Assembly (NCBI RefSeq): GCF_028292965.1
Contig: NZ_JAQGLG010000160.1
Location: forward strand, 1 to 35,043
Reading direction: 5' to 3'
Source of the DNA: Sphingomonas bacterium
GTDB lineage: Bacteria > Pseudomonadota > Alphaproteobacteria > Sphingomonadales > Sphingomonadaceae
Length of the DNA stretch: 35,043 nt
Below the pieces are notes generated by a model. The model had not been told where the DNA came from, did no database searches, and worked only from the letters and a program-made list of their open reading frames with translations. Both the position numbers and the translations under genes were made by a program. Below, piece by piece: positions 1 through 35,043 of this stretch (position 1 is its first letter; every line of letters starts with the position of its first letter).

Positions 1-318
1 GACATCGACTGGCAGGGGGCGCAGCAGCTCCATCAGCTGGCCGGCGGCGACGTGGTACGCGTGTTCATCCTCCCGCCATCGATGGAGGAACTGCGCAGCC
101 GGCTCGAGCGTCGCGCGACCGACAGCCAGGACGTGATCGACGCGCGCATGTCACGCGCCGCCAATGAGGTCAGCCACTGGGACGGCTATGATTATGTGCT
201 GGTCAACGACGATGTCGAACAGTGCTTCCAGTGCGTGAAGACGATCTTGGCGGCCGAACGCCTCAAGCGTTCGCGCCAGACCGGGATCATCGGGTTCATC
301 CGCAAGCTGCTGCGGTAG
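1..318 (+). CDS. gmk: Guanylate kinase, C-terminal part (5' truncated by window)
   Basis: Open frame from base 1, DIDWQGAQQL...VFILPPSMEELRSRL...NDDVEQC, typical of the Gmk C-terminal half. Confidence 0.93.
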   Translation, partial: DIDWQGAQQLHQLAGGDVVRVFILPPSMEELRSRLERRATDSQDVIDARMSRAANEVSHWDGYDYVLVNDDVEQCFQCVKTILAAERLKRSRQTGIIGFIRKLLR

Positions 319-344
319 CGAGCCCGCCACCGCAGCGCGCTGGC

Positions 345-821
345 TCAGGTAAGATCGGCCAGGAGTTCGCCGAGCTTGTCGAAGCTCTGGCTCCAGCCTT
401 CCTTCATGCCGGAAAGTGCCGGCAGTATCTCGGCGCTGACCTTGCGGACGGTGACGGTCAGCGTCAGCACCGTCTTGCCGTCCTCCTCAGCGAAGTTCAG
501 TTCGTTGAGATTGTCGATCTTCCATTCGCCGTCCTCGCCCTGATAGGCCTGCGACGAGAAGACGAGACGATCGGGCGGAGATAGCTCGATGAATTCGCCG
601 CCCATCGGGTTGGTGCCATAAGGCTCTGGCCCCGCCATATGGATCATGATCTCCCCGCCCGGGCGGGCATCCAGTTCGCAGACAGGGGCAGTGAAGCCGC
701 GCGGGCCCCACCAACGGGCCATATGCTCGGTCTGGGTGAAGCAATCGAAGACGAGCTGGCGGGGCGCGTCGAAGCTGCGCACGAGTGTCATCTGATAGCC
801 GGGGAAAAATTGTTCGGTCAT
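345..821 (-). CDS. SRPBCC/AHSA1-family protein
   Basis: MTEQFFPGYQMTLVRSFDAPRQLVFDCFTQTEHMARWWGPRGF; overlaps the upstream arsR-like gene by 4 bp. Confidence 0.88.
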   Translation of the reverse strand: MTEQFFPGYQMTLVRSFDAPRQLVFDCFTQTEHMARWWGPRGFTAPVCELDARPGGEIMIHMAGPEPYGTNPMGGEFIELSPPDRLVFSSQAYQGEDGEWKIDNLNELNFAEEDGKTVLTLTVTVRKVSAEILPALSGMKEGWSQSFDKLGELLADLT

Positions 822-1162
822 TTCCTGTCTCCCTTGGACTGAAGTTCACTGAGATATGCGTCGAGGCTGTCGAGCTTTGCATCCCACAACCGGCGATAAT
901 CGGCCAGCCAGTCGCTCGCCGCCTTCAGTGCGCTGGTCTCGATCCGCGCCGGACGCTGCTGGGCGGTACGGCTGCGCGAGATCAGGCCGGCGCGTTCGAG
1001 CACTTTGAGATGTTTGGAGATGGCTGGCCCACTCATCGCGAACGGGGCGGCGAGTTCACCGACCGGTGCCTCGCCCAATGCCAACCGCGCGAGGATGGCG
1101 CGGCGGGTGGGATCGGCCAAGGCCGCGAAGGTGCTGCTGATCGGGTCGAGCTGGGGTGTCAT
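818..1162 (-). CDS. ArsR-family HTH transcriptional regulator
   Basis: FAALADPTRRAILARLALGEAPVGELAAPFAMSGPAISKHLKVLERAGLI. Confidence 0.92.
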   Translation of the reverse strand: MTPQLDPISSTFAALADPTRRAILARLALGEAPVGELAAPFAMSGPAISKHLKVLERAGLISRSRTAQQRPARIETSALKAASDWLADYRRLWDAKLDSLDAYLSELQSKGDRK

Positions 1163-1202
1163 TATTTAACCTATCAGTTTGATAGCCGATTGGTTAAATA
1201 AT
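1161..1202. promoter_or_regulatory. Candidate ArsR operator: perfect 11-bp inverted repeat ATTATTTAACC (1161-1171) / GGTTAAATAAT (1192-1202)
   Basis: Direct reading; overlaps the start codon of the ArsR gene. Confidence 0.65.
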
Positions 1203-1246
1203 GATCGCAACACTGTCAAGCGTGGCGCGATGTGCCGGAATCGGGA

Positions 1247-1930
1247 TTATCGGAGGAGAGTGAGAAAGCGCACTGCCGCGTTGAAATCGCGTTGGCGTTC
1301 TTCATAGGCGGCGAGAGCGAGCGGATCGCGACCCCACAATTCCGCCTGCCAGTCCTCGTCGATATGTGCCGCTGTCCACAGCCTTGCCGCATCGGTAGCG
1401 CCTTCGATCAGCGCCAATGCGCCGACCAACGTGCCGGTGATCGTCACGATCGGGGCCAGTGGGGCGAGTTCGAAGGCAGATCTTGCAGCCACCGCTTCAC
1501 CGAGTCGCGCCAGCGTCGCGGGTGGCTGCGGCTGGTGCATGATTCCGGCCGTAACGACGAAATGGACGTCGTAGCGGGTGCGTGCCCACTCCAGCAGTGG
1601 ATCCCAGGCGGCGGCCTGGCGCTCGATCAACGGTTCGGGCGCTTCGGCGCGATAGCAGAGCATATCGCTCTCGCCCCATGCGGCAAGGCCCGCGGCGAAG
1701 GTCGCCGGATCGGGGGCGATCCGCTCGATCGCGGTGTTGGCGAGGCCCGTGAGCGGCATCCTGCGGGGATCGATCTTGCCCTTGACGGCGCGCCATTCCC
1801 CGGCGACGGCGTCGGCCAGCGCGTCGGTAGGCAGGACCAGCGCCAGCCGTCCCGGCGTGCGCACCGGGCGACCGTCGAGGGCGATGCCGTGCTCGGCGGT
1901 GATCGTTACGTCTTTCCAGAAACGTTTCAC
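1247..1930 (-). CDS. ATP12-family F1-ATPase assembly chaperone
   Basis: MKRFWKDVTITAEHGIALDGRPVRTPGR...DMLCYRAEAPEPLIERQAAAWDPLLEWA. Confidence 0.92.
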   Translation of the reverse strand: MKRFWKDVTITAEHGIALDGRPVRTPGRLALVLPTDALADAVAGEWRAVKGKIDPRRMPLTGLANTAIERIAPDPATFAAGLAAWGESDMLCYRAEAPEPLIERQAAAWDPLLEWARTRYDVHFVVTAGIMHQPQPPATLARLGEAVAARSAFELAPLAPIVTITGTLVGALALIEGATDAARLWTAAHIDEDWQAELWGRDPLALAAYEERQRDFNAAVRFLTLLR

Positions 1931-2148
1931 TGTTCGGGGGGTGTCCGCCAGCGATGGGCCAAAGCGCGGGGCACGGTCGCGACCATGTACAGCGCGGCGA
2001 GCACGATCGCCACGCCGAGCGCCTTGGTCGGCCAGTCCTGCGCCCGCGCCAGCAGCAGGACGCCGAGGACCGCGCCGAGCGACGCGACGATCCGTGTCGT
2101 GGCGATGATCAGATAGCGGTTGCGGGCGGTGGCGTCCGGATTGGTCAT
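1927..2148 (-). CDS. Small membrane protein, unknown function
   Basis: 73 aa with hydrophobic segments; 4-bp overlaps with both neighbours. Confidence 0.7.
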   Translation of the reverse strand: MTNPDATARNRYLIIATTRIVASLGAVLGVLLLARAQDWPTKALGVAIVLAALYMVATVPRALAHRWRTPPEQ

Positions 2149-2804
2149 AGCATCTCCATATGCCGCGGCAGGTCGGCGACCGTCGCGGCGATCGCGTGCG
2201 CGCCGGCGGCGGTCAGTTCGTCAGTCGGGTGATAGCCCCAGGCGACGCCGAGCGCGGCGGTGCCCGCGGCGCGCGCCATCATCATGTCGTAGCTGGTGTC
2301 GCCGATCATCACCGTGGTTTCGGGCGTGGCGTCGGCCTCGGCCATGGCCGCCATGATCATCGACGGATCGGGCTTGGATGGGTGACGGTCGGCAGTCTGC
2401 AGCGTGACGAAACGCGTGGCGATGCCGTGATGGCCCAGCACATGAGCGAGGCCGCGATCGGACTTGCCCGTGGCGACGCCGAACACCCAGCCAGCCTCAG
2501 CGAGGGCGTCGAGCGCCGGGATCATGCCTTCGAACAGCGGCTCGTCGGCAAAGGCGCCCGAGGTCCGCAAGCGGAAGAATGCCGCTTTATAATCGGCGGC
2601 CATGCGGTGGTGGAAGGGTGCGTCCGCATCCGGCAGCAGCGTAGCCATCACCTCGAACAGGCTCAGGCCGACGACGCGGCGGATCGCCTCGCGCGACGGG
2701 GCAACGAGGTCTGCACCGGCAAAGGTCGCTTCCATCGCGCCGCAGATATTGGCCTGGCTGTCGACCAGCGTGCCGTCGCAATCGAACAAGGCGAGACGGT
2801 TCAC
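2145..2804 (-). CDS. HAD-family hydrolase (phosphoglycolate phosphatase-like)
   Basis: FDCDGTLVDSQ...GVATGKSDRGL...KPDPSMI...MIGDTSYDMMMARAAG. Confidence 0.92.
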   Translation of the reverse strand: MNRLALFDCDGTLVDSQANICGAMEATFAGADLVAPSREAIRRVVGLSLFEVMATLLPDADAPFHHRMAADYKAAFFRLRTSGAFADEPLFEGMIPALDALAEAGWVFGVATGKSDRGLAHVLGHHGIATRFVTLQTADRHPSKPDPSMIMAAMAEADATPETTVMIGDTSYDMMMARAAGTAALGVAWGYHPTDELTAAGAHAIAATVADLPRHMEML

Positions 2805-3403
2805 CGCGTCGCCTCGGTCGCGGCGGCAAGGTCAGGGTTGCCGGTATCGCGCAGCCCGGCGATCACGCCGGCGACTTCGGCGTCATTCTTGTTCTGGCTG
2901 AGCTTGGTCGTGCCGCGCATCGCGTCGATCGTCACTTCGAAGCCGGTGATTGCGCCGAGCATCGCGCGGAAGCGCTCTTCGGGCATTTTGTCACGTGTCC
3001 ACGGCCTGTCGGGCGCAACGCGCGGTTCGTGGAGGGACGCGAGGATATCCAGTTGATTTATAAGGCTCTCTTCGTCCAGCAGGCGGGCGGTTCCGTCGAT
3101 TTCGGCACTGACATAATTCCAGGTCGGCACGCTGCCCGCCGGTTCGATATACCAGTTGGGTGTGATGTAGCCGTCCGGCCCGGCGATGCTCAGCAGCACG
3201 CGTGCGCCATCGAGATGCGGCGTCATGCGGTTGCCCCGCGAGACATGGAAACGCACCGCGCCGGTGCCGTTCGCGACGATCGGCGCGTGCACCACCATCA
3301 TGCCCTCGGGCGTGTCGGCGAAGATATGCGCGAAGCCGCGCGCGACCGCCCAGTCGAGGATCGCGGCATCGCTGTCGAACCGGAAGGCGCGATTGGGATG
3401 CAT
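2801..3403 (-). CDS. PaiB-like FMN-binding negative transcriptional regulator
   Basis: FADTPEGMMVVHAPI...YITPNWYIEPAGSVPTWNYVSAEIDG. Confidence 0.87.
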   Translation of the reverse strand: MHPNRAFRFDSDAAILDWAVARGFAHIFADTPEGMMVVHAPIVANGTGAVRFHVSRGNRMTPHLDGARVLLSIAGPDGYITPNWYIEPAGSVPTWNYVSAEIDGTARLLDEESLINQLDILASLHEPRVAPDRPWTRDKMPEERFRAMLGAITGFEVTIDAMRGTTKLSQNKNDAEVAGVIAGLRDTGNPDLAAATEATR

Positions 3404-3409
3404 CGGTGA

Positions 3410-4555
3410 CTAGCGCTTTGGCTTGGGCGCGGCTTCGCGTTCGCCGCGACCGCGCCGTTCGCCGCGCCGCGCCTTGCGCACGCCCTTGGCGTGCTGCCTG
3501 GCCTGCTGCTTCTTCACCTCGCGGCTCGGCGGCGGCGGTTTGTCGAGTGGCATGTTGTTGCCGAGCATCTCCTCGAAGCCAAGCTGCCTGAGGCTGTCGG
3601 CAAAGTGGGTCGGCAGTTCGGCGGTGACGTCGATCGGCCCGTCATCGGGATGGTCGATGCGCAAGCGCCGTGCATGGAGGTGCATCTTGCGACTGATCCC
3701 GCCGGTCAGGAACGCCGCCTGGCCGCCATATTTGCCGTCGCCGACGATCGGATGGCCGATCGCCGCCATATGCACGCGCAACTGATGGGTACGGCCGGTG
3801 AACGGGCGCAGCTCGACCCAAGCGGTCTGGTTGCCGGCGCGCTCGATCACGCGGTAGCGGGTGCGCGCGGTCTGCCCTTCGGCCTCATCGACATGCATCT
3901 TCTCGCCGCCGCTGCCGGGCTGTTTGGCGATCGGCAGCTCGACCATGCCGTCCTCGATCGACGGCACGCCGACGATCAGCGCCCAATAGACCTTCTCGGC
4001 ACTGCGCGACGAAAAGGCCTTGGCGAAATAGCCGGCCGCGCGCGCCGTGCGGGCGACCAGCAGCACGCCCGACGTATCCTTGTCGAGGCGGTGGACCAGC
4101 TTGGGCCGGCTCTCGCCGTCGAAGGTCAGGCCGTCGAGCAAGCCATCGACATGCTCGGTGGTCTTGGTGCCGCCCTGCGTCGCGAGGCCCGGCGGCTTGT
4201 TGATGACGATCGCCTGCTTGTCGCGATGGATCACCAGGTCACGGATGAAATCGGTCTGCTCGCCGCTGAGCGGGTCGCGCTCGCGCTTCTTCGGGCCCAC
4301 AGGGGCGCCCGTCACGACATCGACGCGCACCGGCTCGGCCGGAGGCACACGGATGATCTGTCCGGCGGCGATGCGGTCGCCCGGCGTGGCGCGCGCGCCA
4401 TCGACGCGCAGCTGGCCGGTGCGCGCCCATTTTGCGACCGTGGTGAAGCTGGTTTCGGGCAAATGCCGCTTGAACCAGCGATCGAGCCTGATGCCCTCGT
4501 CGTCATAGCCGACGTTGAACTGGCGGACGTCGGTTTCGCTCATCTTGCCGCTCAT
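3410..4555 (-). CDS. RluA/RluC-family ribosomal large subunit pseudouridine synthase
   Basis: S4-like N-terminus plus VHRLDKDTSGVLLVART and RPFTGRTHQLRVHMAAIGHPIVGDGKYG; basic C-terminal tail. Confidence 0.94.
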   Translation of the reverse strand: MSGKMSETDVRQFNVGYDDEGIRLDRWFKRHLPETSFTTVAKWARTGQLRVDGARATPGDRIAAGQIIRVPPAEPVRVDVVTGAPVGPKKRERDPLSGEQTDFIRDLVIHRDKQAIVINKPPGLATQGGTKTTEHVDGLLDGLTFDGESRPKLVHRLDKDTSGVLLVARTARAAGYFAKAFSSRSAEKVYWALIVGVPSIEDGMVELPIAKQPGSGGEKMHVDEAEGQTARTRYRVIERAGNQTAWVELRPFTGRTHQLRVHMAAIGHPIVGDGKYGGQAAFLTGGISRKMHLHARRLRIDHPDDGPIDVTAELPTHFADSLRQLGFEEMLGNNMPLDKPPPPSREVKKQQARQHAKGVRKARRGERRGRGEREAAPKPKR

Positions 4556-4929
4556 GCCGCCACCCTTACCAGGGCGAGGCCGGCAAACAGTGCCGCGACC
4601 GAGCCGATCACCGAAATCAGAATATAGCCCATCGCGGTCGCCGGATCGCCGCGCTGAAGCATGTTGACCACATCGAGCGAGAAGCTGGAAAAGGTCGTGT
4701 AGCCGCCGAGCACGCCGACTCCGAGCAGCAGGCGCCAGTTATCGCCCGGCACCGACAGGCGCGCGAGGATACCGACGAGCAGGCCCATGACGAGGCCGCC
4801 GACGAGATTTACCGTCAGTGTGCCGAAGGGATAGCCCGGGCCGCACAGCCTGAGCATCGCGACACCGGTCAGGTATCGCGCGCCGGAGCCGAAGGCGCCG
4901 CCGAGCATGACGAGAAACAAGGAGAACAT
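4552..4929 (-). CDS. crcB: Fluoride channel CrcB/FluC
   Basis: GGAFGSGARYLTG...YPFGTLTVNLVGG...GVLGGYTTFSSFSLDVV. Confidence 0.93.
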   Translation of the reverse strand: MFSLFLVMLGGAFGSGARYLTGVAMLRLCGPGYPFGTLTVNLVGGLVMGLLVGILARLSVPGDNWRLLLGVGVLGGYTTFSSFSLDVVNMLQRGDPATAMGYILISVIGSVAALFAGLALVRVAA

Positions 4930-4985
4930 TGCGCCCCGTTAGCGCGGAAGCCCTCTCGCGTCACCCCATGGCGGCCCCGAGCCCT

Positions 4986-5033
4986 TTCCCGGCGAAGGCC
5001 GGGACCCAGTTGGGCCTCGGTCTCCGCCGGGAA
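4986..5033. repeat. Intergenic REP-like palindrome, copy 1 (TTCCCGGCG...CGCCGGGAA with internal ACCCAG)
   Basis: Arms TTCCCGGCG 4986-4994 and CGCCGGGAA 5025-5033; inner hairpin CCCGGC/GCCGGG followed by ACCCAG. Confidence 0.7.
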
Positions 5034-5043
5034 GGAGTAGGGG

Positions 5044-5655
5044 TTACGCTGCCCGCTGAAGGCCCGTCGCGTCGTCCAGGGCTGCGCCGCGCACGGCCGC
5101 CGGGCGGGCCGTGCAGCGTGCGACATAGGCGTCGAGTGTTGCGCTCTCCGGGAAGACGCGTCGCGCGAAATTGATCGCGCTGGCGACCAGCAGGTCGACG
5201 CCCGAGAAGGTCTCACCCATCATATAGGGGCCGCGGGCCAGGGCGCTTTCGACACGGCGGACGACGGCGTCATAGCCGCGCTGCTTGAGGGGCGAGGTCG
5301 CCAACTCATCGCCCATGGCGGCGAACATCGCCGGCTCCATGGCCGCGGCATACCAGGCGACCCAGGTGAGATAATTGCCGCGGCCGGGCTGGCCGACGAC
5401 GGGGCCGAGGCCTGCTTCGGGAAAGGTGTCGATCAGATACAGCACGATGCCGACCGATTCCGCGACGTGCTCGTTGCCATGCACGATGGCGGGTACCTGC
5501 TTGTCGGGGTGCGGGTTTGCCGGGTCGCCGGCACCGGTGCCGGTCATCGGGCGGAAGATCGATACCTGCTCGATCTGGTAGGGAGTGCCCAGTTCCTCCA
5601 GCAGCCAGATCATGCGTGAGGAACGTGACTGGGGGGCGTGGTACAATGTGATCAT
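5044..5655 (-). CDS. Glutathione S-transferase family protein
   Basis: MITLYHAPQSRSSRMIWLLEELGTPYQIEQV; internal start used, upstream ORF extension rejected. Confidence 0.9.
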   Translation of the reverse strand: MITLYHAPQSRSSRMIWLLEELGTPYQIEQVSIFRPMTGTGAGDPANPHPDKQVPAIVHGNEHVAESVGIVLYLIDTFPEAGLGPVVGQPGRGNYLTWVAWYAAAMEPAMFAAMGDELATSPLKQRGYDAVVRRVESALARGPYMMGETFSGVDLLVASAINFARRVFPESATLDAYVARCTARPAAVRGAALDDATGLQRAA

Positions 5656-5723
5656 CGGAAGTCTCCTGCGATGGCGACGGCACCAGGAAGGCGCCAGGCG
5701 ATAAGACGGCTTGTAGGGAAGGG

Positions 5724-5760
5724 CTGCTGACAGCATGATGTCAGCAGTGAGGACATCATG
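5724..5760. promoter_or_regulatory. Two overlapping inverted repeats in the GST/YafY divergent intergenic region
   Basis: CTGCTGAC 5724-5731 / GTCAGCAG 5740-5747, and CATGATGTC 5734-5742 / GACATCATG 5752-5760, both perfect. Confidence 0.6.
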
Positions 5761-6459
5761 CGCCGGGCCGACAGACTTTTTCAGATCATCCAGATTTTCC
5801 GGCGCTCGTCGCGCCCGATCACGGCCGACGCGGTGGCGCTTGAGCTCGAGGTTTCGAAGCGCACGGTCTATCGCGACATCGCCGATCTGATCGGGCAGCA
5901 CGTGCCGATCCGCGGCGAGGCCGGGCTGGGTTATGTGCTGGATGGCCATTTCGACATGCCGCCGCTGATGCTGACCGCGGACGAGATCGAGGCGGCGGTG
6001 CTCGGCGCGCAATGGGTCGTCGGGCGGGGCGACCCGGTATTGGCGAGCGCGGCGCGGGATCTGATCGCCAAGATCACCAGCGTGGTCCCCGAGCGTCTCC
6101 GGCCGTTCTTTGCCCAACCGGCGACCGGCACGCGACCCGGCAACATCGCGGCGGACGGCATCGATATCGCCCGCACACGGTCGTGGATTCACACCGGGCG
6201 CAAGATCCGCATCAGCTATCGCGACGAGCGCGGCGAGACGAGCGAGCGTACGATCTGGCCGGTGGTCGTCGGTTATTTCGACGCCGTGCGCATGCTGGCG
6301 GCGTGGTGCGAGCTACGGCAGGATTTTCGTCACTTCCGCACAGACCGGGTGGCGACGGCGGAATTCCGCGACGAACGCCATGGTTGCCGACCCGGTGAGC
6401 TACGTGGCCGGTGGAACCGCTACATGGCGATCAAGCACGGTCGCGCGCCCCGGTCCTAG
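5758..6459 (+). CDS. YafY-family HTH/WYL-domain transcriptional regulator
   Basis: MRRADRLFQIIQIFRRSSRPITADAVALELEVSKRTVYRDIADL...GLGYVLDG. Confidence 0.93.
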   Translation: MRRADRLFQIIQIFRRSSRPITADAVALELEVSKRTVYRDIADLIGQHVPIRGEAGLGYVLDGHFDMPPLMLTADEIEAAVLGAQWVVGRGDPVLASAARDLIAKITSVVPERLRPFFAQPATGTRPGNIAADGIDIARTRSWIHTGRKIRISYRDERGETSERTIWPVVVGYFDAVRMLAAWCELRQDFRHFRTDRVATAEFRDERHGCRPGELRGRWNRYMAIKHGRAPRS

Positions 6460-7235
6460 TGCCCGTTATTGGCGATCAGGTCGACATCGGTGCCGCCGTC
6501 GCCGCGGCTGGTCAGGAACAGCGCAAAGGCGCCGCCATCCTGGTTGCGCGTGCCGCCGAGCACATGCTGGCCGCCATCGGCCTGTTGCTCGGCGGAATAG
6601 CCGGCATTGGTGGCGCGGGTGTAATACCAGTCCATCACCTGTTGCAGCGAGGCGCCGGTCGAGAAGCTGACCGCGCGGAGGGCGCAGGCGTCGCCTTGGG
6701 AACCCGCCGCTTCCGATACGCGCGCGTCGGGATAGAGCGGCAAGTCAGTCGGCAGTCGATCGGCCCAGCCGGCGGAGTAACGCATCGTCCCGGCGCAGGA
6801 GGCAGTGCGCCGGTCGCGCTGGCGCGAAGCGAGGGCACCCAAGGTCAGCGACGCTTTGGCGGCGTCGCATTGCGGGCAACCGCCGGCGCTGGGCGCAGGT
6901 GTGGATTTGACCGCCTGGCTGGTCGCCTGGCCGGTGGTCGCGGCGGCGCCGGCCGGTGCCGCAGCAATGCCGTCGGGCGGCACGGCGCCGGACAGCGGCT
7001 GGGCTGGCGGGCGTACCGCGTCGTTATTGGCTTTGCGGGCGAGCGAGGGGTCGACCATGATCTGATCCTGCAGCGCGCTCATCATCGCCGGGTCGTGGGT
7101 GTTGGCGTTGCCCGCCTCGATCAGCTCGTTGTCGAGCGAGTCGAGGTTGCGATCGTCCTTGTCGCGCTGACCACAGGCGACCAGCGCCAGCGGCAGGACG
7201 AGGGCGAAAAGGCCCGGGAATCGCGTGCGAACCAT
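6456..7235 (-). CDS. Hypothetical lipoprotein
   Basis: Signal peptide with lipobox-like LALVACG; low-complexity central region; coherent high-GC frame. Confidence 0.75.
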   Translation of the reverse strand: MVRTRFPGLFALVLPLALVACGQRDKDDRNLDSLDNELIEAGNANTHDPAMMSALQDQIMVDPSLARKANNDAVRPPAQPLSGAVPPDGIAAAPAGAAATTGQATSQAVKSTPAPSAGGCPQCDAAKASLTLGALASRQRDRRTASCAGTMRYSAGWADRLPTDLPLYPDARVSEAAGSQGDACALRAVSFSTGASLQQVMDWYYTRATNAGYSAEQQADGGQHVLGGTRNQDGGAFALFLTSRGDGGTDVDLIANNGH

Positions 7236-7355
7236 TCAAAACGCTCCAGATACGTGAGCGCGTCATGCACCGCAGGCGGTTAAGGAAGCGTTGGTTGTGT
7301 ATTATGTTTGCAAAACACCTTGCGCAAAAGCGCGTGTCACGCCATCTTGTTGAGC

Positions 7356-7574
7356 ATGAACATCATCTCGATCATCGTCGGCGTCATCGTCCTGTTGTTC
7401 GCGCTCATCGGGTTCATCCCGCTGCTCGGCGCGCTCAACTGGCTGCTCATTCCGATGGCCCTTGTCGGTGCCGCGATCGGTGCGCTGTCGTCGCACAAAT
7501 CGGGCCGCAACCTCAATCTGCTGCTGGTCGCGTTCTGCACGATCCGGCTGATCATCGGGCACGGCATTCTCTGA
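7356..7574 (+). CDS. Small hydrophobic membrane protein
   Basis: MNIISIIVGVIVLLFALIGFIPLLGALNWLLIPMALVGAAIGALSS; internal ATG of the listed ORF preferred. Confidence 0.75.
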   Translation: MNIISIIVGVIVLLFALIGFIPLLGALNWLLIPMALVGAAIGALSSHKSGRNLNLLLVAFCTIRLIIGHGIL

Positions 7575-7601
7575 TCCGTGCGCGCCCGCGGGCGCGGTCG
7601 T

Positions 7602-8030
7602 TCAGCCGTTGAGACGGTGGGTCAGCGTGATCTCTGCCTTGAGGAGTTTCGACACCGGGCAATTGGCCTTCGCATCGGCGGCGATTCGCGCGAATTCGTC
7701 CGGGTCTATGCCTTGGACGGTCGCGCTGAGATCGAGGTCGGAGCGGGTGATGGTGAAGCCGTCACCATCCTTGTCGAGCGTGACCGTGGCCGTGGTTTCC
7801 AGCGAGCCGTCACTGAACCCCGCTTTGGCCAGCGCGAAACTCAACGCCATGGTGAAGCAACTGGCGTGCGCTGCGGCGATCAATTCTTCCGGGTTAGTGC
7901 CGGGGCCGTCTTCGAAACGGCTGCCGAAACCGTAGCGCTGGTTGGCCAGCACGCCCGACTGGGTCGAGACCTGGCCCTGACCGTCCTTGCCGAACCCGTC
8001 ATAACGGGCCGATCCGCTGCGTGTCGTCAT
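7602..8030 (-). CDS. OsmC-family peroxiredoxin
   Basis: GTNPEELIAAAHASCFTMALSFALAKAGF...NCPVSKLLKAEITL. Confidence 0.93.
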   Translation of the reverse strand: MTTRSGSARYDGFGKDGQGQVSTQSGVLANQRYGFGSRFEDGPGTNPEELIAAAHASCFTMALSFALAKAGFSDGSLETTATVTLDKDGDGFTITRSDLDLSATVQGIDPDEFARIAADAKANCPVSKLLKAEITLTHRLNG

Positions 8031-8049
8031 GTCGCTTGCTCCTCATAGC

Positions 8050-8079
8050 GAAAGGGCGCGGGATGAACCGCGCCCTTTC
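8050..8079 (-). terminator. Hairpin terminator downstream of the glycine-zipper gene
   Basis: GAAAGGGCGCGG (8050-8061) / CCGCGCCCTTTC (8068-8079), 12-bp perfect stem with 6-nt loop. Confidence 0.7.
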
Positions 8080-8099
8080 ATATCATATCGGCTACCGAT

Positions 8100-8402
8100 C
8101 TAGCGGTAGTAGCAACGCTTGTTCGCGGTCATCGTGCGGTCGATCGCACGACCGGCAAAGGCGCCGCCGACGCCACCGGCGATCGTGCCGAGCGCACCAT
8201 GGCCGAGGATCGAATTGCCGACTAGGGCGCCCCCAACGCCACCTGCGACGAGCCCGGCGGTGCCGCTCGAATGACGGCACACCTTGGTGCGATGATAGCT
8301 GCGGCCGCTGTAATAATGCTTCTTGGCATCGGCGCTGGTCGGAATGGTCACGGCCGGAATGGCCAGTGAAACGGCGCTGAGCGCCATGATCAATTTACGC
8401 AT
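8100..8402 (-). CDS. Glycine-zipper (2TM-like) exported protein
   Basis: MRKLIMALSAVSLAIPAVTIPTSADAKKHYY...GLVAGGVGGALVGNSILGHGALGTIAGGVGGAFAGRAIDR; internal start chosen by signal peptide. Confidence 0.8.
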   Translation of the reverse strand: MRKLIMALSAVSLAIPAVTIPTSADAKKHYYSGRSYHRTKVCRHSSGTAGLVAGGVGGALVGNSILGHGALGTIAGGVGGAFAGRAIDRTMTANKRCYYR

Positions 8403-8544
8403 GTGGATTCTCCCTTGTCCGTGAACCGGTGAGATGCAGAACGCGGCATGACGACGGTTCGTTGCATGAACAGGAAAAAACGTTTCGTTCATGTCACGTC
8501 TTGGTTTGCGGCAAGCTGCGCCGCAGCGCACAATTCGCTCCACG

Positions 8545-8562
8545 ATATCCACATTATCCACA
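8545..8562 (+). promoter_or_regulatory. Two adjacent DnaA-box-like 9-mers ATATCCACA-TTATCCACA
   Basis: TTATCCACA (8554-8562) equals the E. coli strong DnaA box; preceded directly by ATATCCACA (8545-8553). Confidence 0.4.
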
Positions 8563-8639
8563 GGCTGCGGATGCGCTTTGGCCATTGGCACGACTCGGAT
8601 TCGATGACACCTTCATGACTGTAAGCGGATGACGACGAA

Positions 8640-9140
8640 GCGGGAAACCGCAGAGAGATCAGAAGCTTATGTCGAAGAAGAGACGAGGACCGCAAGGTTC
8701 GGCGCGCTTCGGAAGACAGGTTCACAGGTTGCTGATGGCCGAGACGTGCGGACGCGCAAGCGTCGGCGTAACGGAAGCAGGAACGGTGGACCGAAACGTC
8801 CCTCCACGTCCCCGCGATCGGGGAAGGACGTAGGCCGTGACGGCCGGATGCGCGACGCTCATCACCGGGCGGAAGGCGGTTCGACATGTAGTGGCCGAGG
8901 CGAAGCGGAAAGGACTTCGGTCCGGAACGCCGAGCTGGCCATCGAGGCCGTGGCGCTGAGGCTCGCAAGAGTATCGCGCCCGGCCCCGGTGACCGAAACG
9001 CAAAGCCTTAGCGTCGTTCGCGGCGCGAGGTGGAGCGGCCGCCGAAACCAGACGGCGCGGTTCGCTTTCTTCGGAAAGTCGGATGAGCGGGTCGAAGTCC
9101 GGCGACAGGGGGTCGGCAGCAATGCCGGCCCCCATTTTCG
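8640..9140 (+). ncRNA. Candidate large structured non-coding RNA ending in a GCAA-capped terminator
   Basis: Serial hairpins with GNRA/UUCG loops: GCGG-GAAA-CCGC, GGACC-GCAA-GGTTC, GACGC-GCAA-GCGTC, GGAC-TTCG-GTCC, GCTC-GCAA-GAGT, CTTTC-TTCG-GAAAG; no coding-like GC3 bias; boundaries approximate. Confidence 0.6.
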
Positions 9141-9143
9141 TTT
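9108..9143 (+). terminator. Rho-independent terminator of the candidate ncRNA
   Basis: GGGGGTCGGCA-GCAA-TGCCGGCCCCC followed by ATTTTCGTTT. Confidence 0.75.
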
Positions 9144-9178
9144 GGGGCACTTCTTTCGCTTTGGCCGACATATTTGTG

Positions 9179-9250
9179 TTCCTGCGAACGCAGGAACCCA
9201 GAGCCACAAGCGTGACGCCCTGTAACCCTGGGCTCCTGCGTTCGCAGGAG
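9179..9250. repeat. Intergenic REP-like palindrome, copy 2
   Basis: TTCCTGCG-AA-CGCAGGAA (9179-9196) followed by CCCAG; mirrored by CTGGG then CTCCTGCG-TT-CGCAGGAG (9233-9250). Confidence 0.75.
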
Positions 9251-9267
9251 AACTGCTAGTGGTTATT

Positions 9268-10194
9268 CTACGCTGCGGCCAGAAGCTGGCGCGCGCGGGC
9301 GCAGTCCGCATCCATCTGCGTGGTGAGCGCCTTGAGCGTGTCGAACTTCGCCTCGGGGCGGAGATAGTCGACCAGTTCGACCCCGATGCACTGGCCGTAC
9401 AGGTCGCCCGAAAAATCGAAGAAATAAGGTTCGAGTAGTTCCACGGGCGGATCGAAGCTCGGCCTGATGCCGAGATTGGCCGCGCCGTCGAGCAGTTGGC
9501 CATCGGGCAGCCGCCCGCGCACGGCGTAGATGCCGTAAGCGGGGCGCAGATAATTGCCGAGATCGATATTGGCGGTGGGAAAGCCGATCGTCCGGCCCAG
9601 CTTTGCGCCGTGCGTCACCACACCCTCGATCGCCCAGGGTCGCGTCAGCAGGCGCGCCGCCTCGCGCGGCTTGCCCGTGGCGAGCATGTCGCGGATGCGG
9701 CTGGACGAGACAGTGCGGCCGTCGAGCGAGACCGGGCCGACCGTCTCGACGGTGAAGCCGTGGCGGCGACCGAGTTCGATCAGGACCGCGACGTTGCCGG
9801 CCTTGGCCTTGCCGAAGGTGAAATCCTCACCTGTCACGACACCACCGACCTGCGCCATCGCAACGAGGCGGGCGACGAATTCCTCGGCGGTGAGTGCGGC
9901 CAGCGCCGCGTCGAAGTGGAACACCATCATCGCATCGGCACCGGCCGCGCCGAACAACCGCTCGCGTTGGTCGAGCGTGGTCAGGCGGAAGGGGGGAGCG
10001 TCGGGGCGGAACAGCCGCACCGGATGCGGATCGAAGGTCGCGACGATCGCCGGCCGTCCCGCGGCCCGCGCTGCGGCGATGGCACGGCCGACCACGGCCT
10101 GGTGACCGAGGTGAAACCCGTCGAAATTCCCCAGCGCGACGATGCCACCGAAGAGATGCGGTGGCAGCGCCGAGCCGCCGTCAAGCCGCTCCAT
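9268..10194 (-). CDS. ribF: Bifunctional riboflavin kinase/FAD synthetase
   Basis: ALGNFDGFHLGHQAVV...VSSSRIRDMLATGKPREAARLL...IGFPTANIDL...AYGIYAVRG. Confidence 0.95.
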   Translation of the reverse strand: MERLDGGSALPPHLFGGIVALGNFDGFHLGHQAVVGRAIAAARAAGRPAIVATFDPHPVRLFRPDAPPFRLTTLDQRERLFGAAGADAMMVFHFDAALAALTAEEFVARLVAMAQVGGVVTGEDFTFGKAKAGNVAVLIELGRRHGFTVETVGPVSLDGRTVSSSRIRDMLATGKPREAARLLTRPWAIEGVVTHGAKLGRTIGFPTANIDLGNYLRPAYGIYAVRGRLPDGQLLDGAANLGIRPSFDPPVELLEPYFFDFSGDLYGQCIGVELVDYLRPEAKFDTLKALTTQMDADCARARQLLAAA

Positions 10195-10269
10195 GGGCGC
10201 GGGCTATAGGGGGGGTGAGGGGAGGGCGCAAAGGGGTTATGCGTCGTCACGCGCGGCCAACTGTCTTTC

Positions 10270-10373
10270 CCACCCCGGCGCAGGCTGGGCCCAGTTGGAA
10301 AGGTGGAAGTAACGGAGCGCGACACTCCGTTCGCGATCGTCCCACAACTGGGTCCCGGCGTTCGCCGGGGTGG
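10270..10373. repeat. Intergenic REP-like palindrome, copy 3
   Basis: CCACCCCGGCG (10270-10280) / CGCCGGGGTGG (10363-10373); inner CCCAGTTGG / CAACTGGG and AACGGAG / CTCCGTT. Confidence 0.75.
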
Positions 10374-10396
10374 AGCCTCATAAAACGGGGAGGAAC

Positions 10397-12166
10397 TCAG
10401 GCCGCCAGATCGTAGGGCTTGATGTCGCCGCTGAGATAAAGGTTGCGCGCCTTGGCGCGGCTGAGCTTGCCCGAGCTGGTGCGCGGCAGGGTGCGGGGCG
10501 GGATCAGCTCGACGACGCAGTTCATGCCGGTGACCGAACGGACGCGCTCGCGAATCTCGTCGCGCAGGCGCAGGCGCTCGGCCTCGTCGGAACTGCGGCA
10601 TTGCACCAGCACCGCCGGCGTCTCTTCGCCGCCGGGTGTGGTGATGGCGAAGGCGGCGATGTCGCCGGCCTTGAAGCCGGGCAACTGCTCGACCGCCCAT
10701 TCGATGTCCTGCGGCCAGTGGTTGCGGCCGTTGATGATGATCATGTCCTTGGCGCGGCCGACGATGTAGACATAGCCGTCGCTGAGATAACCCATGTCGC
10801 CGGTGTCGAGCCAGCCATCGGCCATGCAGGCGGCGGTCGCTTCCGGATCGCGGAAATAACCGACCATCAGCGACGGGCCGGTGCACCAGATCTTGCCGAT
10901 CGCGCGCTCGGGCAGCGGCGTGCCGTCTTCCTCGCGCACTTCGATGCGCATGTCGCGCGCCGGCTTGCCGCAATTGACGATGGCGCGGAAACGCTGCGGC
11001 CGGTCCTGGCCGTGCGCCACGCCGGAGAGCTGTGTTTCCTCGACCAGCTCGACGCGGATGCCTTCGCCGGGCGGCATGATCGATACCGCCAGCGTCGCCT
11101 CGGCAAGGCCGTAACTGGGCAGGAACGACGAGGCCTTGAAGCCAGCATCGGCAAAGGCGTCGACGAAGGCCTGCATCACGTCGGGGCGGATCATGTCGGC
11201 GCCATTGCCCGCCACACGCCAGCGCGACAGGTCGAAACGATCCGACACATGGCTCAGCGTGCCGATGCGGCGCGAGCAGATGTCGTAACCGAAGGTCGGC
11301 GAGTAGGAGAGGGTGGTCCCCTTGTTGCGGCTGATCAGATCTAGCCAGGCGAGCGGGCGGCGGGCGAAATCCTCGGTCTTGAGGTAATCGGCCGAGACCT
11401 GGTTGGCGACCGGCGACAGGAAGCAGCCGACCAGCCCCATGTCGTGATACCAGGGCAACCACGAGACGCAGCGGTCGCTGCCCTGAAGCTCCATATTGTG
11501 GCTGTGCGCCGCGAGGTTGTTGAGCAGCGCGTGATGCGTGATCGCGACGCCGTGCGGGAAGCGCGTCGAGCCGCTGGAATATTGCAGATAGGCGATCGCC
11601 TGGCCGTCTGCCTCGGGCAGGGTCGCCTCGGGAGCCGGGCGACCGGCGAATTCGGACCAGTCGATGCCCTCGGCACCGACGAGCCTAGCCGCCTCGCCGG
11701 CCATCTGGGCCAGTTCGGGAGGATAGATCAGCATGGTCGGGTCGCAACTGGCGAGCTGCACGCGGAGCTGTTCGATATAGGAATCGCGCCCGCCGAACGA
11801 TGTCGGCAAGGGCAGCGGCACCGGCCAGCCCCCGGCATAGATCACACCGAAGAACAGCGCGGCGAAATCCGGGCTGGTCTCGGCGATCAGCGCGATGCGG
11901 TCTTCGGGCTTGACGCCGGCCGCGATCAGGCGGCGCGCCATGGCCAGCGCATCGTGACGCAGCTCGGCATAGCGATAGGGCCTGGTCAGCGTGCCGCGCG
12001 CGTCGTGGAAGTTGAGACCGCGCGCGCCTTGAGCGGCGTAATCCAGGGCCTCGCCGAGGGTTGTGAAGTCCGCCAGGCGGCGCGACAACACATCTTCGGT
12101 CGGCGTCGGGAGAAGAACCGGCTTTTCCGCCAGCTTTCCTCCGGAGTCCGCTACGTCGATCGTCAT
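10397..12166 (-). CDS. Fatty acyl-AMP ligase
   Basis: LQYSSGSTRFPHGVAITHHALLNNL...SWLPWYHDMGLVGCFLSP...DTGDMGYLSDGYVYIVGRAKDMIIINGRNHWPQDIEW. Confidence 0.92.
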   Translation of the reverse strand: MTIDVADSGGKLAEKPVLLPTPTEDVLSRRLADFTTLGEALDYAAQGARGLNFHDARGTLTRPYRYAELRHDALAMARRLIAAGVKPEDRIALIAETSPDFAALFFGVIYAGGWPVPLPLPTSFGGRDSYIEQLRVQLASCDPTMLIYPPELAQMAGEAARLVGAEGIDWSEFAGRPAPEATLPEADGQAIAYLQYSSGSTRFPHGVAITHHALLNNLAAHSHNMELQGSDRCVSWLPWYHDMGLVGCFLSPVANQVSADYLKTEDFARRPLAWLDLISRNKGTTLSYSPTFGYDICSRRIGTLSHVSDRFDLSRWRVAGNGADMIRPDVMQAFVDAFADAGFKASSFLPSYGLAEATLAVSIMPPGEGIRVELVEETQLSGVAHGQDRPQRFRAIVNCGKPARDMRIEVREEDGTPLPERAIGKIWCTGPSLMVGYFRDPEATAACMADGWLDTGDMGYLSDGYVYIVGRAKDMIIINGRNHWPQDIEWAVEQLPGFKAGDIAAFAITTPGGEETPAVLVQCRSSDEAERLRLRDEIRERVRSVTGMNCVVELIPPRTLPRTSSGKLSRAKARNLYLSGDIKPYDLAA

Positions 12167-12281
12167 AATATCTTAGCGCCCTTGCCTGCGGCTCTCATCC
12201 GGGCCGCTTCTTGTGAAGCGTGCACCACTGACGTCACCAAGCGTTCAAAATCGGTTCCGACTGTGGCACAATGATGGCGCT

Positions 12282-12842
12282 ATGTCGCTGGATGGGATGC
12301 GTTCTCGTCGCGCTGAACGCGCCCGGCGGCCGATACCGCCGCTGGATTCGGCTGCCCTGGAGCGGTTGGCGCTGCGTTATGTCGAGCGATTCTCCACCAC
12401 CCGCGCCAAACTGGCGGACTATCTGCGGCGCAAGATTCGCGAGCGCGGCTGGGACGGGCCGGTGGCCGATCCGGCGGCGATCGCGGCACATCTCGCCGAG
12501 CTCGGCTATATCGACGATCGCGCGTTCGGCGAGGCGCGGGCGCGGGCGATGGGGCGGCGCGGTCTCGGCAAGCGCCGCGTCGACGGGGCGCTGCGCCAGG
12601 CCGGAATCGAGGAAAGCGACGCCGAGGCGCTGGCGCCGGCGATTGTCGACCTGGCCGTGACGTCGGCGCTGACCTTTGCGCGCAGGAAGCGCATCGGTCC
12701 GTTCGCGAGCGCGGTCGCCGATCGCCCGCTACGCGAGAAGCAACTGGGGGCGATGGTCCGCGCTGGCCATGACTTCGGCTTGGCGCGGCGCATTGTCGCG
12801 ATGGCGCCGGACGACGATGTTTCGGTGCTGGACGAGGCCTGA
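12282..12842 (+). CDS. recX: RecX-family regulatory protein
   Basis: [28 protein letters not shown]...[36 protein letters not shown]; internal ATG start preferred. Confidence 0.87.
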
Positions 12843-12901
12843 TTCACCCGCTTTCGCCCGCCCCGATTTCCGTGTTACACGGCGCCACGGGGGCTTGTCG
12901 T

Positions 12902-13486
12902 ATGCGTAACGAACCGCAGATCGCGCCGGTGGCGGGGCTGGACTGGAGCGATGTCGAAGACGACGCGCCGGCCGGCGAGGCCGGGCTGTTGGTGTCGGGC
13001 ACACTCAAATGGTTCGACGTCACCCGCGGCTTCGGTTTCCTCGTCGCGGACCAGGCCGGGATCGGCGATATCCTGATCCATTTCTCCGTGCTGCAGGACC
13101 ATGGCCGACGTAGCCTGCCCGAGGGCGCGCGTGTCGAGTGTCGCGCGGTGCGGCGCGATCGCGGCCTGCAGGCGAGCGAGATATTGTCGATCGATCTCGG
13201 CAATGTCGTCGAGCCGCCGTTGCGGGTGCGCGGTGGCGACCGGGTCGACCCGGCCAGCCTGATCGACTCGGCGGGGCCGTTCGAGGCGGTGACGGTCAAG
13301 TGGTTCAACCGGTTGAAGGGATATGGCTTTCTGGTGCGCGACGCAGATTCGGCCGACATTTTCGTGCATATGGAAACGCTGCGCCGCGGCGGGCTGGGCG
13401 AGGTAGAGCCCGATCAGCCGCTCCAGGCGCGAATCGTCGAGGGGCACAAGGGTCCGCTGGCCGTGGTGGTCGAGCCTTGCGCGTGA
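12902..13486 (+). CDS. Cold-shock protein with two CSD domains
   Basis: [32 protein letters not shown] and [31 protein letters not shown]. Confidence 0.95.
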
Positions 13487-13572
13487 CCCGCTTCCTCGGG
13501 CAAGCGGGCTTCCAGCAGCGATAACAAGGCGATGGGACGGGCCTCGGGACTCGCGACGATGGAAGGTCAGGA

Positions 13573-14391
13573 ATGAAGCGACTTATCGGGGCCGTGGTGG
13601 TGATCGCGGTGGCGGGGTGGTGGTGGTGGAAGCCATCGGACGATGGCCGGATCCCCGTTTATGGCGTCGCCATTGCGGCAACCTATCCACATGATCAGGC
13701 GGCTTTCACCGAGGGTTTGTTCTTCCAGGATGGCTCGCTTTACGAAAGCACCGGCGAGGTCGGCGAATCCGGCTTCCGGCAGAGCGACGTCGCCACCGGC
13801 CGCGTGATCAGGAGCTATGACTTGCCGGCGCCCTATTTCGGCGAGGGCATCGTGCCGTGGAAGGACCGGCTCTATCAGCTGACCTGGAAGGACCAGAAGG
13901 GCTTCATCTACGGCCTCAAGGACTTCGCCTCGGTCGGTGACTTCTCCTATACCGGAGAGGGCTGGGGGGCGACGCACAATGATCACGCGATCATCATGAG
14001 CGACGGAACCTCCACTCTTCGTTTCCTCGATCCCGAGTCCCTGCAAACGCTGTCGACGCTGAAGGTGACCGCCGGCGGCTGCCCGGTGGCGAAGCTCAAC
14101 GAACTCGAATGGGTCGATGGGCAGATCTACGCCAATATCTGGCAGACCAGTCTGATCGCCCGGATCGACCCGAAAACCGGTGCCGTCACCAGTTTTCTCG
14201 ACATCAGCGCCCTTGGCCCCAAGGACCGAGGCCCCGACGATGTCGCCAACGGGATCGCCTATGACGCCGGCGCGAAGCGGCTGTTCGTCACGGGCAAGAG
14301 ATGGCCACAGCTCTACCAGATCCGCGCGAACGAAACGCGCGTGACCTCCGATGCGGCGAATGCGCTGTCAGCGTGTGGCGCTAAGTCATGA
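13573..14391 (+). CDS. Glutaminyl-peptide cyclotransferase (glutamine cyclotransferase family)
   Basis: YPHDQAAFTEGLFFQDGSLYESTGEVGESGFRQ...LNELEWVDGQIYANIWQTSLIARIDPKTGAV. Confidence 0.93.
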   Translation: MKRLIGAVVVIAVAGWWWWKPSDDGRIPVYGVAIAATYPHDQAAFTEGLFFQDGSLYESTGEVGESGFRQSDVATGRVIRSYDLPAPYFGEGIVPWKDRLYQLTWKDQKGFIYGLKDFASVGDFSYTGEGWGATHNDHAIIMSDGTSTLRFLDPESLQTLSTLKVTAGGCPVAKLNELEWVDGQIYANIWQTSLIARIDPKTGAVTSFLDISALGPKDRGPDDVANGIAYDAGAKRLFVTGKRWPQLYQIRANETRVTSDAANALSACGAKS

Positions 14392-14432
14392 TGGCGGTTG
14401 ATGCTCCGCAAGCGTCGGGCTAAGCGCGCCCT

Positions 14433-14825
14433 ATGGGTATCAATCTCAATCCGTTCACCTGGTGGAACGGCGCCAGCCTCGGCACCATGATCGGCCTGAT
14501 CGGCAAGAGCCGGGTCGGCGAGGACGCACTCGGTAATGTCTATTATCAGGGCGGGCGCGACACCAACGGCAATCCGCGCCGCTGGGTGATCTATAACGGC
14601 GCCAACGACGCCAGCCGCGTCGCGCCGGAATGGTTCAGCTGGCTGCACCATCAGGTCGACGATCTGCCCGATCGCTCGCTGCCCGCGCCGCGTGCGTGGC
14701 AGAAGCCGGCCGTGCCCAATCTGACCGGCACCAACCTCGCCTATCGCCCACCCGGCGCGCTCGAAAAGGGTGGCCACCGCGCCGCCGCGACCGGCGATTA
14801 TGAAGCGTGGGCGCCCGACGCGTGA
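14433..14825 (+). CDS. NADH:ubiquinone oxidoreductase NDUFA12-family protein
   Basis: FTWWNGASLGTMIGLIGKSRVGEDALGNVYYQGGRDTNGNPRRWVIYNGANDASRVAPEWFSWLHHQVDDLP. Confidence 0.93.
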   Translation: MGINLNPFTWWNGASLGTMIGLIGKSRVGEDALGNVYYQGGRDTNGNPRRWVIYNGANDASRVAPEWFSWLHHQVDDLPDRSLPAPRAWQKPAVPNLTGTNLAYRPPGALEKGGHRAAATGDYEAWAPDA

Positions 14826-15487
14826 GCGATCCGCGCCGCTGGATGCTCGCGGCGGCAGCGTTCGCTTCGCTCGCCACTTCGGGCTGCGGTACGAAAACCC
14901 CGGCCGTCGATCCCAATGCCAAGGCGACACCGCACACCGCGCTCGATGACGATGCCGGGCCGGCCGACGTAACGACGGTCGACCTGCCGCGCGGCGCCGA
15001 TCCGTCTTATGGCGCGACGCCGATGGCCAAGCGCGTCGCGGTGATCGGGCTGCTCAACAAGCGCAACGGCATCGCCCGCGAAGTGATGCTCAAGCCCGGC
15101 GAGGCGACCCGCGTCGGCGACGTGATCATCCGCCTCAGCGCCTGCGAGCAGACCGCGCCGTGGGAGCAGGAGCATTATACCGGTGCCTTCGTTCAGCTCG
15201 ACGTGCAGCAGCTCGACAAGAGCTGGCACCGCGTCTTTTCGGGCTGGCTGTACAAGGAGCGCCCGGCGCTCAATGTCGTGCAGCACCCGATCTACGATGT
15301 GTGGACCAAGAGCTGCGCGATGACTTTCCCGGAAGGTGGTCCGGGCTCGGTTAGTGCCGGTTCATCCGAATCGGGTGCTGTGCCGCGATCGAGCGCGCGG
15401 AAATCGCCCGCGCCAACCCCGGCTGCGGTGACGCCGCCGGCCGCGCCGACCACATTGTCGACCGCGCCGGACAGCAATCCGAGATAA
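14822..15487 (+). CDS. DUF2155-domain protein
   Basis: ITRLSACEQTAPWEQEHYTGAFVQLDV-type core (here IIRLSACEQTAPWEQEHYTGAFVQLDV) and HPIYDVWTKSCAMTFPEG; GTG start overlapping upstream stop. Confidence 0.85.
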   Translation: MSDPRRWMLAAAAFASLATSGCGTKTPAVDPNAKATPHTALDDDAGPADVTTVDLPRGADPSYGATPMAKRVAVIGLLNKRNGIAREVMLKPGEATRVGDVIIRLSACEQTAPWEQEHYTGAFVQLDVQQLDKSWHRVFSGWLYKERPALNVVQHPIYDVWTKSCAMTFPEGGPGSVSAGSSESGAVPRSSARKSPAPTPAAVTPPAAPTTLSTAPDSNPR

Positions 15488-16059
15488 TCGGCACGCGGAA
15501 TTTCGATCGCGCCGAGCGAGGCGAGATGTTCCGTCATGAACTGGCAATCGAGCAGGGTGAAGCCGCCGACCCTCAGGCGGGCGACGAGCCAGGCGATCGC
15601 CACCTTCGAGGCATCGCGCGCGCGGCTGACCATGCTCTCGCCGAAGAACGCCCGGCCCAGCGCCAGGCCGTAAAGCCCGCCGACCAGCCGTTCGCCTTCC
15701 CACACCTCGATGGAATGCGCGAAACCCAGTCTGTGGAGCGTCGCAAAGACGCGCTCGATCTGCGGGTTGATCCAGGTGTCGGGCCGATCCTCGGCTGCCT
15801 CGGCGCACAGTGCGACGATGCGTTTGAATGCGGTGTCGGCGGTCACGCGGAAGCGATCCGACGCCACCGTTTTGCGCAGCGAGTGCGACAGATGGAAGCC
15901 GTCGAGTGGCATGATCGCGCGCGTCTTCGGTTCGACCCAATAGACGCTATCGGCGTCGCGCCCATCTGCCATCGGGAACACGCCGACGGCATAGGCGCCC
16001 AGCACCAGCTGTGGGTCGAGGGGTGTCACGATCGGGCGGTCCGGCGGTGCGGCGTTCAT
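15292..16059 (-). CDS. aat: Leucyl/phenylalanyl-tRNA--protein transferase
   Basis: LVLGAYAVGVFPMADGRDADSVYWVEPKTRAIMPLDGFHLSHSLRKT...HSIEVWEGERLVGGLYGLALGRAFFGESMVSRARDASKVA. Confidence 0.95.
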   Translation of the reverse strand: MNAAPPDRPIVTPLDPQLVLGAYAVGVFPMADGRDADSVYWVEPKTRAIMPLDGFHLSHSLRKTVASDRFRVTADTAFKRIVALCAEAAEDRPDTWINPQIERVFATLHRLGFAHSIEVWEGERLVGGLYGLALGRAFFGESMVSRARDASKVAIAWLVARLRVGGFTLLDCQFMTEHLASLGAIEIPRADYLGLLSGAVDNVVGAAGGVTAAGVGAGDFRALDRGTAPDSDEPALTEPGPPSGKVIAQLLVHTS

Positions 16060-16766
16060 TGCGCCAGGCGTTTCTCGATCACCTGCCATAGCCGGGCGAA
16101 GGCCTGGCCGCCGGCAGATTTGCCGGCGAAACTGCCGACCGGTGCGCGCCGCGCGGCCATCGTCTCCAACACGCTGGCCATCGGGATCACCGGCCAGTCG
16201 GGGTGACGCGCCAGTGCCTCGGCGTGCAGCTTGCGGCGGCGATCGACCATCGAATGGACCGGCATCAGCTGCTTCTTGCCGAGATGCTTCGCGACCTCGG
16301 CAAAGGCGCGCTCGCTCAAGGGGGAGGGGATGACGGGCACGCCCACCAGATCGGCGGCGCGCATCACCTGGTCGCTGGTCTCGGTCCGGCCCGGCGGGCA
16401 GTCGAGCAACACGCGATCATATTTCTTGTGGATCGTCTCGATCAGTTTCTGCAGCCGCTTCTTCTTGTCGAGTTCGTGGAACAGCAGGTCGAGGCCGCGC
16501 AGCGACATGTCGGCACCGATCAGGTCGAGACGGTCGAAGGCGGTCGCGCGGACCAGTTTGCCCGGCTCGACATCCTTGGAGAAAATGGACTGGGCCTGCT
16601 CGCGTGCGTGGCCGTCGGACAACAGGAATGTACTCGCCGCCTGCGGATCGAGATCCCATAACAAGGTGCGCCGGGCCGACAGCGTCGCGGCCGCCCAGGC
16701 GAGATTGACGGCCAGGGTCGTCTTTCCCACCCCGCCCTTCAGGCTGTAGATCGCGATGGTCGACAA
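16056..16766 (-). CDS. ParA-family ATPase (stand-alone; no ParB in window)
   Basis: STIAIYSLKGGVGKTTLAVNLAWAAA...LLWDLDPQAASTFLL...DRVLLDCPPGRTE; TTG start assumed, an in-frame ATG extension reaches 16802 inside a repeat element. Confidence 0.87.
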   Translation of the reverse strand: MSTIAIYSLKGGVGKTTLAVNLAWAAATLSARRTLLWDLDPQAASTFLLSDGHAREQAQSIFSKDVEPGKLVRATAFDRLDLIGADMSLRGLDLLFHELDKKKRLQKLIETIHKKYDRVLLDCPPGRTETSDQVMRAADLVGVPVIPSPLSERAFAEVAKHLGKKQLMPVHSMVDRRRKLHAEALARHPDWPVIPMASVLETMAARRAPVGSFAGKSAGGQAFARLWQVIEKRLAQ

Positions 16767-16784
16767 GATGCGGCTCCGTGATCG

Positions 16785-17053
16785 AGGGTCCAGACCCATC
16801 ACTAATGAGGTCGAGATGGAGATGAAAAGGGTCGCTGGGAGAGAGGGCGCGCAGCCAGATACCGGAAGTATCTGGCAAGCGCCCGACCGCTCCAGCGGCC
16901 CTTTTCATCCCACCGCTGCGCGGCAGCCATGTTCGGGCGCCGTGGCGCGTCGGAACGCTTGAACTGGGGACGAGCCCCGTTCTTCGCGCTCCTCCTCCCA
17001 CAGCATCCCGGACATGGCTGTCTCGATCCTCATTAGTGATGGGTCTGGACCCT
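16785..17053. mobile_element. Candidate MITE-like nested inverted-repeat element (~269 bp)
   Basis: 26-bp perfect terminal inverted repeats AGGGTCCAGACCCATCACTAATGAGG (16785-16810 / 17028-17053); nested 18-bp IR 16821-16838 / 16892-16909; inner hairpin GCCAGATAC-CGGAA-GTATCTGGC 16854-16876. Confidence 0.6.
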
Positions 17054-17106
17054 TAGCTTTGCCATCGTGGCGAAGCAGTGTGACCGAGGCAAGGCGCGCG
17101 ATCACG

Positions 17107-17140
17107 AAAAGGGCCGGCGGATCGCGCCGCCGGCCCTTTT
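17107..17140. terminator. Bidirectional Rho-independent terminator
   Basis: AAAAGGGCCGGCGG-ATCGCG-CCGCCGGCCCTTTT, 14-bp perfect stem with A and T tracts. Confidence 0.85.
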
Positions 17141-17187
17141 GGGATTTGGGCCGATACCGCTCGGGCATCGACGGAAGAAGCCGAAGC

Positions 17188-17565
17188 TCAGGCTTTGCAG
17201 GCCTGTTCCGGCTTGCCGGGTGAGGTCAGGGTGATGCCGGCCGGGGTGCCGCTCAGCACATAGCCGTCGGCCTTGTAAGGGTCGCCGGCCTTCTCGGCCT
17301 TGAGCAGCACCGGCGTCACGGCGTCGCCGATCTTGACCGTGACCTGCTTGTTGTTGGCGTAGAAGTCGACCGTCGCCAGGCTCTGGTCCTTGCAGCGGAA
17401 GGTCTTGGTCGACGTGATCGCCGGCGGCAGCTCGACCGGCGCGCGATTGGCCAGCGCTGCCGCTTGGGGGTCGTCCGCGGTGGCGGTCACCGTTTCGGCT
17501 TTTTGTTGACAGGCCGAAAGCGCAAGCAGCGCGACGGCGGCGGCGGGGAGGAGGCGGTTAATCAT
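17188..17565 (-). CDS. Small lipoprotein, possibly MliC-like (C-type lysozyme inhibitor fold)
   Basis: MINRLLPAAAVALLALSACQQ lipobox; TFRCKDQSLATVDFYANNKQVTVKIGD...YVLSGTPAGITLTSPGKPEQACKA; MliC assignment is tentative. Confidence 0.7.
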   Translation of the reverse strand: MINRLLPAAAVALLALSACQQKAETVTATADDPQAAALANRAPVELPPAITSTKTFRCKDQSLATVDFYANNKQVTVKIGDAVTPVLLKAEKAGDPYKADGYVLSGTPAGITLTSPGKPEQACKA

Positions 17566-17667
17566 AGCGCGATTTGCTTTGCGCACGCAGCACGGCCAGT
17601 CAATACCGTTGCGTACAAAGCGCTGCAAATCGGTGTGCGCTGCAACAAAAGCGTCATGACGCCGTCA

Positions 17668-18966
17668 TCATTCGTGGAACTCATCGAGTTCTGGAATGCG
17701 CCCGAAGGCGATCTTGCTGCCGATGCGATCGATCCGCCCGCCATGCAGCGGCCCGAGGCTGACGGCGTGGCGCCCGAACTTGCGGTTGATACGGTCCATA
17801 GCGCGGCTCAGTGCGAGCGTGCGCGTCTCGCGCGCCAGCGGATCGTCGGGGTCGAGCAGGGCGAACAGGGAATCCTGTTCGCCGGCGACCGGCTCGATCT
17901 CGGCCAGGGTCACGCCGATCATGCGGATCTGGAAATCGCCCGGCCGCGCCCGGCCCGCCGCGACGAGGCGCGGGAAGAGTTTTTCGAGCGCCGCCAGCAC
18001 CACGAAACTGTCCTGCGTCGACGGCAATCGCACCGAAGCGCGCCAGTTCGACTTGTCGTCCTCGAAACGGGCATGGAGGATCAGCAGGCGGCAGCGGTAC
18101 GACTTGCGGCGCAACCGGCTCGCGGCCTTGAGCACCAGCCGCCGCGCGGTCAGCCGCACCGGCTCGACCCCGCGCTTGCCCGGGGACAGCACATGGCTGT
18201 GGCCGATGGTGCGGCTCTGCGTTGCCTTTTCGGGCAGGTCGATGCCGTGCAGCAGATACCAGAGCCGGTCGCCATTGGTGCCGCCCCAGGCGGTGCCGGC
18301 GTCGCGCGGCCGCCGCTCGCATAGCTGGCGGATGTCATTGACCCCGTCGCGGGCCAGCCGCCGTTCCATTTTGGCACCGATTCCGGCGATGTCGCGCAAC
18401 TTCAGGTCGAACAACCGCTCGGGCAGCTGCTCGGCGTGGAGCACGATGAGGCCGTCTGGTTTCTGCATGTCGGAGGCAAGCTTGGCGAGCAGCCGGTTGG
18501 GCGCGATGCCAACCGATGAGGTCAGGCAGTCGCCTACCGCGGCGCGGATGCCGGCTTTGATCCGCCGCGCCAGCGCGGTCGCGGCGTCGACGGAGTTCTC
18601 ATTGTCGAGCAGCTGACAGGCGACCTCGTCGATCGAGCACACCCTGGTCACGGGAATGTGCTTCCATATCTCGGCGACGATCGCGTCGTGGAATTCGACA
18701 TATTTCTCGTGCCGCGCCGGCGTCACGATCAGCTCGCGACACAGTCGTTTCGCCTCCCAGACGGGTGTGCCGGTGCCGATACCGTAGCGCTTGGCCTCAA
18801 CCGAGGCGGCAATCGCGACGGTGGTGTCGCTGCCGACCGGGGCGACGATCACCGGCTTGCCGCGCAAGGCCGGGTCGAGCTGCTGCTCGACGCTGGCGAA
18901 ATAGCTGTTCAGGTCGAGAAACAGCCAGCGCAGCGGACGCGGCGGGAAGAGCGGCGACTCGGCCAT
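17668..18966 (-). CDS. Y-family DNA polymerase (DinB/UmuC-like)
   Basis: WLFLDLNSYFASVEQQLDPALRGKPVIVAP...VCSIDEVACQLL...SVGIAPNRLLAKLASDMQKPDGL; start moved to MAESPLF because the upstream ATG falls in the LexA-type box. Confidence 0.9.
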   Translation of the reverse strand: MAESPLFPPRPLRWLFLDLNSYFASVEQQLDPALRGKPVIVAPVGSDTTVAIAASVEAKRYGIGTGTPVWEAKRLCRELIVTPARHEKYVEFHDAIVAEIWKHIPVTRVCSIDEVACQLLDNENSVDAATALARRIKAGIRAAVGDCLTSSVGIAPNRLLAKLASDMQKPDGLIVLHAEQLPERLFDLKLRDIAGIGAKMERRLARDGVNDIRQLCERRPRDAGTAWGGTNGDRLWYLLHGIDLPEKATQSRTIGHSHVLSPGKRGVEPVRLTARRLVLKAASRLRRKSYRCRLLILHARFEDDKSNWRASVRLPSTQDSFVVLAALEKLFPRLVAAGRARPGDFQIRMIGVTLAEIEPVAGEQDSLFALLDPDDPLARETRTLALSRAMDRINRKFGRHAVSLGPLHGGRIDRIGSKIAFGRIPELDEFHE

Positions 18967-18972
18967 TGATGG

Positions 18973-18987
18973 GAACATAACAGGAAC
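18973..18987 (-). promoter_or_regulatory. LexA-type SOS box GAAC-N7-GAAC
   Basis: GAAC ATAACAG GAAC, matches the alphaproteobacterial LexA consensus GTTC-N7-GTTC on the opposite strand. Confidence 0.75.
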
Positions 18988-19041
18988 TTCTGGCCGGTCT
19001 AGACAGTTGACGTGCGGTTATCTTCCGTTCGACAAGGGTGC

Positions 19042-20046
19042 ATGGCTTCGCTTGCCCCCCAGCCGCCTTCTCCCACGCTCGCGCATGTCCGCGGCGTCGA
19101 GGATTATTGGCAGCGGCACACCGGGCGCGCGCCGCCACGGTGCGGCAACGAAATGGCCGATCGCCTGCTGCTCGATGCTCTCGGGCTGGGGATTGAACAG
19201 ACCATGACCTATGTCATGCACCAGCGGCCCGATTACGCCAGTTTCGAGGCATGGGTGTTCGAGACGGTTGGCGTGCTCGATGCCGATCTGATCGAGCGTT
19301 ACAATGCCTGGGTCGATGGCTCTCCGGCCCCGATCGCGACGCTTCACCGGCTCGCCGCGATCGATGCGATGCCTGCAGTACTGGATGCCGACGACCTCGC
19401 GCATTGGGACGAGCATGGCTATGTCGTGCTACGCGCCGCGATCAGCCGGTCCGCGGCGGCCGATCTCGAGGCTTTGCTGTGGCAGGTGGTCGATGCCCGG
19501 CCGGACGACCCCGACAGCTGGTACGGCGCGCGCACCAACGGGATCATGATCCAGCATTTCCAGCACCCGGCGCAGGACGTGGTGCGGCGTTCGGCCCGTG
19601 TCCACAAGGCGTTCGCCCAGCTCTGGGGCACCAGCGACCTGTGGTCGAGCACCGACCGTATGAGCTTCAACCCGCCGGAACGGCTGGGCAGGAAATTCCC
19701 CGGTCCGCATCTCCACTGGGATGTCAGCATCGCCCAGCCGATCGCATTGGGCACCCAGGGTATTCTTTACATGACCGACACCGCCGCCGATCAGGGCGCG
19801 TTGCAGCTGGTGCCGGGTTTCCAGCACCGCATCGCCGCGTGGCTCGACCAGTTGGGTGGTGCCGATCCGCGCCAGGTCGATCTCAGCGACCAGACCATCA
19901 CCGTTCCCGCCAATGCCGGCGATCTGGTGATCTGGCGCTACGACCTGCCGCACGGCGCCAGCCCCAACCGCAGCGACCGGCCGCGCATGGCGCAATATGC
20001 CAACATGTACGCGCCCCACTGGGTCGACAATCCGGTGTGGCTGTGA
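19042..20046 (+). CDS. Phytanoyl-CoA dioxygenase (PhyH)-family protein
   Basis: [13 protein letters not shown]...[41 protein letters not shown]...[27 protein letters not shown]. Confidence 0.85.
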
Positions 20047-20384
20047 GCGCCGGGCTCGCCCGCTATGGCGATTTCTGGCCGCATTACCTGCGCGAGCATG
20101 CCCGGCCCGCGACGCGTGCGATCCACTATGCCGGCACCGCGCTGACCTTCCTGTTCCTGGCGCTCGCGCTGCAACGTGGCGGCTGGTGGTGGGCGATGCT
20201 GCCGCTGGCCGGCTATGGTTTTGCCTGGGCCGCGCATTTCGCCGTCGAGCGCAACCGGCCGGCGACCTTCACCTATCCGCTCTGGTCGCTGGTCAGCGAC
20301 TATCGCATGTTCCTTTTGTGGCTTACCGGGCGGCTCGCGCCTCATCTGCGCGCCGCCGGCGTAACCGGATCCGATGGAGAATGA
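20043..20384 (+). CDS. DUF962/Mpo1-like membrane protein
   Basis: [31 protein letters not shown]...[29 protein letters not shown] start overlaps PhyH stop. Confidence 0.88.
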
Positions 20385-20385
20385 C

Positions 20386-20619
20386 ATGAAACGCTTGTGG
20401 CTCGGCCTCGGCATCGCACTTGTGACGACGGCCTGTTCGAAACCCCAGACGGCGAGCGAGAACAGCGCCGAATCGATCCGCACCACCGCCATGGCCAATA
20501 TCGTCGCGGCAATCCCGACCCCGACGCCCACCGCCACGCCCGAACCGGGCAATGCGGCGGCGCTTGAGGCGGGCAGCAATCTTTCGGACATGGTGTCCAA
20601 CCTGCAATCGCAGGACTGA
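20386..20619 (+). CDS. Small hypothetical lipoprotein
   Basis: MKRLWLGLGIALVTTACSKPQTA lipobox. Confidence 0.7.
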   Translation: MKRLWLGLGIALVTTACSKPQTASENSAESIRTTAMANIVAAIPTPTPTATPEPGNAAALEAGSNLSDMVSNLQSQD

Positions 20620-20696
20620 CAGGTGGCAATGACGGCTTGTGCGGCAAGCAGCAGCGGTTGCTTGCCCCGTCGCGCGGCGCGGGCCATCTAGTGGCG

Positions 20697-21689
20697 ATGA
20701 CAGTGATTCCCGATACGCTGGCGTTGATCGGCAACACGCCGCTGGTTCGGCTCAAGGGCCCGAGCGAGGCGGCCGGTGCCGAGATCTACGGCAAATGCGA
20801 ATTCGCCAACCCCGGGGCTTCGGTCAAGGATCGCGCCGCGCTGTTCATCGTCGAGGATGCCGAGGAGCGCGGGCTGCTGGCGCCCGGCGGCACGATCGTC
20901 GAGGGCACGGCCGGCAACACGGGCATCGGTCTTGCGCTGGTCGGCAATGCCAAGGGCTACAAGACGATAATCGTCATGCCCGAGACGCAAAGCCGCGAGA
21001 AGATGGATACGTTGCGCGCGCTCGGTGCCGAACTGGTGCTGGTGCCGGCGGCACCTTACGCCAATTGCGCGCATTTCGTGCACACCTCGCGCCGCATCGC
21101 GGAGGAGACGCCGGGCGCGATCTGGGCCAACCAGTTCGACAATGTCGCCAATCGCCGCGCGCATATCGTCGGTACCGCTGAGGAAATCTGGGCCCAGATG
21201 GACGGGCGGATTGACGGTTTCACCTGCGCCGTTGGTACCGGCGGCACGCTGGCCGGGGTCGGACTCGGGCTCAAGGCCAAGGACGAGAAGGTCACCATTG
21301 CGCTGAGCGATCCGCACGGTGCGGCGCTGTACGATTATTATGCCTGTGGCGAACTCAACGCCGAGGGCAGTTCGGTTGCCGAAGGGATCGGGCAGGGGCG
21401 CATCACCGCCAATCTCGAAGGCGCGCCGATCGATACGCAATTCCGCATTTCCGACGAGGAGGGGCTGTTATGGGTCCGCCGTCTGCTCGCCGAGGAGGGA
21501 CTGTGCCTCGGCCTGTCGTCGGGCATCAATGTCGCCGGTGCGATCCTGCTGGCCCGCCAACTCGGCCCCGGTTCGCGTGTCGCGACGATCCTGTGCGACA
21601 CCGGTTTTCGCTACCTTTCGACGCTCTACAATCGCGCCTGGCTCGAGCAGAAAGGTCTCACCGTCCCGCCCTGGCTGATGCGCGATTAG
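20697..21689 (+). CDS. cysK: Cysteine synthase (PLP-dependent)
   Basis: LIGNTPLVRLKGPSEA...EFANPGASVKDRAA...VEGTAGNTGIGLALVG...VGTGGTLAGVG. Confidence 0.92.
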   Translation: MTVIPDTLALIGNTPLVRLKGPSEAAGAEIYGKCEFANPGASVKDRAALFIVEDAEERGLLAPGGTIVEGTAGNTGIGLALVGNAKGYKTIIVMPETQSREKMDTLRALGAELVLVPAAPYANCAHFVHTSRRIAEETPGAIWANQFDNVANRRAHIVGTAEEIWAQMDGRIDGFTCAVGTGGTLAGVGLGLKAKDEKVTIALSDPHGAALYDYYACGELNAEGSSVAEGIGQGRITANLEGAPIDTQFRISDEEGLLWVRRLLAEEGLCLGLSSGINVAGAILLARQLGPGSRVATILCDTGFRYLSTLYNRAWLEQKGLTVPPWLMRD

Positions 21690-21746
21690 GCGTCGGCAAG
21701 GCGTGCCATCGACAAGACCGTTGGCATACGTTACATTTCTGCCACA

Positions 21747-22061
21747 GTGACGATGATGATCGGACAGGATCAAGGCCAGACGTCGCAGCGCGTGAAGGTG
21801 GGCATGATTGGCCTTGCCGCCGTGCTGCTGCTGATCGGCTTTGCCGCGGCGGTGTTCAGCACCGCGAGCCGCGAGCGCCCGATGGCCGTGGCCGGCGGGG
21901 TGCGATCCGACGTCGTCGCCAATCTCGTTTCCGGCAATCAGAGCGCGCCTGGCGCCAGCGCGACCAGCGAACCGCTCGCCGATCTCGGTCTCACCCCCAG
22001 CGCGGTGAATGATCCGGCGACCAACGCCAACGCTCCCAAGCCGGCGCACGCACCGCGCTGA
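21747..22061 (+). CDS. Small single-TM hypothetical protein
   Basis: MIGLAAVLLLIGFAAAVFS membrane segment; no recognised domain; start uncertain. Confidence 0.6.
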   Translation: MTMMIGQDQGQTSQRVKVGMIGLAAVLLLIGFAAAVFSTASRERPMAVAGGVRSDVVANLVSGNQSAPGASATSEPLADLGLTPSAVNDPATNANAPKPAHAPR

Positions 22062-22089
22062 GGGTGCCGCAGCCGAGAGAATCGGCAGC

Positions 22090-22144
22090 GGGGATTTTCG
22101 GGGAAAACACGGGGCGAAGGGCGATTCGCCCGGGATTCCAGGGG
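22090..22144 (+). promoter_or_regulatory. G-run array with approximately 10-bp spacing upstream of mraZ
   Basis: GGGG at 22090, 22100, 22111; GGG at 22119 and 22132; GGGG at 22141. Confidence 0.45.
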
Positions 22145-22232
22145 ATTTACGACCATCGAGATCGAACAGACTGGGAACAGGCTGAAATGACGACGAAAAA
22201 AGCGACGGGAATCTAAATAAATAGACTTCTGT

Positions 22233-22286
22233 CCCCGCAAATCCCGGTTAATCCCCTTGTAACCCCGACTGTCCCGCGCTACGCCC
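22233..22286 (-). promoter_or_regulatory. Exactly 10-bp-phased C-run array upstream of mraZ (candidate MraZ boxes on the minus strand)
   Basis: CCC(C) starting at 22233, 22243, 22253, 22263, 22273, then 22284. Confidence 0.55.
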
Positions 22287-22337
22287 GGAGATATTGAGGG
22301 GCAGACTCATTCGCCTGCGTGAAAGCAGTCCCTGAAG

Positions 22338-22880
22338 GTGGCGTTGGCCGCTTTCGGGAGCGGAGAAGGTGTGCCCGGTGCCAACGGGGTAAACGGGGTG
22401 AGCAGGGGCATTTACAAGGGAGCGGCGTTGCAGCTTGTCGATGACAAGCTCCGCGTTGCCATCCCTGCCTCGCTCCGCAACACCATCATCAGCAACTCGC
22501 CCGAGGGCGACATGCGCGTCACCATCGCGGTGCACCCGCAGGGCGATTGCCTGGTCGGCTACGATCTTCCCTGGGGACTGACGCTCAACGAGCGGGCCAA
22601 TGACCGCGACGCCCAGCACGCGGACGAAAACGGCGAGATCGATTACGATTACAAGCGCCGCGTCGCCAATGGCGAGGATCTGCCGTTCGACCCCAGCGGC
22701 CGCTTCATCATGCACGGCTTCCACAAGAAGAAGGCGAAGATCGGCAAGCTGGCCTTCTTCTATGGCCAGTGGGACCATTTCGAGATCTGGGACCCGGCGA
22801 CGCTGCTCGCGAAGCAGGCGTCGGGCACGATGCGCGACAACCTCGAATATCTGCTCGAGGAAAAGGGGATCGTGCTGTGA
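22338..22880 (+). CDS. mraZ: Transcriptional regulator MraZ
   Basis: [25 protein letters not shown]...[39 protein letters not shown]; start ambiguous (GTG 22338, 22371 or 22398). Confidence 0.88.
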
Positions 22881-23833
22881 GCGATCCCGTCACCCAATCC
22901 CATATTCCCGTGTTGCTCGACGAAGTCATCGACGCGCTCGCCGCCTGCCCTGGCGAACGTCATGTCGATGCGACCTTCGGCGCCGGGGGCTATACGCGGG
23001 CGCTGCTCTCCCTTGGCGCCCGCGTATTCGCGTTTGATCGCGACCCTGACGCGATCATGGGCGGGAAGGCGCTGGCAGGGGAGAGCGACGGCAAGCTGAC
23101 GCTCGTGCCAGCGCCTTTCTCGGCGATGGAGAGCGAACTCGCCGCGCGCGACGCGCTGCCGGTCGAGGGCGTGACGATGGATATCGGCGTATCCTCAATG
23201 CAACTCGACCAGGCCGAGCGCGGATTCTCGTTCCAGTCCGACGGCCCGCTCGACATGCGCATGAGCCAGGAAGGCGAGAGCGCGGCGGATTTCGTCAATC
23301 ATGCCGATGAGGAAGTCATCGCGGACGTGCTGTACGAATATGGCGAGGAGCATCGCTCGCGCCGCGTGGCGCGCGCGATCGTTGCGGCGCGCCCGATCAC
23401 CCGCACCGGTGAACTGGCGCACATCGTGCGCAAGGCGTTGGGCCACAAGCCGCACGACAAGAAGGACCCGGCGACGCGGGTTTTTCAGGCGATCCGCATT
23501 CATGTGAACCGCGAACTGGGCGAGCTGGCCGATGGTCTGGCGGCGGCCGAGCGCGTGCTCGCGCCGGGTGGTCGCCTCGCGGTTGTCACCTTTCATTCGC
23601 TGGAGGACCGGCTGGTCAAACGCTTCCTGCGCGAGCGCAGCGGCGGGACGCCATCGGGTTCGCGGCACCTGCCCGAAGTCGCGGCCGTGGCCGCGCCGAG
23701 TTTCGAGCAGGTCGGCAAGGCGGTGCGTGCCGGAGACGCCGAGGTGGCGCGCAACCCGCGCGCACGCTCGGCGACGTTGCGGGTGGCCCGGCGCACGTCC
23801 GCGCCGGCCTGGGCTTTTGAGGGAGCGTTGTAA
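22877..23833 (+). CDS. rsmH: 16S rRNA (cytosine(1402)-N(4))-methyltransferase
   Basis: [13 protein letters not shown]...[14 protein letters not shown]...FDRDPDAI...[17 protein letters not shown]...[21 protein letters not shown] start. Confidence 0.96.
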
Positions 23834-24417
23834 TGCTTGCTTATGCGTGGAAGAGTCTCGGCTGGTTCACCGCGATCGTCGCGGTGGCGCTCGGTTTCCT
23901 GCTGGTGCCGCTGCAGGTCGCGGCCGAGCGCAAGAAGCTCGACAAGACCGTGGCGCAGATCGGTGCCGCGCATCGCGACATCCGCGCGCTGGAGACCGAA
24001 TTCGACACCCGCGCCAATCTCGCCCAACTCGAGCAGTGGAATGGCGACACGTTGCGCCTGACCGCGCCGGTTGCCGGCCAATATATCACCGACGAAGCGG
24101 CGCTCGCCAGCCTCGACCTGCGCGGCGCGCAGCCGGGCGGGGCCGGCGCGCAGATGGCTTCGCTGGTCGTGCCGTCGCGGCCGACCGGTCTCGCTACCGT
24201 CCAGGCGACGACACCCGCCATTCGCATCCTGCCGGCCACCGCGATAGCCGCGCCCGAGCCCAGCCTCGCCGGCGCGGTCGCCGAGGTGCGCACCGCCGCG
24301 GTCGAGCGCATCAAGTCGCAGGCCGTCGCTTCGCTCGATCGCAAATTGCTCAGCGATTCGACCATCGGTGACCTGATGAACAGCGCCCGTGCCGAGACCG
24401 GAGGCGCCGGCCGGTGA
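23833..24417 (+). CDS. ftsL: FtsL-like cell division protein
   Basis: Position between rsmH and ftsI; N-terminal TM then AERKKLDKTVAQIGAAHRDIRALETEFDTRANLAQLEQWN. Confidence 0.8.
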   Translation: MLAYAWKSLGWFTAIVAVALGFLLVPLQVAAERKKLDKTVAQIGAAHRDIRALETEFDTRANLAQLEQWNGDTLRLTAPVAGQYITDEAALASLDLRGAQPGGAGAQMASLVVPSRPTGLATVQATTPAIRILPATAIAAPEPSLAGAVAEVRTAAVERIKSQAVASLDRKLLSDSTIGDLMNSARAETGGAGR

Positions 24418-26156
24418 CCGCGATGATCGCCCAGCCGCAGCCGCAGCGCCGCATGAACGGCCAGCGCCAGGCGCTGGTCGCGACGGCGCATGTGCGGTTG
24501 ATGATCCTCATGCTGATGATCGGCGCGGGCTTCTTGCTGGTAATGGGGCGCATCGCGATGCTCGGCCTGCTCGGCCTGCTCGGCTCGCCGGCCAATGCCG
24601 CGGCTTTGACCGGCGGATTGATGCAGCGCGCCGACATCATCGATCGCAACGGCGCGCCGCTCGCGCGCACCATCGCCGCCTGGACGATCGGTATCCACCC
24701 GCGCGAGGTGATCGGTGATCGCCACGAGATCGCCCGCCAGCTTGCGGCGGCAATGCCGGGGCAGAGCGAGGACTATTATTATACCCAGCTGACGCGCGAC
24801 GTGCCGTTCACCTATCTCGACCGCCACGCCTCGCCCGCCACCGTCAACCGCGTGCACGTCATCGGCGAACCCGCGATCGTCTTCGCGCAGGAGGCCGAGC
24901 GACTCTATCCGCAGTCGACGCTCGCCGCGCACGTGCTCGGCTATGTCGCGCCGACCGACGAGGATCCGCACGTCATCGGCCGCGCCGGCATGGAGCGCGC
25001 GTTCGAGGCACAGCTGAGCAATTCGGTGCGTGGCGCGCCGCTGGCGCTATCGGTCGACAGCCGCGTGCAGGCCGCGATGGAGAGCGAGCTCGGCCGCGCG
25101 ATGGTCGATTTCAAGGCCAAGGCGGCGACCGGCCTGGTGCTCGACGTCGACACCGGCGAAGTCATCGCGATGGTCTCGCTGCCGGTCTACAATCCCAACA
25201 AGTTGAAGGGCACCAGTCCCGAGGCGCTGCGCAACAACGTCACCCAGTCGGTCTATGAACTCGGCTCGACCTTCAAGCCGATCACCATGGCGGCGGCGAT
25301 CAATGACGGCGTGGTGACCTCGATGGCACGCCGCTTCGACGCGACGGCGCCGATCCAGGTCGGCCGCTTCACCATCCATGACGATCGCGGCGACGAGCAG
25401 CGCCGCTGGCTCAACATCCCGGAAACGCTGATCTATTCGTCGAACATCGCCACCGCGCGTGTCGCCGACGAGCTCGGGCAAGCGCGCCTGTCGGGCATGT
25501 TCCGCGCGCTCGGCTTCGATACCCGCCCGGCGATCGAACTGAAGGAGCGCGCGCGGCCGCTTTGGCCGAGCTTCTGGGCGCGTACCACGGTGATGACCAC
25601 TGCTTATGGCCACGGTATCGCGGTGACGCCGCTGCAGCTCGCCAATGCCTATGCGACCCTGGTCAATGGCGGCATCTGGCGCCCGACCACCTTGCTCAAG
25701 GTCGCGCCGGGCGCGGCTCCGGCCGGTCGTCGCGTGCTGACCGAGGCGACCAGCGCCCGCATGCGCCAGCTGCTGCGCCTCGTCGTGATGCGCGGCACGG
25801 GCCGCAAGGCCGATGTCCCCGGCTACCGCGTTGGCGGGAAGACTGGCACCGCAGAAGTGGCCGGCGCTGGGGGCTATTCGAAGAAAGCCAATGTCTCGAC
25901 CTTTGCCGGTGCTTTCCCGATGGATCATCCGCGCTACGTTGTCGTCGCAATGCTCGATTCGCCTGTGGGCAATGCCCAGTCCTTCGGCCTGACCACCGCG
26001 GCATGGACCGCGGCACCGGTCGTCAACCGCGTGATCGCGCGGACCGGCGCGATGCTCGGCGTGCTGCCCGACGACAAGCGCGACGTCGATGTCTCCGACC
26101 TGTTGCCGCTCCTCTGGTCGGCACCGGGCGAAAAGAAACTGGCCACCGTCGAATGA
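24414..26156 (+). CDS. ftsI: Peptidoglycan D,D-transpeptidase FtsI (PBP3)
   Basis: ELGSTFKPITMAAAI (SxxK), SSNIATARVA, GGKTGTAEVAG (KTG); GTG start. Confidence 0.95.
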   Translation: MTAMIAQPQPQRRMNGQRQALVATAHVRLMILMLMIGAGFLLVMGRIAMLGLLGLLGSPANAAALTGGLMQRADIIDRNGAPLARTIAAWTIGIHPREVIGDRHEIARQLAAAMPGQSEDYYYTQLTRDVPFTYLDRHASPATVNRVHVIGEPAIVFAQEAERLYPQSTLAAHVLGYVAPTDEDPHVIGRAGMERAFEAQLSNSVRGAPLALSVDSRVQAAMESELGRAMVDFKAKAATGLVLDVDTGEVIAMVSLPVYNPNKLKGTSPEALRNNVTQSVYELGSTFKPITMAAAINDGVVTSMARRFDATAPIQVGRFTIHDDRGDEQRRWLNIPETLIYSSNIATARVADELGQARLSGMFRALGFDTRPAIELKERARPLWPSFWARTTVMTTAYGHGIAVTPLQLANAYATLVNGGIWRPTTLLKVAPGAAPAGRRVLTEATSARMRQLLRLVVMRGTGRKADVPGYRVGGKTGTAEVAGAGGYSKKANVSTFAGAFPMDHPRYVVVAMLDSPVGNAQSFGLTTAAWTAAPVVNRVIARTGAMLGVLPDDKRDVDVSDLLPLLWSAPGEKKLATVE

Positions 26157-27568
26157 GGCTCTCCGCGTTGACCGGCGGGTCCGAGAGCGCGACCATCACC
26201 GGCTTCGCGATCGACCACCGCAAGGTCGCACCGGGCACGGTGTTCGGCGCCTTCGAAGGCACCCGCGTCAACGGCGAGGACTATATTCCGGCGGCGGTCG
26301 CGGCCGGCGCCATCGCCGTGGTGGCGCGGCCCGAGGCGAAGGTTGAAGGCGCGGTGCATATCGCCGATGCGCATCCCCGCGAGCGCTTCGCGCACGCTGC
26401 CGCTTCCTTCTTTGCGCCGTTCCCGCACACCGCCGTCGCCGTCACCGGCACCAACGGCAAGACCTCGACCGTCGAGATGACGCGGCAATTGTGGCGCATG
26501 GCCGGCTTCCACGCTGCCTCGATCGGCACGCTCGGCGTGACGACTGGCGACGACCGCGTCACCACCGGCCTGACCACGCCCGATGTGGTGACCTTCCTGT
26601 CCAACGTCGCCGGGCTGGCGCGCGAGGGCGTCACCCATGTCGCGTTCGAGGCATCGAGCCACGGCCTGTCGCAATATCGCACCGAAGGGTTGCGCGTTTC
26701 GGCAGCCGCCTTCACCAATCTCAGCCGCGACCATCTCGATTATCATGGCGACATGGCGGCCTATCTCACCGCCAAGCTGCGCCTGTTCTCCGAAGTGCTG
26801 GCGCCCGACGGCACCGCTGTGGTGTGGGCCGATGACCAGCAGGCGGCGCGCGTCATCGATCTGGCCCGCGAACGCGGCAACAAGCTGATCACGGTCGGCG
26901 AGCATGGTGACACGCTTCGTCTGGTGTTGCGCGAGCCGACGCTGTTGGGGCAGGGGCTTGAGATCGAGGCCGAGGGCAAGACGCACAAGGTCAACTTGCC
27001 GCTGATCGGCGCCTATCAGGCCGCCAACGCGTTGACCGCCGCTGGTCTGGTCATCGCCACCGGCGGCGATGTGGCAGCCACGATCGCGGCATTGTCTCGG
27101 CTTCAACCGGTGCGCGGCCGGCTCGAACGCGCGGTGATCACGAAGAGTGGTGCGCCGGTCTATGTCGATTATGCGCATACCCCCGACGCGCTGGAGGCGG
27201 CGATTTCCGCGCTCAAGCCGCATGCCGGCGGGCGGTTGATCGTGGTGTTCGGTGCCGGCGGCGACCGCGACCAGGGCAAGCGCGAGGAAATGGGCAAGGT
27301 TGCCGCGGCGATGGCCGATGTTGCGATCGTCACCGACGACAATCCCCGCACCGAGGATGCGGCCGCGATCCGGGCGATGGTCCTCAAGGGTGCGCCCGGC
27401 GCGACCGAGATCGCCAGCCGCCGCGATGCGATCGGCGCGGCCATCGCCCAGGCCGGGGCAGAGGATATCGTGCTGATCGCCGGCAAGGGTCACGAGCAGG
27501 GCCAGATCGTCGGCGATCTGGTGTTACCGTTCGATGATGTCTCGGTGGCGCGGGAGACGGCGGCGTGA
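26153..27568 (+). CDS. murE: UDP-MurNAc-Ala-Glu--2,6-diaminopimelate ligase
   Basis: VTGTNGKTSTVEMTRQLWR...FEASSHGLSQYRTEGL...VVFGAGGDRDQGKREEMG...DNPRTED (DAP-type motif). Confidence 0.96.
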   Translation: MRLSALTGGSESATITGFAIDHRKVAPGTVFGAFEGTRVNGEDYIPAAVAAGAIAVVARPEAKVEGAVHIADAHPRERFAHAAASFFAPFPHTAVAVTGTNGKTSTVEMTRQLWRMAGFHAASIGTLGVTTGDDRVTTGLTTPDVVTFLSNVAGLAREGVTHVAFEASSHGLSQYRTEGLRVSAAAFTNLSRDHLDYHGDMAAYLTAKLRLFSEVLAPDGTAVVWADDQQAARVIDLARERGNKLITVGEHGDTLRLVLREPTLLGQGLEIEAEGKTHKVNLPLIGAYQAANALTAAGLVIATGGDVAATIAALSRLQPVRGRLERAVITKSGAPVYVDYAHTPDALEAAISALKPHAGGRLIVVFGAGGDRDQGKREEMGKVAAAMADVAIVTDDNPRTEDAAAIRAMVLKGAPGATEIASRRDAIGAAIAQAGAEDIVLIAGKGHEQGQIVGDLVLPFDDVSVARETAA

Positions 27569-27587
27569 GCGGCGAACTATCCAATCC

Positions 27588-27697
27588 CCCCTCCCGCTTG
27601 CGGGAGGGGTCGGGGGTGGGCGCCCGGCCTAAACTCGGCCTGCGCTATGGGGAGGGCGGGCGCCCACCCCTTGATCCCCTCCCGCAAGCGGGAGGGG
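27588..27697. repeat. Long palindromic repeat between murE and murF
   Basis: CCCCTCCCGCTTGCGGGAGGGG (27588-27609) / CCCCTCCCGCAAGCGGGAGGGG (27676-27697); nested GGGGTGGGCGCCCG (27613-27626) / CGGGCGCCCACCCC (27657-27670). Confidence 0.85.
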
Positions 27698-27701
27698 AGA
27701 A

Positions 27702-29075
27702 GTGAGTCTCTGGACCTCTGACAAAATTGCCGCCGCCACCAACGGCACCGCCTCGGCCACGTTCATCGCCACCGGCGTCACCTTCGACTCCCGCGAAGTC
27801 GGCCCCGGTGACTTGTTCGTCGCGCTGAAAGGCGAGGCGACCGACGGTCACCGCTTCCTCGACGGCGCCTTCGAGCGCGGCGCAGTCGGTGCTCTCGTCA
27901 GCAGCCCAACCGCCTACTCCCATGTGCTGGTCCCCGATACCATGACCGCGCTGGAAGACCTCGCCCGTGCCGCCCGTGCCCGCACCTCGGCGAAGATCAT
28001 CGGCGTCACCGGATCGGTCGGCAAGACCGGCACCAAGGAGGCGCTGTTCGCCGCGCTCGATCGCAGCGCGCCGGGCGCGACGCATCGCTCGGTCAAGAGT
28101 TACAACAACCATACCGGCGTGCCGCTCAGCCTGTCCCGCATGCCAGCCGAAAGCCGCTTCGGCATCTTCGAGATGGGCATGAACCATGCCGGCGAACTGG
28201 CGCATTTGACGACTTTGGTGCGCCCGCACGTCGCGATCGTCACCGCCATCGCCCCGGCCCACACCCAGTTCTTCCGCGACGAGAGCGCCATCGCCGATGC
28301 CAAGGGCGAGATCTTTGCCGGGCTCGAGCCGGGCGGCGTCGCGATCGTGCCGTTCGACAGCCCGCATCGCGACCGCCTGATCGCTGCCGCCCGGCCGCAC
28401 GCCGCGCGGATCGCCACCTTCGGCCTGGAGGCCGGCGCGGATGTCCGCCCGATCGAGGTGATGCGCCAGCCGACCGGGGGCACCTTCGTCACCGCGCGGG
28501 TCGGCGAGCGGGAATTAAGCTTCACCATCAGCCAGCCGGGCCTGCACTGGGTCTCGAATGCGCTGGCGGTGCTGGCCGCGGTCGATGCGGTCGGTGGCGA
28601 CCTCGCGCTGGCCGGTCTGGGCCTGGCCGAACTGGGCGGTCTCGCCGGACGCGGCGCGCGCTTCACGGTGCCGGTAGCCGGCGGTGAGGCGCTGGTGATC
28701 GACGAAAGCTACAACGCCAACCCCTCCTCGATGCGCGCGACGTTGGCGGTTCTCGCTGCGGAAACCGCGACGCGCAAACTCGCCGTGCTGGGCGAAATGC
28801 GCGAACTGGGCGAGGCGAGCGCGACTTATCATGCGGCACTGGTCGAGCCGATACTGTCGGCGGGCGCCGAACGGGTCATTCTCGTCGGTGAAGCGATGGC
28901 GCCGCTTGCCTCCGCGCTTGAGGGCGTCCTCGAATTCGTCCATGTGCCCGATGCCGCGAGTGCGCTCGCGTCGCTGCGTGCGACGCTCGCGCCGGGGGAC
29001 GCGGTCCTCATCAAGGGTTCGAATGGAGTCGGGCTTGCGGCGGTCGTCGCGGGTCTGCAAGGCGGGAAGCCATAA
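27702..29075 (+). CDS. murF: UDP-MurNAc-tripeptide--D-alanyl-D-alanine ligase
   Basis: [19 protein letters not shown]...[11 protein letters not shown]...[15 protein letters not shown]...[18 protein letters not shown] start. Confidence 0.95.
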
Positions 29076-30157
29076 TGCTGTATTTCATCGCTCAGCTGCT
29101 CGGCTTTCACGGCCTGCTCAACCTGTTCCGCTATCAGTCGTTCCGCATCGGCGGCGCGATCGCAACGTCGTTGCTGATCGGGCTGATCATCGGCCCGCGC
29201 TTCATCGGCTGGTTGCGTATCCGCCAGGGCAAGGGCCAGCCGATCCGCGAGGACGGACCGCAAAGCCATCTCGCCAAGCGCGGCACCCCCACGATGGGCG
29301 GCCTGATGATCCTGACCAGCCTGACGCTGGCGATCCTGTTATGGATGAACCTCGACAACCCGTTCGTCTGGGCATGCCTGTTCGTCACCTTGGGTTTCGG
29401 GGCGATCGGGTTCCTCGATGACTATGACAAGGTGCGCAAGGCGAGCACCAAGGGCGTGTCGGGCCGCACCCGGTTGCTCGGCGAATTCCTCATCGCCGGC
29501 ATCGCGGTATGGATCATCAGCGGCGAGAATGGCCCCAACCTCTATCTGCCGTTCGTTAGCGGCTATCATGTCGATCTCAGCATGTTTCACGGCATCTTCT
29601 ACATCGCCTTCGCCGCTTTCACGATCGTGGCCTTCGGCAATGCCGTGAACCTGACCGACGGTCTCGACGGCCTCGCCACCATGCCGGTGATCATCGCCGC
29701 GGTGGCGTTCATGATCATCGTCTATCTCGTCGGCAATGCGAAGTTCGCCGTCTATCTCGGCATCCCGCACGTCCCCGGCGCGGGCGAGCTGGCGATCTTC
29801 TGCGGCGCGATGATCGGCGCCGGCCTCGCCTTCCTGTGGTTCAATGCGCCCCCCGCGGCGGTGTTCATGGGCGATACCGGCAGTCTCGCGCTGGGCGGCG
29901 CGCTCGGCGCGATCGCCGTTACCGCGCATCACGAGATCGTGCTCGGCGTGATCGGCGGCCTGTTTGTGATCGAAGCCTTGTCTGTGATCATCCAGGTGTT
30001 CTTCTACAAGCGTACCGGCAAGCGCGTGTTCCGCATGGCGCCGATCCACCATCATTTCGAGCAGATCGGCTGGAGCGAGCCGACCGTGGTGATCCGCTTC
30101 TGGATCATCGCCCTGGTCCTCGCACTGGCTGGCCTGTCGACGCTGAAACTCAGGTGA
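29075..30157 (+). CDS. mraY: Phospho-N-acetylmuramoyl-pentapeptide-transferase
   Basis: [10 protein letters not shown]...GFLDDYDKV...[13 protein letters not shown]...[12 protein letters not shown]...[15 protein letters not shown]. Confidence 0.97.
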
Positions 30158-31551
30158 TCGTCTCGCCCCTCTGGCGCGGCAAACGTTATGCGGTGCTGGG
30201 GCTGGCACGCTCCGGCGCGGCGACGGTGCGCGCCCTGCTGGCCGGCGGGGCCGAGGTGACGGCGTGGGACAGCGACGAGGCGAAACGCAACGCAATCCTC
30301 CCCGGAACGGGGAGGGGGACCAGCGAAGCTGGTGGAGGGGGGCTCGCCACGAGCGCTCCGTCTGCGGATGCCCCCCTCCACCATCCTGCGGATGGTCCCC
30401 CTCCCCGTGCCGGGGAGGAGCTTGTTCTGGCCGACCCCGAAACGATCGACCTCACCAACTTCGACGCCCTGATCGTCTCCCCCGGCGTCCCCCTCAACCG
30501 TCACCCCGTGGCGGCGAAAGCCCGCGCCGCCAACGTTCCGATCATCGGCGACATCGAACTCTTCGCCCAGGCGCGACCCTCGCTCCCGGCGCACAAGGTC
30601 GTCGGCATCACCGGCACCAACGGCAAGTCGACCACCACCGCGCTGATCCACCACATCCTCGACACCGCCGGCGTGCCGACGCGGATGGGTGGCAATATCG
30701 GCCTGCCGATCCTCGGCCAGGACCCGCTGCCCGCAGGCGGCGTCTATGTACTCGAACTGTCGAGTTACCAGATCGACCTGACCTTCAGCCTCGATTGCGA
30801 TGTCGCGGTGCTGCTCAACATCACCCCCGACCATCTCGATCGTTATGACGGCTTCGAGGGCTATGCCGCGTCCAAGGCGCGCCTGTTCGCGATGCAGTCG
30901 AAAGCCCATGCCGCGATCATCGGCATCGGCGACGCCCCTTCGGCTGCCATCGCCCGCAGCCTGTCGGCACGCGGCGAGACGCTGACCAAGATCGCCCCCG
31001 GCGTGTGCATGGACCAGTCGCGCTGGCCCTCGCTGCAAGGCCCGCACAACGCCCAGAACGCGCTCGCCGCGATCGCCGCCTGCCAGGCACTCAGCATCCC
31101 CGAAGCGGCGATCGATCGTGGGTTGGAGAGTTTTCGCGGCCTGCCGCATCGCATGGAGCGCGTGCGAGAACTGCGCGGCGTCGCCTATGTCGATGACAGC
31201 AAGGCGACCAACCCGGAATCCACCGCGCCGGCGCTGGGCGCGTTCGGCCGCATCCACTGGATCGTCGGTGGCCAGGCCAAGACGGACGATCTCGATGCGT
31301 GCGCGCCTTATTTCGATCGCGTAGCGCGCGCCTATACGATCGGCGAGGCCGGCTCGCGCTTCGCGGCATTGCTCGCGCCGCACATGCCGGTCGAGCAAAG
31401 CGGTGATCTCGCCCATGCGGTGAGCAGCGCCGCCGCCCACGCCCGGTCCGGCGAGACCGTGCTGCTCTCCCCGGCCTGCGCCTCGTTCGACCAGTTCCGC
31501 GACTATGAAGATCGCGGCGATCAGTTCCGCGCTCTGGCGGAGGCGTTGTGA
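30154..31551 (+). CDS. murD: UDP-N-acetylmuramoylalanine--D-glutamate ligase with a palindromic-element insertion
   Basis: [19 protein letters not shown]...[14 protein letters not shown]...[17 protein letters not shown]...LSSYQIDLT...[12 protein letters not shown]...[14 protein letters not shown] start overlapping mraY. Confidence 0.95.
30296..30419. repeat. 124-bp palindromic element embedded in frame in murD
   Basis: TCCTCCCCGGAACGGGGAGGGGGACCA (30296-30322) mirrored by TGGTCCCCCTCCCCGTGCCGGGGAGGA (30393-30419), one mismatch; internal hairpins at 30319-30333, 30342-30354, 30380-30396. Confidence 0.9.
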
Positions 31552-32774
31552 TGAGCGACGCGCGCCCGACCGGTGAACTGACCCTGTGGAAACGCATGCG
31601 CCAGGGCGGCCGCACCGACCGCTCGCCGCTCGGCATGTGGTTCTGGGATATCGACCGCGTCGTGCTGCTGCTCACCCTGCTGCTGGTCGCGGTCGGGCTG
31701 ATCGCGGTCGGCTCGGCCTCGCCTGCGGCCGCGACGCGTTATTCCGATGAGCATCACCACATCCCGCCCTTCTTCTATCTCCAGTGGCAGGTGCTGTGGG
31801 TCTGCGTCTCGCTACCCGTGCTGCTGATCGTATCGATGCTCCCGGTCATCGCCGCGCGCCGCATGGCCCTGATCGGCACGATGATCTGCTTTGCGTTGCT
31901 GATCGCGGTGCCGTTCCTCGGCGTGGAGAAGAACGGCTCGACCCGTTGGCTCAATTTCGGCGTGTCGCTGCTCCAGCCGTCCGAGTTCCTCAAGCCCTTT
32001 TTCGTCGTCACCGTCGCCTGGCTGCTGTCGATGAAGGCCAAGGACGAGGCGCTGCCGGTCACCGTCATCACCGGCGCGATGACCGCGTTCGTCGGCCTGT
32101 TGCTGATGCTCCAGCCCGATTTCGGCCAGACCATCGTGTTCGTCGCGGTGTGGTTCGCGCTGCTGATGATCGCCGGTACCTCGCCCAAGGTCATCGGCGG
32201 CCTGCTCGCCATGGCGCCGGTCGGGCTGGTTGCCGCCTAGCTATTCTCCGGCACGGGGCGCGCGGGGATCGCCGCCTTCCGGTTCCCGGGCGCGGCGGGG
32301 GAGTCGGGTTCCGACCATTTCCAGACCAACGCCGCGCACGACACCATCACCCATGGCGGCTGGCGCGGCACCGGCCCGGGCGGCGGCACGATGAAGTTCC
32401 GCCTGCCGGAAGGGCATACCGATTACATCTTCTCGGTGATCGGTGAGGAATTCGGCCTGATCGCCTGCGTCATCATCGCGCTGTTGTTTCTGGCGATCGT
32501 CGTGCGCGTGTTCGTCAAACTGCTCGACGAGCGCGACGAGTTCCGGCTCTACGCCGCTGCGGGTCTTGCCACCCAGTTCGGCGTGCAGTCGCTGATCAGC
32601 ATGGCGGTCAATACCGGTCTCGCGCCTTCAAAGGGTATGACGCTGCCGTTCATCAGCTATGGTGGCTCGTCGATGGTTGCGCTGTCGATCGGTATGGGCT
32701 TGCTGCTCGCCTTTACGCGGCGCAATCCGTTCGTCACCCGAAGCCCCTATATCGCGCGATGGAGCGGCGAATGA
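31548..32774 (+). pseudogene. ftsW: FtsW (SEDS peptidoglycan polymerase) interrupted by an in-frame TAG at 32238-32240; real nonsense, readthrough or sequence error unresolved
   Basis: N-terminal part ...GVEKNGSTRWLNFGVSLLQPSEFLKPF...; after TAG the same frame continues uninterrupted ...LPEGHTDYIFSVIGEEFGLIAC...MAVNTGLAPSKGMTLPFISYGGSSM to 32774. Confidence 0.85.
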
Positions 32775-33931
32775 GCAAGGCCCATCACTTCGTACTCGCC
32801 GCCGGGGGCACCGGCGGACATATGGTGCCGGCGGCCGCGCTGGCCGCCGAACTGATCAAGCGCGGCCACCGCGTCGCGCTGGTCAGCGACGATCGCGGCG
32901 TGCGTTTCCCCGGCCTGTTCGAGGGTGTGCAGACGCATATCCTGCCCGCCGGCCGCCTGTCAGGCGGCCCGATCGGCTGGGCCAAGGCCGCCAGGGCAAT
33001 GCTCAGCGGTCGCGCCATGGCGATAGAACTGTTGCGGCATTTTCAGCCCGCCGCGGTGATCGGCTTCGGCGGCTATCCCGCGCTGCCCACGCTGCTCGCG
33101 GCGTTCAACCGCAAGGTCCCGACGGCGATCCACGAACAGAATGCCGTGCTCGGTCGCGTCAATCGTCTTGTCGCGAGCCGGGTCAGCGCCATCGCCACCT
33201 CCTATGCGACGGTCGAGCGGCTGAAGGACGCCTATCGCGGCAAGACCCATCTCGTCGGCAATCCGGTGCGCGATTCGATCATCGCGTTGCGTGCCAAGCC
33301 CTATCCGCTGATCGAGGAGGACGGCATCTTCCGCGTGCTCGTCACCGGCGGCAGCCAAGGCGCCAGCGTGCTCAGCCAGGTGGTGCCCGACGGGCTGTCC
33401 TTGCTCCCGGTCAATTTCCGCCGCCGGTTGCAGGTGACGCATCAGGCGCGGATCGAGGACATCGACGCCGCCCGCGCCAAATATGCCGAGCTGTCGATCG
33501 CCGCCGACCTCGCCACCTATCTGCCCGATTTGCCCGAGCATCTCGCCTGGGCGCATCTCGTCATCGCCCGTGCCGGCGCCTCGACTCTGGCCGAGCTGAC
33601 CTGCGCCGGCCGGCCGGCGATCCTCGTGCCCTTGCCCAGCGCGACCGACGACCACCAGACGGTCAACGCGCGAGAGATGACCGCCGCCGGCGGCGCCCGC
33701 ACGATCGACCAACGCAGCTTCACGCCGGTCGAGTTGGCCAAGCAGATGCAGCGCCTCGGCCTCGATCCGTCAGCGCTCAACAATGCCGCCGCGCGCGCGC
33801 GCAGCTGCGGCCGCCCCGATGCGGCACGCGACCTCGCCGATCTGGTTGAAAGCCTGGCCGAGACCGGCGGGGATATCCCGATCGGCGTGCCGCTGCCCAA
33901 CAATCTGAAGGACGGGATGGCATACGCATGA
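32771..33931 (+). CDS. murG: UDP-GlcNAc--undecaprenyl-PP-MurNAc-pentapeptide transferase
   Basis: [27 protein letters not shown]...[14 protein letters not shown]...[13 protein letters not shown]...[23 protein letters not shown]. Confidence 0.96.
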
Positions 33932-35043
33932 GGGGTGTCGCGACCGATATCGGCACGATCCATTTTGTCGGCATCGGCGGCATCGGCATGTCCGGCATCG
34001 CCGAGGTGATGCACAATCTCGGCTACAAGGTGCAGGGCTCCGACGTGGCCGAGGGCTATGTCATCCAGGGCCTGCGCGACAAAGGCATCACCGTGCATAT
34101 CGGCCATAGCGCCGCCAATCTCGGCGATACCGCCGTCGTCGTCACCTCGACCGCGATCAAGCGCGACAATCCGGAAGTCGATGCCGCACTCGAACGCCGC
34201 ATCCCCGTGGTGCGCCGTGCCGAGATGCTCGCCGAACTGATGCGCCTCAAATCGACCGTCGCGGTCGCCGGCACGCACGGCAAGACCACGACGACCTCGA
34301 TGGTCGCCGCCCTGCTCGATGCCGGCGGGGTCGATCCGACGGTGATCAACGGCGGCATCATCAACAGCTATGGCTCCAACGCCCGGCTCGGCGCCAGCGA
34401 CTGGATGGTCGTGGAAGCGGACGAGAGCGACGGCAGCTTCCTGCGCCTCGACGGCACCATCGCGGTGGTCACCAACATCGATCCCGAGCATCTCGACCAT
34501 TATGGCTCGTTCGACCGGGTCAAGGACGCCTTCGTCGAGTTCGTCGAGAACGTCCCCTTCTACGGCGCCGCCTTGCTTTGCGTCGACCATCCCGAGGTGC
34601 AGACGATCATCCCGCGGCTTCGCGACCGGCGGGTGGTGACCTACGGCTTCGCCGCACTCGCCGATCTGCGCGGCGAGAATCTGCGGCCGTTTCCGGGCGG
34701 CTGCCGGTTCGACGTCGCGATCCGCGACCGCAATGGCGCGATCCGGCCGATGACCGATATCGAGCTGCCGATGCCGGGCCGGCACAACGTCCAGAACGCG
34801 CTCGCCGCGATCGGAGTCGCCGCCGAGCTCGGCATCGCCGACGCGACGATCGCCCACGGCTTCGAGCGGTTCCACGGGGTCAAGCGCCGCTTCACCAAGG
34901 TCGGCGAGGTCGGCGGCGCGACCGTGATCGACGATTACGGCCATCATCCGGTCGAGATCAAGGCAGTCCTCGCCGCCGCCCGCGAGGGCGCGGAAGGACG
35001 GGTGATCGCGGTCGTCCTGCCGCACCGCTTCACCCGGCTGAAC
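33928..35043 (+). CDS. murC: UDP-N-acetylmuramate--L-alanine ligase, 3' truncated by window
   Basis: Absent from the ORF track because no stop is reached; reads [29 protein letters not shown]...[15 protein letters not shown]...[14 protein letters not shown]. Confidence 0.95.

Follow-up and report, generated by a model that had tools for sequence, protein, structure and literature searches.

To our knowledge, only a small number of large structured RNAs have been described in bacteria, and most of these have no assigned function. The ornate RNAs OLE, GOLLD, ROOL and HEARO are hundreds of nucleotides long, occupy their own transcription units, carry many capped helices and change rapidly in length. 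In Escherichia coli, nrdAB is a classical DnaA-regulated operon and datA and DARS are sites that titrate or recharge DnaA, while the usual place of the alphaproteobacterial origin is the hemE neighbourhood. Caulobacter crescentus possesses a noncoding RNA, CcnA (CCNA_R0094), which is encoded at oriC and whose presumed activator is CtrA (PMC8959179). Here we describe, from a 35,043-nt stretch of a Sphingomonas genome (contig NZ_JAQGLG010000160.1, hereafter the window), a previously undescribed folded RNA of ~530 nt that occurs across sphingomonads and does not code for protein; both its structure and its locus are well supported. Comparison among relatives demonstrates a conserved, independent noncoding unit with a selected RNA structure, a box array at fixed spacing and its own terminator, and we consider it probable that the locus is transcribed independently to give a large trans-acting structured RNA of a new Sphingomonadaceae family with DnaA-linked expression. 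The family in which the RNA is widespread, usually as a single copy, can be cultured and manipulated genetically, and the RNA offers a clue that other orphan RNAs lack, a replication-type regulatory array at the promoter that is common to ribonucleotide reductase; its role should therefore be directly testable.

The putative complete transcription unit (8536-9139, + strand) would consist of a DnaA-box array, a promoter-like stretch, the structured RNA and a terminator (Table 1). The 5′ end of the RNA was placed using the promoter position and the first conserved helix, and the 3′ end using the terminator, which is recognisable in other genera as TGGGGGCYGGCAGCRATGCCGGCCCCCATTT. A first-pass annotation of the window had proposed a structured RNA here, and had missed the upstream array and promoter (8536-8613). 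The flanking sequence holds two further features: an imperfect palindrome resembling GGTTGCATGAACCTGAAACAACC at 8452-8492, upstream of a glycine-zipper gene, which recurs in several relatives, and a REP- or MITE-like inverted repeat at 9176-9253, immediately 3′ of the terminator.

Table 1. Features of the RNA locus, in window coordinates
Feature	Position	Strand	Evidence or comment
DnaA-box-like array, 9-bp sites, head-to-tail	8536-8562	+	kept in most relatives
Weak DnaA-box-like site CGCTCCACG	8536-8544	+	
DnaA-box-like site ATATCCACA	8545-8553	+	
Best DnaA box TTATCCACA	8554-8562	+	perfect E. coli-type
Promoter-like region	8585-8613	+	conserved in relatives; consensus TTTGCGCGACTCGG..TCGGTGACAGCATC
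TTGGCA of promoter-like region	8585-8590	+	
CGACTC of promoter-like region	8591-8596	+	near-invariant
TGACACCTT of promoter-like region	8605-8613	+	
Structured noncoding RNA	~8620-9139	+	fold z -3.73, covariation, noncoding
5′ domain: GUAAGC (8621-8626) with GCUUAU (8665-8670), around GCGG-GAAA-CCGC (8640-8651)	8621-8670	+	9-sequence alignment; same layout in second lineage
Conserved GCAA hairpin	8686-8703	+	both full-length alignments; GGUGCC-GCAA/UUCG-GGAAACC in most relatives
Hairpin GACGC-GCAA-GCGTC, variable middle region	8751-8764	+	5 pairs changed on both sides (9-sequence alignment)
Long helix (8795-8810 with 8816-8832), then GGCC hairpin (8833-8845)	8795-8845	+	9-sequence alignment
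Long helix GUGGCC..GGCC with UUCG cap (8912-8923)	8891-8942	+	4 pairs changed on both sides (9-sequence alignment)
Helix GAGGCC..GGCCC with GCAA hairpin (8961-8972)	8944-8986	+	4 pairs changed on both sides (9-sequence alignment)
Conserved 3′ domain: CGCCG (9040-9044) with CGGCG (9100-9104)	9029-9107	+	90-sequence alignment
Conserved internal loop AAACCAG/GAAGUC, covarying inner stem and UUCG cap	within 9029-9107	+	
Intrinsic terminator: 11-bp stem, GCAA loop, T-rich tail	9108-9139 (stem-loop 9108-9133)	+	

When hairpins with stems of 4 bp or more and a GNRA or UNCG loop were counted blind in 8613-9150, the + strand had eight and the - strand one; shuffled versions held 0.84 +/- 0.93, and none of 1000 dinucleotide shuffles reached eight. 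In a sliding scan over both strands, the locus was the densest 538-nt stretch for such hairpins in the window and the sole one to reach eight, and summed over about 90 homologues the counts were 549 on the + strand, 50 on the - strand and 76 in shuffles. The + strand also folded better than its shuffles (z -3.73), whereas the - strand did not (z -1.14). With the 3′ domain removed, the mean z was -2.21 for the + strand and -1.01 for the - strand over 30 loci, with wide scatter. For some relatives the middle region folds no better than shuffles, and the fold of this length-variable part is less certain. The observation made at first pass is confirmed and its reading as a structured RNA supported, with a greater extent than had been noted.

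Compensatory changes of paired bases extend this picture. In the 3′ domain, aligned over 90 sequences, pairing held in 93.4% of cells and 18 of 25 pairs (terminator included) had changed on both sides; the covariation score was 0.394, as against 0.170 for shuffles and no more than 0.07 for slid versions. This alignment was fitted to the model and so favours the structure. The two full-length alignments were not fitted to any structure: the nine sequences of the window's lineage show double changes at 42 of 168 pairs (23.3 in shuffles), and a second lineage, represented by 16 sequences, shows them at 54 of 192 (27.6 in shuffles); neither value was reached by any of 500 shuffles. Because the full-length structures were predicted from the same alignments, the comparison with slid versions is tilted towards them. 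Both lineages have a similar layout. A 5′ helix, GUAAG/CUUA(C/U), surrounds a GAAA hairpin; next come a hairpin of the form GGUGCC-loop-GGAAACC, UUCG/GCAA hairpins in a variable set and long GGCC helices, and the 3′ domain with the terminator after it closes the series. Covariation, which the first-pass annotation had suggested looking for, is present in the 3′ domain and in both alignments of full length; it exceeds every one of the 500 shuffles as well as the slid controls, as expected of a structured noncoding RNA. The stem-loops it had listed occur at their positions, but CCCCG/CGGGG (8810-8823) is not the conserved pairing, its place being taken by the helix of 8795-8810 with 8816-8832; its terminator of 11 bp with a GCAA loop is real, with every base pair kept in nine relatives.

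Searching Rfam 15 (4227 models, which should include those for tmRNA, SRP, 6S and the large ornate RNAs) returned no match at the gathering score in the window, in agreement with the first-pass annotation, which recognised no hallmarks of RNase P RNA, tmRNA, SRP RNA or 6S RNA. At E<=10, the region 8300-9500 gave sub-threshold microRNA chance matches only, and the arms of the 9176-9253 inverted repeat were the sole matches below E 0.1, again sub-threshold. RNase P RNA does not lie here: RF00010 has no match at the locus and a single one in the genome, on contig C121 (4385-4751, 300 bits). No description of the RNA was found in the open full-text literature searched.

A DNA search of same-genus genomes recovered the locus with its two ends conserved and its middle variable in length. 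Of 295 same-genus genomes, roughly 110 were matched at E<1e-6 by a covariance model for the 3′ domain, and 138 had one match each to a 5′ model built from sequence alone. Because about half of this sample is without a confident 5′ match, through divergence or true absence, these prevalence figures are lower bounds. Both models matched 38 genomes of other genera in a sample of 301 family genomes, and in 36 of the 38 the two matches shared a strand and followed the expected order, with 196-699 nt between them; 11 of these 36 had supplied loci for the 5′ model, leaving about 25 independent. Among the weak 3′ matches of 35-40 bits in other genera, only those with a coincident 5′ match were counted, since many may be ordinary GC-rich terminators. 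A scan of 11.3 million contigs for the box-and-promoter pattern returned 65 stretches; 62 read as sphingomonads, with taxa including Sphingomonas, Hephaestia, Sphingosinicella and Sphingobium boeckii. Overall, the element occurs in many Sphingomonadaceae genera and is 280-800 nt long, and in most of the ninety loci that were fetched a TTATCCACA-type box occurs once, 240-780 nt ahead of the 3′ domain. Outside the order, a sample of the class yielded no full-length match, and neither nrdA nor uvrC was found near the weak class-level matches of the 5′ model.

Several individual matches depart from this arrangement. The element promoter is duplicated in tandem, head to tail, in three genomes (G569, G532 and G486), and in the G569 pair (L294, 1028-1518) each copy is followed by a matching 3′ domain. 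The window's genome has a second, weak match to the 3′-domain model (contig C250, 99-210, E 2.8e-6); no 5′ match accompanies it, and it may be just a terminator of similar form or lie on a contaminant contig. Six pattern matches in other families of the order carry TTATCCACAG and then CGACTC near uvrC, directly upstream of it in those that were read, and no RNA-like terminator was seen among the pattern matches outside the family.

The distance from box to CGACTC is 36-38 nt in the large majority of about 90 loci, and such consensus boxes at conserved spacing are consistent with a DnaA-regulated promoter. The 9-bp head-to-tail spacing of the boxes is tighter than that of most E. coli oriC boxes. 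Weaker, secondary matches of the 5′ model cover mainly the array, and nrdA (ribonucleotide reductase) adjoins it in all eight loci examined, from eight genomes; NrdR-like repeats seem to be present beside this array in some genomes. The next-best site in the window's genome, with two mismatches and a weaker array, falls on another contig between hemE-like and DUF299-like genes (identified by eye) and is, by analogy, likely to be the oriC of this genome, although reversed-pattern controls give similar counts at this stringency, making it a lead rather than a test. Since nrdA adjoins the array in 8/8 loci and a site occurs beside hemE, we read the array sites as probably real DnaA sites, as their sequence suggests, and production of the RNA is probably tied to chromosome replication because its start signal lies directly beside DnaA boxes.

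The locus itself is not oriC: the ori-proximal marker mnmG lies 0.4-1.5 Mb from the element in 18 complete or near-complete genomes. By the same distance, the element tends to sit near mid-replichore in these genomes, a position that may reflect shared gene order only, the genomes being related. GC skew, sampled in one genome and weak on its own, has no minimum at the element.

By analogy with nrdAB of E. coli, DnaA bound to the array, which adjoins the -35 region on its upstream side, would modulate transcription, and the amount of RNA would then track the initiation of replication or the pool of DnaA-ATP. The transcript is predicted to fold into a multi-helix body capped by GNRA/UNCG loops, in which the conserved 3′ domain, through its internal loop, may dock a protein or RNA partner, and the whole could act as a replication-linked ribonucleoprotein or regulator. 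A protein partner is preferred because the conservation is structural, the alternative being mRNAs as for CcnA. We put forward only tentatively the wider proposal of a DnaA-controlled, family-wide large RNA in sphingomonad replication or cell-cycle control, working as a ribonucleoprotein unlike the described bacterial replication-linked RNAs.

Other explanations account for parts of these data. A base-pairing regulatory RNA that pairs with cell-cycle mRNAs would fit the replication-linked promoter boxes and has a precedent in CcnA, an alphaproteobacterial noncoding RNA at the origin (PMC8959179); we regard it as rather unlikely, given that most of the conserved sequence lies in helices or internal loops, that no long conserved unpaired seed was seen and that the RNA is several times longer than typical base-pairing sRNAs. 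Still less probable is that function resides in the DNA, as a site for binding DnaA and titrating or recharging it, with the RNA as a by-product: tandem boxes at fixed spacing, far from mnmG and near mid-replichore in most complete genomes checked, would suit such a site, yet the boxes keep a fixed distance from a promoter, and covariation at the RNA level together with strand-specific tetraloops along the whole transcript requires selection on the RNA. Large size, many tetraloops, rapid length change and the tandem duplicates in three genomes recall a selfish or phage-borne ornate RNA like GOLLD or ROOL, a very improbable reading for an element that is chromosomal and mostly single copy per genome, and for which no plasmid or phage copies were found.

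We give slightly less credence again to the view that the RNA is a riboswitch or attenuator, acting in cis as the leader of an adjacent gene; the usual layout of such leaders is indeed a structured RNA with a terminator. In the window the orientation contradicts it, the upstream glycine-zipper gene being divergent and the downstream ribF convergent; the RNA has its own terminator, and the neighbours differ among relatives, with OsmC frequent in Sphingomonas, ribF present in only 15 loci, and glycine-zipper, UvrD-like, TamA-like and DUF985-like genes also among the neighbours (apart from OsmC, ribF and uvrC, these were identified by eye). Because of this variation the RNA is most likely trans-acting. 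Finally, a protein-coding gene, for which there are long ORFs on both strands (8629-9225 on the +), is hardly credible: the + strand ORF had been discounted at first pass, substitutions relative to the closest relative found (90% identical) fall evenly on the codon positions (17/20/18) with 1-nt indels, no ORF over the RNA on either strand contains a Pfam domain, and the alignments carry compensatory pair changes.

The preferred reading, a trans-acting structured RNA with DnaA-linked expression, can be set against the known systems as follows. Like CcnA, it is an alphaproteobacterial noncoding RNA whose gene is tied to replication sites, but CcnA lies at oriC, a location that the mnmG distance of 0.4-1.5 Mb and the hemE box cluster on another contig exclude here; moreover, the sphingomonad element has a DnaA-box array at its promoter in place of presumed CtrA activation, and several hundred nucleotides of covarying structure set it apart from CcnA as described. 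It would share with the ornate RNAs a size of hundreds of nucleotides, an own transcription unit, many capped helices and rapid length change, and differs in having no Rfam match, a restriction to sphingomonads in the searches made and a DnaA-box promoter. Class A RNase P RNA (RF00010) is likewise a large GNRA-capped structured RNA, and the GAAGUCCGG string of the element presumably resembles a conserved RNase P segment, yet RNase P RNA is encoded at a separate locus of this genome and its model finds no match at the element. With the E. coli nrdAB promoter the likeness is in the array, the same type of which stands beside nrdA in sphingomonads; there it precedes a protein operon, whereas here it precedes a structured RNA.
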